Assembly (NCBI RefSeq): GCF_030010235.1
Contig: NZ_JASCRS010000001.1
Coordinates: 868,001-932,000, forward strand
Length of the DNA: 64,000 nucleotides
Origin: Leucobacter sp. UT-8R-CII-1-4
Lineage (GTDB): Bacteria > Actinomycetota > Actinomycetes > Actinomycetales > Microbacteriaceae
Reading direction: 5' to 3'
The notes under the pieces were generated by a model. The model saw only the letters and a list, made by a program, of their open reading frames with translations. It searched no databases and was not told the origin of the DNA. Every line of letters starts with the position of its first letter. The first letter of the stretch is position 1. Both the position numbers and the translations under genes were made by a program. This document shows positions 1 to 64,000 of the stretch, in pieces.

Positions 1-379
1 GACACTCACCGTTTTGAATGACGGTGAAGCATTCTCAGAAGCGTTCCCGACAGGCACCGAACTCGTGTTGGAGGAGATTGTCCCTGCGCCGTTGCCCGGA
101 ACTGAAGGCTGGCAGACGCCACAGTTCGTCGATTTTGACGGCAATGCTCTTGAGGCGCCAGTGCTGATAACGATCGGAGATGGCACCGATGTGCGGGTCA
201 ACCTCATCAACACCACTATTGAGCCTGATGATCCAGGCCCCACGCCACCAATCCCGAACAAGCAGGGTCTAACTAACACGGGTGCTGAAGCGGCCTTGTT
301 TTGGGTTTGGGCAGCCATTTCACTCGCGCTCATGCTCGGCGGCACCGCAGCGTTGGTTACCTCGAAACGACGCAGCTAA
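1..379 (+). CDS. C-terminal end of a sortase-anchored surface protein (partial)
   Basis: The reading frame is open from the left edge, so the gene starts outside the window and only about 125 residues are visible. The first part, up to about residue 78, looks like one DUF5979-type beta-sandwich repeat (PTGTELVLEE, then APVLITIGDG) as found in actinobacterial adhesins. It ends with a proline-rich linker, the sorting motif LTNTG, a hydrophobic stretch of about 22 residues and a basic tail (SKRRS). This is a cell-wall sorting signal of the non-canonical LxxTG kind, also seen in the surface proteins at 31.6 and 42.9 kb. A TTG at position 14 is in frame but is probably an internal codon. Confidence 0.85.
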   Translation, partial: TLTVLNDGEAFSEAFPTGTELVLEEIVPAPLPGTEGWQTPQFVDFDGNALEAPVLITIGDGTDVRVNLINTTIEPDDPGPTPPIPNKQGLTNTGAEAALFWVWAAISLALMLGGTAALVTSKRRS

Positions 380-923
380 CTTCAGTCCCTTGGCGTTTTC
401 TGTCCCTAGAAGGATTGAAACCAGGATGCTTCTTCACTGTCATGGGCATCTCGCGATGCCCTCCCACAACCCCAAAGATTCTCATGCACCGAACACGACA
501 AACCTCCGAAACCGGGCTCTGGAGGAGTGGAGAGAAGGCATCATAGCAGATCAATCCGCAAGAGATACCAGGCAGTATTTCGAAATACGAACGTGAACGA
601 CCCCTGCTGGGTAGATGATAGATCGTTCCCTCCGATAACTACGTGTCTGGATCTCAGGCTCCTGGGGATGAGTTGTTACCTACTGATTACATCGCTGCAT
701 AGGTCGCTAGTCGACTTGCGCGTGATAACACACGGCATGCGTCCCCATCGAGGCGCGAGGGGAGCATTGCGGAAAGAGCAAACACGCATACATGCCGCGC
801 CTCCGGTTCTGCGTCCGTCGTGTCAGTTCGCGGGAATTCATTTCAGATTTTCAGCACATTTGAGAGCGCAGTGTTTAAAGAGATTTCGGCAGTTGCGTGC
901 CGCACCCCTGCGCCTTGCCACCC
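380..923. other. Gene-poor stretch with no supported feature
   Basis: About 540 bases separate the surface protein from the decayed small gene to its right. The open frames here are short, arginine-, serine- and histidine-rich, and show no start signal or recognisable family. I see no RNA gene or clear hairpin terminator. It may be decayed coding sequence, as both neighbours to the right are broken genes. Confidence 0.5.
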
Positions 924-1194
924 TCAGAGACGACCTTTGGGAGTGAAGCCGTTAAACGGCGGAAGCTCGGAGAAGTAGGTGCCTTCGTCTGCCAAGGTGA
1001 CCAGGCCTAGGAAGCTGGGAAGGGCCCTGCGAATTATCCAATCGGCAGCATCCTCTGCGCGAACAGGGGTCTGGTGCTTCGGGGTTCGTGAGCGCATTGG
1101 TGTTGCGGTCTTTCAGCCATTGCTTGATCGAGCTCATTACGAGCAAGAGTGCGGCAACAAGCACGATCGCTGACACAAGCGTTTCTAGCAACAA
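924..1194 (-). pseudogene. Frameshifted small single-pass membrane protein
   Basis: A TTG start at 1192-1194 has a GGGGA ribosome site six bases upstream. It opens a frame with a strong N-terminal membrane segment (SAIVLVAALLLVMSS) and a charged region ending near NALTNPEAP. At about 1065-1085 the protein-like frame changes. The next frame continues sensibly with QTPVRAEDAADWIIRRALPS and ends at 924 after FTPKGRL. Read together, this would be a protein of about 90 residues with one membrane helix and a cytoplasmic tail. I do not recognise the family. One indel separates the halves, so it is a pseudogene or a sequencing error. Confidence 0.45.
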
Positions 1195-1462
1195 AATGAT
1201 TCCCCGTTTGAAGCGACTATGAATTTGACTTCACGTTAAAGCCTAGTTTGGGGCTAGTTGCTGTGATGTTTGGTTTCAGCATTTAGAAGGCTTATTCTAC
1301 CGAATGGTAGACCTGGCGCTCATCATGAACGATGCAGGGTGACCTTCTGCCGCGGATCCTTTGTCTCATCCTACGAAAGCTTTGCGGCACTGATGTGATG
1401 GCTTAGATTTAGAGGGGCCTCCGAGTCGTTTGACTGCAAAGTCAACGTTTCCGGTATCCCAT

Positions 1463-1504
1463 GTGCCCCTGAGAGCTTGATCAACTTTCAGGGGCACTCT
1501 TTAT
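1463..1504. terminator. Possible rho-independent terminator
   Basis: A perfect 10-bp stem (GTGCCCCTGA at 1463-1472 with its complement at 1488-1497) encloses a 15-base loop and is followed by TCTTTA. It could end a plus-strand transcript. No intact gene lies immediately upstream, so its role is unclear. Confidence 0.35.
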
Positions 1505-1563
1505 GTGACTTCAATGCGCCAAGGCTGTTAATTTAGTTGAACCTTCCGTGCCGCGTCGTGTGA

Positions 1564-2104
1564 GAGTCAGAAACTTCGCTGGCCGCCTACGGGTCGCCGG
1601 ACAACGCGACAATTTACGGCGCGAGCGCGGGGGTCTTCGCGCATGGCAGCTCACAGGTCGGAGTCGACCTGAATGTAGGGCATGCGTTCGCGTTCGTTGC
1701 CCTAAGCCTCGGTCGACCCTTGCCCTATATAGAGTAAGGATCCGCCAGAGCTCGCAACTCCTTCTGCCAACGGCCTGTCACTCCTTGTTAGCGGTGACGC
1801 AGGAACTATTAGCGGATACCTATTCCGCGCGATCGCATCTTCAGCAAGCGGAAGCATGACAAGCCTTCCTGCAAAGCTCACCGTCACTGTGAACGATGTC
1901 CCCGTAAGCCCGGGCAAGGTTTCCGCTAATTCAAACCTTGCCCTCACTGGGGGGAACTCGAATCTTGTCTGGTGGGGAATGGGCGTCCTGCTGATCCTCG
2001 GCAGCAGCCTGGTAATTGCGCATCGTTTCACATCGTACGAAGCTCAAAGGCGGTTTAGAGGTTCAATCCCTTCCACGGCATCACTTCCATGGTTTACCTG
2101 CTGA
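1564..2104 (+). pseudogene. Decayed sortase-anchored surface protein remnant
   Basis: Two frames must be joined to read it. The first, from about 1564 to 1737, gives a protein-like stretch containing SPDNATIYGASAGVFAHGSS and LNVGHAFAFVALSLG, then stops. The next frame continues from about 1740 with LSLLVSGDAGTISGYLF and ends in a sorting signal: LALTGG, a membrane helix (WWGMGVLLILGSSLVIA) and a basic tail. No start codon or signal peptide can be found upstream. It therefore looks like the broken C-terminal third of an LPxTG-type surface protein, perhaps a former partner of the adhesin at the left edge. Confidence 0.6.
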
Positions 2105-3482
2105 GACGGTCTATGAATTCGCGTACGTCGCTCGAAAACTGAGATGCGGGAGATGCACCGAGGTAGGGCATGTGGCCAGACTCGTAGCGGTTCAGGTGCA
2201 CGCGACCCTCCTCGTATTGGAAACGGCTTAGAGCATACTTCGTCGCCTCGAGCGTCGTGACGAGGTCGTAATCGCCTGCCGCAATGAGCAGTTCAAAACC
2301 CGGGTTGCGCCGCAGAGCCTCTGCAAAGTCGCCAAAGGAGTTCTTAGCAGGCACCCTTTCTCCGTCGTAGTCCCAGTGCGAGAGCGTGATACGAAAGTCG
2401 ATTGAGCGGTACTCAAGATCGCTGGCGTAGCCAAGCTCTTCGCGCAGGTATTGCTCGATCGTCCCAGTAAACTGTGGGGCGTAGCGGCCCATGCCGGGGT
2501 CGTCGGCGACCGGGTCGACGCCTGCGTTTTGCGCGGGAAGCGTGTAGCGGCTGTCATACATACCGATGTGCTGGTTCTCGCCGGCGCACAGGGTGCGAGC
2601 GAACTCTGGCAGCGAGATTCGCAAGTTGTTTGCGAAGAGGATCGACGGGTCGATGCCGGTGTACTTCGCGAGGCGCTGTGCGACCTCTTGCCGCTGCGTC
2701 GGCGCGAGGCGCGACCCGCTCACGAGTGCGGGCAGCAGCGTTTCAACAGCGAAACGTTCGACCTCATCATCTGACGCTGCGGGGGCGACATCGTGAAACT
2801 GGGCAGAGCGCGCGAGAGTCGGCACCTCGAGGGCGGTCTGCACGTCGCCCGTCCAGCCGCTCTCCCCGAGACCGAACGCCGGGCCGAGCACAATCGCGCC
2901 GCTCAGGGAGGTCGAACGGGTGGTGCCGCCGTGAAAGGGCCCACCGTTTGCCATTTTTGCGATGCGGGCGGCACGAAGCGTGCCGTAGCTTTCGCCCGCG
3001 ACGAATCGGGGCGAACTCTCGCGCCTGTTCCGGCGCACCCACTGGCCAATAACCTCGAGCGTTGCGCGGGCATCTTGCTCGACGCTGTAGAACTTCGTGG
3101 TGTCGACCGCATCGTGCAGTCGGCTGTAGCCGGTGCCGGGCGGGTCGATGAACACGAGGTCGACGGTATCGAGCGGGGAGTGCTCGTTATCTGCCAGCTC
3201 GAAGGGTGGGGTCATGGGCGGTTCGAGCGAGTCTGCCGCTGCGACCCGGCGAGGGCCGATTCCAAGGTGCATCCACACCGAAGAAGATCCGGGGCCGCCG
3301 TTGAATACGAAGAGCACGGGGCGTGCTTGCTTCTCTGGCGCAGGCAGATCGGTGCGCAGGTATTGGATGCAAACGTAGCGGGCCCCGGGCCCATCCTCGC
3401 CGTCACTTACGTCGAACTCGACGACCGAGCCCTCGTAGCTGATCTCGGCGCCACCGATATGCGCGGTGCGGGTGAGGGTCAT
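2094..3482 (-). CDS. Serine carboxypeptidase-like protein (peptidase family S10), first of three
   Basis: A 462-residue alpha/beta-hydrolase of family S10. Visible signatures are the oxyanion region NGGPGSSS (about 61-68), the nucleophile motif GESYG with Ser165, the acid in GDYD (about Asp406) and the catalytic His in SGHMPY (about His437). S10 enzymes remove C-terminal amino acids from peptides. There is no signal peptide, so it should act in the cytoplasm. The start chosen is the ATG that overlaps the stop of the upstream paralogue, with AAGGA a few bases before it; the frame is open further upstream but overlaps the neighbour. Translational coupling to the next gene suggests the two work on the same imported peptides. 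Confidence 0.88.
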   Translation of the reverse strand: MTLTRTAHIGGAEISYEGSVVEFDVSDGEDGPGARYVCIQYLRTDLPAPEKQARPVLFVFNGGPGSSSVWMHLGIGPRRVAAADSLEPPMTPPFELADNEHSPLDTVDLVFIDPPGTGYSRLHDAVDTTKFYSVEQDARATLEVIGQWVRRNRRESSPRFVAGESYGTLRAARIAKMANGGPFHGGTTRSTSLSGAIVLGPAFGLGESGWTGDVQTALEVPTLARSAQFHDVAPAASDDEVERFAVETLLPALVSGSRLAPTQRQEVAQRLAKYTGIDPSILFANNLRISLPEFARTLCAGENQHIGMYDSRYTLPAQNAGVDPVADDPGMGRYAPQFTGTIEQYLREELGYASDLEYRSIDFRITLSHWDYDGERVPAKNSFGDFAEALRRNPGFELLIAAGDYDLVTTLEATKYALSRFQYEEGRVHLNRYESGHMPYLGASPASQFSSDVREFIDRLSR

Positions 3483-4915
3483 TGGGAATCCTTCTTCGTG
3501 AGAAACGCGCGCAAGTCTTCGTTGAGGCTCGTGGCGGTGTCTGGGCTGCTGTACATCATGTGACCGCCCTCGTACCAGCGCACGGTGACGCGGTCGCTCG
3601 GCAGCTCCCACTGGCGCAGCAGGTGATCGGCGGCACCGATGGTGGTGAGCGAGTCGTACATGCCGGTGCCAACAAAGAGGCGCACCTTGGGTGACTGCTT
3701 CATCCAGCGCGAAAGGTGGGCGGGGTATGGATAGGTCTGGAACGGCGATGGCTTACCCATCAGCATGAACCTGGCGCCCGCACTATCGCCCCACTCCCAA
3801 TCGCGCCCGGCGGTCGCATCGAGCACGCGGTACGGCTGATCTGCCGCACCGCCAAATACCTCTGCGAAAAGTTGGTGAAATGCTGCGGTGTAGCGTGGGG
3901 TGAGCTGTGTGTTCGTCGCGTCGATCGGCAGCTCACCGAATGACGCATCGGGGGCCGCCACCGTATACCGGCCGTCGTTTGATCCGATTGCGAGTCCGCG
4001 ATCTCGAAGCAGTCGCGCGCGAAAATCTGACTTGTTGATCCAGAGTCGCGATCGCACGAGTTCGTCTGCGGGAATCCCGATCATGGTAGACATTTTGTCT
4101 GCCATCGCGCGAAGATCCTCTTCGCTTGCCTTCGTGCCCTGCAGCATGACCCGAGCGAGATCGCCCCAGGCGTAGTCGAGAGCCGCCCGAATAGCTTCTT
4201 CGGTCGTCGAGTGCTCGGTGGAGCCAAGGCCGTGAAACCGTGCGACGGCCGCTTTATAGGGAAGATTGGCGAGGGCGCCGACGACGTTGCCGGGGCGTTC
4301 AGAGATCTCTTGAATGTTGACCGCCTGCCCGAGCAGCAGAATGCCGTCGAGCGGGGCGGTGTCGAAGCCGTGCGATGCGGTGGCGAGAAAGGCGGCGCGG
4401 TGCGTGCCGTAGCTTTCACCGAGAAAGTACTTGGGGCTGTTCCAGCGCTCGTGCGTGATGACCCAATCGGTGATTGCCGCCGCGACGGCCGCGGCGTCGG
4501 CCTCGACCGAGTGGAAGTCCGTGAGTTCAACGCCCTCGTCTACCGAACCGAAGCCGGTTCCTGGTGCGTCGAGGAAGACAAGATCGGCGATGTCGAGGAT
4601 CGAGCTCTCGCTTGTGGTGATGCCATAGGGAGGAGCGGGCGCAGCCTCGACATCGGTCGGAACATCTGCGCGAAACGGGGCGATACCGCTGAGGTGCAGA
4701 TAGCTTGTCGCTGCGCCCGGCCCGCCGTTCGTGAGAAAGAGCACCGGCCTGCTTGCTCGCTCGATCGGTGACGCTTCAACGATATAGCTGAAAGCCGAGA
4801 GGGTGCCAACGGCGGCCCCGCTGACGTCCCGAAGGGGCAGCTGCTCAAACCGAATGGTGTAGTCGATGGTCTGGTCGCCGAGTGTGGCGGAAAGCCTGGC
4901 GCTGCGCTCGTCCAT
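3479..4915 (-). CDS. Serine carboxypeptidase-like protein (peptidase family S10), second of three
   Basis: A 478-residue paralogue of the downstream S10 gene. It has the oxyanion motif NGGPGAAT (about 63-70), GESYG with nucleophile Ser168, an acid in GMYDSLTT (about Asp421) and a His in GGHMMY (about His452). No signal peptide is present. The ATG at 4915 begins MDERSARLS; a longer frame upstream (to 5005) would run into the regulator gene and has low-complexity content, so I reject it. It sits 22 bases after the regulator stop and overlaps the next gene, so all three probably form one transcript. Confidence 0.87.
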   Translation of the reverse strand: MDERSARLSATLGDQTIDYTIRFEQLPLRDVSGAAVGTLSAFSYIVEASPIERASRPVLFLTNGGPGAATSYLHLSGIAPFRADVPTDVEAAPAPPYGITTSESSILDIADLVFLDAPGTGFGSVDEGVELTDFHSVEADAAAVAAAITDWVITHERWNSPKYFLGESYGTHRAAFLATASHGFDTAPLDGILLLGQAVNIQEISERPGNVVGALANLPYKAAVARFHGLGSTEHSTTEEAIRAALDYAWGDLARVMLQGTKASEEDLRAMADKMSTMIGIPADELVRSRLWINKSDFRARLLRDRGLAIGSNDGRYTVAAPDASFGELPIDATNTQLTPRYTAAFHQLFAEVFGGAADQPYRVLDATAGRDWEWGDSAGARFMLMGKPSPFQTYPYPAHLSRWMKQSPKVRLFVGTGMYDSLTTIGAADHLLRQWELPSDRVTVRWYEGGHMMYSSPDTATSLNEDLRAFLTKKDSQ

Positions 4916-4937
4916 GTGTGTACTCCGTTTGCTCGGC

Positions 4938-5666
4938 TCAGGCGTCGGCCTGGTCGAGTTCTTGCTCGATTTCGTTGAGATAGTTGTAAATTGTGTGCCG
5001 ACCAACGCCGAGGTGCTGCGCTGCGATGGGCACCGCTTCGCGCATGGTGAAGAACCCGCGGTCGCGCAATTGCCGTACGATCTCGACCTTGTGAGTCTTC
5101 TTCATCGAGGTGACGGGCAGGCCGCTCTCGGCGACGGCCTGGGCCAGAATTCCCTGAGCCAAATCGTCAACTGAGGCGGGAAACTTTTCGGTGACGGTCT
5201 CGGCGCCGCGAAGTGAGGGGTCAATCGTGGTGATCGCGCTGAGCGCCTTCAGCATCTCTTGTGCGCGCAGTACCTCACTGATGTCTGTATTAATGCAGAG
5301 GCAGGCCACGGGTCGCCCCGATTCAGCCTTGAAGAAAATACTCGAGGAGCGCATCGGATGCCCATCGTCGGTCTCGGTGCGATAGCCGATAAGCGGTTCG
5401 CTCCAGCCCGATGAGAACGTGCGAAGGCCGAGGTCGGTCGCCGGCCCGCCGATGCCGCGCCCAGTAATGCCGCCAGCGATGACCGCAATCGTATTAGGCA
5501 TCTGCGTGAGATTATGCAGCAGCACCTCGGTTTTCGGTGCGAGCGCTAAGGCAAGCGGCTCAATAATGGGACCGACCAGCGTCACGATCTGTTCGGCGTG
5601 CGCGCGTTCAGCCTCCGTGAAATCCGGGTCTTTTACCGGCGTCAATGCAGACCAATTGCCTGTCAT
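4938..5666 (-). CDS. YheO/DauR-type PAS and HTH transcriptional regulator
   Basis: A 242-residue protein with an N-terminal YheO-like PAS sensor domain (about 25-140, containing EVLLHNL and CLCINTDIS) and a C-terminal DauR-like helix-turn-helix (about 180-235, with QLRDRGFFTMREAV and GVGRHTIYNYLNE). DauR of Pseudomonas controls D-arginine use, and other family members control amino-acid catabolism. Here it heads the leftward S10 operon and is divergent from the oligopeptide importer operon, so it is the natural candidate to control both. GGGGGA just before the ATG serves as ribosome site. Confidence 0.85.
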   Translation of the reverse strand: MTGNWSALTPVKDPDFTEAERAHAEQIVTLVGPIIEPLALALAPKTEVLLHNLTQMPNTIAVIAGGITGRGIGGPATDLGLRTFSSGWSEPLIGYRTETDDGHPMRSSSIFFKAESGRPVACLCINTDISEVLRAQEMLKALSAITTIDPSLRGAETVTEKFPASVDDLAQGILAQAVAESGLPVTSMKKTHKVEIVRQLRDRGFFTMREAVPIAAQHLGVGRHTIYNYLNEIEQELDQADA

Positions 5667-5854
5667 GTGTTCCCCCTTGAATCAGTGACGGGATCTCCTG
5701 TATGTAGAAAATCTGTCACAAAGTGTTGAAGATCGCAATGCTCGTTCCGTGAACGCCGAAGCGTTTGGTCTCAGTTTTTTGTTGAAATAATGCGAATTGT
5801 GCCGAGAGTCAGCCAAACGTGACCATTTTGTTACCAATAATTCTTTCGCCATCG

Positions 5855-5873
5855 TGTTGAATAAGATCCAACA
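5855..5873. promoter_or_regulatory. Inverted repeat upstream of the peptide importer, possible operator
   Basis: TGTTG (5855-5859) and CAACA (5869-5873) form an inverted repeat with nine bases between them. It lies in the 253-base divergent region between the YheO/DauR-type regulator and the substrate-binding protein gene. Its place suggests an operator, but the arms are only five bases and no second copy was found. Confidence 0.25.
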
Positions 5874-5919
5874 AACTGTCGAAGGCGACATCCGGTCGCC
5901 CCAATCTTATGGAGGACCC

Positions 5920-7518
5920 TTGAGAACCCTGTCAAAGTCCAAGGGCGCTACGCCCATCGCGGTGGGAGCAGGCATTACCATGATGCTCTCACTAGTTGCC
6001 TGCACACCGAGCGTTCCAGGCGGCTCGGGTGGCGGTGACTCGTCAACGATGACGATCTTGCTCAGCGACAGCGTTGACAACATCGATCCGGCGCTCGCGT
6101 TCAGCACGGGTGGCCGTCAGGCCACATGGATGGTCTATGAATCGCTCGTGCGTGTCGACCCTCAGACGGGTAAGGCGATTCCAGGTCTTGCTGAAGAGTT
6201 TGACTTCACCCCTACATCGGCCTCGTTCGTAATAAAAGAGGGCGCTTTCTGCGCAGATGGCGGCGAGATTACCGCAGGCACTGTCGCCCGCAACTTCGAG
6301 CGCATGAAAGATCCCGAGACGAATGCCCCGCTTGTCAATAACTTCTTTGGTTCTGCCGACTTCACCGTTGAATTCGACGATGCCGCACGCACGGTCGATG
6401 TGGCCCTGACCCAGTCGATGCCATTCCTCGGCACCGTGCCTTCGTTTACTCAGCTCGGTATCGCCTGCGACTCGGCGCTCGAGAACCCCGAAGTGATGAA
6501 GAACGGCTCTGACGGCACTGCTCCCTACGTGGTCGCCGACTTCGTGACCGGCTCGCACATCACGCTCACTCGCAACGATGACTACAACTGGGGCCCCGAG
6601 GGCTTCAAGATCGAAGAGCTGCCCGAGACGGTAAAGCTGCAGATCGTGGCCGATCCTGACACCCAGGTGAACCTGCTGCTCGGCGGCGAGGCAGACGCAG
6701 CGTCACTTCGCGTTGCCCAGCTCGCGCGGTTTGAACAGGAGACCGGCTTCACTCAGCAACTTGCTGACACGGAGATTTCGATGCTCATGTTCAACGAGCG
6801 CGAGGGCTTCTCAACCGCAGATGTTGCTGTACGCCAGGCACTCACGCAGGCTATTGACCCGGCAGAACTGACTGATATCGAGACGCAGGGGCTCGGTTAC
6901 GTGCCGAACTTCTTGCGCCCGCCAGTAAACGTGTGTGTCGATGAAGACGCGATCGCAGATGCTCGCCCGACCGGCGGAGTCGAGGCCGGTCAGAAGACCC
7001 TCGAAGCAGCTGGTTACACCAAGAACGCCGACGGCATCTACGAAAAGAACGGCACTCCGATCTCGGTGCAGTTCTTGCAGATGGAGCTTACTAGCCCCTC
7101 GGTAGAGTTCATCACCGACGCATGGACAAAGCTTGGGGTACAGGTCGAGGTTGACGGGCGCGCGCCGGGTCAAGCAGTTGACGTGCTGACCTCTGGCACA
7201 GGTTGGGGCTCGAGCATCGTGGGCATCGGTTCTTCGCAGCCGACCGGTATTCGCCCGTTCTTCGTAGGCCCAGCTGCTCCAGAAGGCCCCAACTTCGGAG
7301 CAGTGAGCAACCCGGTGTATGCCCAGAAGCAGGGCGAGGCATCGCAACTGACCGGTCTCGAGTCGTGCGGTGCTTGGATCGAGGCTGAGTCAGCGATCGT
7401 GTCGAACGCGGACTGGGTGCCGACCATCGCCTCTGATACCCAGTGGGTATTGCGCGATGGCGTGAGCTTCTTCAACGATTCGGCGCAGATCGACCCGCTC
7501 AACCTGCGTAAGAAGTAA
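5920..7518 (+). CDS. Oligopeptide ABC transporter substrate-binding lipoprotein (SBP family 5)
   Basis: A lipoprotein of about 532 residues that captures peptides outside the cell for the permeases encoded next. The N-terminus has a short basic region (RTLSKSKG), a hydrophobic core and the lipobox LSLVAC. The body has the SBP_bac_5 layout (NIDPALAF, SLVRVDPQTG, later VAVRQALTQAIDP). I chose a TTG start at 5920 because GGAGGA lies three bases before it and it places the lipobox Cys about 27 residues in. An ATG 123 bases upstream would add an implausible extension. Twenty-one bases separate it from the permease gene. Confidence 0.9.
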   Translation: MRTLSKSKGATPIAVGAGITMMLSLVACTPSVPGGSGGGDSSTMTILLSDSVDNIDPALAFSTGGRQATWMVYESLVRVDPQTGKAIPGLAEEFDFTPTSASFVIKEGAFCADGGEITAGTVARNFERMKDPETNAPLVNNFFGSADFTVEFDDAARTVDVALTQSMPFLGTVPSFTQLGIACDSALENPEVMKNGSDGTAPYVVADFVTGSHITLTRNDDYNWGPEGFKIEELPETVKLQIVADPDTQVNLLLGGEADAASLRVAQLARFEQETGFTQQLADTEISMLMFNEREGFSTADVAVRQALTQAIDPAELTDIETQGLGYVPNFLRPPVNVCVDEDAIADARPTGGVEAGQKTLEAAGYTKNADGIYEKNGTPISVQFLQMELTSPSVEFITDAWTKLGVQVEVDGRAPGQAVDVLTSGTGWGSSIVGIGSSQPTGIRPFFVGPAAPEGPNFGAVSNPVYAQKQGEASQLTGLESCGAWIEAESAIVSNADWVPTIASDTQWVLRDGVSFFNDSAQIDPLNLRKK

Positions 7519-7539
7519 GCGAAACTAACACACACCATC

Positions 7540-8552
7540 ATGACCGCTGAAACCACTCAAGCCCCGGTACGGGTCGACTCGAACGAGCCGGCCCGTACCG
7601 GGGCGCGATCCCCCTGGACCGGCTTTCTGCTGCGCCGCATCGGGTCGCTGATCCTGAGCCTCTGGCTGATCGCCACGCTCGTGTTCTTCCTCGCCCGCGC
7701 AATCGGTGGCGACGCCGTGCGCGCAGCTGCGGGTCTCACTGCCACACCTGAGTACATCGCCGCCGAACGCGCTGCCCTTGGCCTCGATGACCCGCTTCTC
7801 GAACAGTATCTGCGCTTCATCGGGCGCCTGTTCACCTTTGACTTCGGCACCTCGATCTCGACCGGCAACCCCGTCATCGTTGAAATTGGCTCTCGCCTGC
7901 CGTACACCGTGCAGCTCGGCCTCTACTCGTTTGTGCTCGCGATGCTGATTTCGATTCCCCTCGGTATCTGGATGGCTGTTCGCACAGAGAACGGGAGGGG
8001 CGCGAAGACCAACATATCGTTCAACGCGCTTACCGGTTTCTTCGCCTCGGTGCCCGACTTTCTGATCGCGATCGCGCTGGTCATGATCTTCGCCGTGGGC
8101 CTTCGCTGGCTGCCTGCCGCGGGTGGTAGCGGGTTCACCGCGTTCATCTTGCCCGTGATCACCATGTCGCTCGGGCTGATCGCAGTGCTCAGCAGGCTGA
8201 TGAAGGCCGAGACGACGCGAGTGCTTCGCGAGGACTACATTCGCACGGCCAGGGCGAACAACCTACCGCAGCGCGTTGTGCTCTTTCGGCACGTGCTTCC
8301 CAACGTATTGACGGCGACTCTCACATATTCGGGCATGACCCTGGCATCGCTTCTGGGCGGCGCGATTATCACCGAGACCGTGTTTGGTTGGCCGGGTATC
8401 GGCAACCTACTGGTGAAGTCGATCGCCGTCTACGACTACACCCTGCTTGAGGGCCTCGTGATTCTGATCGCGACCTTCTCGCTGGTGACCACCTTCATCG
8501 TCGACCTGATTCTTGCCAAGGTCGACCCCAAGTCTCTGATCAGGAGTAGCTG

Positions 8553-8553
<1 letters not shown>
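7540..8553 (+). CDS. Oligopeptide ABC transporter permease (DppB/OppB type)
   Basis: A 337-residue inner-membrane permease with about six membrane helices. An N-terminal DppB-like segment (LRRIGSLILSLWLIATLVFF) is followed by the binding-protein-dependent transport domain. The EAA-type loop that contacts the ATPase is visible near residues 225-250 (EDYIRTARANNLPQRVVLF). The stop overlaps the start of the next gene (TGATG), so the two halves of the transport channel are probably made by coupled translation. Confidence 0.92.
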
Positions 8554-10510
<1,957 letters not shown>

Positions 10511-10514
<4 letters not shown>

Positions 10515-11305
10515 GCAGCGAACTCAGGGCAGACGACGTTCATGTCGTCTACGGGCACGGCGCAAACCGGGTACACGCGGTGCGGGGCGTAAGCGCGACG
10601 ATCTCGAGCGATCGAGCACTTGGCATCGCCGGCGAATCGGGCTCCGGTAAATCGACCCTCGCGAGGGCGATCATCGGCCTGCTCGAACCGGCATCGGGTT
10701 CGGTCACCTTCAACGGTGCGCCACTCGCAGAGCTGCCAAAGCGCGGTGAAGGGTCGCGGCCGCGGGTCGTGCAGATGGTGTTTCAAGACCCGATGTCGTC
10801 GCTCAACCCGCGCATGACCGTGGGCGATGCGATACGAGAAGCACTGCAGGTCAACGACATTCCGGGTGATCATCGCGCCGAGGCGCGTCGTCTGCTCGGC
10901 ATTGTTGGTCTTGAAGTAGCAGATGCCAGCAAGTACCCGTTTCAGTTCTCGGGCGGGCAGCGTCAGCGCATTGCCATCGCGCGGGCGCTCGCGGTTCGGC
11001 CCGAGGTGCTGGTGGCCGACGAGGCAACGAGCGCGCTCGACGTCAGCGTGCAGGCAGCCGTGCTCAACCTCTTGCGCGACATTCGAAAAGAGTCGGGGCT
11101 GGCACTCGCAGTCGTCTCACACAACCTTGACGTGCTGCGTTACCTCTGCGACGACATCATGGTCATGCGTCGGGGTGTCGCTGTCGAGACGCGGCCGACC
11201 AAAGCTCTCTTCGAGGATCCGCACGACCCCTACACGAAGATGCTGCTCGGCGCGGTTCCTCGCTTTGCGGTGCCCCCCGGCATCGACCGGAGGTCAGCGC
11301 TGTGA
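10511..11305 (+). CDS. Oligopeptide ABC transporter ATPase (DppF/OppF type)
   Basis: A 264-residue ABC ATPase that would pair with the ATPase half of the fused upstream protein. It carries Walker A GESGSGKST, Q-loop VFQDPMSS, signature FSGGQRQR and Walker B LVADEATSALD. It ends soon after HDPYTKMLLGAVP, typical of the oligopeptide subfamily, and lacks the longer C-terminal extension of many OppF proteins. Its ATG overlaps the upstream stop and its stop overlaps the GTG of the aminotransferase. Confidence 0.92.
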
Positions 11306-12405
11306 GCGATCTGCTCGATGAGCGCACGGTCAATGAGCTCTTTCCATACGCCCCTCGTGGCTACTTCGATCATGCCGCGGTCGCTACCGTGCCGCGCGCG
11401 GTCGAAGAAGCGATTTTGGGCGTCGCGAGGGCGCTTTCACGCGGCACGAGAGGATCAATGGGCTGGCACGAACTCACCGACCCCGCTGAGGCCCTGCTTG
11501 CGGCCGACTTCGGAGTGGCCACCGAGGCGATCACGGTGCTGGCGAACACCGGCACCGCGTTCAACTCGTTGGCGAGAGCGATTCCGTTTCGTCAGGGCGA
11601 TGAGGTGTTGGTCTTCGCCGATGACTTTCCGTCGCCAAGGTTGCCCTGGCGAGCGATCTCAGAGGCATCGACGGTCGAGGTCTTCTTGGCTGCCGGTGCT
11701 GATCGCACCGATACGCTCATCGCCGCGATCACGCAGTCGACCCGCGTGGTCTCGGTCACGCACGTACACGCGACCACCGGTGCGACGCTCGATCTTGAGC
11801 GTCTGCACGCGGCGTGCATTGCGGCCGACGCGCTGCTGCTCGTGGATGGTGCCCAGGCCGCCGGTCTCTTGCCCGAGGTCGCAGTGCACAGCGACGCCTA
11901 CGTCAGCGCTTCGTACAAGTGGATGCTCGCAGGGTTCGGTGCCGCCGTCGTGTCGACCAATGAACGTTTCGATGCGCAGGCGGTTCCGGGGCTGCTCGGG
12001 TACATGAATGCAGCACCCTCGCCGCGTCTTGCCGTCGGGCACAGCAACCTGTTTGGCTTGGCAGCGCTTGCGGCGGCAGCTAGCGTGCGACAGCAGCTCG
12101 GTTTCGATGTCGTTTATCGGCACACGCGAGGGTTGGTCGAACACATTGCGCACGGCACGGCCGAGCTTGGCTACGACACCTGGTCGCCGGCCCGCGAAGC
12201 GGGGATCCTCTCGCTACATGTTGCAGACGCCGCAGCCCTCACTGAAGCGCTTGCGGAGCGAGGCTTCACCACAACACACCGAGAGGGGCGGCTTCGCATT
12301 TCACCCTCGGTCACCACCACACGTTCAGATGCAGACGGGCTGCTCACTGCGCTCGCTGACCTCGCATCGGTGCACCGCGCTATCAGCGCACAGCACAACA
12401 ACTAG
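11302..12405 (+). CDS. Class V aminotransferase-like PLP enzyme
   Basis: A 367-residue fold-type I PLP enzyme of the class V (cysteine desulfurase / isopenicillin N epimerase-like) family. The active-site lysine is in SASYKWMLAGFG (about residue 213), preceded by the PLP-binding aspartate in LLVDGAQAAG. Members include desulfurases, lyases and epimerases, so the reaction cannot be fixed. In this operon it may process an unusual amino acid released from the imported peptide. The GTG start overlaps the ATPase stop. The RidA gene follows after ten bases, which fits an enzyme that produces reactive enamines. Confidence 0.82.
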   Translation: MSDLLDERTVNELFPYAPRGYFDHAAVATVPRAVEEAILGVARALSRGTRGSMGWHELTDPAEALLAADFGVATEAITVLANTGTAFNSLARAIPFRQGDEVLVFADDFPSPRLPWRAISEASTVEVFLAAGADRTDTLIAAITQSTRVVSVTHVHATTGATLDLERLHAACIAADALLLVDGAQAAGLLPEVAVHSDAYVSASYKWMLAGFGAAVVSTNERFDAQAVPGLLGYMNAAPSPRLAVGHSNLFGLAALAAAASVRQQLGFDVVYRHTRGLVEHIAHGTAELGYDTWSPAREAGILSLHVADAAALTEALAERGFTTTHREGRLRISPSVTTTRSDADGLLTALADLASVHRAISAQHNN

Positions 12406-12415
12406 GAGATTTTAG

Positions 12416-12811
12416 ATGTCTAATACCGTTCTCGTTCCGCAGCCGAAGGGCCCGTACTCGACCACCCGCAAGGTCGACAATGTGCTCTATCTATCGGGCC
12501 AGGGCTCGATCGATGTCGCGACGGGGGATGCGGTGCTCGACGATATTCGCTCGCAGACCCGTCGCACGCTGGAGAACATCGAGGCGTTGCTGACCGCCGA
12601 GGGCTTCGATATTTCTGAGCTCGCGCAGATCACCTGCTACCTGACCGACATCGCCGATTGGCCCGCGATGAACGAGGCATATGCCGAGTATCTCGGCGAC
12701 CGCGCGCACCCGGTGCGCACCGCCGTGCAGGTGGCGGCGCTGCCGTTCGGCATCAGTGTCGAGATGGCTTGCACCGCGCATCGATCCGCTGACGCTGAGG
12801 TGTGCGCATGA
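12416..12811 (+). CDS. RidA/YjgF family enamine/imine deaminase
   Basis: A 131-residue protein of the RidA family. It shows the N-terminal GPYSTTRKVDNVLYLSGQG region and the C-terminal PVRTAVQVAALPFG segment, whose Arg (about 102) in canonical RidA binds the substrate carboxylate. RidA proteins hydrolyse 2-aminoacrylate and similar enamines released by PLP enzymes. That matches its position directly after the class V PLP enzyme. An AGGAG site precedes the ATG. The stop overlaps the start of the first M61-like gene. Confidence 0.88.
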   Translation: MSNTVLVPQPKGPYSTTRKVDNVLYLSGQGSIDVATGDAVLDDIRSQTRRTLENIEALLTAEGFDISELAQITCYLTDIADWPAMNEAYAEYLGDRAHPVRTAVQVAALPFGISVEMACTAHRSADAEVCA

Positions 12812-14412
12812 GTCGCTTTGAGCTTGAGCTCGCGCCAGTGCGTGAGGGACGCAAGTGGGCAGGCTTCGAGGTGAGTTACCGGGCCGAGCTCGAGTCGGTG
12901 GCCGCGGGAGAACTGCTGTTCAGCGTGCCTGAGCGCATCGTGTCGATTCCGGGCACTCCTTACGTCACAGAGGATCTGCACGCAGCCGATGAGCACGGCA
13001 CGCTGCCGCTGGTTGAACTAGAGGCGAGCGAAGACTCCTCTGGTCGCTACCGCCGCTGGGCCGCAGACCGAGACCTGCAGGGCGCACTACAGCTGAGATT
13101 CTTCGCGCCTGTGCGGCCCCACGACAAGCTGACGCCTGTCGGCCCGCTCTTTGATCTTCGCGCTGAAGACCTTGGGCTGTTCGGTGCCGGCATCACGTTC
13201 TTGCCGCTTCCAGGCGAGGTGGTCTATGGGCCTGGCGGTCCCGAGTTCGACATCTCGTTGACGTGGCGGCTCGAAAACGGGGTGCGGGCCATTTCGAGCC
13301 ACGGTGCCGGAGATGCCGAATGGCAGGGCCCGCTGTCGTCGGTTTCGTTCGCGCTTTATGGTGCGGGTGAGCCGCAGACGATCACCTCTGGCGGGTTCTC
13401 GTTGCAGGCCTTCGCCGAGACCCCGTTCGAGCTCGAAGAGGTAGCCGAGTATGCCGCCAAGGCGCACGCGGCCTTCGCCGAGTTCTTCGAAGACGAGGCC
13501 GCGAGGTACGCCGTGCTCGTGCGCAAGAACCTCGGCAAGGGTACCGGGGGCACCGCGTTTCCTGATTCGTTTGCCTTCGGTTTCTCGGCGGTTGATGAAA
13601 CCTCGGCCGCAGAACTTCGTAGCCTGCTCGCGCACGAGACCGCGCACAACTGGCCGACGCTGCACGACGATCACCAGAAGATCTCGTGGTATACCGAGGG
13701 CACCGCTGAGTACTACTCGCACGTGTTGCCGCTGAGAGCCGGGTTTCTCTCGGCACAAGACTTCGCGGCTCAGCTCACTGATCGCTTTCAGGGCTATGAC
13801 AGCAACGCGTTGCGCACGCTCGACAGTAACGCGGCGTCGGCGTCGTACTGGTCTGATCCGCGCGCGCAACGTATTCCGTATGGCCGAGGTTTGCGCTACC
13901 TGATCGCGACTGATCTGCAGCTGCGGGCCGCAACTGATGGCGTGACGAGTCTCGACGACATCGTGCTCGACATTCTTCGCACCCAGCGAACCGGCGAGCT
14001 CGTGGGCGTCGACGGTTGGCTCTCTCGGGTCACGGCGGTGCTCGGTTCGGCGGCAGAAGAACACTTCCGATCGATGCACGCGGGTGATCTGATCGAACTT
14101 TCTGATACCGCATTCGAGGGCATCGTTCGACCTGTGCCTGTGATCATCGATGAGTATGAGCTCGGCTTCGATCCCGCTTCGTATCGAAGCGAGGGCAGGC
14201 GTATCGCGGGGCTTCGAGATGGATCGCGCGCGGCGCTTGCGGGGTTGCGCGAGGGCGACGAACTTGTCGATCATGCCTTGCCCTACCACGCGGTGCGTCG
14301 CAGCGACCGCGAGATCGCCATTGCCGTGATCCGCGATGGCGAACCACTCAGTTTCACCTATCTGCCCGCAGGCGAATCTGTGCAGAGTGTGCGCTGGGAG
14401 GTGCAGTCATGA
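12808..14412 (+). CDS. M61-like metallopeptidase with C-terminal PDZ-like region, first paralogue
   Basis: A 534-residue zinc peptidase related to family M61 (glycyl aminopeptidase). A beta-rich N-terminal domain is followed by a gluzincin core with HETAH (residues 276-280) and the third zinc ligand in WYTEGTAEYY (Glu297). Near the C-terminus, IAGLRDGSRAALAGLREGDE (about 469-488) has the look of a PDZ domain, as in other M61 proteins. No signal peptide is present, so it should be cytoplasmic. The ATG at 12808, which overlaps the RidA stop, is chosen over the GTG two codons earlier. It is coupled to its paralogue downstream. Confidence 0.82.
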   Translation: MSRFELELAPVREGRKWAGFEVSYRAELESVAAGELLFSVPERIVSIPGTPYVTEDLHAADEHGTLPLVELEASEDSSGRYRRWAADRDLQGALQLRFFAPVRPHDKLTPVGPLFDLRAEDLGLFGAGITFLPLPGEVVYGPGGPEFDISLTWRLENGVRAISSHGAGDAEWQGPLSSVSFALYGAGEPQTITSGGFSLQAFAETPFELEEVAEYAAKAHAAFAEFFEDEAARYAVLVRKNLGKGTGGTAFPDSFAFGFSAVDETSAAELRSLLAHETAHNWPTLHDDHQKISWYTEGTAEYYSHVLPLRAGFLSAQDFAAQLTDRFQGYDSNALRTLDSNAASASYWSDPRAQRIPYGRGLRYLIATDLQLRAATDGVTSLDDIVLDILRTQRTGELVGVDGWLSRVTAVLGSAAEEHFRSMHAGDLIELSDTAFEGIVRPVPVIIDEYELGFDPASYRSEGRRIAGLRDGSRAALAGLREGDELVDHALPYHAVRRSDREIAIAVIRDGEPLSFTYLPAGESVQSVRWEVQS

Positions 14413-16016
14413 GCGATCGACGCTTCGACATTGAGATGACGCCGTTTGCGAACGATGCAGGCTGGGCGGGCATCGATGTTGCCTATACAGCGAATTTTGG
14501 GCCGGTCACGACCGATCAGGTGCTGCTGAAGCTTCCAAAGATCGTGGCTTCGGTGCCGGGCGCACCCTACGAGGCGAGTGACATTCGCGTCTCAGATGCG
14601 GCCGGAGCGCTCGAGCTGACCGAAGGTGAGGGTGAGTCGGGGCCAATGGGCGCCTACCGCCACTTCTACGCCGATCGCACCGTCGACGGCGAGGTTCGCC
14701 TTGAAGTGCGCGCTCCCGTTCGCGAGATCGATCTGCGCACCCCGGTCGGGCCGCTCTTCGACCTACGCCGTGAACCGCTGGGTCTCTTTGGTGCGGGCAT
14801 TAGCTTCGTGCCGATTCCCCCGAGCGACGAGCGCGAGTACGACTTTTCGCTGACCTGGCAACTGGAGGCGGGGGTAACCGCGGTCTCGAGTCGCGGTTCA
14901 GGCGACGAGGTTCGGCGCTGGAGGGGATCCTCTGACACGATCGAACGGTGCCTCTTCGGCGCAGGCACTCCGCGAATTTCGCCAGAGGGTTCGAAGAACT
15001 TCGGCATTCACGCCTATAGCGATGTGCCGTTTGATCTCGACGCGCTGAGCGGATACCTGGGCGACATTCATGCCTACATGACCGACTTCTTTGAAGAAGA
15101 CGAGGCGAGCTATCACGTGCTCGTGCGCCGCAACCCCGACAAGGGTTCTGGCGGCACCTCGTTTCCGTCATCGTTTGCGTTCGGCTATTCGCCGACTACA
15201 GAGGTTGACGAGGAGGATCTTCGCAGCCTGCTCGCACATGAGATGGTGCACAACTGGCCCACGCTTGACGAGGAGTGGGAGGTGGCCTCGTGGTACAGCG
15301 AGGGAACGGCCGAGTTCTACTCACTCGTGCTGCCCTGGCGCGCGGGCCTCTTAAGTGCCGAGTCGCTCGCTGAACAGTTGAGCACGATGTACAGTCGCTA
15401 CGACACGAACATTCGACGCACGCTCTCGTACCCCGAAGCGGCAGAGCTGTTCTGGGCAGACCTCCGGGCGCAGACCGTGCCATACGGGCGGGGCATTCAG
15501 TACCTTGTGCGGGTCGATTCGCAGTTACGCGAGGCGTCGAACGAGGCGACTTCGCTCGACGACATCGTGCTCGACATTCTGCGTGCTCAGCGTCGCGGCG
15601 AGAAGGTACTGACCGAGGGGTGGCTTGAGCGCATCGAGGCAGTGATCGGTGAGAGCGTTCGCGATGAGTATCGCGCGATGTTTGACGGCGAGCCGATCCC
15701 TGCACCCGAACGCGCGTTTCAGGGAGTCTTTGAGCCAGTGGCCATCACGGCACCCGAACACAACCTCGGATTCGACATCGACTCGTTCAACACGACGCCG
15801 AGGCTCATCACTGGCCTTGTTCCGGGGTCGGCGGCCGAAGGGGCCGGCCTTCGCGAGGGTGATGAGCTCGTGACCAGGCGCTTCTCGAATGGCGCTACGC
15901 GCGACGGCACGACCCCGTTTGACGTCGCGGTGATGCGTGACGGTGTCGAAGAGACCATTCGCTACCAGCCACGCGGGCCAGAGGTGCCGACGACCAAGTG
16001 GGTGGTGGGCTCGTGA
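14409..16016 (+). CDS. M61-like metallopeptidase with C-terminal PDZ-like region, second paralogue
   Basis: A 535-residue paralogue of the preceding gene with the same layout: a beta-rich N-terminal domain, HEMVH (residues 277-281), third ligand in WYSEGTAEFY (Glu298) and a PDZ-like end (LVPGSAAEGAGLREGDELV). The pair clearly arose by tandem duplication and has diverged, so they may prefer different N-terminal residues or form a heteromer. No signal peptide is visible. The gene overlaps both neighbours by one stop/start tetranucleotide. Confidence 0.82.
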   Translation: MSDRRFDIEMTPFANDAGWAGIDVAYTANFGPVTTDQVLLKLPKIVASVPGAPYEASDIRVSDAAGALELTEGEGESGPMGAYRHFYADRTVDGEVRLEVRAPVREIDLRTPVGPLFDLRREPLGLFGAGISFVPIPPSDEREYDFSLTWQLEAGVTAVSSRGSGDEVRRWRGSSDTIERCLFGAGTPRISPEGSKNFGIHAYSDVPFDLDALSGYLGDIHAYMTDFFEEDEASYHVLVRRNPDKGSGGTSFPSSFAFGYSPTTEVDEEDLRSLLAHEMVHNWPTLDEEWEVASWYSEGTAEFYSLVLPWRAGLLSAESLAEQLSTMYSRYDTNIRRTLSYPEAAELFWADLRAQTVPYGRGIQYLVRVDSQLREASNEATSLDDIVLDILRAQRRGEKVLTEGWLERIEAVIGESVRDEYRAMFDGEPIPAPERAFQGVFEPVAITAPEHNLGFDIDSFNTTPRLITGLVPGSAAEGAGLREGDELVTRRFSNGATRDGTTPFDVAVMRDGVEETIRYQPRGPEVPTTKWVVGS

Positions 16017-17401
16017 GTGGTCAGGTCGCGAGCCGGTGGGGCCTGACCCCTGCCGCTCGTCCGCTTGCCATAGCCGCCGGGCAGTCGTGCGAAGCCAGGT
16101 GGCAGAGGCTCGAACTGCTGGGTGCAACTGGGGCCACCGAGGCAACCATCAGTGGGACCTCATACACGCTGCCGGGCGAGGGGCGACCCGTGCTGTTCCT
16201 TTGGAACGGTGGGCCCGGCGCATCGTCATCGCCGTTGCACATGAACGCCTTCGGACCGATGCTGCTGAAAGACGGCACTCCGGTGCCGAACCCTGACACT
16301 CTGCTGCGTGAGGCAGATCTCGTGTTCATCGACCCGATTGGCACGGGCTTCAGCCGCCTGCTCGATGGATCGAGCACGGCGCGCTGGCTGAGTAGTCGAG
16401 GCGACGCAGAGGCAGTCTCTGCATTCGTGCACGCCTGGCTGGCATTGCACGACCGCGACGACGCGACGGTGCATCTTGCTGGTGAGAGCTATGGCGGGTT
16501 CAGACTCGGCAATGTGCTGCCACTGCTTGCCGACCTCAGTATTTCAAGCCTCACATTCATTTCGCCGCTCATCGATGCCACCGCGAACATCGATGCGCCG
16601 GGTAACGATCTGCCGTATGTCTTTCAGCTGCCGACCATGGCCGTCGCTGCCTGGCACCACGGCGCGGGCGTGTTCGTCGGACGCGAGACCACCGCGGCCG
16701 AGGTGTGGGGCGAGACGCAAGAGTTCGCGCAGCGCGAGTATTTGCCAGCGCTGTACCGGGGCGATGGCATCGGTGAGGCAGAGGCGGCTCGGGTCGCCGA
16801 CCGTCTGGCTGAGTACCTCGGGGTCACTTCGAACGAGGTGCGCGATCAAAGGCTGCGCGTCGATAGCGAGTGGTTCTTGCGTCGACTGCTTGCCGACGAG
16901 GGCCAGCTGGTTGGCAGACTCGATACGAGGATCACCGGCCCCCTGCCCGAGCCGCACCCCGAGGGTCGCCCGCCCGCGGCAGACGACCCCGCGCTCGGTA
17001 TTGGCCGCAGCAACGTGATCCTCTCGGCCCCAATCGAGGCGTATCTGCGCGACATCGTCGGTGCCGGCGCCCAGGCAGACGAACGCTACGTCTCGCTCTC
17101 ACTCGATCTCAATTTTGCGTGGGATTGGCGACCAGAGACCCCCTACCCGCCGCAGTTTTCAACCTCGGTGACCCGGCAGATCGCCGAGGCCGCGAAAGCG
17201 CACCCGAATCTGGGCATGCTGCTGACCGGTGGGTACTTCGATCTCGCGACCACCCTTGCGAGCACCGTGCATGCATTTGCTCACGCGGGACTCGCCGACG
17301 AGTGCCTGCGGGTGCTGCCGCTTGTCGCGGGGCACTCGATCGACGGAGAGGTGCGCGCGCAAGTGCGTCAGGCGATCGCTGAGCAGCTAGCTGGAGGCTA
17401 G
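16013..17401 (+). CDS. Serine carboxypeptidase-like protein (peptidase family S10), third of three
   Basis: A 462-residue S10 relative. The oxyanion motif is NGGPGASS (about 65-72) and the nucleophile motif is GESYGG (Ser159). The acid lies in GGYFDLATT and the His in VAGHSIDGE. The segment after the His differs from the other two copies, which have GHMPY or GHMMY, suggesting altered specificity. I chose the GTG that overlaps the upstream stop; the ATG five codons earlier lies inside the M61 gene. It is the last of the tightly coupled genes of the rightward operon. Confidence 0.85.
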   Translation: MSGQVASRWGLTPAARPLAIAAGQSCEARWQRLELLGATGATEATISGTSYTLPGEGRPVLFLWNGGPGASSSPLHMNAFGPMLLKDGTPVPNPDTLLREADLVFIDPIGTGFSRLLDGSSTARWLSSRGDAEAVSAFVHAWLALHDRDDATVHLAGESYGGFRLGNVLPLLADLSISSLTFISPLIDATANIDAPGNDLPYVFQLPTMAVAAWHHGAGVFVGRETTAAEVWGETQEFAQREYLPALYRGDGIGEAEAARVADRLAEYLGVTSNEVRDQRLRVDSEWFLRRLLADEGQLVGRLDTRITGPLPEPHPEGRPPAADDPALGIGRSNVILSAPIEAYLRDIVGAGAQADERYVSLSLDLNFAWDWRPETPYPPQFSTSVTRQIAEAAKAHPNLGMLLTGGYFDLATTLASTVHAFAHAGLADECLRVLPLVAGHSIDGEVRAQVRQAIAEQLAGG

Positions 17402-17496
17402 CAAGCCTTCGCACATCACGGTGCAGGTCATGCCTCCACCCCAAAGCAGAACCGTACTTCTTTAATCTTGTGACACTCACAGAAGGGCTCGAACTC

Positions 17497-19464
17497 ATGA
17501 CAACTCTTGAACTGGCACTCATCGCAAACGGTGAGCGGGTCGGCACCCTCGCGGTCGAGCGCAAGGGTGCCGCCGGCACCGAGACCATCGAGCTGAGCTA
17601 CGAAGTAGATGACAACGGGCGCGGAGCGAAGCTCGCTGAAACCATCGCCCTGCTCGGCGACTTGCCGGTGGAGTGGCAGATTCGCGGCACTTCACTCATG
17701 GGTGGGGCAGTCGACGAGACGTTCACCAAGCAGGCGAGCGGCGAGCAGCACTGGAGCAGTCAGGCAGACACCGGGTCGAGCCTCGAGCTCGGGTTCTACC
17801 TGCCGGCCGACTCGAGCCCTTTCACGCTGGCGCTACTCGCTGCCTGCGCCTCTGGTCGCGCGGGTGGCACCGTGCCGCTTTTACCCGAGGGCGAGGCGCG
17901 TCTTGTGCAGACACCGGTGAGCGAGATCGCGGGTCGCGCGGTGCGGGTCTATGCTCTGAGCGGGGTGCAGCTGAGCCCGCAATATGTCGTCTATGCGGGT
18001 GAAGTGCCAGCAGATAGTTCTGGTCTCGGCGACCTCGTGGCGATCTCTGACGGTGGCACGCTGTTGGTTTCGCTCGAGTGGGTGCCGCAGGTGACCGAGG
18101 TCGCTGTGGTGCTACAGCAAGAGACCCAGCGCCGCTACATCGAGATCTCGAGCGAGGCCACGCTGCTCGGCGATCGCGACTTCGTGGTCGAGAACGTGCG
18201 AGTGCTCGACACCAGAAGCGGCACGGTCGGCGAACCGACGCGAGTGCTGGTGCGAGGCCGCAGAATCGAGGCGATCGATCCTTTACTCACCGTACCTGAG
18301 GGGGCCGCGGTGATCGATGCGGCAGGTCGCATCGCTGCCCCCGGCCTGCACGATATGCACGCTCACCTTGAGCCCTCGTCAGCGCTGATGTATGTTGCCG
18401 CGGGCGTGACCGAGGTGCGTGACATGGGCAACGACAACCGCCAGCTTGAAACCCTGCGCGAGGCGATCATTGACGGTGAACTGCTCGGGCCGGCGAGCGT
18501 GCCTGCAGGTTTCATCGAGGGCCGCAGCCCGTATTCCGCGCGTTTTGGCAAGGTCGTCGACAGTCTCGAAGAGGCGCTTGAGGCGGTCGAGTGGTACGCC
18601 GAGCGTAACTTTCACGCGATCAAGATTTACAACTCGTTCAACCCCGAGTGGGTGCGTGAAACCGCCGCGCGTGCCCATGCGCACGGTATGCGGGTACAGG
18701 GCCACGTGCCCGCGTTTATGAACGCGGATCGGGCGATCGCCGACGGCTACGACGAGATCACCCACCTGAACCAGCTGGTGCTTGGGTGGGTGCTTGATCC
18801 CCTCGAAGATACGCGCACGACGCTTCGACTGACGGGGCTCACCCGGGTCGCAGATCTTGACCTCGATTCTGAGGTGGTGCAAGCGACGGTTCGCACCATG
18901 GTCGAGCGTGACATCTCGCTTGACGTGACACTCGTGATTCTTGAGCAGCTCATGCTGAGCCGCGCACGCACCGTGATCCCGGCGCATGAGCCGATCATCG
19001 ATCACCTGCCGGCCGGGCTGCGCCGATATCGCAAACGCACTTATGTGCCGTACCGCGACGAGGCAGAGCTCGAGCGGTACGCGCTCGCGTTCCGGCGGTT
19101 GCAAGACATCGTCGTGATGCTGAACGAAGCTGGGGTGAAGCTCTGGCCGGGCACCGACGACGGCAGCGGTCTTACCGTGCACCGCGAGCTTGAGCTGTTC
19201 GTTGACTCGGGTATCTCGGCGACCGATACGCTTCGGCTCGCGACGATTTCGTGCGCTGAACACCTGCATCAGGGAAAGGATCGTGGCCTCATTGAGGTGG
19301 GTCGAGTTGCCGACTTCATTCTTGTGGACGGCGACCCAACGCAGTCGATTCGAAACATCCGACAGGTCGCACTCACGGTCGCCGAGGGGCGCGTGATCAG
19401 CCCCGAGCGCATTTACCGCGGCTTCGGTATGGTGCCGTTTGCGCGAGAAGCAGTGGTCCTCTAG
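17497..19464 (+). CDS. Amidohydrolase (imidazolonepropionase-like) with an extra N-terminal domain
   Basis: A protein of about 655 residues. The first 225 or so form a beta-rich domain I cannot assign. From about 226 it is a metal-dependent amidohydrolase: HDMHAH (metal ligands His288 and His290), a probable lysine in HAIKIY, QGHVPAF and EITHL as later ligands, and Asp in WPGTDDGSG. Related enzymes include prolidases and imidopeptidases acting on small peptides or cyclic amides. An AGAAGGG site ten bases before the ATG at 17497 supports this start over the GTG at 17470. It lies 95 bases after the third S10 gene, on the same strand. Confidence 0.8.
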   Translation: MTTLELALIANGERVGTLAVERKGAAGTETIELSYEVDDNGRGAKLAETIALLGDLPVEWQIRGTSLMGGAVDETFTKQASGEQHWSSQADTGSSLELGFYLPADSSPFTLALLAACASGRAGGTVPLLPEGEARLVQTPVSEIAGRAVRVYALSGVQLSPQYVVYAGEVPADSSGLGDLVAISDGGTLLVSLEWVPQVTEVAVVLQQETQRRYIEISSEATLLGDRDFVVENVRVLDTRSGTVGEPTRVLVRGRRIEAIDPLLTVPEGAAVIDAAGRIAAPGLHDMHAHLEPSSALMYVAAGVTEVRDMGNDNRQLETLREAIIDGELLGPASVPAGFIEGRSPYSARFGKVVDSLEEALEAVEWYAERNFHAIKIYNSFNPEWVRETAARAHAHGMRVQGHVPAFMNADRAIADGYDEITHLNQLVLGWVLDPLEDTRTTLRLTGLTRVADLDLDSEVVQATVRTMVERDISLDVTLVILEQLMLSRARTVIPAHEPIIDHLPAGLRRYRKRTYVPYRDEAELERYALAFRRLQDIVVMLNEAGVKLWPGTDDGSGLTVHRELELFVDSGISATDTLRLATISCAEHLHQGKDRGLIEVGRVADFILVDGDPTQSIRNIRQVALTVAEGRVISPERIYRGFGMVPFAREAVVL

Positions 19465-19493
19465 ATCAGGCTAAACTTCTTCCAAAGATTCGA

Positions 19494-22400
19494 CTAGTAG
19501 TTGAGTGTCGGCTTCGGTCTCATCTCAGGTGAATCATGATGAGATGAGTTTGCTCTGGACTGATGAAACGCGCTCGCTTCCAGTAATCCCAGCAGCAGTT
19601 GGTAATCACGATCGCGGTTCTTTGCAACGCCTTTTTCCTGTCCAAGCGCGCTGTCCCCCTTGACTCCGTAAAGGTCGCGAAAGCAAGCTACGGCTGTAGC
19701 TTTACGGCGCCATTCTTCAGTGTTCACAAAATCGGGTTGCCCGATTTCTTCAAGCCAGGGCGCATTTTCTGCGATGGCTTGATCCACGAGCTGTTCAGCG
19801 CGGAGCTGGATTGCGTATTCCCGGTCTTCAATCGCGGCGCGAATCTCTGCGTCGCCGACTCGTGGTGCTTGCTCGATGATGCCGGCTATCTTCGGCATCG
19901 TCAGTTCCGAGCGTTCAAGATGCTTCGCCAATCGGTAGTGCAGCACCGCGAGCTTATCTACCGCTGTTTCCAGTTCGCGTTTTGCCAACAATACGGGGAT
20001 CACTTCTTGTGGGTCTTGGCCGAGGGTTTCGAGCCTGCGAATGTTGGCGAGGACTGAGCCTAGGTAGGGCGATTCATGGGTGTCGTCGACAAGATCCAGC
20101 GCTTCGAGTTTTGGGAGGTGCTCTTTTTCAAGCTCGTGCACGATGAGTGATTGGTGCTCGGCCACGAGCTGTCTGATTGAGGTGACGCGTTCGGTTTCTT
20201 CCTGTCCGGTGTCGTGGGCGGACAGGTCACCGCTTTTTGTGAGGACGGCACGTTCGAGAATGTCGCGCCAGCTTGTCCACATTGGTGTCGCCGACTTGTC
20301 GCCGATACTGGTGTCGGAATCGACTACGACATAGGCATGATTTGCTTGCTTCCCGCGAGTCATTCCGACATAGAACGTTTCTCGTGTCGTTGATGAATCG
20401 ACAATGAAGTGGGCCGTGGTGACAGTGCGGCCTTGCGACCGGTGTGCGGTTGTCGCATATCCGAGTTGCACATGATCGGCACAATAGTCTGCGGGGAGCA
20501 CGACAGTTTCTTCGCCTGCGACAGCGACAATATCGCCACTTTTGAGAATGTCCGAGACGATCCATTCGTCGTTGTTCTTCACCCAACGGTCGTGGTCGGT
20601 GCGCAGTGTCCGCTTATTTTGTCTGGTGACGATCCTGTCGCCGGGTGAGGCGACACCGGACATGATTGTCGCTTCTCGTGTCGCGTCGACTTCGCCTATC
20701 TCGATCCGCCAGTCCCGGGCCAGAGTGTTCAGCCGCTCCACCATGTCGTTTTGAGGTGCGATCAAGAGCGACACCGAGTCCTTGTCGCCCGCGGCTTCGT
20801 CGTTCTTCCATGCGTCGACGGCTTGGCTAATGATTGTTTCTTCGAACCCTGATTTCACTCGATCATGCTTGATGTACGGGTCAAGCCCACTGGTCTTGCC
20901 GAGTCGCAGGAGCTTTGAGGCGTCGCCTTCCCATTCGGTTTTGAATCGGTGCAGGTTCACGAGTTCCGCCACGTCGTCACGGCTCTGGGCGAGTAGTCCG
21001 AATGCGCCACCGGAGTCGACCGCTGCGAGCTGCGCCCAGTCGCCCACGAGAAGGAGTTTCGCGCCTGCCTGTGCTGCTTGTTCGCGGAGCGTATCAAGTG
21101 CGATCGTTCCAGCGAGCGAGGCTTCGTCAACGATCACCAGCGTGCCTTCTCGCATCGAGAATTCGTCTTGCACCTCCTCGTTTCGTGTTTCCGCTGCACG
21201 GTGTTCGTGCAACCATTTCGCCGTGTTTTCCGTCTCGATCTTGAGGGATTCGGCGAGCACTTCCGCAGCTCGTGCGGTTGGGGCAAGCCCGCGAACGCTG
21301 CCTTCGCCGTGTGTGTGCTGCCAAAGTTCTAGGAGCTTTTCAAGGCTCGTTGTTTTCCCTGCACCGGCAGGCCCCACGAGCACGTCGACGACTCGGCCGC
21401 TCGCTGCGATATTCGCGACGGCTGCTGCTTGGTCGGGAGAGAGCACCCGCTGTTTTTCCCCGGTTGGAGTGAAGAGCCGTTCGCTGATGTCTGCTTCAGT
21501 AACTCTTGGGCCGGTGAGGGTGTTTCCTGCTGCGAGGAGGCGTTCTTCTGCATCCCACACTTCGCGCGTGGTGTAGAGATCTCTCGCTTCGGGGTGGAAC
21601 ATGTCTTCGCCGTTTGCGGTGCGGAACGCATTCGGGGTGCGGAGCATATTCTTTGGAGTGAGACGAATCGCTTGCGAGAGCACGACTTCGGTGATGCGCC
21701 GTGCCGCGAGCTCACGATCTTCGGGACTGCGAAATCGCCACCCAGCGATGGCGCGCAGGGCACCTGTTTCAGCGTTTCGCGTCTTCCAGGTTGATCGTGT
21801 TCCTGCCAGCTCGTGCAGCACCAGTTCTGCTGCATCGAGCACGGCCTGGTCGTCCACGTCGTCCTGCCGGAATGACCACAACGGCAGGTCGTTCAACCGG
21901 GCACGGTGCGTATCGCGTACTCGATCAGCGAATGAGAAACTGTCGCCCACATGCTTTCTTGCACGTTCACGCCATGAACTGGTGAGGCCTTTGAGAGATT
22001 GTGCTTTCTTCACGTTCCTCGTGCGCAGCGTCGCACGTTGCCTGATTCTGATCACCTCGCTTGCACCGGGCGCCCTGCCGTATTTCCCCACGTACTCGGC
22101 AATCATGCGGTCTTTCTCACGGGCCACTTGTTTCGCACGGGTCGAGTATTCGTCGTTCAGCTCCTGCGGGATTGCGTCGATCTGCCACTTCACTGCCCCG
22201 TTCTTTTCTCCCATATCGAGCGCGAATTGGTGCCTGGCTGCAGGAGTGTCCGCGCGCTGCCCATCGACCAGGTACTGTCGATATTCCTTCGGGTGTTCAA
22301 GCGCTTTCTGCGTCGTCCATTCGACACCGAACCGGTTTGAGATCTCGTCCATCAGTACGGTGTCGTAATATGCGCCGGCTGTGGAGACAGCAGGCATCAA

Positions 22401-23126
22401 TGACCAGCGTGAGTCGATCGTTCGCCACCTTCCGTCGACGCCTTGGACACGGTTAGAAATCAGCATGTGGGTGTGAAGCTGCGGATCTCCCTCGCGGGAG
22501 TCCCAGTGGTTGAACGTGGCAGCAAGTACGCCCTGGACGTGTGCTTGCGCGATTCCGTCCGTGCCGGTGCGCGTGCGGATGATGTCGGTTTCCAGCTTCT
22601 CCAATGTCGCGTCCATCGCGGCCTGGTGTGCAGCTTGAATCTGCCCCTTCATTTCTGGATCGGCCAGCGCCCACCAGCTACTCACGCTCTTGGGCGGGGA
22701 GAATACAAACTCGAACCCGGCAACGGATTGGGTTTCTTTCCGGCCGAGTTCTTCACGCTCGATCGACTCCAGCTTCGCGGTCTGTTCCTCTGTCGTCATT
22801 GTCGCGTCGAGTTCTTGTTCAACGCGAGCTGCGATGCGTTCTTCAACCGGCACTGGGGTCGCAAACTTTTTGCCGAGCTGCACTTCGGACAGTGGATCTT
22901 TCCCCTCACCAAACAGGAGCGCGAGCTGTCCCTCTTTGGCGACACGACCGTCTTTGATTCCGAGTGCGGCAAGCCCGCGGCCGCGCCACACCCCGGGTGG
23001 GGTGCCGTCCGCGAAATAGTAGGCGGCTTTGTCGCCTGTCATGAACCGTGGTTGTTCTTCCTGCACGGTGTCGTACAGGTACTTCCATGCCTCACGGTTG
23101 GCTCCGATGAGTGCGACAGTTAGCAT
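19494..23126 (-). CDS. traA: MobF-family conjugative relaxase-helicase (TraA/TrwC type)
   Basis: A 1210-residue two-part relaxase that nicks at oriT and unwinds plasmid or integrative-element DNA. The N-terminal TrwC domain has the metal-binding histidine cluster in DPQLHTHMLISN, and a tyrosine-rich start (WKYLYD, AAYYFADG). The helicase half has Walker A GPAGAGKTTS (about 585), Walker B LVIVDEAS (about 667) and a UvrD-like C-terminal motif TTAHRSQGRT (about 895). I chose the ATG at 23126, which has CTAGGAG upstream; the frame is open for another 150 codons but these overlap the zinc-finger gene in another frame. It is rich in TGTCGC/GCGACA between 20.28 and 20.79 kb. Confidence 0.92.
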   Translation of the reverse strand: MLTVALIGANREAWKYLYDTVQEEQPRFMTGDKAAYYFADGTPPGVWRGRGLAALGIKDGRVAKEGQLALLFGEGKDPLSEVQLGKKFATPVPVEERIAARVEQELDATMTTEEQTAKLESIEREELGRKETQSVAGFEFVFSPPKSVSSWWALADPEMKGQIQAAHQAAMDATLEKLETDIIRTRTGTDGIAQAHVQGVLAATFNHWDSREGDPQLHTHMLISNRVQGVDGRWRTIDSRWSLMPAVSTAGAYYDTVLMDEISNRFGVEWTTQKALEHPKEYRQYLVDGQRADTPAARHQFALDMGEKNGAVKWQIDAIPQELNDEYSTRAKQVAREKDRMIAEYVGKYGRAPGASEVIRIRQRATLRTRNVKKAQSLKGLTSSWRERARKHVGDSFSFADRVRDTHRARLNDLPLWSFRQDDVDDQAVLDAAELVLHELAGTRSTWKTRNAETGALRAIAGWRFRSPEDRELAARRITEVVLSQAIRLTPKNMLRTPNAFRTANGEDMFHPEARDLYTTREVWDAEERLLAAGNTLTGPRVTEADISERLFTPTGEKQRVLSPDQAAAVANIAASGRVVDVLVGPAGAGKTTSLEKLLELWQHTHGEGSVRGLAPTARAAEVLAESLKIETENTAKWLHEHRAAETRNEEVQDEFSMREGTLVIVDEASLAGTIALDTLREQAAQAGAKLLLVGDWAQLAAVDSGGAFGLLAQSRDDVAELVNLHRFKTEWEGDASKLLRLGKTSGLDPYIKHDRVKSGFEETIISQAVDAWKNDEAAGDKDSVSLLIAPQNDMVERLNTLARDWRIEIGEVDATREATIMSGVASPGDRIVTRQNKRTLRTDHDRWVKNNDEWIVSDILKSGDIVAVAGEETVVLPADYCADHVQLGYATTAHRSQGRTVTTAHFIVDSSTTRETFYVGMTRGKQANHAYVVVDSDTSIGDKSATPMWTSWRDILERAVLTKSGDLSAHDTGQEETERVTSIRQLVAEHQSLIVHELEKEHLPKLEALDLVDDTHESPYLGSVLANIRRLETLGQDPQEVIPVLLAKRELETAVDKLAVLHYRLAKHLERSELTMPKIAGIIEQAPRVGDAEIRAAIEDREYAIQLRAEQLVDQAIAENAPWLEEIGQPDFVNTEEWRRKATAVACFRDLYGVKGDSALGQEKGVAKNRDRDYQLLLGLLEASAFHQSRANSSHHDSPEMRPKPTLNY
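20286..20788. repeat. Dense TGTCGC/GCGACA hexamer cluster inside the relaxase gene
   Basis: Eleven copies of TGTCGC or its complement occur in about 500 bases: starts at 20286, 20297, 20451, 20518, 20524, 20636, 20650, 20667, 20679, 20768 and 20783. Both orientations are present. Random expectation for one hexamer on both strands is about 0.25 copies. The sites lie in the helicase-coding part and are compatible with the frame. Confidence 0.8.
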
Positions 23127-23644
23127 TTCGTGTCTCCTAGTTGTGCTCGGCGGCGCGAGCTTCGTTTGCGACATGTCGCACCGCAGTAACGTGTCCGTGT
23201 CGTGGGCGACACGAGAGGGGTGCCGCATTCCAGGCACACCGACAACGTGATTTGCCCTGAATGTCGCCACGATGCGACACGACATTCTGTGGAACAGAAC
23301 CGATGTCTCGACTGTCTGGGCACGAACACGATGTCGCATGATTCTCTGGCGCATGTCGCGGCGACAAGTTTGGAGATGGTGCCCATTCGTCGTTTGCGTG
23401 TCGCTTCGACTTCGCGGCGACATGTGTCGCTGCAGTAGCGGCGCTGTTTTGTCTTCGTGACAAATGTCGTGTCGCATCCTGGGCGCTCGCACGGGATCTG
23501 CCAGAGTCCAAGATCGTCTACTGGTTCTGCTGGGTGCGCGATCCCGCGCGGCATATGTCTCCGGGCAGCATCCCACTGCCTAGCTTCCCAAGCCCGCTGT
23601 TCCCTGGTCTTCGCCACAAGTGTCGGCTTACTTTGTCGTGTCGC
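23113..23644. repeat. Dense TGTCGC/GCGACA hexamer cluster over the zinc-finger gene
   Basis: Fourteen copies lie in about 530 bases: starts at 23113, 23168, 23174, 23206, 23262, 23274, 23332, 23354, 23361, 23399, 23417, 23425, 23470 and 23639. Two abutting copies make the perfect 14-bp palindrome TGCGACATGTCGCA at 23167-23180. The cluster spans the relaxase start and the whole three-zinc-finger gene. Confidence 0.85.
23120..23617 (-). CDS. Small protein with three Cys-rich zinc-finger-like repeats
   Basis: A 165-residue basic protein with three copies of a short module: CERPGCDTTFV then RRYCSDTCR; CARESCDIVFV then HRFCSTECR; CLECGTPLV then TRYCGATCR. Each module offers four cysteines and probably binds one zinc. 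Between and after them are arginine-rich segments, so DNA or RNA binding is likely. Its stop overlaps the relaxase start, so the two are co-expressed. It may be an accessory of conjugative transfer, such as an oriT- or motif-binding protein. I do not recognise a named family. Confidence 0.75.
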   Translation of the reverse strand: MAKTREQRAWEARQWDAARRHMPRGIAHPAEPVDDLGLWQIPCERPGCDTTFVTKTKQRRYCSDTCRREVEATRKRRMGTISKLVAATCARESCDIVFVPRQSRHRFCSTECRVASWRHSGQITLSVCLECGTPLVSPTTRTRYCGATCRKRSSRRRAQLGDTKC

Positions 23645-24257
23645 GACGACGCAGGAGAATCGACGCTGGGGTCACTCGTTCATGAGTCCGCTTGAACTTC
23701 CGTCGCGCTTGTGCAGCGCGGGAGACTCGACGGTTTGCTGCCTCTTCTTTGGCTCGTCTTTCGCTTCGCCACACCTCCGTCCTGCGGAGCTCCTCAAAGA
23801 CATTGACCAAGCGAAGGCGTTCTTGAATGTCGTCTGGGAGCCTCCGCGACCAAATTGCATCCGCCACTATCGGAAAAATAAAGACCAGTGCTGCAGAGAT
23901 GACTGCTGCTGCGATCAGCCAGGTGTTGTCGCTGAACCAGAACTTCGAAGCGGCACAGAGTCCGAAGCTCACGAGTATCCATGTACCGGTCAGCCAGAGT
24001 TGAAACCTGAAGGCTTCATGCTGCTTCATCGGATACGGTGCGGCGTTGACCAGCGGTAGGCACCCCTCTTGGTCAAAGAAATCAGCAACGTTCGGCTCCC
24101 GGTAGAAGTGCTGGATCCTCACGAGAAGACGTTCATGCTCAACATGCGTAGGAGCCTTTTCGTAAGTCTCCACGTCTCGGATGAGGTGTTCGTTTTCTCT
24201 GCTCTTTCGTTGGGACGAGTCCATGAAGAGCAGCTTGATTCGACCTGTGTTTTTCAT
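23628..24257 (-). CDS. Hypothetical membrane protein of the mobile region
   Basis: A 209-residue protein with a hydrophilic N-terminus (about 1-80), two closely spaced membrane helices (about 85-105, LTGTWILVSFGLCAASKF, and 112-130, WLIAAAVISAALVFIF) and a very basic C-terminal half (many Arg/Lys, about 140-209). Both ends should face the cytoplasm. Just ten bases separate it from the zinc-finger gene, so it begins the transfer operon. The start could instead be the ATG at 24224; neither has a strong ribosome site. Function unknown; a role in mating-channel or DNA anchoring is only a guess. Confidence 0.65.
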   Translation of the reverse strand: MKNTGRIKLLFMDSSQRKSRENEHLIRDVETYEKAPTHVEHERLLVRIQHFYREPNVADFFDQEGCLPLVNAAPYPMKQHEAFRFQLWLTGTWILVSFGLCAASKFWFSDNTWLIAAAVISAALVFIFPIVADAIWSRRLPDDIQERLRLVNVFEELRRTEVWRSERRAKEEAANRRVSRAAQARRKFKRTHERVTPASILLRRRDTTK

Positions 24258-24541
24258 CTTGTTTTCTTTCGCTTAAGCCCAAGTGCTCGTCACTTGGACT
24301 GCTACTCGAAGGGGTAGCTCGCGCAGTGGCGTGTCACGGAACGTGAAACGGGTGCATCCTCAAATGCCAGTCGTGTACCCCAAACCTCCGGCTCCGCCGA
24401 GGTTTCCCCTGCTTCCTCTCTCCTGGCTCTCTAGCTCCTGTTTCCCGGCTGCTCTGCCTGTGCTTCGGCCCTCGCCACTCTCGACCATCTGCACTCGGCT
24501 TGTGGCAATAAAGAAGTGCGCGGCGGCAGGCTTCGTGAAGC
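24258..24541. other. Divergent intergenic region of the mobile segment
   Basis: This 284-base region separates the leftward relaxase operon from the rightward FHA gene and so should hold both promoters. It contains a pyrimidine-rich tract on the plus strand (about 24395-24480). I could not identify a convincing oriT nick site or promoter pair. Confidence 0.4.
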
Positions 24542-25273
24542 ATGAAGAGTCTCACTAACTGCTGGTTCTGCTATTCACTGATCTTGGTGGACGACACCGT
24601 GACCGAACCTTGTCCGGTTTGCAAGGTGCTCCCGAAGGAACACCGACCGGACACCTCACCGAGAGCGGACACGATGATCGCTGGTGCCGCAATCACCACC
24701 ACAGAGGCAGAGTCGAATGTCGAGGTACAACCGGCACTCGATCAGACGCTCGTGCAACAGCAAGCAAGTTCGTCCGCACCCTGGGTGGCGACCAATGTCG
24801 CGAGCGCGGCACCAGGTGCCGCTGCGGCGACAAATGTTGAAGTCGCTCACTCGCCCAATGTCGCGAATGATGCTGAGGACATTTTCACGCACGCCGAAAA
24901 CGATGCGACACGACTTCGGAAAGCGTCGACGCGGTGGGCGTGGGTTGTTGAGACAGGACAGGGCGACATCATCCCCCTCCCACATGTCTCTTGCGTCATC
25001 GGGCGCGACCCAGAAGCGACATTGGGTGAAGCCGCAGTAAAGATCCACGACAAGACACGCACAGTCTCAAAGTCGCACGCGCGACTCACCTATGACGCGA
25101 CACAGGCGCAGTGGCATGTCGCAGACCTCGCCTCATCCAACGGCACTGTCGTTCTCGTGAATGGACAAGAGGTTGATGTCGCGGCGAACACTGCCGAGTG
25201 GGTGCCGCAGTATTTCAAGCTCGGTGACATGGCTTGTCGCATCACACGGATGCAAGTCCCGTCTCGCCCATAA
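24542..25273 (+). CDS. Zinc-ribbon and FHA-domain protein
   Basis: A 243-residue protein. The N-terminus has two CxxC pairs (CWFC at about 8-11 and CPVC at about 24-27), a zinc ribbon. A long alanine-, valine- and asparagine-rich linker follows. Residues about 137-240 form a forkhead-associated domain: VIGRDPEA, VSKSHARL and SSNGTVV are the phosphothreonine-binding loops. FHA proteins read Ser/Thr-kinase marks; no kinase gene is in the window. The linker coincides with the TGTCGC-rich stretch and encodes repeated N-V-A units. It lies in the mobile segment and may be a regulatory accessory gene. Confidence 0.82.
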   Translation: MKSLTNCWFCYSLILVDDTVTEPCPVCKVLPKEHRPDTSPRADTMIAGAAITTTEAESNVEVQPALDQTLVQQQASSSAPWVATNVASAAPGAAAATNVEVAHSPNVANDAEDIFTHAENDATRLRKASTRWAWVVETGQGDIIPLPHVSCVIGRDPEATLGEAAVKIHDKTRTVSKSHARLTYDATQAQWHVADLASSNGTVVLVNGQEVDVAANTAEWVPQYFKLGDMACRITRMQVPSRP

Positions 25274-25306
25274 AACGGTCTGTCGCAGCGCAGCGACATT
25301 GCGACA
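24796..25306. repeat. Dense TGTCGC/GCGACA hexamer cluster over the FHA gene
   Basis: Thirteen copies in about 510 bases: starts at 24796, 24827, 24859, 24905, 24963, 25016, 25097, 25117, 25177, 25235, 25281, 25293 and 25301. The last three are in the non-coding region just after the stop codon, followed by a CGACA-rich run (to about 25326). So the enrichment is not purely a protein-coding effect. Confidence 0.85.
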
Positions 25307-25363
25307 GATCACGACACGACACGACAAGTGCCAACTAAAAAACAAAAGTAAGGAAGTTCCAAA

Positions 25364-25855
25364 ATGTCCAACGCCATCACTGAAATCACTTTCGCTTGCG
25401 GACACCAAGAAGATCGTGACTTGTCAGCGAAACCTGCTGGCGACCGCAGAAGTTACGCGAGCTGGCTTGCAAAACAGAAATGCACCGAATGTTGGAAGCG
25501 GACGTCGAAGAGGGAAGTGTCAGCTGAAATCAAAGCAGAGCGTGAAGCGGAGATGGCGGCCGCCGAAGAGGATCAGGAACAGAGCAATCTGCCGATACTG
25601 CAGGGCAGTCCGAAACAGGCGTCTTGGGCGTTGCAGACCCGTTTCAACATGTTGCGGGGTTTGTATGCCGACTTCGTAGAAGGCGGGAGCATGTCAGAGG
25701 CGGAGTTTGATGGTGAGGTGCTCGATCTTGTGCGGAAGATTGATCGGGCAAAGTGGTGGATTGATAATCGCGAGGCCGATAACCACGAGCTGCTGGAAAT
25801 GCTGAAAGACCCGGGTGAAGCCGCGTTCGGAACCAGCAATGAAAACCCGTTCTGA
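25364..25855 (+). CDS. Hypothetical protein with a Cys/His metal-site N-terminus
   Basis: A 163-residue protein. FACGHQ and KCTECW near the N-terminus (about 11-43) look like one zinc site of the kind seen in plasmid and phage hypothetical proteins. An acidic, glutamate- and alanine-rich helix follows (about 50-75), then a helical C-terminal half (about 85-150). AAGGAAG stands upstream of the ATG. It follows the FHA gene by 90 bases on the same strand. The hexamer so frequent before it is absent here. Function unknown. Confidence 0.65.
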   Translation: MSNAITEITFACGHQEDRDLSAKPAGDRRSYASWLAKQKCTECWKRTSKREVSAEIKAEREAEMAAAEEDQEQSNLPILQGSPKQASWALQTRFNMLRGLYADFVEGGSMSEAEFDGEVLDLVRKIDRAKWWIDNREADNHELLEMLKDPGEAAFGTSNENPF

Positions 25856-25955
25856 ATACACTGACGCTGCATATGTGCGTAGCGTTTCAAACGTGGAGCT
25901 GGGGAGCGAAACGCCTCACCAGTCATACGGAGCGAAGCCATAAGCGGCAGCTCGG

Positions 25956-25980
25956 CTGGGAAGCGGGTCAAGCTTCCCAG
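25956..25980. terminator. Possible terminator between convergent small genes
   Basis: CTGGGAAGC at 25956-25964 pairs perfectly with 25972-25980 across a seven-base loop. It overlaps the stop of the leftward small gene and lies after the rightward hypothetical gene, so it may serve both. There is no clear T-run. Confidence 0.35.
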
Positions 25981-26258
25981 TCGAGAGCTTCAGCTTCGTT
26001 CGCTGCAATGAAGCGGCGGCGGTACTCTGCATCACGCTGCGCCGGGGTGAACGCGGCCAGATAGTAGCGGTCGCATTCTTGTTCGAGAGATTCGATTGTC
26101 TCACTCGCGGTGACCTTGGCTGAGGTCTCACCGAGATAGAAAAAAGCGGCAACAGGGGAAGGGAGATCTTGCAACCCAATCTCCCCGAGCTGCAGTTGCT
26201 CAGCGAGAATTTCAAGCTGCTCCATGACTGGTGCGGGGAGCACTACTTTGCGGCTCAT
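25968..26258 (-). CDS. Small hypothetical protein
   Basis: A 96-residue acidic, largely helical protein (VMEQLEILAEQLQLGE, later FTPAQRDAEYRRRF). I do not recognise a family. Its start overlaps the stop of the NrdH-like gene by four bases, so it is co-translated with it. Such small partners beside NrdH are common on actinobacterial mobile elements. Confidence 0.6.
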   Translation of the reverse strand: MSRKVVLPAPVMEQLEILAEQLQLGEIGLQDLPSPVAAFFYLGETSAKVTASETIESLEQECDRYYLAAFTPAQRDAEYRRRFIAANEAEALDWEA

Positions 26259-26482
26259 TTTGCTGCTTCGGTCGCGATCTTATCGGGACGGAAACCTGTC
26301 CAGTGATCGGTGTCAGTTATCACGACTGGTGCGCTGAGGTATCCGAGTGATTTCACCAGTTCAAGAGCTTCAGCGTCTTCGGTGAGGTCGACAATCTCAT
26401 AATCGAGGCCCTTGCTATCCAAAGCCCGATACGTTGATTTGCACTGCACGCAGCTTGGCTTGCTGTAGACGGTGATTGCCAT
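26255..26482 (-). CDS. NrdH-like glutaredoxin
   Basis: A 75-residue redoxin. It has the redox motif CVQC (residues 11-14) in YSKPSCVQCKSTYRALD, the cis-proline in SAPVVI and a C-terminal WTGFRPDKI, all typical of NrdH, the electron donor of class Ib ribonucleotide reductase. No reductase genes (nrdE, nrdF, nrdI) are near, so it is an orphan copy, perhaps carried by the mobile segment. AGGAGG seven bases before this ATG decides the start. The frame is open much further upstream but the added sequence is not protein-like. Confidence 0.88.
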   Translation of the reverse strand: MAITVYSKPSCVQCKSTYRALDSKGLDYEIVDLTEDAEALELVKSLGYLSAPVVITDTDHWTGFRPDKIATEAAK

Positions 26483-26867
26483 GATGTCCTCCTGAATGTA
26501 AGACGCACTCTCTCGCGCATCCTCCACATCAAATTTCTTTTCCCTTTTGGGTGATTCATCACCCTTAGAGACAGCACGGAGCTGTCCACCGGCGTCAAGC
26601 TGGCAACGCGCGGCACGCAGTGACGGGCGAGGCAGTAAGCCGGTTGATTGCGGAGCGATGGAACGTAAAATGCGCTTGCGCAAAAGGAAAAAGAAATATG
26701 AACAGCACGCGAAGCGTGTCCGAAAGAATGCACTTGCGGTGCATAAAAGTTGTTCCACGACTAGGCTTTCCGACACACCTCGGTGGCGGAATAGCTTCAA
26801 GAATTGGCGTGAAACGCACACCAGGTGATAGTCTTCTACGGTTGCCTAAAGCAACGCACAGAGATGT
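26483..26867. other. Intergenic region before the tRNA
   Basis: No gene is supported in these 385 bases. It should hold the promoters of the nrdH-like gene and of tRNA-Met. A near-perfect palindrome, GGGTGATTCATCACCC at 26550-26565, lies 68 bases upstream of the nrdH-like start and could be an operator. Several short frames on both strands lack start signals. Confidence 0.4.
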
Positions 26868-26944
26868 GGCTGAGTAGCTCAGCTGGTTAGAGCGCGCGAC
26901 TCATAATCGCGAGGTCGCGGGATCGAGCCCCGCCTCAGCTACCA
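26868..26944 (+). tRNA. tRNA-Met (anticodon CAU, elongator type)
   Basis: A full cloverleaf of 77 bases including CCA. The acceptor stem GGCTGAG pairs with CTCAGCT (one G-U), the D stem GCTC with GAGC, the anticodon stem CGCGA with TCGCG around loop CTCATAA, and the T stem GCGGG with CCCGC around ATCGAGC. CAU could also be a lysidine-modified tRNA-Ile; overall the sequence resembles actinobacterial elongator tRNA-Met. It is the integration target of the adjacent integrase element. Confidence 0.92.
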
Positions 26945-26979
26945 AAAGAACCCCTGGTCTTACCAGGGGTTCTTTCATT
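26900..26979 (+). repeat. attL-like direct repeat (tRNA 3' half plus terminator)
   Basis: This 80-base segment, from the anticodon loop through CCA and the terminator, recurs at 28454-28533 with three mismatches. The central 48 bases (26911-26958) are identical to 28465-28512. It marks one end of an element integrated at the tRNA 3' end. Confidence 0.88.
26947..26975 (+). terminator. tRNA-Met terminator
   Basis: A perfect 12-bp stem (AAGAACCCCTGG with its complement) around a five-base loop begins two bases after the CCA. It may also stop transcripts of the convergent integrase gene. Confidence 0.8.
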
Positions 26980-28222
26980 ATGCCGCAGCTTGTCCATTTC
27001 GCAGGTGTCTGCTGATTGCATCGGCTATAAGTGCCAACTCGAATTCACTTAGATTGTCGAGGTCCACGGTTACTCGGTTGCTTGGCGGACCGTCTTGCCC
27101 TTTTGCTCTAGGCCAGGACGTAGACGTTGTCACATTCGCAAGCTCGTCAAACGTGACAGCGGCATAGATCTGCGTAGTGCTCAAGCTTAAATGCCCAAGG
27201 AGCTCTTGAATCTCCCGAATGTTTCCACCTTTGCGCAACCCCACCGTTGCAGCTCTGTGCCGTAGCGAGTGCAGGCACCAATTCCCAATATACGCCTTCG
27301 TTCGTTTGTATACGGTCGAGGGATGCAGGTGCTTCCCCGTTTTCTGGTTTCGGAAGTAGTACCCACTTCCTTGTCGTCGCTCCAGCTCTACCAAGAGCTC
27401 TAAAGCTAGATCGTTCAGCGGCACGAACCGGACTCTGTCGCCTTTCCCATGAACCGTAAGAGTCCTGCCGACTCGATCACGGGTATGAAGAACTGTAATT
27501 TCGTTTCTTCGCATTCCCAGAGATCCTGCAAGCGCGATAGTGGTTTGAACTTCTAACCCCGCTGAGTAAAAAGCGTCAAACATGTCGTCTTCTAGGATTG
27601 GGGCGCGTGGAGGCTTACCCGGTCGAATGCTCTGTAGGTCGATAGTTGGATCAGTGGAGATGTATCCAGCTTTGAGCGCCCAACCATAGAAGGAAACGAA
27701 AGAGGCTCGGATCTTCCTTCTGTACTCCTGACTCCACCGGTATTTGTTTTCACGCAAGTACTCACCAAGCATCTGAGGCGTTGCCAAAAGCGGATCCTTC
27801 GTTCCAGCAAAACGCCGGATGTCACCCAGCCGTTGAGTAACCGTCTCCTCGGCCCGGTTTATCGAGCGCAAGTGCAACGCGTAGTTAAGAAGCAAGGGCG
27901 AAGTGACGGTTTCCGCCCTATGAGGAACGAAGTCAATCGCTCGCGCCAACCCAACCATGGGATTGCTGGCTATCAGTTCTCTCTGCGCAGCCCAGTGAAA
28001 AAAGACCTGAGCCACTCGATGAACTTTGCGAAGGTACGAAATTGACCAGATAGCAGCTGATCTTCGGAAGAAAACTTCTAGCCGTTGATTTGTAATTGAT
28101 TCAATTCCACAAACGGGTAAGTACCGGTCGAGTAGCTTTAAGGATTGCGCCTTGTACGTTGGTGACGCTGTTCTGTCGAAGTCCTTGCCAAATTGGTCTA
28201 GGAGCGATTGCCGACTGTCCAT
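26978..28222 (-). CDS. Tyrosine recombinase (integrase)
   Basis: A 414-residue phage-type integrase. The N-terminal half holds SAM-like DNA-binding segments. The catalytic half shows Arg in GMRRNEIT (about 236), the HxxR box in HSLRHRAAT (about 317-320), the second His in LLGHLSLSTT and the nucleophile Tyr in QIYAAV (about 352). GGGAGGG before the ATG supports the start. Its 3' end abuts the tRNA terminator and the gene is enclosed by the two att-like repeats, so it is the integrase that used this tRNA. Base composition is visibly lower in GC than the neighbouring chromosome. Confidence 0.92.
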   Translation of the reverse strand: MDSRQSLLDQFGKDFDRTASPTYKAQSLKLLDRYLPVCGIESITNQRLEVFFRRSAAIWSISYLRKVHRVAQVFFHWAAQRELIASNPMVGLARAIDFVPHRAETVTSPLLLNYALHLRSINRAEETVTQRLGDIRRFAGTKDPLLATPQMLGEYLRENKYRWSQEYRRKIRASFVSFYGWALKAGYISTDPTIDLQSIRPGKPPRAPILEDDMFDAFYSAGLEVQTTIALAGSLGMRRNEITVLHTRDRVGRTLTVHGKGDRVRFVPLNDLALELLVELERRQGSGYYFRNQKTGKHLHPSTVYKRTKAYIGNWCLHSLRHRAATVGLRKGGNIREIQELLGHLSLSTTQIYAAVTFDELANVTTSTSWPRAKGQDGPPSNRVTVDLDNLSEFELALIADAISRHLRNGQAAA

Positions 28223-28453
28223 TGGTCCCTCCCGCAGCGCTCCCCCATCGCAATGTCGATTTTGATCTTGCTCAAAATGAAAATCTGGCAGATGGTATAC
28301 GATTTTTCGGGCACGGCTCGGACAACTAGACCTAAACGTTATCCAACTCGAAGCAACCGGTTGGTTCGGAATTCAGAGAGCGAAACAACCTTTGGCAGAG
28401 AGTCAATTGATCGTTCCACCTGGCCTGCATTTTCAAGATTGTCAGCCAACGCG

Positions 28454-28533
28454 CTCATAATCGTGAGGTCGCGGGATCGAGCCCCGCCTCAGCTACCAAA
28501 AGAACCCCTGGTTTCACCAGGGGTTCTTTCATT
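28454..28533 (+). repeat. attR-like direct repeat (tRNA 3' fragment plus terminator)
   Basis: It is 77/80 identical to 26900-26979. One mismatch is in the anticodon stem (TCGTG instead of TCGCG) and two are in the terminator loop. The 5' half of a tRNA is missing, so it is not a functional tRNA gene. The hairpin at 28500-28528 remains intact. Confidence 0.88.
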
Positions 28534-28674
28534 GTGTACTACATGGCTCTCTTCGTTGCTGCGCAAACGGGCGACGTCTCAAACATTTGCTTTGCCCGGT
28601 CTGCGTTTGATCAGCTTCCTTCAACGGCTATCTGGGGTAAGACCCGAAGACGTCCGCGATGGACTATTAACGCC

Positions 28675-29640
28675 TCAGGCCTCCTCTGCATAGCGCTCAC
28701 TGAGCGCCACACCAATCGCCGCTAAGTGCTTACGCACGCTTTGGGGGCTACTGATTTCAAGCCACTCGACAAGACCTGCAAGATGCCCAGCGATGCCGTA
28801 CTCGCTCGGAGCATGAAAGACAACGGGAATCCGTCCATCGCTCAGCGCCGCACCAATCTGAAGCTTGTCATTCAGCGCGGTTCGAAGGAAGCTGAGCCCC
28901 TCTGGGGCGCAGACCGCATGAACTTCTATCGGTGGGCGATAGCGCTCAGTGTGGTCCTTGATTTCCCGCCAGCTTCGCGCAAGATCAAAGTCATCTGCAC
29001 GTTGCGCGGGCGCGTCGCTCAACACGACGGAAACTATCCGATCAAGGCGGAAGGTACGTTGCCCTTTTTCGGTGTGAGCGAGCAGGTACCAGTTCGCGCC
29101 TTTTGACACGAGCCCGAGCGGATGGGCCGTCCGCGCAGATCTTTTACCTGAGCTGTCGGTGTAGTCAAGTTTCACTTGCACGCCGCGGATCACTGCGGTC
29201 TGCAGTTCTTCAAGGAGCGGTGACGGCGGCACCGCCTCGCGCTCAATCCCCCAAGGCTGCGCATCAACAATCGTTGAAGAGGCGGCGGCCTCGGCTTGTG
29301 AACGAAAAGATTCAGGCAACGCTCGCACAAGCTTTCGCAGAGCAGCCTTTAGCTCCGGCGCCGCCCCCTCCGCGGCGACCGAGGGCCCTGCGGTCAAAAA
29401 CAATGCGCGAGCCTCGCTCTCGGTTAACCCCGAGAGATCGGTCTTGCCGCCACCCAAAAGACGCCAGCCACCAGATCGCCCCTGGACCGAATAGATAGGC
29501 ACCCCTGCCATACCGAGCGCGTCAAGGTCTCGCCGGGCGGTGCGCTCTGAAATCTCAAGCTCCCGCGCAACCTCGGCCGCCGTGACTTGTTCGCGTCTTT
29601 GCAGCATCAAAAGGATGGCCACTAAACGATCGGATTTCAT
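28675..29640 (-). CDS. WYL-domain transcriptional regulator
   Basis: A 321-residue DeoR-like regulator: an N-terminal winged helix (TAAEVARELEISERTARRDL), a central WYL domain (KLDYTDSSGKRSARTAHPLG, NWYLLAH, RTFRLDRI) and a C-terminal WCX-like segment. WYL regulators usually sense a ligand or nucleotide and act on divergent neighbours. Here the divergent gene is the epoxide-hydrolase-like protein 69 bases away, the likely target together with the YdeI-like gene. Confidence 0.9.
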   Translation of the reverse strand: MKSDRLVAILLMLQRREQVTAAEVARELEISERTARRDLDALGMAGVPIYSVQGRSGGWRLLGGGKTDLSGLTESEARALFLTAGPSVAAEGAAPELKAALRKLVRALPESFRSQAEAAASSTIVDAQPWGIEREAVPPSPLLEELQTAVIRGVQVKLDYTDSSGKRSARTAHPLGLVSKGANWYLLAHTEKGQRTFRLDRIVSVVLSDAPAQRADDFDLARSWREIKDHTERYRPPIEVHAVCAPEGLSFLRTALNDKLQIGAALSDGRIPVVFHAPSEYGIAGHLAGLVEWLEISSPQSVRKHLAAIGVALSERYAEEA

Positions 29641-29709
29641 AATCTATAGCTTTTCACTAAAACCGGTCAATAGTTGTCCTATTTACTGAATTACCTTGGA
29701 GATATGAAC

Positions 29710-30657
29710 ATGACAACTCATCAGAATACGTTCCCTAACGCCAGCATCATTTCCGTCAACGGGGTTGAGCTTGAGGTGTTTGAGGCAGGCCGCGAGAACG
29801 CAGGAAACCCAATTGTGTTGTGTCATGGCTGGCCCGATCTGGCGTACACCTGGCGATTCCAGATACCAGCCCTTGTCGCCGCCGGCTACCACGTGATCGC
29901 GCCAAATCAACGAGGGTTCGGCGGCTCAGCCAACCCCGAAGAAATTGTTGACTACGATATTTCAAAGCTCACCGGTGACCTCGCCGCGTTGCTTGATCAT
30001 TTCGGATACACCAGCGCAACTTTCATGGGTCACGACTGGGGCACATTCATCGTCTGGAGCTTTACCCTGCTTTATCCAAAACGCGTCGACCGGGTGGTGG
30101 CACTGAGCCTGCCGTATCTTGCTCGGGGCGAGATGCCCTGGCTCGATTTCATGGAGGCCGTGCTTGGGGAGGATTACTACTTTGTGCATTTCAATAAACA
30201 ACCAGGTGTCGCGGACGCTGTCTTTGATGCTGATCCTGCACGCTTTCTCAACAATCTCTACCGCAGAGACGAACCACTTCTGCCGCCAAAGCCGGGTATG
30301 GCAATGATCGAGATTGCCAAAAATAGTGATCCGCTCGGGCAGCCGCTGCTCACCGAGCAAGAGCTGGCAGTATATTCGTCCGCGTTTACCCGCTCGGGGT
30401 TCACTGGCGGAATCAATTGGTACCGAAACCTAAACCGCAATTGGCATCTTCTGGCCGATGCTGACCCTATTATCCAGCAGCCAGCGCTCATGATCTATGG
30501 GCTTCGCGACGCCGTTGCCCGCTCAGAACAACTTTCGGACTTCGTGCCAAAGGTTGAAGAGATGAGCTTTGACAGTGGCCACTGGGTTCATCAGGAGCGC
30601 CACAGCGAGGTCACGCCTGCGATCATAGAATGGCTCACACAGACCCCCAGCGCCTAA
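29710..30657 (+). CDS. Alpha/beta hydrolase, epoxide hydrolase-like
   Basis: A 315-residue alpha/beta hydrolase. It shows the HGWPDLAYTW oxyanion region (about 39-48), the nucleophile elbow GHDWG with Asp109, the QRGFGGS segment and a C-terminal GHWVHQE with the catalytic His. An aspartate nucleophile points to epoxide hydrolase or haloalkane dehalogenase-type chemistry rather than an esterase. I chose the second ATG (29710): GGAG lies eight bases before it but only two bases before the ATG at 29704. The YdeI-like gene follows after eight bases. Confidence 0.85.
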   Translation: MTTHQNTFPNASIISVNGVELEVFEAGRENAGNPIVLCHGWPDLAYTWRFQIPALVAAGYHVIAPNQRGFGGSANPEEIVDYDISKLTGDLAALLDHFGYTSATFMGHDWGTFIVWSFTLLYPKRVDRVVALSLPYLARGEMPWLDFMEAVLGEDYYFVHFNKQPGVADAVFDADPARFLNNLYRRDEPLLPPKPGMAMIEIAKNSDPLGQPLLTEQELAVYSSAFTRSGFTGGINWYRNLNRNWHLLADADPIIQQPALMIYGLRDAVARSEQLSDFVPKVEEMSFDSGHWVHQERHSEVTPAIIEWLTQTPSA

Positions 30658-30665
30658 GGTCCAGA

Positions 30666-31256
30666 ATGGTTGAGACTCTATTTTTTGCTGATGCTGAATC
30701 GTTCAGCGACTGGCTAGGAATGCACCACAAGCACACGCCAGAAGTGTGGATCTTATTTCACAAAAAAGGGTCAGGGAAACCCAGTCAAAGCTGGCCTGAA
30801 GCAGTCGATGTCGCGCTGTGTTTTGGCTGGATTGATGGCCTCAGAAAGAGCGTGGACAGCGACAGCTATAAGGTCCGTTTCACGCCTCGCAAGCCAAACA
30901 GCGTGTGGAGTGCCGTAAACGTGAAAAAGGTTGAGGCCTTGCTTCTCGATGGGAAAATGCGGCCGGAAGGCATTGCCCTTTATCAGAGCCGAAAGGACAC
31001 TGAGGGCTATTCCTCCCAGACACGAAATGTTGAGCTCGATCCTGTCTATGCGCAGAGATTTCAGCAGCATCAACGCGCCTGGGAGATCTTCTCGGAGTTC
31101 TCGCCCTCGTACATTCGGGACGCAGTCTGGTGGGTGATGAGCGCAAAGCGCGAAGAAACGAGAACGAGGAGACTGGAGATTTTGATTTCTTCGTCGGCCA
31201 AAAAACAACGTGTTCCCGCGTTGCACGCTACGTCGCCGAACGCGCGTGGCGTGTAG
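30666..31256 (+). CDS. YdeI/OmpD-associated family protein
   Basis: A 196-residue protein of the YdeI (OmdA) family, recognised by WILFHKKGSGKPSQSW, DVALCFGWIDGLRKS and FTPRKPNSVWSAVNVKKVEAL. The family has been linked to resistance to bacteriocin or cationic peptides and general stress, but the biochemistry is unclear. It follows the alpha/beta hydrolase in the same direction. The ATG at 30666 begins MVETLFFADAE; an upstream in-frame ATG lies inside the hydrolase gene. Confidence 0.82.
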   Translation: MVETLFFADAESFSDWLGMHHKHTPEVWILFHKKGSGKPSQSWPEAVDVALCFGWIDGLRKSVDSDSYKVRFTPRKPNSVWSAVNVKKVEALLLDGKMRPEGIALYQSRKDTEGYSSQTRNVELDPVYAQRFQQHQRAWEIFSEFSPSYIRDAVWWVMSAKREETRTRRLEILISSSAKKQRVPALHATSPNARGV

Positions 31257-31565
31257 CAGGAAGGTGCTTTCCGGCTCAGCGGCTGAGAGCAACGGGCTCT
31301 CCGTTCATGCGGTGGATCTTGCCCAAACTATAAAAATGACAGCTGCAGAGCGTCACGAGAATAACCCCCGGTTCGCCCGGCGGTTTTGTCGTTTTCGGCA
31401 GTTTTTGCGAGTGTGTTGAATGCTTCTTTGTTGCAACATTTGCCCGCTTTGAATTTCTTCCCGAGCAGGAGTAACTTCAGAACTAGGGCTTTTTTGGTCA
31501 GCTAGTTGGAAAAACAGTCCTGCGTGGCGGCCTCCCTGAACGTTGCATTACCCAGGAGGTTTTTC
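31257..31565. other. Intergenic region before the surface-repeat gene
   Basis: These 309 bases carry no supported gene. An imperfect 9-bp GC-rich hairpin at 31363-31385 followed by TTTTG may terminate the YdeI-like transcript. The rest should hold the promoter of the surface protein; I see no clear operator. Confidence 0.4.
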
Positions 31566-33341
31566 ATGCGACTACTACCCACCATCCTTGGCGCAACGGT
31601 TGCTGCCGCTGCCGTACTCAGCTGCGGCACCATAGCAACCGCTGCCACCCCACCCGCGACGATCGCTCGCGCAGAATCGCCTACAGCTCTCGCCGCAGAA
31701 ACCGGCACCTGGGGCACAGCGCCATGGAGCCTCGAAGACGGCATACTGACCGTCGAACCAGGCACGCTCGGAAGCCGCGGTTGGGAACCCCTCAAAAACG
31801 AAGTCACCCGCATTGTGTTCGCGGATCCAGCGAATACAAAACTGCCGGCACATGCGGCCGAAATGTTCGCGAAGGTGCCAAATCTCGTAGCGATTGAGGG
31901 CATCGAACAACTCGATACCTCCGCAGCAACCACCTTTAGCTCGATGTTCTGGGAATCACCAAAACTCACCTCCCTCGACCTCTCGGCTTGGAAGACCGGC
32001 AGCGTCAACAACCTCTACGCGATGTTTTGGAAGGCATCCGGCCTCACCTCGCTGAATCTTGCCGGCTGGGATACAAGCAATGTTGAGACCACCGCGTTTA
32101 TGTTCCAGGGTGATTCCTCACTCACTGATCTCGATATCTCAGGTTGGGACCTTGGCAATGTGACCGATATGCAGGCAATGTTCCAAGACGTAAGCAGTCT
32201 GACAACTCTCGATGTGAGCGATTGGGATACCAGCAGCGTGGTGAACATGGAGGCACTCTTCCACAACGCACACTCACTCAAAGAACTTGATGTCACCGGC
32301 TGGAACACCTCAAAAGTTGAGATATTCAAAACCACGTTCTACGGCACCACCGCGCTCACCAAACTTGACCCCTCGGGTTTTGACACCTCAAGCGCGACAA
32401 CCATGCATGGCACCTTCGCCTACGCCTCAGCCCTAACCGAGCTTGACCTCAGCGGCTGGAACACCGGCAAAGTAACAAACATGGAGCAACTCTTCTCTGA
32501 CACCACCTCGCTGAATCTCGTAAAGACCGCCGGTTGGGACACCTCGCAGGTGACCACAATGGAATATCTCTTTACCCGTTCGGGTGCGTCCTCAGTGCAG
32601 GTCGCTGGCTGGAATGTCGAAAAGGTACAGACCCTCTTTGGCGCATTTGGCGAAATGGCGAACCTCACCGCCATCGATCTTTCGGGTTGGAACACCGAGA
32701 GCGTCACCGATATGGATTACTTCTTCTCCGAGACCCCGCTGCGCGCCATCACCATTAGCGATGAAACCACTATTCCTGACGGAGTTGACCTCTGGATTCC
32801 AAGCGCACTGATTGAACCGCTCGCCAATGGCAAGTGGGTCGAGATTGGTTCTGGCAGTATCGCGTTGCCGATCCGCACGAAGTGGGACGGCACCAATGAA
32901 GATTTCTACAACTTCACCGCCTCGCGCCTTGATGCCGGCACGTATGTTTGGCAAGAAACGATCATCGTGAATTACGAGGGCAACAATCCTCAGGTAAGCG
33001 GCAACACCGAGCGCTTGATTGGTGGCACTGGACGCCCCGTAACGATCGCCGAAAATGGTTTCACGGTCGACAAGGCCACCTTCACCGGCTGGAACACCGA
33101 AGCAGACGGCAGCGGCACTGCCTTCACTGCCGGCCAGGTTGAGAACCTTGCCGCTGGCGAGTACACGCTTTACGCCCAGTGGGATTCGGCAACGAAACCC
33201 GTAGATCCGACAAAACCCACCCCTAAACCCGGCACACTCACCAACACCGGTGCCGAGTCTGCTTGGGGCGTCGGCGTCGCCGGTGCGGCACTGCTCGCAA
33301 TTGGCGCTCTGCTTGCGCTTCGCCGAAAGTCAAGCAAGTAA
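31566..33341 (+). CDS. BspA/DUF285 repeat surface protein with sorting signal
   Basis: A 591-residue secreted protein. It has a signal peptide (about 1-27, cut near IATAA), an N-terminal region, then about ten DUF285/BspA-type leucine-rich units of some 24-26 residues with the theme LTSLDLSGWDTSNVTNM (about 100-410). An InlB-B/Flg_new-like repeat follows (FTGWNTEADGSGTAF to YAQW), and then a Lys/Pro linker, LTNTG, a membrane helix and RRKSSK. Such proteins are displayed on the wall and bind host or microbial partners in other genera. The AGGAGG at 31553 sets the start at the ATG 31566, not the upstream in-frame codon. Confidence 0.9.
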   Translation: MRLLPTILGATVAAAAVLSCGTIATAATPPATIARAESPTALAAETGTWGTAPWSLEDGILTVEPGTLGSRGWEPLKNEVTRIVFADPANTKLPAHAAEMFAKVPNLVAIEGIEQLDTSAATTFSSMFWESPKLTSLDLSAWKTGSVNNLYAMFWKASGLTSLNLAGWDTSNVETTAFMFQGDSSLTDLDISGWDLGNVTDMQAMFQDVSSLTTLDVSDWDTSSVVNMEALFHNAHSLKELDVTGWNTSKVEIFKTTFYGTTALTKLDPSGFDTSSATTMHGTFAYASALTELDLSGWNTGKVTNMEQLFSDTTSLNLVKTAGWDTSQVTTMEYLFTRSGASSVQVAGWNVEKVQTLFGAFGEMANLTAIDLSGWNTESVTDMDYFFSETPLRAITISDETTIPDGVDLWIPSALIEPLANGKWVEIGSGSIALPIRTKWDGTNEDFYNFTASRLDAGTYVWQETIIVNYEGNNPQVSGNTERLIGGTGRPVTIAENGFTVDKATFTGWNTEADGSGTAFTAGQVENLAAGEYTLYAQWDSATKPVDPTKPTPKPGTLTNTGAESAWGVGVAGAALLAIGALLALRRKSSK

Positions 33342-33398
33342 AGGTTCACGCCCGCTCACTGGCATAGAGCGTTGGATCGCCGGTCCACCCGGCTCATG

Positions 33399-33445
33399 AC
33401 ACGTGAAACCCCCGGGGATCTCCGGGGGTTTCACGTGTTTTTGTG
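33399..33445. terminator. Strong bidirectional terminator
   Basis: A perfect 17-bp stem (33399-33415 with 33422-33438) has a six-base loop and is followed by TTTTTG. It stands between the convergent surface-repeat gene and the membrane protein, so it can serve both. Confidence 0.85.
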
Positions 33446-33470
33446 GGGCAGGAGTACGCGCTGCACCGTA

Positions 33471-34262
33471 CTAGGAGACCCCTTGCCCAAGACCCGAGGC
33501 CGCACTGAATTGCAGTGTCTGCGGTTCGCCGCAGCTGGTGTAATTCACGGTGAAATCGAGCCGAATGTCGGCCACTGTGCGCCAAATAAAGTCGGGGTGG
33601 CCCGGGTAGATGCCTGGGAAGAGAGCGGCGATCTGGTCGAATGGAGCCGGTTCTTCGCTTTCAAACGGCACTGGTGCGAAGGCGATCCCACGCTCTGTAA
33701 TTGAGCCCAGACCCGGGTTCCAGGCGAGATGCTGCACCACCACAGCCGATTCTGGGCGTTCCACTTGCCCCTCAAGAGTTTCGGTTTCGGTGATGGTTCC
33801 AGCTACCGAAATCTCAGCGTTCAGTTCGGTCGCGGTGCCTAACCATTCTGGACTGAATCCAGCGATCACACCATCGGTCGAAGAAAAAGCGCTGGCGTAG
33901 CCGAAACGGTATGAGGCGAAACTCAGCTGCTGATCGGCTCCCGGGGCTGCAAGCAATTTCGCGACGCAGACCTCACCCGGATCGGTGGTCACGCCGGGTG
34001 TCTTCGTCTCGGTTTCAGCGCTCGCTGGTGCACAGTCTGCACTGCTTGCCGCTTGTGCCCCCGTGACCGGTCCAGCTAGCGAAATCCCGATCCCGGCGAG
34101 CGCGATAATGGCGAATATGCCGAGTGCTGACTTGCGGCGCCCAAGTAGGATCGCCCCTCCGACAATGAAAAGTGCTGACACTGCGATCAGTAGGTAGGTT
34201 GGCTCTGCTGCGCCACCGGTTGCCGCAAGTTCGCATGGCAAAGCTGTGTGTGATGTGCTCAT
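33471..34262 (-). CDS. Membrane protein with sorting-signal-like N-terminus
   Basis: A 263-residue protein of unknown function. The first 40 residues read like a C-terminal wall-sorting signal placed at the front: LAATGG, a hydrophobic segment (YLLIAVSALFIVGGAILL) and GRRK. A second hydrophobic segment (IFAIIALAGIGISLAG) ends in an AQA-like cleavage site, followed by about 190 secreted residues with at least four cysteines and a beta-rich look. It might be a lead-in signal with an unusual topology, or a fusion of a lost protein's tail with a secreted protein. The ATG is preceded by AGGGGAA. It is convergent with the surface-repeat gene. Confidence 0.7.
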   Translation of the reverse strand: MSTSHTALPCELAATGGAAEPTYLLIAVSALFIVGGAILLGRRKSALGIFAIIALAGIGISLAGPVTGAQAASSADCAPASAETETKTPGVTTDPGEVCVAKLLAAPGADQQLSFASYRFGYASAFSSTDGVIAGFSPEWLGTATELNAEISVAGTITETETLEGQVERPESAVVVQHLAWNPGLGSITERGIAFAPVPFESEEPAPFDQIAALFPGIYPGHPDFIWRTVADIRLDFTVNYTSCGEPQTLQFSAASGLGQGVS

Positions 34263-34347
34263 CTGTTCCCCTTTATTCGCGCTTCACCCCTCCCCGGGTG
34301 AATGCGCAAAAAGAAACTAACAGAGCGGCTGTGGTTTCACGAAGTCG

Positions 34348-35151
34348 CTAGCGTCGATACACGTCGTTCAGGGTGACCGTTTGGATGCCGCGGGCGGCGA
34401 GCAGGTCGAGCAGCCACGGATACAGTTCGGTGACGGTTGGCGCATTGGCGTGTCCGAGCACAATGTGGGCGGGTTGCAACCACTTGTCTGCTTCTTGCAT
34501 CATCACCTCTTGTGAGATGAGGCCAGAATCACCGAGTGACCCGTACCACATGACCGGCGCCGTGTAGCCGACGGCAGCCGCTGCCGCGTCGGTGCGCGCG
34601 TCTCGCTCACCGTATGGCGGCCGAAAGTATGGTCGTGCATCAACACCAAAAGTGTTCTGAATGAATTCGTGGTTGCGCATGAGATCGTCTTGAATCTCGG
34701 CATCGCTGCTGTCGAGCAGTGAGGCGTGACTGAAAGTGTGGTTTGCGATTTGCACCTGCCCAGAGGCGATCATTGGTGCGAGAGTGGCCGCTGCCGGCAC
34801 CCACGAGTCGGCGTACATGCCGTTTATGAAGAAGGTCAGTCGGGTGCCGGTCTGCTGTGCGAAGTTTGCGTAGGCCTGCACCACCTCTGGGCTTGCACCG
34901 TCGTCAACGGTCCAAGCCATCTGATTGCCGACCTCATCTGGCAGGCCCCACAGCGGTTCGCCGGTGAGGTCGTACTGCGGCACGAACTGGGGCGGGGGCG
35001 GGGGTTCTGGCGTTGGCGTGGGGGTCGGGGTGGGTGTCGGCTTTGGCTTTGGCTTTGGCTTGGGAGGTGGAGGTGGCTCGGGACTTGCACATGACTGCAG
35101 GCCGAGTGCCGTTGCGACAATAGCCGTGCTGAGAAACAATCGTCGCTTCAT
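34348..35151 (-). CDS. Polysaccharide deacetylase lipoprotein (NodB domain)
   Basis: A 267-residue lipoprotein. A signal peptide with lipobox LGLQSC is followed by a wall-spanning low-complexity segment of KP, TP and EP repeats (about 32-55). The NodB domain then follows, with TVDDGAS (catalytic and metal Asp pair), NHTFSH (metal histidines) and RPPYGERD. Such enzymes remove acetyl groups from peptidoglycan or other surface glycans. The start is the ATG before KRRLFLSTAIV; the three upstream in-frame methionines would precede an otherwise normal signal peptide. It may modify the wall on which the nearby adhesins are displayed. Confidence 0.88.
   Translation of the reverse strand: MKRRLFLSTAIVATALGLQSCASPEPPPPPKPKPKPKPTPTPTPTPTPEPPPPPQFVPQYDLTGEPLWGLPDEVGNQMAWTVDDGASPEVVQAYANFAQQTGTRLTFFINGMYADSWVPAAATLAPMIASGQVQIANHTFSHASLLDSSDAEIQDDLMRNHEFIQNTFGVDARPYFRPPYGERDARTDAAAAAVGYTAPVMWYGSLGDSGLISQEVMMQEADKWLQPAHIVLGHANAPTVTELYPWLLDLLAARGIQTVTLNDVYRR
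34984..35080. repeat. Proline-repeat coding tract in the deacetylase
   Basis: A simple-sequence tract made of six-base units on the coding strand specifies repeated Lys-Pro, Thr-Pro and Glu-Pro pairs. It acts as a stiff spacer between the lipid anchor and the enzyme domain and is prone to slippage in whole repeat units. Confidence 0.75.
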
Positions 35152-35285
35152 AGTTCGAAGCATAATCATGATGAACAAGTGTGCAAAAGAAAAAACCCGT
35201 GATATTCAGGCATTTGGCGGTTTTACTAGACATCTGTTGCGCTGGATCGGCACCCTCGCACGACTCGCAAACCCCAGGGGCAATA

Positions 35286-35319
35286 ACAAACGACCCCCGG
35301 TTTCCCGAGGGTCGTTTGT
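35286..35319. terminator. Terminator of the amino-acid transporter operon
   Basis: An 11-bp stem (35286-35296 with 35309-35319) and 12-base loop lie 16 bases after the ATPase stop on the leftward strand. On that strand the stem is followed by TTATTG, a weak T-run. It separates the transporter operon from the deacetylase gene. Confidence 0.65.
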
Positions 35320-35334
35320 GTGTGCAAAGTGCGT

Positions 35335-36099
35335 TTAGATCACCTTAGACAGGAACGCCTTGGTGCGGCCGTGCTGCGGATTGCCAAGCACCTCGTCAGG
35401 AGTGCCCTGCTCCACCACAACACCACCGTCCATAAACGTCACAGTGTCGGCAACCTCACGCGCGAAGCCCATCTCGTGAGTAACAACGATCATGGTCATG
35501 CCAGTCTCAGCAAGTGACTTCATCACCTCAAGAACCTCACCGACCAGCTCCGGGTCGAGCGCGCTGGTTGGCTCGTCAAAGAGCATCAGATCTGGCTTCA
35601 TCGCGAGCGCGCGGGCAATCGCGATGCGCTGCTGCTGGCCTCCGGAAAGTTCAGCCGGGTAAGCGCCAGCCTTATCGGCAAGGCCCACGCGCTCAAGCAG
35701 TTCGAGCGCAGTCTGTTTCGCCTGCGCCTTGCCCTCTTTTTTCACAAACATCGGAGAACACGTAATGTTCTCAAGCGATGTCATGTGCGGGAAAAGGTTG
35801 AAGCGCTGAAACACCATGCCGATGCTTTCGCGCTGCTTCGAAGCAGCCTTTGGATGCAGTTCATACAGCTTGTCGCCGTGCTCGCGGTAGCCAATAACTT
35901 CACCGTCGACCTCGATACGACCTGAGTCAATCGTTTCCAGGTGATTGATGCAACGCAAGAAGGTCGACTTGCCCGAACCCGATGGGCCAAGCAAGCAAGC
36001 GACTTCGCCGCGTTTAATGGTCATGTCGATGCCCTTGAGCACATGGTTGTCACCAAATGACTTGTGCACATCGAGTGCAGTGACCTTTACGTCGCTCAT
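35335..36099 (-). CDS. Polar amino-acid ABC transporter ATPase (GlnQ type)
   Basis: A 254-residue ABC ATPase of the polar amino-acid uptake family. Walker A is GPSGSGKST, the Q-loop is [14 protein letters not shown] (the FNLFPH signature is typical of GlnQ/HisP), the signature is LSGGQQQR, Walker B is [14 protein letters not shown] and the switch His is in VVTHEMGFA. It overlaps the permease gene by four bases and is the last gene of the operon. Confidence 0.95.
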
Positions 36100-37043
36100 G
36101 AGCTGGCTCCTTCACTGGCGATAGCTGGCGTTTGCGTGCTCTTGCGGCGAGCGCGTTTGCGCTTGCTCGCGATCAGCGCGTTCTGCCCCTTCGAGAAGTG
36201 CTTCTCGAGTCGGCTCTGGCCGTACATCATGATCGAGGTGAACACGAGGTACCAGACGCAGGCAACCATCAGCAGCGGAATCGGGTTCAGCGTCGCCGAT
36301 GAGATATCACGAGCGCGGGTATACAGATCGTAGTTGTACGGCACTGCGGTAACGAGCGAGGTGGTCTTCAGCATCGAGATGAGCTCGTTGCCCGTTGGCG
36401 GAATGATCACACGCATCGCTTGCGGAATGACAACCTTGCGCATACGTAGCCACCAGCTCATGCCGAGCGCATCAGCAGCTTCGCTCTGCCCCTTATCCAC
36501 CGAGAGCAAACCAGCGCGAACGATCTCTGCCATGTAGGCCGCCTCATTCAGACCAAGACCGACCACAGCGATCCAGAAGACCGGAATGACATCAACAAGC
36601 TCAAGGGTGAACCAGGGCTCAGTGAATGGCAAACCAACATTGACCTGCTGGTAGATCGCCGTGAACAGTCCCCAGAACACCAACTGTACGTAGACAGGTG
36701 TGCCGCGGAAGAACCAGAGGAAGCCAAACGCGATGCCGCGCAGCACCGGGTTGGTGGTCTCTCGCATGATTGCGATGATGATGCCAACAACTACGGCGAG
36801 GATCATGGCGAGCACGGTAAGCGCAAGCGTGTTCGCTGCACCCATCATGACTCGTTCGTCAAAGAGGTACTGAGCGAACGAAGGCCAGTCGTACGCTTCA
36901 CGCTGCGCAGCGTCGAGAATGAACGCGACGATGCCAATAATCAGCGCGACGGCAAAGAAGTTACGCCAGGGGTGACGCAGTGGCACCGCACGAATAGGCT
37001 TCGGCGGCGCCACATTGACCACCTGTGTGATCGGCTGGGTCAC
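36096..37043 (-). CDS. Polar amino-acid ABC transporter permease
   Basis: A 315-residue permease of the HisM/GlnP family. It has an N-terminal helix (about 28-46) and the transport domain with the EAA loop near residue 195-220 ([20 protein letters not shown]). The C-terminus carries a basic tail with RKRARRKS. Only one permease gene is present, so the channel is probably a homodimer. The gene starts three bases after the stop of the binding-protein gene. Confidence 0.93.
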
Positions 37044-37046
37044 GAG

Positions 37047-37967
37047 TTAGTCCTTGTCGCCAGCGTTGATGGTGATTGCGTCGTAACGACCGGCTTCAAC
37101 GCCCCAGAACTCAAGGATCTGATCGTAGGTGCCGTCGTCATGCATCGACTGCAGCGCAGCGGCAAAAGCCTCAGCGAGCTTGCCGTCGGTCTTCTTTGAG
37201 AATGGTGCGCCAGAAGGCATGTTCTCGTAGATTTCCGAACCGATGAGCTTGCCCTCGGAGTTTTTGATTGCGTAGCTCACTACCGGCGAATCGGCCACGA
37301 GCGCGTACGCGCGGCCGAGGTTCACCGCAGCAACCATTTCGTCGGTGGTGTCGTAGCCGAGGGTGTCGATCTTGCCGGCGCCTGCAGCGTCACACTTCTT
37401 CTGCACCTCTGGGATGTAGTAGAGCGGTGCTGATCCACCGTTTGCGACAGCGATCTTCTTGCCGCAAATATCGGTCTCTTCGGCAATGGTGTTCTTTGCA
37501 AGCGATGCGAACTGGTTGCCTGCCCAGATGTAGTCGACCACGTCGAAGTCCTTCTGTCGCTTCAGGGTGTCGTAGTAACCGGCGATACCGAGGTCGAACT
37601 TGCCAAGCTCAATATTTGGCACGATGTTCTCGAACTTTGCAATCTTCAGCTCAGGTTCAAGACCCATGCGGGTGATTGCTGCAGCGACCATATCGACCTC
37701 CCAGCCGATGGCATTGCCAGCCTCATCTTTGAACTCGTTTGGTGGGTAGGTTGCGTCGACACCAACGATCACGGTGCCGCGCTCTGCAATGTCAGCGGGC
37801 ACGAGGGCCTGAGCGGCTTCGTTTACGCCGAGCTTCGAAAGATCGACAGCAGTGTTAGCCGTGTTGGTCTCTTCGTTGCTCTTGCTGGCGTCATCGCCTG
37901 CAGCCGAGCAACCTGCGGTGAACAGAATCGCGGCGACTGCCGCAATTCCTACCAGGCTCTTTTTCAT
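37047..37967 (-). CDS. Polar amino-acid ABC transporter substrate-binding lipoprotein
   Basis: A 306-residue SBP family 3 lipoprotein. The signal peptide ends in lipobox FTAGC. The fold is indicated by GTVIVGVDATYPPNEF, IGWEVDMVAAAITRMG and the ligand-binding GYYDTLKRQKDFD region. Ligand specificity cannot be read; the upstream amidohydrolase suggests an amino acid or N-acyl derivative. The ATG at 37967 has AAAGGGA upstream and gives a normal lipoprotein signal. An ATG five codons earlier is possible. Confidence 0.9.
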   Translation of the reverse strand: MKKSLVGIAAVAAILFTAGCSAAGDDASKSNEETNTANTAVDLSKLGVNEAAQALVPADIAERGTVIVGVDATYPPNEFKDEAGNAIGWEVDMVAAAITRMGLEPELKIAKFENIVPNIELGKFDLGIAGYYDTLKRQKDFDVVDYIWAGNQFASLAKNTIAEETDICGKKIAVANGGSAPLYYIPEVQKKCDAAGAGKIDTLGYDTTDEMVAAVNLGRAYALVADSPVVSYAIKNSEGKLIGSEIYENMPSGAPFSKKTDGKLAEAFAAALQSMHDDGTYDQILEFWGVEAGRYDAITINAGDKD

Positions 37968-38020
37968 GGTGGTCCCTTTCATAGGAGATATGTCTTGCGT
38001 ATGCGTAAGTGGATGGAACG

Positions 38021-39703
38021 TTAGTCTTCGTTGTGGTGCACGAGCACGCCGTCTACATAGACGCGTGCAGCGCTGGTCTCGTGGATCGTGTCTGCTGAAG
38101 CCGTGAACGGGTCTCGATTTGCGATCACCACGTCGGCGAGCATGCCGAGCGCAATCGAACCGACCTCGTGAGCGCGACCGTTCGTCTCAATTCCACCCAG
38201 CGTGTAGGCCCGCAGGGCAACATCAAGCGGCAACCGCTCGCTCTCGAAGAACACCTGTTCGTTGTAGTCCGGGTGATCCACCGGCACTTGACGATTGACT
38301 GCAACGTGAATACCGAGCCACGGGTCAGCCGAGGTGACTGGCCAGTCGGATCCACCGCTCAAGTGCGCGCCGGCCGCGTGTAGCGACGCGAATGGGTACT
38401 GGTGAGCAATGCGTTCTTCACCGAGAAACGGTACGGTGAGGTCGATCATTTGCGGGTCGTAGCTTGCCCAGAGCGGCTGCATGTTGGCGTCAGCGTTGAG
38501 CGGGGCAAACCGCGGCACATCATCTGGTGAGATGACCTGAATGTGCGCGATGGTGTGCATCTGCGTCGATGCCTCACCGTTTGCTGTGCGAGCGGCTTCG
38601 ATTGCGTCGAGGGATTCGCGCACACCGCGATCGCCGAGCGCGTGGAAGTGCACCTGGAAGCCCTGGCGGTCAAGCTCGGTGACGTACTCGCGCAGGCGCT
38701 CTGGATCAACAAATGAAATTCCTGAGTTATCGGTGACCCGGTGCGCGCAGCCGCCAGGAATCGCGTATGGCTCGAGATACGGCTCGATCATTGCCGCAGT
38801 CTGATTTTCGGCGACACCGTCTTGCATGATCTTGATGGTGTCGGCTCGGAAGCGACGGCCCGAGACCGCGTCACGGCGCTCGATGAAGGCACCAATCTGT
38901 TCCACACCCTGCGTGCGTTCCCACCAGAGTGCACCGTTCACTCGCGCAATCAATTCGCCACGGTCTTCGGCGTCGCGGTAGACGGTGTAGAACTCTGGGC
39001 TGTGGTTTCCGTACTGGCCGATCAGCGCGTCTTGCCAGCTGGTGATGCCGTAGCCGACAAGCTTGCGCTGGCCGACCAGGAATCCCTCGTACATTGCCTC
39101 GATCGTTGGCTGGGGTGCGTGCGACAGTGCGAGCATTCGTGCGCCCTCGTGCAGTGTGCCGGTGGGGTTACCGTCGGCGTCGCGTTCGATTCGGCCGTCT
39201 GAGGGGTCTGGGGTGTTTGCGTCGATTCCGCAGCGGCGAAGTGCTTCGCTGTTTACCCAGGCGCTATGGTGGTCGCGGTTTGAAAGGATGATGGGTCGAT
39301 CGCTGCAAATGGCGTCAAGGTCGTCTTTCAACGGGGCCCCGCCGGGGAACGCAGCCTGCTGCCAGCCCGCACCGACGATCCATTCGACGTCGGGGTGGCT
39401 TGCAACGTATTCGCGAACGGTGGTGAGGTAGTCGTCGCGATCCCAGCCATCGGCGAGATTGCAACCGAGCATTTCCATGCCAGCCTCGATGGGGTGCACG
39501 TGTGAGTCGTTCATGCCCGGGTGTACCAGGCGACCAGCCGCGTCAATAACCTCGGTGCCTTCGGCAATTGCTGCCTGCACCTCTTCGCCGATAAGTACGA
39601 TTCGCCCACCCTGAATTCCGATATCGCACGGTGCGGGGATATACTTTTCGCCATCGAAGACGGCACCGCCAATGATGGCAAGGTCGAGAGCTTGGCTCTG
39701 CAT
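38021..39703 (-). CDS. YtcJ-type amidohydrolase (amidohydrolase family 3)
   Basis: A 560-residue metal-dependent amidohydrolase. Visible parts are the N-terminal beta sandwich, the metal motif NDSHVHP (about 79-85), KIMQDG, a His in VHFHALGDRGV, HIQVIS and the Asp of GGSDWPV. Family 3 members hydrolyse N-acyl or N-formyl amides. No signal peptide is seen. It is the first gene of an operon with the polar amino-acid importer, 53 bases upstream of the binding protein, and is divergent from the LacI-type repressor. A plausible job is releasing a free amino acid from an imported derivative. Confidence 0.87.
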   Translation of the reverse strand: MQSQALDLAIIGGAVFDGEKYIPAPCDIGIQGGRIVLIGEEVQAAIAEGTEVIDAAGRLVHPGMNDSHVHPIEAGMEMLGCNLADGWDRDDYLTTVREYVASHPDVEWIVGAGWQQAAFPGGAPLKDDLDAICSDRPIILSNRDHHSAWVNSEALRRCGIDANTPDPSDGRIERDADGNPTGTLHEGARMLALSHAPQPTIEAMYEGFLVGQRKLVGYGITSWQDALIGQYGNHSPEFYTVYRDAEDRGELIARVNGALWWERTQGVEQIGAFIERRDAVSGRRFRADTIKIMQDGVAENQTAAMIEPYLEPYAIPGGCAHRVTDNSGISFVDPERLREYVTELDRQGFQVHFHALGDRGVRESLDAIEAARTANGEASTQMHTIAHIQVISPDDVPRFAPLNADANMQPLWASYDPQMIDLTVPFLGEERIAHQYPFASLHAAGAHLSGGSDWPVTSADPWLGIHVAVNRQVPVDHPDYNEQVFFESERLPLDVALRAYTLGGIETNGRAHEVGSIALGMLADVVIANRDPFTASADTIHETSAARVYVDGVLVHHNED

Positions 39704-39747
39704 CAGACTCCTTTGTCGCCTCGATCATCGCGATGATGAACGAGCTA

Positions 39748-39761
39748 CTTAATCGTTTAAG
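39748..39761. promoter_or_regulatory. LacI-type operator candidate
   Basis: CTTAATCGTTTAAG is a 14-bp palindrome with one mismatched pair and a central CG, the hallmark of LacI-family operators. It lies 45 bases upstream of the amidohydrolase ATG and about 170 bases before the chosen repressor start, so it could repress the amidohydrolase-transporter operon and the repressor itself. Confidence 0.6.
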
Positions 39762-39931
39762 CTGTGTGATGTGAGAGTAAACGAAGCTGCGCCAGATTGT
39801 CAAACCGCGACCCAAAAAACCGCGAAAACTCTGGGCAATACGCCCGCAAGCGGCTCGCTATACTCGGTGCAAAGCGGCGAGCTGCAAAGCCGCTGCTCGC
39901 ACACCTCGATCGACGACCGAACGGAGAAACC

Positions 39932-40924
39932 ATGGCGGTAAAACTGCGCGACGTCGCCGAAGCAACCGGGCTCTCCACCGCAGCCGTCTCAATGGCACTC
40001 AACGGAAAACCCGGAGTCTCCGAAGAGACCAGAGCAACCGTACTGGCAGCCGCAGATCAGCTTGGCTACCGACCAAATCAGAGCGGCCGGGCATTGCGCC
40101 TCGCACGCACCGGCTCGATCGGAATCTACACACCGCGCAGCCTGCACGACTACTCGCTGTACTACGGCGAAATCACCAAGGGCGTTGTCACCGGCCTCGC
40201 CGATTCGGGCTACTCCCCCGTCATGCTGCCCTCAATAAGCGACTCTGGCGAACTGCGCGAATTTCCACCGGTCGATGGCTACATCCTGGTTGAACCCCAC
40301 TCAGACGACCTCGGCGTGGCAGCAATACTCGACAGCGGCCTGGCAACAGTGAGCATTGACCCACCGCCCCCCGAGACCCCACAGCCCTGGGGCGTCGTAG
40401 AGTCCGACACCGCAAAAAGCACCGCAGCCTCGCTAGAACTGATGCGTGAACGCGGCAGCGAACGGCCAGGCGTGCTGATAGTCGAAACCGTCTCGCAATG
40501 GACGTCCGCCGTGCTCGAGCGTTACCGCGAATGGTGCGCTGAACAGCACATAGATCCGATCGTGCTGCACGTCGACCTAAGCGAAGGAAACGACAAGTTG
40601 CGCGACAACCTTGCCGAGATCATCGCTGGATCCGGCGGCGAATGCGACGGTCTCTTCATCTGCGGCGATAGCGTCGCCGTGCGCATCGCAGGCGTGCTTC
40701 GCACCCTCGGCCACGCGATCGGCGAAAGCATCAAGCTGGTTTCAGGGGTCGACAGCACGATCATGGAATATCACACGCCACCGATCACTTCGGTCGACAT
40801 GAACCCGGTTCGCTTTGGCGAGCAGGCTGCCGAGATGATGCGAACGCTTCTTGAAGCGGGGGATCGCCCGGCCACACCACTCGGCACCGTGCTCGAGGCA
40901 CCACTCGTCGTTCGGGCCACCTAA
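39932..40924 (+). CDS. LacI-family transcriptional repressor
   Basis: A 330-residue regulator. The N-terminal helix-turn-helix and hinge (VKLRDVAEATGLSTAAVSMA, PGVSEETRATVL, LGYRPNQ) are classic LacI. A periplasmic-binding-like ligand domain follows (about 60-330). The start at 39932 has ACGGAG eight bases upstream and places the HTH at residue 3; a 45-codon upstream extension is open but not LacI-like. The ligand is unknown. Its divergent partner suggests an N-acyl amino acid or a product. Confidence 0.92.
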   Translation: MAVKLRDVAEATGLSTAAVSMALNGKPGVSEETRATVLAAADQLGYRPNQSGRALRLARTGSIGIYTPRSLHDYSLYYGEITKGVVTGLADSGYSPVMLPSISDSGELREFPPVDGYILVEPHSDDLGVAAILDSGLATVSIDPPPPETPQPWGVVESDTAKSTAASLELMRERGSERPGVLIVETVSQWTSAVLERYREWCAEQHIDPIVLHVDLSEGNDKLRDNLAEIIAGSGGECDGLFICGDSVAVRIAGVLRTLGHAIGESIKLVSGVDSTIMEYHTPPITSVDMNPVRFGEQAAEMMRTLLEAGDRPATPLGTVLEAPLVVRAT

Positions 40925-40975
40925 GACCCGAACGACAGGGCCGCCCACACGATCCCTGCAACTATGGCCTTCTGG

Positions 40976-42577
40976 CTAGGTGCAGGTCTCAATCGGTGGC
41001 ACCGTTTCTGGCAACACAATCGTGTTCCACGGAGAACGGCGACCGTCGGAGGTGATCAACTGAATCTCGAGCTTGCTCTCGCGAATCTCACCGGGCAGCA
41101 GCCCAGGCCACTTTTCGAGAGGGGTGAGTGATTCGGTAAACCACCAGCCGCTGGCATCGGTGCCGGTGGTAACTCCTTGCGCCACAATCAGTTCAACCGG
41201 CGTGTGCGATGGCGGCTGAGTGATTCGCACTTTCAGCAGACCCTGCGCAGAGGCAGTGCCCGAGATGTTGATTGAGCCAGGCCCGTCGTGCTCAAAGTAG
41301 CAAAGGTAGTTTGGCTTCAACGTGTGGTCGTAGCCGTCGTCGGGGTCGGTGCCCGGCCCCGGTCCTGGTCCTGGCCCCGGCCCTGGCCCTGGCCCTGGCC
41401 CTGGCGGCACGACTATCGGCGCAACTGGGTTTGGCTTGGTAGCTTCTTCTGGCTGGTCGCTCGGCTCTGGAGCTTCGGCTTCTTTCACTACCGGCTCGTG
41501 TGGTTTCCGGGTTTGGGTGGCAGAATCCGTCGCAGTGTCGTCGCTATCGATGGCCTGCTCGATCCCGGTGCCTTGCTCGGTTTGCTCTGGCGCCGCGGTT
41601 TGCATCGAATAGGCGAAGGCTCCGGCCGCTGTGAGCGCGACCACACTGGTCGCGGCAATCGCACCCACCGGCGTTTTGAGCGCATTTCCAGCACGCTTGG
41701 CAAGGGTGATGCCCCCCTGTAATGCGGGTGTTGTTCCCCCAGAGAAGACACCAGCGGCGGCGGCAGCAGCACCGGGTGCGGCTGCCGAAAACGAGGCAGC
41801 AAACGCTGTCGTCGCACCGGGACCAACGATCAGCACCAGCACTGCAGCGACCATACGCTGGCGCACATTTGCGAGCTCTTCAGTGGCATTACGGCACGCA
41901 GCACACTCGTCAAGATGTGTCTGCACCTCAAGCCGCATACTGCGAGAGAGCTTGCCGTCTTGCATTTTGCGCAGGTTCTTCAGTGGTGTTTCACACTCAG
42001 GCGAGAAGAGCCGCTTCGAGAGATGAGCGTCAAGCCAGGCCGTGCGAAGACCCTCGCGGGCGCGGGCGGCGAGTTTTGATACACCGTTTGCCGATGTACC
42101 CATGAGGGTTGCAACCTTGCGCGGTGGCATCTGCTCAACTTCGGTGTACCAGAGCACAGTCTGCCAGCGGTCTTCGAGCCGCGAAAACGCCTGCACCGCG
42201 GTGTCTTCGTCAAGCGTTTGGTCGTCCCACGGCCACGGTGTCTCTAGGTCGGGCACCGATTCGAGTGGCTCGTTTGAAGATTTGCTCAGCGGATCGCGTT
42301 CGGCAAGCCAGTCAGCTGCCAGCGCGCGCTGCACCTGGTAGAGATACGGCCGAAAGGCGCCGGTCGGCCCCTTGCCTGCCTTCAGCGCTCGAAAAATCTT
42401 CAAGAAAGCTTCGGCAGTGAGATCCTGCGGGTCAAGTGAAGGCGCGAGACTCTTGGCAGCTGTGTGGCCTGCCCCGGAGTGCCGTCGCCACAACTCGCCA
42501 TAGGCATCTGGATGATCTTCGCGGCTTGCCTGAAGCAGCTCACTGTCAGACGCATGGCGCACCTGTAAATGGGTCAT
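40976..42577 (-). CDS. ECF sigma factor fused to zinc-finger, membrane segment and extracellular tail
   Basis: A 533-residue protein. Residues about 10-180 are an ECF sigma factor: region 2 (AYGELWRRHS to DLTAEAFLKIFRALKAG) and region 4 (RWQTVLWYTEVEQMPPRKVA, GTSANGVSKLAARAREGL). An anti-sigma-like zinc motif HLDECAAC follows (about 222-229). One or two hydrophobic segments come next (about 240-270, and 305-327 TSVVALTAAGAFAYSM), then an acidic linker with a Pro-Gly repeat and a beta-rich C-terminal domain with two cysteines. It looks like a membrane-tethered sigma factor that senses wall or surface state. GGGGAGGA before the ATG sets the start. It is divergent from the large adhesin. Confidence 0.85.
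   Translation of the reverse strand: MTHLQVRHASDSELLQASREDHPDAYGELWRRHSGAGHTAAKSLAPSLDPQDLTAEAFLKIFRALKAGKGPTGAFRPYLYQVQRALAADWLAERDPLSKSSNEPLESVPDLETPWPWDDQTLDEDTAVQAFSRLEDRWQTVLWYTEVEQMPPRKVATLMGTSANGVSKLAARAREGLRTAWLDAHLSKRLFSPECETPLKNLRKMQDGKLSRSMRLEVQTHLDECAACRNATEELANVRQRMVAAVLVLIVGPGATTAFAASFSAAAPGAAAAAAGVFSGGTTPALQGGITLAKRAGNALKTPVGAIAATSVVALTAAGAFAYSMQTAAPEQTEQGTGIEQAIDSDDTATDSATQTRKPHEPVVKEAEAPEPSDQPEEATKPNPVAPIVVPPGPGPGPGPGPGPGPGPGTDPDDGYDHTLKPNYLCYFEHDGPGSINISGTASAQGLLKVRITQPPSHTPVELIVAQGVTTGTDASGWWFTESLTPLEKWPGLLPGEIRESKLEIQLITSDGRRSPWNTIVLPETVPPIETCT
41350..41404. repeat. Gly-Pro simple repeat in the sigma-factor tail
   Basis: Roughly nine tandem six-base units encode alternating Pro and Gly in the linker before the C-terminal domain. 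It is low-complexity DNA that could change length by slippage in whole units without shifting frame. Confidence 0.8.
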
Positions 42578-42767
42578 AGAGTCCTCCCCAACTCCTGCCC
42601 AGCAGCTCGCGTAGACCGCGCGCCAGTAAGACGACTTCCCCAAGTCGTCTAATCCCCAACTCCCAGTATGGGCGGGAAACGCAAATTACGCACATCAATT
42701 CATAAATCTTTGAGGATTTCTCAAAAGCCGCGTCACGATTTCGACATTTTCACCGTGTTAGTAAGTG

Positions 42768-42825
42768 GGCCCGATTTCTGAGTTTCAGAATCCCCTATTC
42801 CCAGCGCAGGAATCGGGCCTCTTTA
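42768..42825 (+). promoter_or_regulatory. Structured leader upstream of the adhesin
   Basis: GGCCCGATT (42768-42776) can pair with AATCGGGCC (42811-42819), which is followed by TCTTTAA. Inside the loop a second hairpin TTCTGA-GTT-TCAGAA (42776-42790) is possible. It lies 30-90 bases before the adhesin start. It may be an attenuator-like leader, or a terminator protecting the adhesin from upstream transcription. No known riboswitch class is recognised. Confidence 0.35.
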
Positions 42826-42857
42826 ACGGGTGAAGAAAGCTTCGAGGGAGACCCATC

Positions 42858-45800
42858 GTGAAGATGAATATGCGTAGGGATGCGCAGCAAACATTTTCGG
42901 CGTCACAGCGCCGACAACACTTATTAGAAAATTCGGCCGCTTCGGCCGAGACCCCAGTACGTCGCAGCGGCCTCGCCAAGCGAGTACTCGCAGCCGTAGC
43001 GACGATTGCGATGAGCATTGGGTTGGTCAGCGTTACCGGCGCAGCCGCACACGCAGACACCGCAGGCATCGAAATCGCTGTACTGCACAACGGCTCGGTC
43101 GTCAGCGGCGCAGAGGTGCGCCCAGGCGACAAGCTCACCGTGCGCGTACAGTACGACGCCGCGCAAGAAATCGCGGGCAAACAAATCACGTTCACGCTGC
43201 CAAAACACGTCACTGTGTCAGGAAGCCTGCCCACAAATGATGCGATCGAATCAGCGGTGCAGAACGACGATGGCACCTTCACCGTCACCTTCAAAAACCC
43301 GATTCCTGAGCTCATCACCGAGGGCGCATTTGCGATTCAGCTGGTGGCCGGCGAGGTAGACGGTCCAACGCTGACTCCAATCACCTGGAAAATCGGTGAC
43401 GACGAGGGTGGCGTCATGATCATCATCGCCGACGATGTCACCCCACCAGAGGTGATCGCCGACGGATACAGCAAGTCAGCTCAGCCAGGAAACCTTGACG
43501 GTTTTGTCACAACAAGCGGCTCACCTGACTACGCTTTCACCGGGCTCAAGCCCGAAATCGCTGACCAGCTCATCACTTACACCCTGGTAATGACTTCGGC
43601 TGACAAGCGCGAAAGCTACTCGATCGCAGATGCACTCTCAGCTGAAATGGGCTACGTAACTGAGTCTTTCGCCGCAGAGCTCACCACAATCGAGGGCACC
43701 ACACCCTTCGCGTTCGAGCCAAACGTTACCGGCAACACCTTCGCCGGCACAGTTGACGTGCCAGCACAGTCGACCCTTCGCATCACCTACCAGGCAAAGG
43801 TCACCGATGTGGCTGCGCTCGAAGCAAAGCTCAAAGAGCAGTGGCAGAAGCGCAACGACGCACCCGGCAACTACGAGGTGCTGCTGCCAAACCTTGCAGT
43901 GTTTGGTGACGAGCATGAGCGCACCGCAAACGTGCGAGTACGCGGAAACATTCCAGGCGTCGGCGTCGGCAACAACTTCGCAAAGAGCGGCAACTGGACA
44001 CTGCGCAGCGTCGTCGCTGACAAATCGGGTGCACTGCAACCGCCAGCCGAGATGACTTACACTCTGCGCGCAGATCTCACCCCTTGGGATGCCCGCAACG
44101 CCAATTTCACGCTCACCCAGAACGTGGTCATTCGAGACACCCTGCTCGATCAGGCCTCATGGCAGAGCGGCGCAGACTTCATCACCATCAGTGGCGATGC
44201 ACCGTTTGCTTCACTCACCGAGGCGAAGGGCTTCACCGGCACTGTTAGCGAGTTCGCCGCAAGCGAGTACGTTGGCCACTACGCCCTCAACGGCCAGACC
44301 CTTCTAGTTAATGTCGGCGACGACAACACCACCAAGATCGATATCAAGGTAAAAGCACAGCTCAATACTGTTGCTGGCCTCACGGCAAACACCGACACAA
44401 CAGTCGTCGGTGGCACAAAGTACCCTTGGCCAAACCGGGCTGAGTTCCACTACCGCGCTGGCGATCCAACGACTCGTGACCACAATGCCGATGTCATCGT
44501 GCTGCCAAACGACTACACCGAGGGTGTGAATGATTCGGCAACCTTCAACAAGTCAGCACTGAGCCCAGAGGTGCGAGTTGCGCCGGGCGAAAGCGCCAAG
44601 GTGCCATACCGTTTCGAAATCAACACCGAAAACCCACAGGTTGATCCGCTCAAGAGCAGCATCGTCGATGATCTCAACACCGAAATCTTCGATGTCTCTG
44701 ACCTCGATTCGATTCCGGTATCCGGTTCGTACGGCGGCCAGCCGCTGAACCGGAGCCACTTTGCACTGAGCATGAACGCCGACGGCAAGCTTGTCATCGA
44801 GCTCAGCAAGGCCGGAAAAGACCTGGTGAAAGATCTGCCAAAGAAGCAGAAGTGGATCATCGACATTGAGTTCACAACCGTTCCTTTCACTGGCAAACAG
44901 ACCTTCGAAATCTACAACCGGGCAACACTGCACAGCACAGACGCCGATTGGGACTACTGGAGCGATGACGATTCTGAGGCCACCTCTTACGGAGACGAAG
45001 CCGAACTGCGCAAACGACTGTTCAACGAGTCGACCGGCGAGTGGACTGCAGCGCTGAACGCAACCATCGAAGATGGCAAATTCGTAAATGAGCGATTTGT
45101 CTACTCGATTGAACTGATCCCACGTGGCGAATACGGTCGCGCATTCCCAGTGAGCGTTTTTACCCGTGAAGATGTGCTGCCAGCTTCGACCGAGTTTCTC
45201 GGCTTCGTTGGGCTCGATCAGAATGGCGTGCCAGATCTGAATAGCCTGAGTAGCGATGCGGTCGACATGAAGGGCAACATCGTCGCAAGCTACGCAGACG
45301 GCGTGGTCACCATTCAGCAGGCAGACGGCACCTCCCTGGATTCAAACCAGGGCCGAATCGTGACCTACTTCGCGGTGAGCGCGAACGACGCTTCGGCTCC
45401 GATCGTGAATACGATTGCCGGCTCAGACGCTGTCATCACCCCGGTCGGCGACCCAAGCATTGACATTGAAAAATGGAACGACGAGGGCGAAACTCCCGAG
45501 TACGACGCTAGCGGCGCAATCACCAACGACGGCTTCAAGGGCGACTTTGATGCGGCACCTGGCAAGAAGCTCGATGCCGGAAAGAAGCAAGAACTGAACT
45601 TCACGGTCTCGAACGATGGCCGCGAAGACCTCATCAATGTGGTCGTGAGCGACAAACTCGTCGACGGCAAGGGCGAGATCGAAGATCTTGTATGCACCTT
45701 CCCTGACGACTCAACCGGCACCGAATGGGCAGGCCCATTTGTGATCGGCGAGCAGTTCTCGTGCACCGGCACCCTGCCAGCACTCGCAGCTGGCCAGAAA

Positions 45801-46013
45801 CACAGTGACCGCGCCACAGTGACAGCCGTTGGCGTGCACACCGGCATCGAGGTCGACGACCAGGACGACTGGCACGGCTTCACCGAAGCAGCACCAGCTG
45901 GTCTCGTCAACACTGGCGCGAGCGTGCCGTGGCTGCTCGGCGGTGTAGCGACACTGCTCGTTGCCGCTGGATCAGCTGCCCTGATCGCACGCCGACGCCA
46001 GCACCTGGCGTAG
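42858..46013 (+). CDS. Large sortase-anchored adhesin
   Basis: A 1051-residue surface protein. A long N-region and signal peptide (about 35-70, ending AAAHA before DTAG) precede several beta-sandwich domains of the bacterial adhesin/DUF11-like type (EVRPGDKLTVRVQYD at about 80; APGESAKVPYRFEI mid-protein; LDAGKKQELNFTVSNDGRED near 910). It ends with LVNTG, a membrane helix and RRRQHLA. The GTG at 42858 has GGGAG seven bases upstream; an ATG two codons later is the alternative. Internal isopeptide bonds are possible but not provable by eye. The divergent membrane-tethered sigma factor is a natural regulator. Confidence 0.85.
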   Translation: MKMNMRRDAQQTFSASQRRQHLLENSAASAETPVRRSGLAKRVLAAVATIAMSIGLVSVTGAAAHADTAGIEIAVLHNGSVVSGAEVRPGDKLTVRVQYDAAQEIAGKQITFTLPKHVTVSGSLPTNDAIESAVQNDDGTFTVTFKNPIPELITEGAFAIQLVAGEVDGPTLTPITWKIGDDEGGVMIIIADDVTPPEVIADGYSKSAQPGNLDGFVTTSGSPDYAFTGLKPEIADQLITYTLVMTSADKRESYSIADALSAEMGYVTESFAAELTTIEGTTPFAFEPNVTGNTFAGTVDVPAQSTLRITYQAKVTDVAALEAKLKEQWQKRNDAPGNYEVLLPNLAVFGDEHERTANVRVRGNIPGVGVGNNFAKSGNWTLRSVVADKSGALQPPAEMTYTLRADLTPWDARNANFTLTQNVVIRDTLLDQASWQSGADFITISGDAPFASLTEAKGFTGTVSEFAASEYVGHYALNGQTLLVNVGDDNTTKIDIKVKAQLNTVAGLTANTDTTVVGGTKYPWPNRAEFHYRAGDPTTRDHNADVIVLPNDYTEGVNDSATFNKSALSPEVRVAPGESAKVPYRFEINTENPQVDPLKSSIVDDLNTEIFDVSDLDSIPVSGSYGGQPLNRSHFALSMNADGKLVIELSKAGKDLVKDLPKKQKWIIDIEFTTVPFTGKQTFEIYNRATLHSTDADWDYWSDDDSEATSYGDEAELRKRLFNESTGEWTAALNATIEDGKFVNERFVYSIELIPRGEYGRAFPVSVFTREDVLPASTEFLGFVGLDQNGVPDLNSLSSDAVDMKGNIVASYADGVVTIQQADGTSLDSNQGRIVTYFAVSANDASAPIVNTIAGSDAVITPVGDPSIDIEKWNDEGETPEYDASGAITNDGFKGDFDAAPGKKLDAGKKQELNFTVSNDGREDLINVVVSDKLVDGKGEIEDLVCTFPDDSTGTEWAGPFVIGEQFSCTGTLPALAAGQKHSDRATVTAVGVHTGIEVDDQDDWHGFTEAAPAGLVNTGASVPWLLGGVATLLVAAGSAALIARRRQHLA

Positions 46014-46051
46014 TCCTGCGTCACTAAACTCTCTGGCCCCAAACCAGAGAA

Positions 46052-46085
46052 GGGGCACTGGCCGCTTCCCAGCTGCCAGTGCCCC
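46052..46085 (+). terminator. Hairpin after the adhesin gene
   Basis: GGGGCACTGGC (46052-46062) pairs with 46075-46085 around a 12-base loop. The T-run is missing, so it may cooperate with the stronger hairpin that follows. Confidence 0.55.
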
Positions 46086-46093
46086 ACCCCCGA

Positions 46094-46140
46094 CCGCGTG
46101 TGTTCCGAACCCCCAACTATTCGGAACACACGCGGTTCTT
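46094..46140. terminator. Strong terminator between adhesin and aldehyde dehydrogenase
   Basis: A perfect 16-bp stem (46094-46109 with 46120-46135) with a ten-base loop is followed by TTCTT. It sits between convergent genes and the leftward aldehyde dehydrogenase ends five bases later, so it probably serves both strands. Confidence 0.75.
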
Positions 46141-46144
46141 GCGT

Positions 46145-47617
46145 TTACAAGGCGAAATTCCCCTTATCAACGCCAACCACCCGGTCCCCCGTGAAGAAAC
46201 GCACACCGTGCTGCAGGCCGTGCCCGCCGATACCGCTGCTGCCCCAGAAGGTCTGCTGCGAACCGTCGGCGAGGTCAGACATGAAGGTGCCGTTGATACG
46301 AACTTCACCGGCCCGAACCCGACTCGCAAGAGTCATCGCAGCCTCGGTGTCGGCACTGAAAACGAAGGCGTCCAGACCGCCGCTTGGTGCGTTTGCCTGT
46401 TGCAGAGCAACTTCTTCGTCACTGTAGGAGTGCATGGTCAGAAGCGGCCCAAACAATTCGGTAGTTGCCTCTTCAGCTGCAACTCCAACCACAACTCCCG
46501 GGTTCAAGAACCAGCCGCCAAGCGTCGGCAGCTCTTCAGCGCCCAAGAGTCGGCCACCCAATTGCTGCAACCTTGCAACTTCATCGCGTAGCGCGTCCCG
46601 ATGGCGTTCGAACGCGAGCGGCCCGAGCTGGGTCTCTTCATCGAGTGAATCACCGATGCGCAGGCTCGCAAATTCGAGCCTGATCGCCTCGGCCAGATCG
46701 TCGTGCAGACTTTCATGCACCAGAATCTTTCCGGGTGCTTCACACCACTGCCCGTTAATGCGGGTGGTGCCCTGCACAAGTGAGGCCGCAGTGTGGGCCA
46801 CATCTGCATCGGCACGAACGATGGCCGGATTATTTGAGCCGAGTTCCATCTGCATCACGGCGAGCGCAGAAGCAGCGCTCATCGCGACAGAACGCCCGGT
46901 TTCAACACCACCAGTAAAGACCAATGAGGCGATTCTGCGGTCACCCGTGAGCAGAGTGCCGATCGAAGATCCGCCCTGAATCAGTTGGAAATAGCCGCGT
47001 GGCATTCCGTGCGATTCGATTGCGGAAACCAGCATCTCTGAAATGAGCTGCACACCGCTTGGGGTGTTCTCTGAGGGTTTCAGCAACACCGGGCAACCAG
47101 CGAGCAGTGCGGCAGCGACCTTGCCAGAAGAAGTAAACGAGGGCACGTTCCAAGGCGCAATAATGACAGCTGGACCGAGTGGTCTGCGCAGCAGTTTCAC
47201 CGGGTGTTCTGCGGTGCCCAAATCGACTGACTCGCCAAGGTCAAGTGCTTCCTGGATCGCCGAACGCACCCGGTCACCGAGCGACGAGGCAACGATACGC
47301 GCAGTACGAATCGGGCAGCCCGTATTGATCGAGTCTTGCAGAGCGATCTCATCTTGTCTGCGATCAAGGGTGTTCGCAAAATCGCGAAGCATTGCCGCTC
47401 GCGCTGCGAGTGGGAACTCCCTGATCGCGCCCGTCTGATCGAAGCGATGAGCTGCAGCGAGCGCACGTTCGATGTCTTCGGGCGAAGTGGTCAGCTTCTG
47501 CTGACGTACCTCACCTGTATTGGGATCGCACAGCGGACGCCCGCTGTCTTGAATCTCAACCCAAGCCCCGTCAATGTATGAACGCTGACGCACAATTGGC
47601 GGTGAATTCCGGGTCAT
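46145..47617 (-). CDS. NAD(P)-dependent aldehyde dehydrogenase
   Basis: A 490-residue ALDH. Its catalytic Cys is in INGQWCEAPG, the general-base Glu in MELGSNNPAIV and the cofactor-binding region in IAPWNVPSF and FTGGVETGR. It would oxidise the aldehyde formed by P450 attack or ring opening to an acid; in gamma-glutamyl amine pathways the substrate would be a gamma-glutamyl-aminoaldehyde (PuuC-like). It is the last gene of the leftward P450 operon and overlaps the reductase stop by four bases. Confidence 0.9.
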   Translation of the reverse strand: MTRNSPPIVRQRSYIDGAWVEIQDSGRPLCDPNTGEVRQQKLTTSPEDIERALAAAHRFDQTGAIREFPLAARAAMLRDFANTLDRRQDEIALQDSINTGCPIRTARIVASSLGDRVRSAIQEALDLGESVDLGTAEHPVKLLRRPLGPAVIIAPWNVPSFTSSGKVAAALLAGCPVLLKPSENTPSGVQLISEMLVSAIESHGMPRGYFQLIQGGSSIGTLLTGDRRIASLVFTGGVETGRSVAMSAASALAVMQMELGSNNPAIVRADADVAHTAASLVQGTTRINGQWCEAPGKILVHESLHDDLAEAIRLEFASLRIGDSLDEETQLGPLAFERHRDALRDEVARLQQLGGRLLGAEELPTLGGWFLNPGVVVGVAAEEATTELFGPLLTMHSYSDEEVALQQANAPSGGLDAFVFSADTEAAMTLASRVRAGEVRINGTFMSDLADGSQQTFWGSSGIGGHGLQHGVRFFTGDRVVGVDKGNFAL

Positions 47618-48786
47618 GGTGTTCCTTTCTCTCTCGCCATACGCAACATTGCGATCTTGGGCTGAGCGTTCACGCCGATCCAGCCTTCGCTACCGTCGCT
47701 ACCGGTCACCCGATAGACGATTGCGCCGCGGGCCGGATTTTCAAATTCAACTTCAATGGCACCGTCTCGATGGAGCGAGCCGAGCACCTGTACTTTGCGA
47801 CCGGCAACGTCTGTCCAGAAGTAGGAGATTTCTGGTTCAAGCATTGGCCGTGACATCAAGAGATCGGCAAGACGTGAACCGTGTTCCGCAGCTGCGGTCC
47901 AGCTTTCGGTCCGTACGCGTTCCCCCGAGGGCAACTGTCTCGTCACCACATCGCCAATGCCATAGATGCCCTCCACCGCACCGGCTTCAGTGATCACATT
48001 GCCGTAGGCATTGCAGAGCAACTGACCCTCGGTGAGCAAACCGCTCTCGCTCAACCATTCGGTGATCGGGCGAGCACCGACCGCACTCACGAGAGCATCG
48101 AAAGCGAGCACGCTCCCGTCACCGAGTACCACCGTCCAATCGCCGGGGGATCCAGCGATGCGCTGAATATCTACGCCCCAGCGACAATCGATACCCACGG
48201 CTTGCAGCCAGGAGGTGACGTCAGCAGCGAGGTGACCGACAAGCAGCCGCTCAAGCGGGCGGTCTGCTTTGTCCATCAACACTACTTCTGCACCATTTTG
48301 TCGAAGCGATGTAGCAAGCTCTGCACCAATGGCACCCGCACCGATGATGCCGACGCGGCAACCAGATTGCGCAGCCGAGCGGATCTTGGCAGAGTCATCT
48401 GCGGTGCGCAGACGCAGCACCCCGTCTGGCTCAATTGGCAACCGAATCGGTGTTGCGCCGGTGGCGATTACCAGGGTGTCATAGCGAACAAATTGTGTCT
48501 CGCTGGCGCCATTGGCCCGCAACTCAAGACGCTTTTCACTCGTCTGCAACGAGACAGCCTCGGCCGCCATCACCGGTGTATTTGCATCCCACTCGACAGT
48601 AATGTCGGTATCCTCTGGCCGCGTCAGATACAGCTTCGACAGTGGTGGGCGTTCGTAGGGCATCCGCGGATCGCGGTCTACGACAAGAATGTCGCCGCCG
48701 TGGCCGAGTTCGCGGAGTCTGGCGACAAGCGCCTCAGCCGCAACTGAGGCGCCCACCACCACGAGTTCGCAGTGGTCCGGGATCAC
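47614..48786 (-). CDS. NAD(P)H-ferredoxin reductase of the P450 system
   Basis: A 390-residue FAD-dependent reductase of the putidaredoxin/rubredoxin reductase type. It has an N-terminal FAD motif (VVVGASVAAEALVARLRELG, with the second Gly of the usual GxGxxG replaced), PYERPPLSKLYL, an internal NAD-binding motif GIIGAGAIGAELA and the second FAD contact GIYGIGDVV. It passes electrons to the adjacent [3Fe-4S] ferredoxin. The GTG start overlaps the ferredoxin stop; a longer upstream frame runs inside the ferredoxin gene and is rejected. Confidence 0.9.
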   Translation of the reverse strand: MIPDHCELVVVGASVAAEALVARLRELGHGGDILVVDRDPRMPYERPPLSKLYLTRPEDTDITVEWDANTPVMAAEAVSLQTSEKRLELRANGASETQFVRYDTLVIATGATPIRLPIEPDGVLRLRTADDSAKIRSAAQSGCRVGIIGAGAIGAELATSLRQNGAEVVLMDKADRPLERLLVGHLAADVTSWLQAVGIDCRWGVDIQRIAGSPGDWTVVLGDGSVLAFDALVSAVGARPITEWLSESGLLTEGQLLCNAYGNVITEAGAVEGIYGIGDVVTRQLPSGERVRTESWTAAAEHGSRLADLLMSRPMLEPEISYFWTDVAGRKVQVLGSLHRDGAIEVEFENPARGAIVYRVTGSDGSEGWIGVNAQPKIAMLRMAREKGTP

Positions 48787-49004
48787 GGTGCCCCCTCTAC
48801 CCCATCGCCGTCGCGAATGATGATGGCGCGCTCTGGGCAATTCTTAATTGCCTTCCGCACGTTTTCGTTGTCGACGAGGCCTTCTGCTCCGGGTAGCACG
48901 TAGCTGTAGCCCTCGTCGTCGATACCGAATGCTTCTGGCGCGAATGCCCAGCAACGGGCATGCCCCTGGCATCGACTGAGATCAATAGCGAGTTCCTTTG
49001 CCAT
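48783..49004 (-). CDS. [3Fe-4S] ferredoxin of the P450 system
   Basis: A 73-residue ferredoxin with exactly three cysteines: Cys12 and Cys18 in CQGHARC and Cys56 in NCPERA. This is the pattern of [3Fe-4S] ferredoxins that serve actinobacterial P450s, where His or Ala replaces the fourth ligand. It is placed between P450 and reductase genes. AAAGGAG before the ATG at 49004 sets the start. Confidence 0.92.
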   Translation of the reverse strand: MAKELAIDLSRCQGHARCWAFAPEAFGIDDEGYSYVLPGAEGLVDNENVRKAIKNCPERAIIIRDGDGVEGAP

Positions 49005-49009
49005 GCCGA

Positions 49010-50191
49010 TCACTCCTTTCCGATGCGAACAGTGAGTGGACCGACACCGTGCCAAACCTCGCCACCGTGCGACTCAAACGACGGCACCTTGGCGAGGAAT
49101 TCCTGCAAACCAATCACGAGTTCCTTGCGAGCGAGGTTCGAGCCGAGGCAGCGGTGCACGCCACCACCGAAGGCGAGGTGGCGGTTGTCTTCGCGATCGA
49201 TCTTGATCTCATGTGGATCTTCAAAGATTTCTGGGTCGCGGTTGCCTGCGCCGAATACCAGCACAACCCGCTCGCCTTCTTTGATCTCCTGGCCCTGCAC
49301 CACTGTGTCTCGCGTGCAGCGACGTGCCATGGCCTGCACTGGCGACATTGTGCGCAAGAATTCTTCAACGGCCGCAGGAACCTCATCCGGGTTCTCGCGC
49401 AACTGCTGCTGTGCCTTTGGATTCTTGGCGAGGTACCAGAGAGAGGCGCGCAGTCCCCATGCAGTGGTGTCGAGACCGGCAACAAAAAGCAGGTAGCTGT
49501 AAGACACCATTTCTTCGAGGGTGAGTTCGCGTCCATCGATCTTGGAGTTGATGATCTTGTCCATCAGATCGTTGTATTCGCCGCCCTCAGCCTTACGAGC
49601 CGTGATCATTTCTTCGAAGTACTTGATCACTGCATCACTGGCTGCACGGGCCACCTCTGGGTGCTCTGTGCGTTCGTAAAGGATGTCATCCACCCACTGG
49701 TCAAATTTGGGCCAGTCTGCCTCCGGGTACCCGCAAAGGCGACTGAAAATGATCGTTGGCATTGGGCGCGCGTACAGCTTCGAAAGGTCGGCAATGCCGC
49801 CGTTCTTCTCTGCTTCTGCGAGCACCTCGTCGGCAAGTTCGCGCGCTGTGTCGACCATGCCCGGTTCAAGCTTGGCGATGTTCATCGGGGTGAACAGTGG
49901 CAGCAAGATCTTGCGGTATGCGGTGTGCTCTGGCGGATCAAGGTCGATCGGCACCATTGGAAAATCGATGCCCAGGTCTGGCAGCAGCATGGTCGGGGTG
50001 ACCGAGAAGGTCTCTGGGTCTTGCTCGGCAGCAAAAATGTCTTCGCTCTTCGCCAAGAAAGTGAATCCGCCGTACTTGTTACTGCGACCAACCGGGCATT
50101 CGTTCACCATCACTTCGTAGTCTTCGAAGATGTCGTCGAGGTGATCCCCGTGGTAACTAAATTCGTTCAGGTCTTCTTTGGTTTTCGCCAT
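49010..50191 (-). CDS. Cytochrome P450
   Basis: A 393-residue soluble class I P450. Signatures are the I-helix oxygen-activation motif AGLDTT, the K-helix EFLR, and the heme loop FGGGVHRCLG with the ligand Cys348. The partners are the ferredoxin and reductase genes just downstream. The immediate upstream gene is a glutamine-synthetase homologue, an arrangement that recalls the mycobacterial P450 loci for morpholine, piperidine and pyrrolidine breakdown (CYP151, recalled from memory). Hydroxylation next to nitrogen of an amine, or of its gamma-glutamyl derivative, is therefore plausible. AAAAGGA before ATG 50191 supports the start. Confidence 0.92.
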   Translation of the reverse strand: MAKTKEDLNEFSYHGDHLDDIFEDYEVMVNECPVGRSNKYGGFTFLAKSEDIFAAEQDPETFSVTPTMLLPDLGIDFPMVPIDLDPPEHTAYRKILLPLFTPMNIAKLEPGMVDTARELADEVLAEAEKNGGIADLSKLYARPMPTIIFSRLCGYPEADWPKFDQWVDDILYERTEHPEVARAASDAVIKYFEEMITARKAEGGEYNDLMDKIINSKIDGRELTLEEMVSYSYLLFVAGLDTTAWGLRASLWYLAKNPKAQQQLRENPDEVPAAVEEFLRTMSPVQAMARRCTRDTVVQGQEIKEGERVVLVFGAGNRDPEIFEDPHEIKIDREDNRHLAFGGGVHRCLGSNLARKELVIGLQEFLAKVPSFESHGGEVWHGVGPLTVRIGKE

Positions 50192-50279
50192 TGATCCATT
50201 CCTTTTCTTCGTTTCCGGTTGTGCGCTTTGCCGTGTAGCTGCGGGCACTGTTCCGGCTAATGATTTGCGAGAGCGGGAT

Positions 50280-51668
50280 TTACATACGCTCGAGATAGCG
50301 CTCGACGTCCCACTGGGTCACGGCGATACGCGCCTGGTGAGCTTCCCAACGGCGCATCTGCGCGTAGTGCTCGACGAAGTCTTCACCGAAGTACTTCTTT
50401 GCCATCTCGCTCTTGGCAAATAGGTCTACCGCCTTGTCGAGAGTGTTTGGCAGGCGGCGAGACTCATCGCAATCGAGTTCGTAAGCGTTGCCAATGATCG
50501 CGGTGCCTGGGTCACTCTTCTTTTGAATGCCCTCAAGCCCACTCGCGATGGTCGCTGCGAGCACCAGGTACGGGTTGGCATCGGCTCCAGCGATGCGGTT
50601 CTCGACCCGAGCTGCAGGCCCGCTTGAGGGAATGGAACGCACCGCAACGGTGCGGTTGTCGACACCCCACGAGGTGTTCGAACCAGCGAACTGACCGCCC
50701 TCAACGCGCTTGAACGCGTTTGGTGTGGGCAGGTACAGGGCAGTCAGCTCGTGGGCATGGTCGAGAACGCCGGCCATGAAGTTCATGCCGAGTTCGCTAA
50801 GTGCGTGTGGATCTTCCGGGTTCGCGAAGTAGGCCTCGCTCCGGTCGAGCGCGTGCATGCTCATGTGCACATGGCCCGAGTTTCCAGCGTCTTCGGTCTT
50901 GATCTTTGCCATGAACGAAGCGGTGTAGCCGTGCTCAGCCGCAACTTCCTTGACCGTGTTCTTCAGCAGCAATGCACTATCGGCTGCGGCGAGCGCATCA
51001 CCGTAGTGAATATTGACCTCGAATTGACCGGGGCCATATTCGCTGTTGCTGGCTTCAATGAACACGCCGATCTCGGCGAGGCGGTCACGAATGTCGCCAA
51101 TCAACCAGTCGGTTCCGCTGTCGCGGCAAATGCTGTAAGCGTAGACACCCTCGTTGATCGGTACCAGGTCGCGGTAGCCGTTGCGAGCGAGTTCGCGTGG
51201 GCTGCCCTCGAAAAGATAGAACTCAAACTCGTATGCGCACAGTGGCCGGTAGCCGGCATCTTCGGCGCGCTGCACCATGCGGCGCAGAATCTCACGGGGA
51301 GCCAATTCGATTGGGTCACCGTCGAGGCTGAATGCGTCACAAATCACAGCTGCGACACCCGGTTCACCTGGCACGACATGCAAGGTAGTCAGGTCGGGCA
51401 CGAGTGCCATATCCGGAAAACCGGTGTGCGGTCCGGTGTGCTTCAGGCCGAGAATTGGCTCGCCCTGCACATCCCAACCGAAGAGCAGATCACTAAAGTG
51501 GCTGCCTTCTGTGGCAACGGTCTTCAGGAAGAACTCGGCCATGATGCGCTTGCCGCGCCAGATGCCTTCCATGTCGGGTGCGCCGACCTTCACGACCTTG
51601 ATCCCGTTCTCTTCGAAATAGGTCCTGAGGTCGGTTGAAGGGTCGTACCCACGAACTCCATTGTTCAT
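50280..51668 (-). CDS. Glutamine-synthetase-like gamma-glutamylamide synthetase (PuuA-like)
   Basis: A 462-residue member of the GS superfamily. It retains the ATP/metal motifs (EFEFYLFEG, NSEYGPGQFEVNIHYGDA, GNSGHVHMSMHA, RVENRIAGADANPYL). The N-terminal region differs from that of housekeeping GlnA (APDMEGIWRGKR, SHFSDLLFGWDV). Homologues such as PuuA and IpuC ligate glutamate to amines. With PuuD-like hydrolases, an aminotransferase and aldehyde dehydrogenases nearby, that role is likely here. The ATG at 51668 follows an untranslated stretch of 114 bases after the amidotransferase gene that holds a regulatory motif; a longer frame has no homology. Confidence 0.88.
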   Translation of the reverse strand: MNNGVRGYDPSTDLRTYFEENGIKVVKVGAPDMEGIWRGKRIMAEFFLKTVATEGSHFSDLLFGWDVQGEPILGLKHTGPHTGFPDMALVPDLTTLHVVPGEPGVAAVICDAFSLDGDPIELAPREILRRMVQRAEDAGYRPLCAYEFEFYLFEGSPRELARNGYRDLVPINEGVYAYSICRDSGTDWLIGDIRDRLAEIGVFIEASNSEYGPGQFEVNIHYGDALAAADSALLLKNTVKEVAAEHGYTASFMAKIKTEDAGNSGHVHMSMHALDRSEAYFANPEDPHALSELGMNFMAGVLDHAHELTALYLPTPNAFKRVEGGQFAGSNTSWGVDNRTVAVRSIPSSGPAARVENRIAGADANPYLVLAATIASGLEGIQKKSDPGTAIIGNAYELDCDESRRLPNTLDKAVDLFAKSEMAKKYFGEDFVEHYAQMRRWEAHQARIAVTQWDVERYLERM

Positions 51669-51736
51669 CAGAGGTGTTGCCTTTCTTGTGGCGGTAGATG
51701 TAGGGACTACGGTATTGATACGCGCAAAGAGCGATA

Positions 51737-51752
51737 TGTGCACTTCGTACAC
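51737..51752. promoter_or_regulatory. TGTGC-N6-TACAC motif, copy 1
   Basis: TGTGCACTTCGTACAC lies 69 bases upstream of the GS-like gene. It matches copy 2 at 14 of 16 positions, which suggests a shared regulator-binding site and an internal promoter in this operon. Confidence 0.5.
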
Positions 51753-51782
51753 AGCTCGGCGGCGAGAGGTGCGTCGAGCACC

Positions 51783-52592
51783 TTAGGGCTTGTTTGTTGC
51801 GTCTGGATCGCCCAGCCCTGCGGCGTCGCGAACGACGTGGAAAAAGTTTTGCGCGAGGCGTTTACACTCGATCTCAACGAGCTGATCGATCCGCCTGAAT
51901 TCTGCGGCAGTGGCGGCAAATTCTTCTTCGAAATTCGCGCGTTCTTTGCAGATCGCCGGGCCCCAGTCTTCGTATTCTTGCGGGCCAATCTCAGGGTGAA
52001 ACTGTACGCCCCAGGCCGAACCAATCCGATAGGCCTGGTGGGGGTAGCGTTCGCCGGTGGCTAGCAGAGTGGCACCGGCTGGCAATCTGGTGATCGCGTC
52101 ATTGTGCATGGCGCCGGTGTAGAACACTTCGGAGATTCCGTTCAGGAGCGGATCGTCTGCGGCGGCCTCCTCAAGCTCCAGCCTGACCACTCCCGTTTCA
52201 AGGCCGTCTGCGCCAAGTTGCACCTCTCCGCCAAGCGCCGAGGCGAGTAATTGCGCGCCCAGACAAATGCCGAGGGTTGGCAGTTCGCGATCCTGCGCCT
52301 CTCGTAGCCGCTCTCGTAAGTCTTCAAGCCAGGGGTATTGCGCTGTATCGCCGTCGCCCATATCACCACCAAGAACAATAAGCCCGTCGAAGCCTTCGAG
52401 CGTCTCAGGTACCTCGCTTGCGGTGTCGGCGTTGCGCACATCAAGTTCGATTCCTGCAGCTTCAGACCAGCTCGAAAATCGCGCTGGTCCACATTCGCGA
52501 TCTGGCTGCAGCACGAGCACTCGCGGCCGCCCTGGCGAGGTTACTGAAGAGTGGTTCAACTTGCGTCCTTCCTTGGTCAACCGGGGTCTCAT
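51783..52592 (-). CDS. Class I glutamine amidotransferase-like hydrolase
   Basis: A 269-residue GATase1 protein with the nucleophile Cys in GICLGAQL and the His/Glu pair in VQFHPEIGP. It is a stand-alone domain, similar to GMP-synthase-like amidotransferases that act as gamma-glutamyl hydrolases. In this cluster it may split gamma-glutamyl intermediates or handle glutamine supply. It is the first gene of the leftward P450 operon. Possible starts are the ATG at 52592 used here or a later in-frame start near SSVTSPGRPRV. Confidence 0.82.
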   Translation of the reverse strand: MRPRLTKEGRKLNHSSVTSPGRPRVLVLQPDRECGPARFSSWSEAAGIELDVRNADTASEVPETLEGFDGLIVLGGDMGDGDTAQYPWLEDLRERLREAQDRELPTLGICLGAQLLASALGGEVQLGADGLETGVVRLELEEAAADDPLLNGISEVFYTGAMHNDAITRLPAGATLLATGERYPHQAYRIGSAWGVQFHPEIGPQEYEDWGPAICKERANFEEEFAATAAEFRRIDQLVEIECKRLAQNFFHVVRDAAGLGDPDATNKP

Positions 52593-52878
52593 TGTGAGTC
52601 GCGGTTGAGGTAATCATCCGTGCGCAAGAAGATCGGTGCATCCTTGCGCCAAGCACCAGCATGGCAGCTCGGTGCGCTCACATCACAACAGATTCGCTGA
52701 AGCATCAATGTGTGCATTTTGTACACCTTCACGGATCGTTGCGTACCGTTTGCACGCGTCTTCCGCGCGGCTTTCCCCGAGAGTGGGAAGCACCTCGGCC
52801 CGCTGACGTTCCGATCCCCCGAATCGTCGTCACGCTTTTTGGCCGCACTACGACACCGTGCACGAACGATAGGGAAAG
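52593..52878. promoter_or_regulatory. Divergent promoter region of the P450 and diflavin reductase operons
   Basis: This 286-base gap should hold promoters for both directions. It contains one copy of the TGTGC-N6-TACAC motif. No other gene or RNA is apparent. Confidence 0.5.
52711..52726. promoter_or_regulatory. TGTGC-N6-TACAC motif, copy 2
   Basis: TGTGCATTTTGTACAC, with one more base to the left, is an inverted repeat GTGTGCA-TTT-TGTACAC (six of seven arm positions). It lies between the divergent amidotransferase and diflavin reductase genes and is the best-formed of three copies. Confidence 0.55.
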
Positions 52879-54507
52879 ATGAACTCGCTATCTCAGGCTG
52901 ATCTCACGATCCTTTACGGCAGCCAAACCGGAAATGCGGAGTTCCTCGCATACAACATCTCAGAGGCGGCAGGCAAGAACGGATTGCAATCGGAGCTGCT
53001 CTCGCTCGAAGATGCTCTCCAAGAGGGCAATCTGTTCTGGCAACGCCTGCTGATTGTGACCTCAACACATGACGACGGCCACATGCCAGACAACGCAGAA
53101 AGCTTTTGGACCTGGTTGCAGAGCTGCGATGACGGCCAGTACCAGGGCCTGCCCTACACCGTGCTCGCCATTGGCGACTCGATGTATGACGACTTCTGCA
53201 AGGCCGGCAATGACTTTTTTGCCCGATTCGGTGAGCTGGGCGCCGTGCCCTGGATCGAGCATGTTGAGTGCGATGTCGATTACGACCTCACTTCGACCTC
53301 CTGGATCAAAAAGATGCTCGCCGCAGCGGCAGAAGTTGCTCCCTGGCAGCCTGAACAGGTGACTGCTGTTGATACCGAGTCGGCGAAGCAGTTCAGCACT
53401 ACGCCCGAGCCGTGGCACCGCGCAAAAGTCTCTGCCGTACATTGCCTCACTGAAGCAGACTCCGAAAAACGGGTCCTGCACTACGAACTTGAGCTGCCAA
53501 GTGATTTCGAATATGAACCGGGTGACTCGCTTGATCTGGCACCGTACAATTCGAAGGTTCTCGTTGATGAGTGGCTTCGCGCTTTTCCTGACAGCAGCAC
53601 GGTAACGCTCGACGGCGAGGAGGTTGCAGTCGCAACTGCGCTACGCGAACGTCTTGAAATTCGGCTGCCCCACCTCGGCCTCGTCAATTCACTGCTGGCG
53701 CAGATTGCTTCCTCAGAGGCCGCCGATCGTATCCGCGATCTGCTTGATTCAGGTGATCGCCAATCAATTGATGCCTGGCTCTGGGGTCGAGATGTGCTCA
53801 ACGTTGTCACAGAGCTTGGCTTTGCCGGCGGCGATTTGCAAACAATCGTTGATCTACTTCGTCCCATTCAAGACCGCTCGTATTCGATTTCATCAACTCC
53901 AGCTCTTGACCCGAGCAAGCTGACCCTCACGGTCTCTGCAATTTCCTACGACGCAGACGGGCGCGAGCATCTTGGCACCGGCACATCACACCTCGAGGCA
54001 AGCGTCGGAGACGAAATCTCGGTTCGGCGAGCACGATCACATGGCTTCGGTTTGCCAGAAGATGATGCCCCCGTCATTATGATCGGACCAGGAGTTGGCG
54101 TTGCGCCGTTCCGTGGATTCTTGCAAGAGATCGAATCGCGCGGCAACAATAATGATGCCTGGCTATTTTTCGGTGATCAGCGTCGTTCGTGTGATTGGTT
54201 GTACCGAAACGAAATGCAGAGCTGGCTCGACTCAGGCACTCTCAACAAACTCAATCTCGCCTTTTCACGCGACCAGGCAGAAAAGCACTATGTGCAACAC
54301 GAGATTCGAGCCGAGGCCTCGCTCGTGCGTGATTGGGTACAGCGTGGGGCGCACATCTACATCTGTGGAGATAAAAACCGGATGGCGCACGATGTCGAGC
54401 AGTCTCTGATCGAAGTGCTTGCCAACTCACCCGACGATCTGGCTTCTGGAGCATCCGCACTAGAGGACCTGCGCACGGCTGGCCGATATGCGAAAGACGT
54501 GTACTAA
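52879..54507 (+). CDS. Diflavin reductase (CysJ/P450-reductase-like)
   Basis: A 542-residue protein. Residues about 8-150 are a flavodoxin domain (LTILYGSQTGNAEF, AIGDSMYDDFC). Then follow an FAD-binding domain (EPGDSLDLAP, RSYSISS) and an NADP-binding domain (MIGPGVGVAPFRGFL, YICGDKNRMA). This is the architecture of sulfite reductase flavoprotein and P450 reductase. No sulfite reductase hemoprotein is in the window; the gene stands divergent from the P450 operon. It could be a second electron donor to the P450 or serve another oxygenase. AGGGAAAG precedes the ATG. Confidence 0.88.
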   Translation: MNSLSQADLTILYGSQTGNAEFLAYNISEAAGKNGLQSELLSLEDALQEGNLFWQRLLIVTSTHDDGHMPDNAESFWTWLQSCDDGQYQGLPYTVLAIGDSMYDDFCKAGNDFFARFGELGAVPWIEHVECDVDYDLTSTSWIKKMLAAAAEVAPWQPEQVTAVDTESAKQFSTTPEPWHRAKVSAVHCLTEADSEKRVLHYELELPSDFEYEPGDSLDLAPYNSKVLVDEWLRAFPDSSTVTLDGEEVAVATALRERLEIRLPHLGLVNSLLAQIASSEAADRIRDLLDSGDRQSIDAWLWGRDVLNVVTELGFAGGDLQTIVDLLRPIQDRSYSISSTPALDPSKLTLTVSAISYDADGREHLGTGTSHLEASVGDEISVRRARSHGFGLPEDDAPVIMIGPGVGVAPFRGFLQEIESRGNNNDAWLFFGDQRRSCDWLYRNEMQSWLDSGTLNKLNLAFSRDQAEKHYVQHEIRAEASLVRDWVQRGAHIYICGDKNRMAHDVEQSLIEVLANSPDDLASGASALEDLRTAGRYAKDVY

Positions 54508-54543
54508 CACCGGCCACTAGTATGAAACAACCGACCAGCTGAA

Positions 54544-54573
54544 CCGTGCTGGTCACAGAATCGGCCAGCACGG
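54544..54573 (+). terminator. Probable terminator after the diflavin reductase
   Basis: CCGTGCTGG (54544-54552) pairs perfectly with 54565-54573 around a 12-base loop, 36 bases after the stop codon. The T-run is poor (ATCTTG). Confidence 0.5.
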
Positions 54574-54643
54574 ATCTTGCACCGCGGGTGGCACCGATGA
54601 GATGCACACCGCCTACGACTCAACGATGAGGAAGAAGGATCAC

Positions 54644-56383
54644 GTGGAATCCCCCGAACTCACGCAGCAGCATGCAGAGGTTGCGTTCGCACAGCGGCGA
54701 GCAGATGTGCTCTCTGAATTGATGAGGGTGTTCACTCTCGGAAAAGAGCCGGCTGAGCTCGTTGAGGCCGCCGTGAACCTGGTCGCACGCGCAACCGGCG
54801 AGATGAGTGTCTTTGTCTACTTTTGGGACCCCGAATCGGAGCGCCTCGCGCTTCGCACTATGACACACGCGGATAAGGGGTTTCTCGCCAACGGCATTCA
54901 AATGCGCCTGGGCGAGGGAATCACCGGCTGGAGTGCACTGCACCGAAAGCCCGTGATGATCAACCAGAATTTTCACGAGGATCCCAGATTCTTCGGCATT
55001 GACGGCGTTGACGAGAGTGAATTCTCTGCGGTGCTCACCGCCCCTATTTATGACGATGAAGCCCTCTATGGCGTATTCGCCATGTATTCCACCGAGCCGA
55101 ATACTTTTGGCAATGATGAGCTGGCGATCGCAGAAGAGGTGGGTCTGCTGCTTGCGAGCGGTTTGAAGCGAGCGCGAACGGTGCGCGAGCTCGAACTGCA
55201 ATCTGCGACCGCCCGCTTTCTCATCGATCTGCCTCCACTTTCTGGGGTATCGTTTCCGGCCGCGGCCCAAGAGTGCACGCGACGCATTCTTTCGCTGCTC
55301 GACGCTGATGCCTGCATTATTGACTATGTCGGCTGGCTTTCGATGGCCACTGAGCCGATCGCCGTGGCCGAGCGGCTCGGCGATCCAGAGCATCCGAAGG
55401 TATGGCTCAGCCACTCGAAGCATCAGGCTCGTGATGTTGAGAAACGTTACGAGAGCAAGGGGTTTGACCAGATCTCGGCTTCACTCGGCTACGGAATCTC
55501 GCACGGTGTGCTTACTTGCTTTCGATCACGTAAATTCACGAAAGAAGAGACCGATCGGCTGAACATGTTGGCCACTCAGGTCGGTGTGCTGATTGAGAAC
55601 ATTGGGGTCGCCCCGAACCGGGCTGCGCAGATGATGTCGCTGCTCGCTTCGGATCGCGAAGATCAGATGCTCGAAAGTTTGCGTTACCTCGGCTGGAAGG
55701 GCAACGGCTTTGTTCCGGTGCTGGTGCAGGTAAAGCGTCTGGGTTCAGACGTTGAAACCTTCGGCCGTTTTGTGCAAGAAACAGTGCTGAGCGAGCTTGG
55801 CCCTGAGACTCTGCTTGCCCAATCTGGCACCCTGGTGGTGCTGTTGCTGCAAGTGGACCAGAGCGCACCAGAGTCTTCTGCGCGCAATCGGGTAAACCAG
55901 TGGCTCGCAAGACTCGAACAGACCATCGGCATGAGCGCCGACATTGGCATTGGTCAAAGCACGATTCGCAGCAATAGCATTCGGAACTCTTTCATTCAGG
56001 CGCGGGCGGCGCTCGCCTGGGCGAGCTTCTCGTCGACGCGCAAGGCCCCGCAATTGATGGATTTTGATTCGATTCGGGCGGTGCGCGATCTGCCTCGTTT
56101 GGTCTATGAGTTGAGCTCTGGCGTGCAGCGGTACTGCGAGGTGCTCAGCCCGTTGCTGCAGTATGACCAGCAGCACGGCACACAATTGGTCGAGACCATT
56201 GAAACGTTTGCGCTGCACGGAGGCTCGGTCGTCAATGCTGCTGAGGCCCTGTTCATTCACCGCAATACGCTGCGACAGCGGCTGGCTCGTGTCTCTGGTT
56301 TGCTTGAAGAAGACCTCTGGCAGGAAAGCCACTGGCCTGAGGTTTTACTTGCGGCCAGATTGCTTCGACAAGAAGTCTTTTAG
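54644..56383 (+). CDS. GAF-PucR transcriptional activator
   Basis: A regulator of about 579 residues. A GAF domain spans about 20-180 (MSVFVYFWDPESERLALRTM, GEGITGWSALHRKPVMI). A second, weaker sensor-like region and a GGDEF-related CdaR-type segment follow (about 340-460). The C-terminal PucR helix-turn-helix is AAEALFIHRNTLRQRLARV. PucR/CdaR proteins often activate catabolic genes for nitrogen compounds. I chose the GTG at 54644 because AGAAGGA lies just before it; in-frame ATGs at 54602 and 54626 are possible. It probably responds to the amine or a pathway product. Confidence 0.85.
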   Translation: MESPELTQQHAEVAFAQRRADVLSELMRVFTLGKEPAELVEAAVNLVARATGEMSVFVYFWDPESERLALRTMTHADKGFLANGIQMRLGEGITGWSALHRKPVMINQNFHEDPRFFGIDGVDESEFSAVLTAPIYDDEALYGVFAMYSTEPNTFGNDELAIAEEVGLLLASGLKRARTVRELELQSATARFLIDLPPLSGVSFPAAAQECTRRILSLLDADACIIDYVGWLSMATEPIAVAERLGDPEHPKVWLSHSKHQARDVEKRYESKGFDQISASLGYGISHGVLTCFRSRKFTKEETDRLNMLATQVGVLIENIGVAPNRAAQMMSLLASDREDQMLESLRYLGWKGNGFVPVLVQVKRLGSDVETFGRFVQETVLSELGPETLLAQSGTLVVLLLQVDQSAPESSARNRVNQWLARLEQTIGMSADIGIGQSTIRSNSIRNSFIQARAALAWASFSSTRKAPQLMDFDSIRAVRDLPRLVYELSSGVQRYCEVLSPLLQYDQQHGTQLVETIETFALHGGSVVNAAEALFIHRNTLRQRLARVSGLLEEDLWQESHWPEVLLAARLLRQEVF

Positions 56384-56639
56384 CGTGCGATTTTGATGTT
56401 CGAAACGCTGGATCGCGGCCCCGCATGCGGCGTTCGATGAGTGCTGCAATCGCACTTTTCACTAAATGGCAAGCCCTTAATATGGTCAATTTATCCATAC
56501 GCTATCAAGGATCTCCACACTTCGATCCTGTCGAGGCAAATTCCTTGCCCTATTTTCTCAGCCCAAATACAGTGTCCGTAATCTGTGGAACAGATCGCAC
56601 CCTTCGGGGTGGATATTGTCTTGAAACGAGGATGTAGAA

Positions 56640-58157
56640 ATGACGACAATGAAGTCACCTCCTGTGCAAGAGTTTCAAAAGAAACTCGGCCTCAAGGATG
56701 TCATCGCGCAGAGCCTTTCGGTCATGGCGCCCGCAATGTCGGGGGCGTTCATTACCTACCAAGCTGCGATCAAGGCAGGTGGGGCAACGCCGCTCTCCTT
56801 CTTGCTCGGCGCGGTCGGCATGCTGTGTGTTGGCACGGTTGTGGCGCTTTTCGCAAAAACGATCTCTTCATCGGGATCGATGTACACCTATCTCAGCAAG
56901 GGAGGTAGCCGCACCACCGGTTTTGTTGGCGGTTGGGCCTATGTCGCTGCATACCTGCTCTTCGCAAGTGGCGTGCTCGCAGGCTTCGGCTTTTTCATGT
57001 CAACGCTGGTTGAACTACTCTTTGGCGGCGCAGTTGCCTGGTACTGGTTCACGCTGATCGGCATTGGCATCATTGCGATGTTGAACTTCTTCAACGTGGC
57101 AGTCTCAACCCGAAATCAGTTGATCTTCCTGCTCGTAAGCATGGCGATCATGTTGACTGTTTCGTTCATTGTGATCGGCATTGGCACGCCAGCTGTAAGC
57201 GTGGTCGATGGCACCACACCAATCGCTTCAGCAGGCAGCCACTTCGACTTCTCAGTATTCTGGCCGCCAGCTGCAGGCGTACCTTGGATGGGCGTGTTCT
57301 TCGGCATGGGATTTGCCATGCTTTCCTTCGTTGGTTCTGAGTCATCTGCGTCGCTCTCAGAAGAGACCAAAGATGCAAAGCGCAATATTCCGCGTGCGGT
57401 GATTGGTTCGGTCATCATTGCGGGCCTCTTCTACCTGATCGTAACCATCGCCACCGCAATCGGCTTTGGCGTAGAACAGGCAGCAACCGACTGGCCGCTC
57501 GCTGCCACCGGTCTTGCCGCCGTTGCCCCGAACACGCTCAGCTCGGCACTCGTGCTCGCCTCAGCGGCCGGCGCAAGCCTGTTCTGTGCACTTGGCTTGC
57601 ACACGGCAACCTCGCGAGTGTTGTTCGCGATGGGACGCGAGGGCGTACTGCCTTCGGGTCTCGGCCGGCTGCACTCGCGCTGGAACACTCCCTGGAACTC
57701 GATGCTGCTCGTCATCATCTTGATTGTGCTGCTGATTGGTGGCCCAGTGCTACTCACCCCCTACGACGCACAGGTGGCGCTTGTCGGCGGCATTGACGAC
57801 CACACCACGGGTGGCCAGTACGCGTTCTCGCTCCTGCTGAATTACGGCACCCCAGTCGTCATTTTTGTGTACGTCATGCTCGGCTTCACCGCGATCCTGC
57901 ACGGCATTCGCAACCGGGCACCGAAGTTCGTCTTCGCCGGCGCCGCTGCAGCGGTGTTCTCAATCGTGGCGATCATTGGCGGCCTGTACTTCGCGTTCGT
58001 ACCGTCGGAGCCAGGTGCTGAGATTCCGTTCGCAACCCGCATTGTGCCGTGGGTTGGTGTTGGCATTCTCCTGGTCGGACTCGCTCTTGCCGCGTGGATC
58101 CGCTCGACCCGCAAGCAGGTCTGGTCAAACATGGGCCACATGTTCGACGACCTCTAA
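56640..58157 (+). CDS. APC-family amino acid/amine permease
   Basis: A 505-residue integral membrane protein with about 12 helices, of the amino acid-polyamine-organocation family. The N-terminus has the conserved first helix (DVIAQSLSVMAPAMSGAF), and a later cytoplasmic loop holds GSESSASLSEETKDAKRNIP, the typical APC motif near the third to sixth helices. It is the likely uptake system for the amine that the surrounding enzymes degrade. GAGGAT upstream of ATG 56640 is a usable ribosome site. It is followed by a strong terminator. Confidence 0.92.
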   Translation: MTTMKSPPVQEFQKKLGLKDVIAQSLSVMAPAMSGAFITYQAAIKAGGATPLSFLLGAVGMLCVGTVVALFAKTISSSGSMYTYLSKGGSRTTGFVGGWAYVAAYLLFASGVLAGFGFFMSTLVELLFGGAVAWYWFTLIGIGIIAMLNFFNVAVSTRNQLIFLLVSMAIMLTVSFIVIGIGTPAVSVVDGTTPIASAGSHFDFSVFWPPAAGVPWMGVFFGMGFAMLSFVGSESSASLSEETKDAKRNIPRAVIGSVIIAGLFYLIVTIATAIGFGVEQAATDWPLAATGLAAVAPNTLSSALVLASAAGASLFCALGLHTATSRVLFAMGREGVLPSGLGRLHSRWNTPWNSMLLVIILIVLLIGGPVLLTPYDAQVALVGGIDDHTTGGQYAFSLLLNYGTPVVIFVYVMLGFTAILHGIRNRAPKFVFAGAAAAVFSIVAIIGGLYFAFVPSEPGAEIPFATRIVPWVGVGILLVGLALAAWIRSTRKQVWSNMGHMFDDL

Positions 58158-58162
58158 ACCGG

Positions 58163-58208
58163 CAAACACTAAAGGCCCCGTCCAGTTGGACGGGGCCTTT
58201 AGTGTTTG
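58163..58208. terminator. Very strong bidirectional terminator
   Basis: A perfect 21-bp stem (58163-58183 with 58188-58208) with a four-base loop lies between the convergent permease and alcohol dehydrogenase genes. The stem itself contains CCTTT on both strands. It separates two operons of the cluster. Confidence 0.88.
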
Positions 58209-58210
58209 CG

Positions 58211-59305
58211 CTAGTTCTGCTGATCGAAAATGATCAGATCGCGAAGAGCTTCACCCTTACGCATCGAATCGAACCCGATATTCACATCTTCAAGCTCGAT
58301 ACGCGAGCTCACCATCTCTTCAAGCAGGAGACGACCGTCAAGATACATCTCAACGTAGCGAGGCATTGCCAGACGGAAGTTCTGCGCTCCCATGTAGGCA
58401 CCCTGAATCCGGCGGTCGTCAAGCAGCAAGCGCCCCTGCACAGGGAAGGTGCGACCGGCAGGCATCAGACCAATAATGGTTGCTACACCCCCGACGCCAA
58501 GGCACTCAAGCGCGGCGGTTGCGGTTGAAGCGACTCCAACGGCTTCGAGCGCGTGATCGATTTCACCCTTTGCAAGCTCTTTGATCTGCTCGGCCAAGTC
58601 ACGGTCGGGGTCTGGTGCGAGAGTGGCGGTCGCACCGAGCGTCTTCGCGACACCTAATTTGTCGGCGTTGAGGTCAACCGCGATGATCTCTGAAGCGCCG
58701 GCGATCCGGGCCCCCTGAATCGCACTCAAGCCGATTCCGCCGCAGCCAAGGACCACCACAGATTGCCCAGGCTGCACCTTCGCCTTATTGAACACGGCTC
58801 CAAGCCCCGTAGTTACTCCGCACCCGATCAGTGCTGCCAGATCGAGCGGCATCCGCTTATCAATTCGCACGACCGCCCGCTCATGCACCAGCAACATTTC
58901 AGCAAAGCTTGAGACGTTCAAGAACTGGTGCATCTCTTGGCCGTCACGACTCAGGCGAGGGGCATCGCTGGGATCACGCAAACTCATCGGGCTTTCGCAC
59001 AGATATGAGCGCCCGGCGAGGCAGCGCTCACAGTGCCCGCAAAATGTTGCGAGGCAGGTGATGACGTGATCCCCCGGCTCAAAATCGACAACTTCGCTGC
59101 CAACTTCAAGCACCACACCAGCCGACTCGTGGCCGAGCACCGAGGGGCGAGGAATGTCAAAGACGCCATTGAGGTGGTTCAGATCGCTATGGCAAAGACC
59201 AGCAGCGACTGTACGAATCAGTACCTCGTTCGGGCCAACGGCACCAACTTCAACGTCTTGAATGACCAGGTCAGAACGACCCTCTTCAAATACTGCAGCT
59301 TTCAT
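58211..59305 (-). CDS. Zinc-dependent alcohol dehydrogenase (MDR superfamily)
   Basis: A 364-residue medium-chain dehydrogenase. The catalytic zinc ligands are in AAGLCHSD and GHESAG, the structural zinc site in FCGHCERCLAGRSYLC, and the NAD site in GCGGIGLSAIQGARIAG followed by AVDLN (the Asp favours NAD). It would oxidise an alcohol intermediate to an aldehyde for the neighbouring aldehyde dehydrogenases, or act in formaldehyde/aldehyde balance. The first of the leftward genes of this block start far to the right; an 88-base gap separates it from the PuuD-like gene. Confidence 0.92.
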   Translation of the reverse strand: MKAAVFEEGRSDLVIQDVEVGAVGPNEVLIRTVAAGLCHSDLNHLNGVFDIPRPSVLGHESAGVVLEVGSEVVDFEPGDHVITCLATFCGHCERCLAGRSYLCESPMSLRDPSDAPRLSRDGQEMHQFLNVSSFAEMLLVHERAVVRIDKRMPLDLAALIGCGVTTGLGAVFNKAKVQPGQSVVVLGCGGIGLSAIQGARIAGASEIIAVDLNADKLGVAKTLGATATLAPDPDRDLAEQIKELAKGEIDHALEAVGVASTATAALECLGVGGVATIIGLMPAGRTFPVQGRLLLDDRRIQGAYMGAQNFRLAMPRYVEMYLDGRLLLEEMVSSRIELEDVNIGFDSMRKGEALRDLIIFDQQN

Positions 59306-59393
59306 TTCGGTTTCTCCTCTATGAGGTTGAGCCGAACGGCACTCGGCGTCGAGGCCGCTCGGCGATGGTGAATAGATTTGGTGCGGCGAAGCG

Positions 59394-60197
59394 CTACCGA
59401 CTTACAGCGGCCCGCTCGTCGCGGCGAACCGCGCAGAGCCGCACGAAACTCTTAAAAATTCCCTCGTGCGGGCGAGCTTCTGGATGCCACTGCACAGCGA
59501 CGAGTCCGCGCCCGAGGTCTTCGACGCCCTCAATCGTGCCGTCTTCGGCCACTGCCGAAACGATGAGGCCCTCGCCAAGACGATCAATCGCCTGGTGATG
59601 GTAGGTCGCCACGTCGGCATGTTCCCCCACCGCGTCTCGCAGCCAAGTGCTCTCAAGCGTTCGTACTGGATGCTCACCGAAACCGGTCGAGATGGGGTTG
59701 TGCACATCGCTGCCAACATGAGGCGGCAAATGCTGAATCAGCGTGCCGCCGAGCACGGTGTTCATCATTTGCAGACCGCGGCAAATCCCAAACACGGGCA
59801 CCTGCGCAGCGATGGCAGCGCGCAAGAGGGCGCTTTCCCAAGCATCTCTCGGGCGGTCAAAGGGGCCAGATTTTGGCGATGCGGGTGCCGCATAAAGCTC
59901 CGGATCGACGTCAGAACCGCCGGCAAGAGTGAGCCCGTCGAGCATCGAAATCAGATGCGCCGCCTCCGCGTCTAGGTCGCTGTCCATGTCGGGAGTGACC
60001 GGCAACAGCACAACCGAAGCTCCCGCATTGCGCAGGTGGGCGGTGTAGCCGTATGACAGCAGGTGCGACTTTCCCTCCCAGATTCGCCAGGTTGCGTGCT
60101 CGATCGGAGCAGGAATCCCGATAACAGGCCGAACTCTTTCACTGCTCGCCTTGGCAGCACCTTCTTGGTTGGCAGCGGGAGAAGCTACATTGCTCAT
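59394..60197 (-). CDS. Gamma-glutamyl-GABA hydrolase-like (PuuD, peptidase C26)
   Basis: A 267-residue class I amidotransferase-fold hydrolase of family C26. Signatures are RPVIGIPAP, LTLAGGSDVDPELY, nucleophile Cys in GICRGLQMMN and His/Glu in VQWHPEARPHEG. PuuD hydrolyses the gamma-glutamyl bond of gamma-Glu-amino acids, releasing glutamate and the omega-amino acid. This is the step after PuuA- and PuuC-type reactions, whose homologues are encoded 9-14 kb to the left. It therefore supports a gamma-glutamylation route. The ATG is preceded by AAAGG. Confidence 0.9.
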   Translation of the reverse strand: MSNVASPAANQEGAAKASSERVRPVIGIPAPIEHATWRIWEGKSHLLSYGYTAHLRNAGASVVLLPVTPDMDSDLDAEAAHLISMLDGLTLAGGSDVDPELYAAPASPKSGPFDRPRDAWESALLRAAIAAQVPVFGICRGLQMMNTVLGGTLIQHLPPHVGSDVHNPISTGFGEHPVRTLESTWLRDAVGEHADVATYHHQAIDRLGEGLIVSAVAEDGTIEGVEDLGRGLVAVQWHPEARPHEGIFKSFVRLCAVRRDERAAVSR

Positions 60198-60263
60198 TCC
60201 TGAGTACCTTTCATTGATTTATGTCTGCACCACAATCGGCGCGACACGGTGGTGTCTAGTGAG

Positions 60264-60303
60264 AGACAGGGGCCCGCCTCTAAAACGAGACGGGCCCCTG
60301 TCT
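60264..60303. terminator. Terminator between aminotransferase and PuuD-like genes
   Basis: A perfect 13-bp GC-rich stem (60264-60276 with 60291-60303) has a 14-base loop. It follows the aminotransferase stop on the leftward strand, so it likely ends or attenuates that transcript before the PuuD-like gene. Confidence 0.7.
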
Positions 60304-60312
60304 GCAGCATGG

Positions 60313-61704
60313 TTATGCTTCGGTTGAATACGAATCCGCGATGTTCAACACTTCATCGAGAATGTCGAGACCCTTCACTAGGTCTTCCTCGCTGATGATG
60401 AGTGGTGGCGCAAATTGCAGTCGGTTGAAGTGTGCGAATGGCCACAGCCCCGCACTCTTACATGCGGCAATCACCGCGTTCATCGGCGCTGCCGCTTCGC
60501 CACTCGCGTTGTATGGCACGAGAGGTTCGCGGGTGTTGCGATCCTTCACCAATTCGAGCGACCAGATCATTCCCTTGCCGCGGTATTCACCTAGCGAGGG
60601 GTGACGCTCTGCGAACTCAGCCAGACGCGGTGCGATCACGCGCTCGCTCAAATCTCGCACATGCTCCATCACGCCCTCATCTTCGAAAATATCGAAGGTG
60701 GCTACGCCCGAGGCACACGCAAGCGGATGCCCCGAGTAAGTGAGTCCGCCGGGGAAAGCGCGATCCTCGAAGCTCTTGTGAATTTCTTCTGAAACCACAA
60801 CCCCACCGAGCGGCAGGTAACCCGAGTTCACGCCCTTTGCGAAGGTGACCAGATCTGGGTTGACCCCAAAGGCCTGAAACGCGAACCACTCGCCGGTGCG
60901 GCCAAAGCCCACCATTACTTCGTCGCAGATCATCACGATGCCGTACTTGTCGCAAAGCTCGCGCACACCTGGCAGGTAACCGGGTGGCGGCACCAGCACA
61001 CCGTTGGTACCGGTGATTGTTTCGAGAATGATCGCAGCGATAGTGTGCGGGCCTTCGAGCTGAATCGTGCGTTCCAGCTCGGCGAGTGCGCGCTCCGACT
61101 CTTCTTCTGGCGTGCTTGAGTAGAACGGCGAACGGTAGAGGTACGGACCCTCGAAGTGCACCACACCCGCATCGAGCGTGCCATTGGCCCAGCGACGTGG
61201 TTCACCTGTCATGGTGATCGCCGTTGCTGTTGAGCCGTGATACGAACGGTAACGAGCGAGTACCTTTTGCCGACCGGTGTGCTGGCGAGCCATTCGCACC
61301 GCGTACTCGTTGGCATCAGCGCCACCATTGGTGAAGAACACCGACCGGGCACCCTCAAACGAGCGCTCAACAATGCGCTTGGCCAATTCACCGCGCACAT
61401 CGTTTGCCACTGCCGGCTGAATCGTCGCGAGGCGCGCTGCCTGGTCTTGAATCGCCTGCACCATTCGCGGGTGCTGGTGGCCGAGGTTCAGGTTGACCAG
61501 TTGCGACGAGAAATCGAGATATTCGTTGCCGTCGTAATCCCAGAAACGTACTCCCTCACCCTTCGCAATAGGCAGCGGGTTGATGGCGCCCTGCGCCGAC
61601 CACGAGTGGAAGACGTATTGGCGATCATTTGCGCGTACTTCGCGCTGTGCATCGTTGTCGCCGAAGCTCTGCGCGTTGCCGTGCAGATCCACGTAATCTG
61701 ACAT
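60313..61704 (-). CDS. Class III (omega-amino acid) aminotransferase
   Basis: A 463-residue PLP aminotransferase of subgroup III. It shows FTNGGADANEYAVRMAR, YRSYHGSTATAI, ICDEVMVGFGRTG and the PLP lysine in TFAKGVNSGYLPLGG. Such enzymes transfer the amino group of GABA, beta-alanine, taurine or other omega-amino acids to pyruvate or 2-oxoglutarate, giving a semialdehyde. That product would suit the MmsA-like dehydrogenase encoded next upstream. GAAAGGA before ATG 61704 sets the start; a 39-codon longer frame is not homologous. Confidence 0.9.
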   Translation of the reverse strand: MSDYVDLHGNAQSFGDNDAQREVRANDRQYVFHSWSAQGAINPLPIAKGEGVRFWDYDGNEYLDFSSQLVNLNLGHQHPRMVQAIQDQAARLATIQPAVANDVRGELAKRIVERSFEGARSVFFTNGGADANEYAVRMARQHTGRQKVLARYRSYHGSTATAITMTGEPRRWANGTLDAGVVHFEGPYLYRSPFYSSTPEEESERALAELERTIQLEGPHTIAAIILETITGTNGVLVPPPGYLPGVRELCDKYGIVMICDEVMVGFGRTGEWFAFQAFGVNPDLVTFAKGVNSGYLPLGGVVVSEEIHKSFEDRAFPGGLTYSGHPLACASGVATFDIFEDEGVMEHVRDLSERVIAPRLAEFAERHPSLGEYRGKGMIWSLELVKDRNTREPLVPYNASGEAAAPMNAVIAACKSAGLWPFAHFNRLQFAPPLIISEEDLVKGLDILDEVLNIADSYSTEA

Positions 61705-61769
61705 TCGTGCGTTCCTTTCAGTGTGCATCGGTCGCGCCATCGCGCCGATCGAGTGAATATCGTCGCGAG

Positions 61770-63269
61770 CTACATCGTTGGCATAACGAAGCTCGCGCCC
61801 TCCTTGATGCCTGATGGCCAACGGCTGGTTACCGTCTTGGTCTTGGTGTAGAAACGGAACGCGTCGGTGCCGTGCTGGTTCAAATCACCGAAGCCCGACT
61901 TCTTCCATCCACCGAAGGTGTAGTACGCAATTGGCACTGGAATTGGCACGTTCACGCCGACCATGCCCACATTCACTCGAGCGGTGAAATCGCGAGCGGT
62001 GTCGCCGTCGCGGGTGAAGATCGCCACACCATTGCCGTACTCGTGGTCGCTGGCAAGCGCGAGCGCCTCGTCGTACGACTCGGCACGAAGAATCGCGAGC
62101 ACTGGGCCAAAGATTTCTTCGCGGTAGATTTTCATGTCCTTGGTGACATTGTCGAAGAGGGTTGGTCCGAGGTAGAAGCCCTGCTCATGTCCGGGCACCA
62201 CATATCCGCGACCATCGGCGATCAGCGTTGCACCTTCGTCGATGCCTGCCTGAATGTAGCTTTCGACGCGCTCTTTCGCCTCGGCGGTGACCACTGGGCC
62301 GTAGTCCGAGAGCGGATCGAGCGCTGGGCCGACCTTCAGTTCGCTTACCCGCTGCGCAAGCTTTGCAGAGAGTGCTTCTGCGGTTTGCTGTCCGACTGGG
62401 ACCGCAACCGAGATTGCCATGCAACGCTCGCCAGCCGAACCGTAGCCCGCACCGATCAGTGCGTCAGCAACCTGATCGAGGTCAGCATCTGGCATCACGA
62501 TCATGTGGTTCTTTGCGCCGCCGAAGCACTGCGCACGCTTTCCGTTTGCTGCCGCGGTCTCGTAGATGTACTGCGCAATTGGGGTTGAGCCGACAAAGCC
62601 GATTGCTTTGATCCGGTCGTCGTTCAAGAGGGCATCAACTGCGTCTTTGCCGCCATTCACGACGTTGCACACACCCGCCGGCAGCCCGGCCTCGATGAGC
62701 AGCTCTCCAAGGCGTAGTGGGACCGATGGGTCGCGCTCCGATGGCTTCAAGATGACAGCGTTACCTGCGGCGAGCGCCGGTCCCATCTTCCACAGCGGAA
62801 TCATCGCTGGGAAGTTGAATGGTGTGATGCTGGCGACTACGCCGAGGGGCTGGCGCATCGAGTACACGTCGATACCGGTGCCGGCTGCGGTGGTGTATTC
62901 GCCCTTCAGCAGGTGGGGTGCACCGAGCGCGAACTCGATTACTTCGACTCCACGCTGAATGTCGCCCTTGGCATCTTCGAAAGTCTTGCCGTGCTCAATA
63001 GAGATCATACGAGCGAGCTCATCGGTGTCGCGCGCAATTAGTTCGAGGAAACGCATCAGCACGCGAGCGCGTCGCTGCGGGTTCGTTGCGCCCCAGGCGG
63101 GCTGTGCTGCCTCGGCTACGGCGATAGCTTCTGCGACTTCTTCTTTGCTTGCGATGGGCACGCGGGCCTGCACATCGCCGGTGCTTGGGTTGAACACGTC
63201 AGCGAAATTACCTGAGGTGCCCTCAATGTGCTCTCCGCCTACGAAGTGGGTCAGTGTACGAATGGTCAT
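61770..63269 (-). CDS. Methylmalonate/malonate-semialdehyde dehydrogenase-like enzyme (MmsA type)
   Basis: A 499-residue ALDH of the CoA-acylating MmsA group: FVGGEHIEGTSG, FNPSTGDVQARV, TPFNFPAMIPLWKM and catalytic Cys in GSAGERCMAISVAVPVG. MmsA converts malonate or methylmalonate semialdehyde to acetyl- or propionyl-CoA. If specificity is kept, the cluster ends in a three- or four-carbon semialdehyde, as from beta-alanine or 3-aminoisobutyrate. It is the first gene of its operon, 65 bases upstream of the aminotransferase. AAAGGA before ATG 63269 supports the start. Confidence 0.9.
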   Translation of the reverse strand: MTIRTLTHFVGGEHIEGTSGNFADVFNPSTGDVQARVPIASKEEVAEAIAVAEAAQPAWGATNPQRRARVLMRFLELIARDTDELARMISIEHGKTFEDAKGDIQRGVEVIEFALGAPHLLKGEYTTAAGTGIDVYSMRQPLGVVASITPFNFPAMIPLWKMGPALAAGNAVILKPSERDPSVPLRLGELLIEAGLPAGVCNVVNGGKDAVDALLNDDRIKAIGFVGSTPIAQYIYETAAANGKRAQCFGGAKNHMIVMPDADLDQVADALIGAGYGSAGERCMAISVAVPVGQQTAEALSAKLAQRVSELKVGPALDPLSDYGPVVTAEAKERVESYIQAGIDEGATLIADGRGYVVPGHEQGFYLGPTLFDNVTKDMKIYREEIFGPVLAILRAESYDEALALASDHEYGNGVAIFTRDGDTARDFTARVNVGMVGVNVPIPVPIAYYTFGGWKKSGFGDLNQHGTDAFRFYTKTKTVTSRWPSGIKEGASFVMPTM

Positions 63270-63455
63270 ATTTTTTAATTCCTTTCGGATCAAAAGGTGC
63301 ATCATGTGCCACATCGCACCGAGCATTGACCTTATTATTCAATGAGTTCAAGGAGAAAAGCAATGGTATTACCAATGGAGTTTTAGGACTGCATATGGCC
63401 TTTTTGCACACCCAAAAGCGGCCGATTCAGAGAGCACAAAATCGGGCGCGACAGA

Positions 63456-63471
63456 TGTGCGACCTCTACAC
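63456..63471. promoter_or_regulatory. TGTGC-N6-TACAC motif, copy 3
   Basis: TGTGCGACCTCTACAC lies 31 bases before the GntR start, in the divergent region with the MmsA-like gene. It keeps the ten outer bases shared by copies 1 and 2 but not the centre. Confidence 0.4.
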
Positions 63472-63501
63472 TTACGGCAAGAGCAATTCAAGGAGTCTTA
63501 G

Positions 63502-64000
63502 TTGGCACATCTCGAAGAACGCGCCAGTGCACCAGAGCCGGGCATTGCGGATCGAACCGAGCTTGATTTTCCGGCCATTCCGGGGCTCGCTGAAGGCACT
63601 CCGCTGACGAACCCGTTCGAGCAGGTCATGGCACATTTGGTTTCGCTGATGCGTAGCGGTGTGCTCCCCTACGGCACTCGGTTGCCCTCTGAACGCGATC
63701 TCAGTGAGCATTTTGAAGTGAGTCGGGTGACTCTTCGAGCGGTCATTCGCACGTTGCAGCAATCCGGCTACCTGAAAACCGTGCGCGGCCGAAGTGGCGG
63801 CAGCACAGTGATCTGGCAAGCCGACGTCGACCCTGCAGAAGTGCCGGCACCAAGGCTTAGCCCCGCAATGAAAGAACGTCTGCTCGATAGCCTGACGTTC
63901 CGATCAATTCTTGAACCGGGCGCGGCAGAACTTGCGGCTTCACGTCCCTTGACTGAGTCCCAGTGTGAAACCCTGAAACAGCATCTGGCATCAGTGCATG
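63502..64000 (+). CDS. GntR-family regulator, FadR subgroup (partial)
   Basis: The gene runs off the right edge; 166 residues are visible. The N-terminal winged helix (about 40-105) has LPYGTRLPSERDLSEHF and VSRVTLRAVIRTLQQSGYL, classic GntR. A FadR/FCD-type ligand domain begins around residue 125 (LLDSLTFRSILEPGAAELAA). A TTG start is preceded by AAGGAG seven bases upstream; later in-frame ATGs would cut into the DNA-binding domain. It is divergent from the MmsA-like dehydrogenase and is a candidate regulator of the catabolic cluster, possibly through the motif just upstream. Confidence 0.87.
   Translation, partial: MAHLEERASAPEPGIADRTELDFPAIPGLAEGTPLTNPFEQVMAHLVSLMRSGVLPYGTRLPSERDLSEHFEVSRVTLRAVIRTLQQSGYLKTVRGRSGGSTVIWQADVDPAEVPAPRLSPAMKERLLDSLTFRSILEPGAAELAASRPLTESQCETLKQHLASVH

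Follow-up and report, generated by a model that had tools for sequence, protein, structure and literature searches.

In ParB/parS systems, omega heptads and other plasmid centromeres, a protein of the element binds multiple copies of a short site, and KOPS/FRS, Chi and the Streptomyces TraB repeats, which are polar or compact, guide a motor. In cluster A mycobacteriophages, as far as the account in PMC6550527 describes them, the repressor sites called stoperators number 20-30, measure 13 bp, mostly point the same way with respect to transcription and are spread over the phage genome, mostly off promoters, forming part of immunity specificity. In the same account their consensus varies between lineages together with the repressor. 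The putative MobF element studied here, which lies in a 64-kb stretch of the Leucobacter sp. UT-8R-CII-1-4 genome (the window), carries dense patches of a short word, largely inside its genes.

Results

Word patches in the window

The segment is predicted to be a MobF conjugative element from the score of its relaxase (Table 1). The word GCGACA/TGTCGC occurs 99 times in the window, against a mean of 68.6 and a maximum of 94 in 100 dinucleotide shuffles. The initial annotation had counted 11, 14 and 13 copies at 20286-20788, 23113-23644 and 24796-25306, and we obtained the same numbers; the first becomes 12 when the copy at 20261 is added, and patch Z becomes 17 when linking is extended out to 22800. 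Its chance expectation of 0.25 copies per patch was too low, since the word occurs 276 times in 300,602 bases of the same genome (16 chunks, a tenth of the genome), that is 0.92 per kb or about 0.46 per patch of some 500 bases. The patch density is absent from these host chunks, whose densest 600 bases hold 4 copies, and a host-wide word (an uptake sequence, or HIP1-like) was rejected on the same figures. Codon-preserving shuffles gave means of 4.0, 3.0 and 2.1 copies for the relaxase, zinc-finger and FHA genes, against 18, 12 and 10 observed, and none of 2000 shuffles reached the count in any of the three. Protein and codon causes are therefore excluded in the window, and the arrays are under selection at the DNA level.

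Table 1. Genes and word patches of the window element
Feature	Coordinates	Strand	Remarks
P0005, MobF relaxase/helicase, 1210 aa	19494..23126	-	NCBIfam MobF 208 bits (cut-off 100); Pfam TrwC
Patch R	20261..20788	.	12 copies of GCGACA/TGTCGC; helicase part of MobF relaxase gene, aa ~780-955
Patch Z	23113..23644	.	14 copies across zinc-finger gene; contains palindrome
P0001, three-finger treble-clef-like protein, 165 aa, proposed word binder	23120..23617	-	12 invariant cysteines; AlphaFold helices
P0003	23628..24257	-	no family; no patch
P0002, FHA-domain protein, N-terminal Cys pairs, 243 aa	24542..25273	+	Pfam FHA 34.9 bits (cut-off 20.7)
Patch F	24796..25306	.	13 copies; FHA gene and 33 b past its stop
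P0004, backbone protein conserved in these elements	25364..25855	+	PHROG 16123; 0 word copies
ORF with glutaredoxin domain	26255..26821	-	Pfam Glutaredoxin

Of the 39 patch sites 36 are intragenic, and the other three (25281, 25293 and 25301) are the run-on into non-coding DNA that had been noticed behind the FHA stop. The palindrome formed by one pair of words, TGCGACATGTCGCA, occurs once, at 23167-23180, and the NVA repeat of the FHA linker is present twice. Both orientations are used (4/8, 7/10 and 7/6 in the three patches), which agrees with the earlier remark that the word is unlike KOPS; a polar guide of the KOPS or Chi kind was rejected on these mixed orientations. The enrichment of TGTCGC/GCGACA thus stood, and only its spelling needed correction: because ACGACA is likewise enriched about 18-fold across the three patches (13 vs 0.7), the window word is better written [G/A]CGACA.

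Among the neighbouring genes, P0003 matched no family in Pfam, NCBIfam or PHROGs, and P0004 is present in 10 of 54 genomes of the genus. A glutaredoxin gene lies near the element in four relatives as well (L053, L055, L056 and L057, by tblastn).

Leucobacter relatives

The comparison in related MobF elements, which the initial annotation had proposed, covered the window and 11 Leucobacter elements with relaxases 58-66% identical. All 12 have a three-finger protein beside MobF and word patches, and the word differs by lineage, being GCGACA in nine elements (two also with GCGTCA) and GGACA in three. The relaxase tree groups the GGACA elements in a single clade that falls within the GCGACA ones, this placement having moderate support. 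The positions of the arrays are largely conserved. The relaxase gene carries its patch in the same part, at aa 700-1000, under either word; this is clear in 9 of the 12, mild in L053 and L054 and barely visible in L051. In each of the 10 relatives listed, the patch richest in copies is at the place of the FHA gene, and the zinc-finger genes of the 8 other elements tested hold 0-2 copies only. The relaxase of L057 has 24 GGACA sites, 7 of them at amino acids identical in the window, where 6 of the 7 lack GGACA; in reverse, 5 of 18 window GCGACA sites fall at identical amino acids and 3 of these lack the word in L057. The class word exceeds codon-preserving shuffles in the relatives' relaxase, finger/coil and FHA-place genes, and an off-class excess of GCGACA was seen in the GGACA-class relaxases of L056 (0/500 shuffles) and L057 (2/500). 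All patches listed use both orientations except L112 6685-7215 (0/14). That patches are kept while the word changes suggests that they are docking sites for each element's zinc-finger protein.

Other MobF families

Seven elements of another family, in which a one-finger protein precedes MobF, have the word CGGTCA. The survey behind this comparison took 39 of 135 MobF genomes, one locus each (a 40th stretch, L201, had no MobF match), together with 8 plasmids taken among 30 listed of 5000 matching records and 3 of 10 zinc-finger matches outside the genome of the window. Arrays are associated with the finger gene: of 26 loci where MobF has a finger gene next to it, none picked on account of patches, 19 have strong arrays, one a moderate array (L149), four a faint CGCTCA excess (L167, L168, L179 and L194) and two none (L170, and L104, which is cut by a contig end). 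L102 has a finger gene without a strong patch and no MobF within 20 kb.

In a hexamer scan the median log10 P was about -6 for MobF loci without a finger gene vs -16 for those with one, with some overlap. The strongest control, L186 (ACCACC), reached -11.8, and 6 of 20 finger-plus loci were weaker than that (L055 -7.8, L149 -8.3, L057 -8.5, window -9.0, L144 -10.6, L100 -11.1); also beyond the value of the window were L171 (-10.0), L198 (-9.6), L183 and L195 (both -9.5), L188 (-9.3) and L178 (-9.1). In L183, where a finger gene was not recognised, CCGTCA has 10 distinct copies in 600 b.

The GGCCA class, from a Citricoccus plasmid, is weak (3.3-fold in the patch), with 26 copies vs 19.1 in codon shuffles of the finger/coil gene (1/500) and 58 vs 40.7 in the relaxase gene (0/500). 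The faint CGCTCA loci make up a provisional class, with 4.0-4.6 copies per kb at 5.0-8.5 kb of the locus (hand-computed from bins), vs 0.3-2.3 in six loci of this family where no finger gene was recognised and 2.6 in L170, which has one. Off-class excess over shuffles was found here too, for GGCCA in L105 (0/500) and L148 (6/500) and for GGACA in L149 (0/500).

Form of the word

The preferences by position are GCGACA (A tolerated at position 1), GCG[A/T]CA, GGACA (position 1 free) and CGG[T>A>C]CA, and they look like a binding matrix. Copies have no fixed spacing. Helical phasing is weak for GCGACA (Rayleigh p 0.0004 at 10.5 b) and for CGGTCA (0.005 at 10 b), both values coming from pairs that are not independent, and the GGACA class gave no signal at 10-10.5 b; fixed spacing or phasing was therefore rejected as the basis of the patches. 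So was single-strand structure: against shuffles, folding gave mild z values of -1.5, -2.5 and -1.5 in three of four patches and -6.0 in L052, as expected for a word occurring in both orientations.

The finger protein

In the window, the CGGTCA loci and other families alike, MobF is immediately preceded by the finger gene, which overlaps or nearly reaches the MobF start. The 12 cysteines of P0001-type proteins are invariant in an alignment of 12 sequences, and AlphaFold places a helix at each second Cys pair of P0001 (pLDDT 79, pTM 0.39). This would fit the layout of a treble clef, given in PMC4999995 as a zinc knuckle and beta-hairpin followed by a helix with the second Cys pair. In Pfam, P0001 has zinc-finger-type matches only; the L168 finger protein matches DUF2116, a 'probable treble clef', under the cut-off. 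Neither Foldseek, run on the P0001 model against solved structures, nor sequence search gave a significant match. The CGGTCA-class protein has one finger and then a long region read as a putative coiled coil, and the L105 protein has weak SMC/Rad50-type matches in NCBIfam and no Pfam family at E 0.01. The Leucobacter finger protein has no apparent coil. The finger-protein tree is poorly resolved. In finger 3, the last Cys is preceded by T148 in P0001, by R in the three GGACA proteins and by T, A or G in the seven that go with plain GCGACA; of the two elements using GCG[A/T]CA, L058 has R there and L112 has H.

MobF and the finger protein are the only proteins of the window for which the CGGTCA and GGCCA loci have counterparts. 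Neither the FHA protein nor P0004 has a match there, and the FHA protein has none in L053, L054, L101 and L112 either, so that it is disfavoured as the binder of the word. MobF is disfavoured too, because such patches are missing from many MobF loci.

Discussion

The initial annotation had suggested a binding site for the zinc-finger protein. Both the shuffles and the host density are consistent with this, as is the comparison between elements, and we infer that the protein probably binds the word. We tentatively read the patches as half-site arrays to which the finger protein of each element would bind, with silencing of transfer genes and immunity as the leading candidate function. P0001 would bind [G/A]CGACA half-sites in the window element, and the many weak sites within 0.4-1.1 kb would collect many copies of the protein into a nucleoprotein patch. 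The region shared upstream of the divergent genes has few word sites, so this would not be ordinary promoter repression. As arrays are found in the relaxase gene and in the gene that opens the divergent FHA operon, with that region between them, element-specific silencing seems their most likely use, a role we put forward with some reserve. It could act by elongation block, as in stoperator-type repressor systems, or by patch-patch bridging while the element is resident, and the resident protein could act in trans on incoming elements bearing the same word, so that a change of word would be a change of immunity group.

It is unlikely, although not far-fetched, that the arrays are centromere-like, with the zinc-finger protein as a KfrA- or ParB-like adaptor pairing or segregating an extrachromosomal element and the words as incompatibility groups. 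The sites are numerous, in either orientation and without fixed spacing, and the CGGTCA-class finger with its putative coil has the layout reported for KfrA in what PMC7783346 and PMC7821693 describe; however, the patches are separate and within unrelated genes, with no single compact site, and the window copy is located in a 1.13-Mb contig. A role in transfer, the protein being a relaxosome accessory that organises supercoils, helicase progress or the entering strand on the patches, is quite unlikely. The finger gene directly precedes MobF and the patches are grouped around it, but some lie up to about 6.7 kb away (FHA-place and methylase/helicase genes), MobF loci without a nearby finger gene are common, and folding barely beats shuffles outside L052. 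We consider it improbable that the word is a DNA-modification target or an identity mark for an enzyme of the element or host (methyltransferase, anti-restriction or nuclease system): the GGACA elements have a patch in the gene for a large protein, annotated in L055, that matches an Eco57I methylase and an SNF2 helicase, yet no such gene was recognised at 19.5-26.8 kb of the window, local patches of 10-37 sites would be an odd design for such a mark, and the base preferences are graded. Finally, although the word is mostly one-way in some genes (L052, L101 and L112), as a favoured residue pair would give, the absence of any DNA-level function is hardly credible, since codon-preserving shuffles of the window genes and of relatives reject a codon or protein-repeat artefact, the flanks of the word are unconserved, counts of distinct-flank copies keep the signal and reject tandem duplication, the word uses all frames of the zinc-finger gene of the window and continues beyond the FHA stop, and it changes at a fixed place.

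If the patches are indeed arrays for the finger protein, they may, more speculatively, belong to a new DNA address system, in which a relaxase-linked treble-clef protein is paired with its 5-6 bp word, densely repeated within genes, re-written in place and giving exclusion or immunity groups. The word would have entered coding sequence through synonymous and tolerated changes, related elements would re-write it in situ on a [C/G]G-N-CA core (CGACA, GGACA, GGTCA, GGCCA), and the groups would arise as in phage repressor-specificity switches. Were this true, the word would predict which elements share DNA-binding specificity and may therefore exclude or silence each other, a code legible from sequence alone. 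The three strong and two weaker classes would be a natural series for DNA recognition by a bacterial treble-clef finger, and coding sequence would prove able to bend to dozens of binding sites. Actinobacterial MobF elements would also have an extra regulatory layer; our literature searches found no description of such a layer or of such patches.

Compared with known systems, the patches resemble ParB/parS and omega heptads in having a short site in many copies, and differ in being non-contiguous, without a compact site. They share a short over-represented word with KOPS/FRS, Chi and the TraB repeats, but have mixed orientation and intragenic clustering. KfrA, as far as PMC7783346 and PMC7821693 describe it, is similar in its DNA-binding head with a coil (putative in the CGGTCA class), its repetitive target and its place on a conjugative element; unlike KfrA, P0001 and the L105 protein have a zinc finger and no Pfam match to the KfrA N-terminal domain, P0001 has only 165 aa with three fingers and no apparent coil, and the word sites span several genes instead of one repetitive operator. 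The stoperators of PMC6550527, within that account, are alike in having tens of sites across an element and a word (here GCGACA, GGACA or CGGTCA) that differs by lineage with diverged proteins, the repressor role being presumptive here. The patch words are shorter, in both orientations, clustered at up to 37 per patch and mostly intragenic, and the proposed binder, unlike the stoperator repressor, is treble-clef-like.

Enrichment of the word in the window

The clusters of GCGACA/TGTCGC that the initial annotation had noticed in the mobile segment are real and were slightly under-described: the window holds 99 copies, versus a mean of 68.6 and a maximum of 94 in 100 dinucleotide shuffles, and 39 of them are concentrated in three patches of about 500 b each. 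No other hexamer of the window reaches as strong a local excess. In codon-preserving shuffles (2000 per gene), which had been named as a possible refutation, the observed count was never reached in the relaxase, zinc-finger or FHA genes; nor is the word equally dense in the host chromosome, where 16 chunks of the same genome (300,602 b) contain 276 copies, with at most four in any 600 b. The gene of the family-less protein P0003 has no excess (2 copies versus 0.75 expected, 329 of 2000 shuffles) and that of the conserved backbone protein P0004 has no copy. Within the patches ACGACA (13 versus 0.7 expected) and GAGACA (5 versus 0.5) are also raised, no single change at positions 3-6 goes beyond a 2.8-fold excess, and the copies lack conserved flanks, a pattern that looks like a binding matrix.

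The segment encodes a MobF relaxase, a three-finger protein of 165 aa (finger pattern C-C...C-C), P0003, an FHA protein and P0004. An amidohydrolase gene flanks it on one side; to the right lie a glutaredoxin ORF, a tRNA-Met and a small integrase unit that we take to be an independent insertion. The only relative annotated widely, in G003, has a coupling protein, an integrase and a Y-family polymerase no more than 20 kb from its relaxase stretch; none of the three is apparent in the segment, and the relaxase (1210 aa) is shorter than in 10 of 11 relatives (1277-1330 aa; that of L054 stops at 932). The segment is therefore likely to be a remnant, or else a mobilizable form.

Constant patches under changing words

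MobF relaxases have been reported in a Leucobacter genome (PMC6868719). Our relaxase search gave matches in 38 of 60 genomes, mostly to distant MobF, and the zinc-finger search in 11 of 54 genus genomes, with one named-genome scan in addition. These searches together yielded twelve Leucobacter elements, the window and 11 with relaxases 58-66% identical to it (best tblastn segment), and the zinc-finger gene adjoins MobF in all of them. GCGACA patches occur in nine (up to 29 copies in 600 b), including L058 and L112, where GCGTCA is enriched 11-fold as well, while in L055, L056 and L057 the word is replaced by GGACA (22-25 in 600 b), the preceding base being free.

On the relaxase alignment the copies gather at aa 700-1000, GCGACA or GGACA alike. 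Nine elements show this patch clearly (window, L052, L055-L058, L100, L101 and L112); with 6 copies in L053 and 4 in L054 it is mild, and with 3 in L051 it can barely be seen. When the 12 relaxases were codon-shuffled (500 each), the count of the class word was never reached in ten, and was reached 4 times for L053 and 8 times for L054. GCGACA itself exceeds the shuffles in the GGACA-class relaxases of L056 (0/500) and L057 (2/500), perhaps as a trace of ancestry, and does not in that of L055 (66/500). Seven of the 24 GGACA sites in the L057 relaxase are at residues that the window shares, and at six of these the window has no GGACA; reciprocally, 5 of 18 window GCGACA sites are at residues shared with L057, three without GCGACA there. 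The relaxase tree unites the three GGACA elements firmly (100/100) and places them within the GCGACA elements, beside the window, with moderate support (83/93); the zinc-finger tree gives no resolved branching.

A second constant patch lies in the gene that separates P0004 from the zinc-finger gene, in the window and 10 compared relatives, the contig of L058 ending near this gene. It encodes an FHA protein in some elements and, in L053, L054, L101 and L112, a protein that matches no Pfam family, so the patch persists where the protein does not. A third patch of the GGACA trio lies in a large gene, a methylase/helicase in L055. Few sites are found between the two operons in all nine elements tested (0-4 in 0.3-1.3 kb in the GCGACA class), or in the zinc-finger gene in eight of nine, the window being the exception.

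Other families and control loci

Two weak zinc-finger matches outside Leucobacter led to a 320-aa protein with one finger and a probable coiled coil, its gene directly before MobF. It is present in 7 of 60 genomes of its family; all seven loci have the adjoining MobF and CGGTCA patches (14-25 in 600 b), CGGACA being the next most favoured word. The GGCCA excess of a Citricoccus plasmid, which carries a distant copy, is weaker, and the core common to the words is [C/G]G-N-CA. FHA and P0004 have no match in the CGGTCA loci or the Citricoccus plasmid, which leaves MobF and the finger gene as the only window genes with counterparts in these loci. Among 40 class-wide loci, five (L167, L168, L170, L179 and L194) carry a finger gene whose end meets, or nearly meets, the start of MobF, with three fingers each as read from translations; CGCTCA is mildly enriched at it in all except L170. 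L104, with two fingers and a MobF cut by the contig end, has no patch in 5.2 kb. Across 26 loci with a finger gene beside MobF, arrays were strong in 19 and moderate in one, with a faint excess in four and none in two.

Loci were scored by their best hexamer log10 P, counting only copies with different flanks, which removed the identical-flank repeats of L154 and L168 that were prominent in raw scans. The median was -16.3 (range -7.8 to -32.7) for the 20 finger-gene loci of Leucobacter, the CGGTCA family and Citricoccus, versus -6.1 for Leucobacter MobF loci without it (n=5), -6.1 for MobF plasmids (n=8), -6.5 for class-wide loci (n=40) and -5.8 for host chunks (n=15). The ranges overlap: 6 of the 20 score less strongly than L186, the most extreme control (ACCACC, -11.8), and the window (-9.0) is passed by L186 and by L171, L178, L183, L188, L195 and L198 (-9.1 to -10.0), all class-wide loci. 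The hexamer scan under-scores the GGACA class; as a pentamer, GGACA scores 6e-13, 2e-15 and 6e-13 in its three elements.

Side features of the window and compared loci
Locus	Position	Feature
Window	26900-26982, 28454-28536	83-b direct repeat (95%) of integrase unit, spanning tRNA-Met 3' end
Window	between these repeats	414-aa tyrosine integrase gene; 1.5-kb integrase-only unit beside relaxase segment
Window	31506-33341	large protein, four DUF285 stretches and Listeria-Bacteroides repeat match
L053	7500-8500	second word ACCGG, 21 in 1 kb, adjoining GCGACA patch
L102	716-2850	thirteenth zinc-finger gene, contig edge; no MobF match in 20 kb; no GCGACA or GGACA patch, weak AAACCG excess (8 in 600 b)
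L112	6685-7215	14 GCGACA copies in one orientation, 375-aa gene; only one-sided patch among those tallied by orientation
L154 (Agreia plasmid pCOWG)	454-1300	ACAGA-rich repeat, identical flanks, beside ParA gene; possibly plasmid centromere
L183	6463-7362	cluster of CCGTCA (10 distinct in 600 b) and GACGGA (9) at MobF start; finger gene not recognised there
L167, L168, L179, L194	near 6.5-7.0 kb	three-finger gene, another actinobacterial family
L170	8.1-8.6 kb	three-finger gene, same family

A candidate binder and its possible role

The finger protein most likely binds the word, since, MobF apart, its gene is the one gene that the compared classes share, and given its treble-clef-like order and finger-3 residue pattern. 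In the alignment of finger proteins the Cys pairs of the window protein (P0001) fit the treble-clef order defined in PMC4999995, and its AlphaFold model (pLDDT 79, pTM 0.39) places a helix at each second Cys pair. The first base of the word may be read by the residue that precedes the final Cys in finger 3. The three GGACA proteins have Arg there, the seven plain GCGACA ones Thr, Ala or Gly; L058 (Arg) and L112 (His), users of GCG[A/T]CA, break a one-residue rule. Among solved structures, neither sequence nor fold comparison produced a significant match to the finger protein. Site pairs have no fixed spacing, and include the overlapping palindromes TGTCGCGACA (9) and TGACCGGTCA (11).

The function is less sure than the identity of the binder. 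The patches flank the divergent operons from inside and the shared upstream region is almost site-free; a block of elongation, or bridging of the patches, would fit this layout better than promoter repression. A KfrA-like centromere role (PMC7783346) is possible, as is a role in transfer.

Our literature search, in which subscription journals were thinly covered, found no paper describing this word, arrays of this type or the pairing of finger gene and MobF. Nuclear receptors use treble-clef fingers and read AGGTCA-type half-sites; the parallel with the finger protein is an analogy only. Arrays at which a protein of the element itself binds are a known kind of system, and the finger-MobF word arrays may be a kind of their own; stoperators (PMC6550527) are the closest case that has been worked out.
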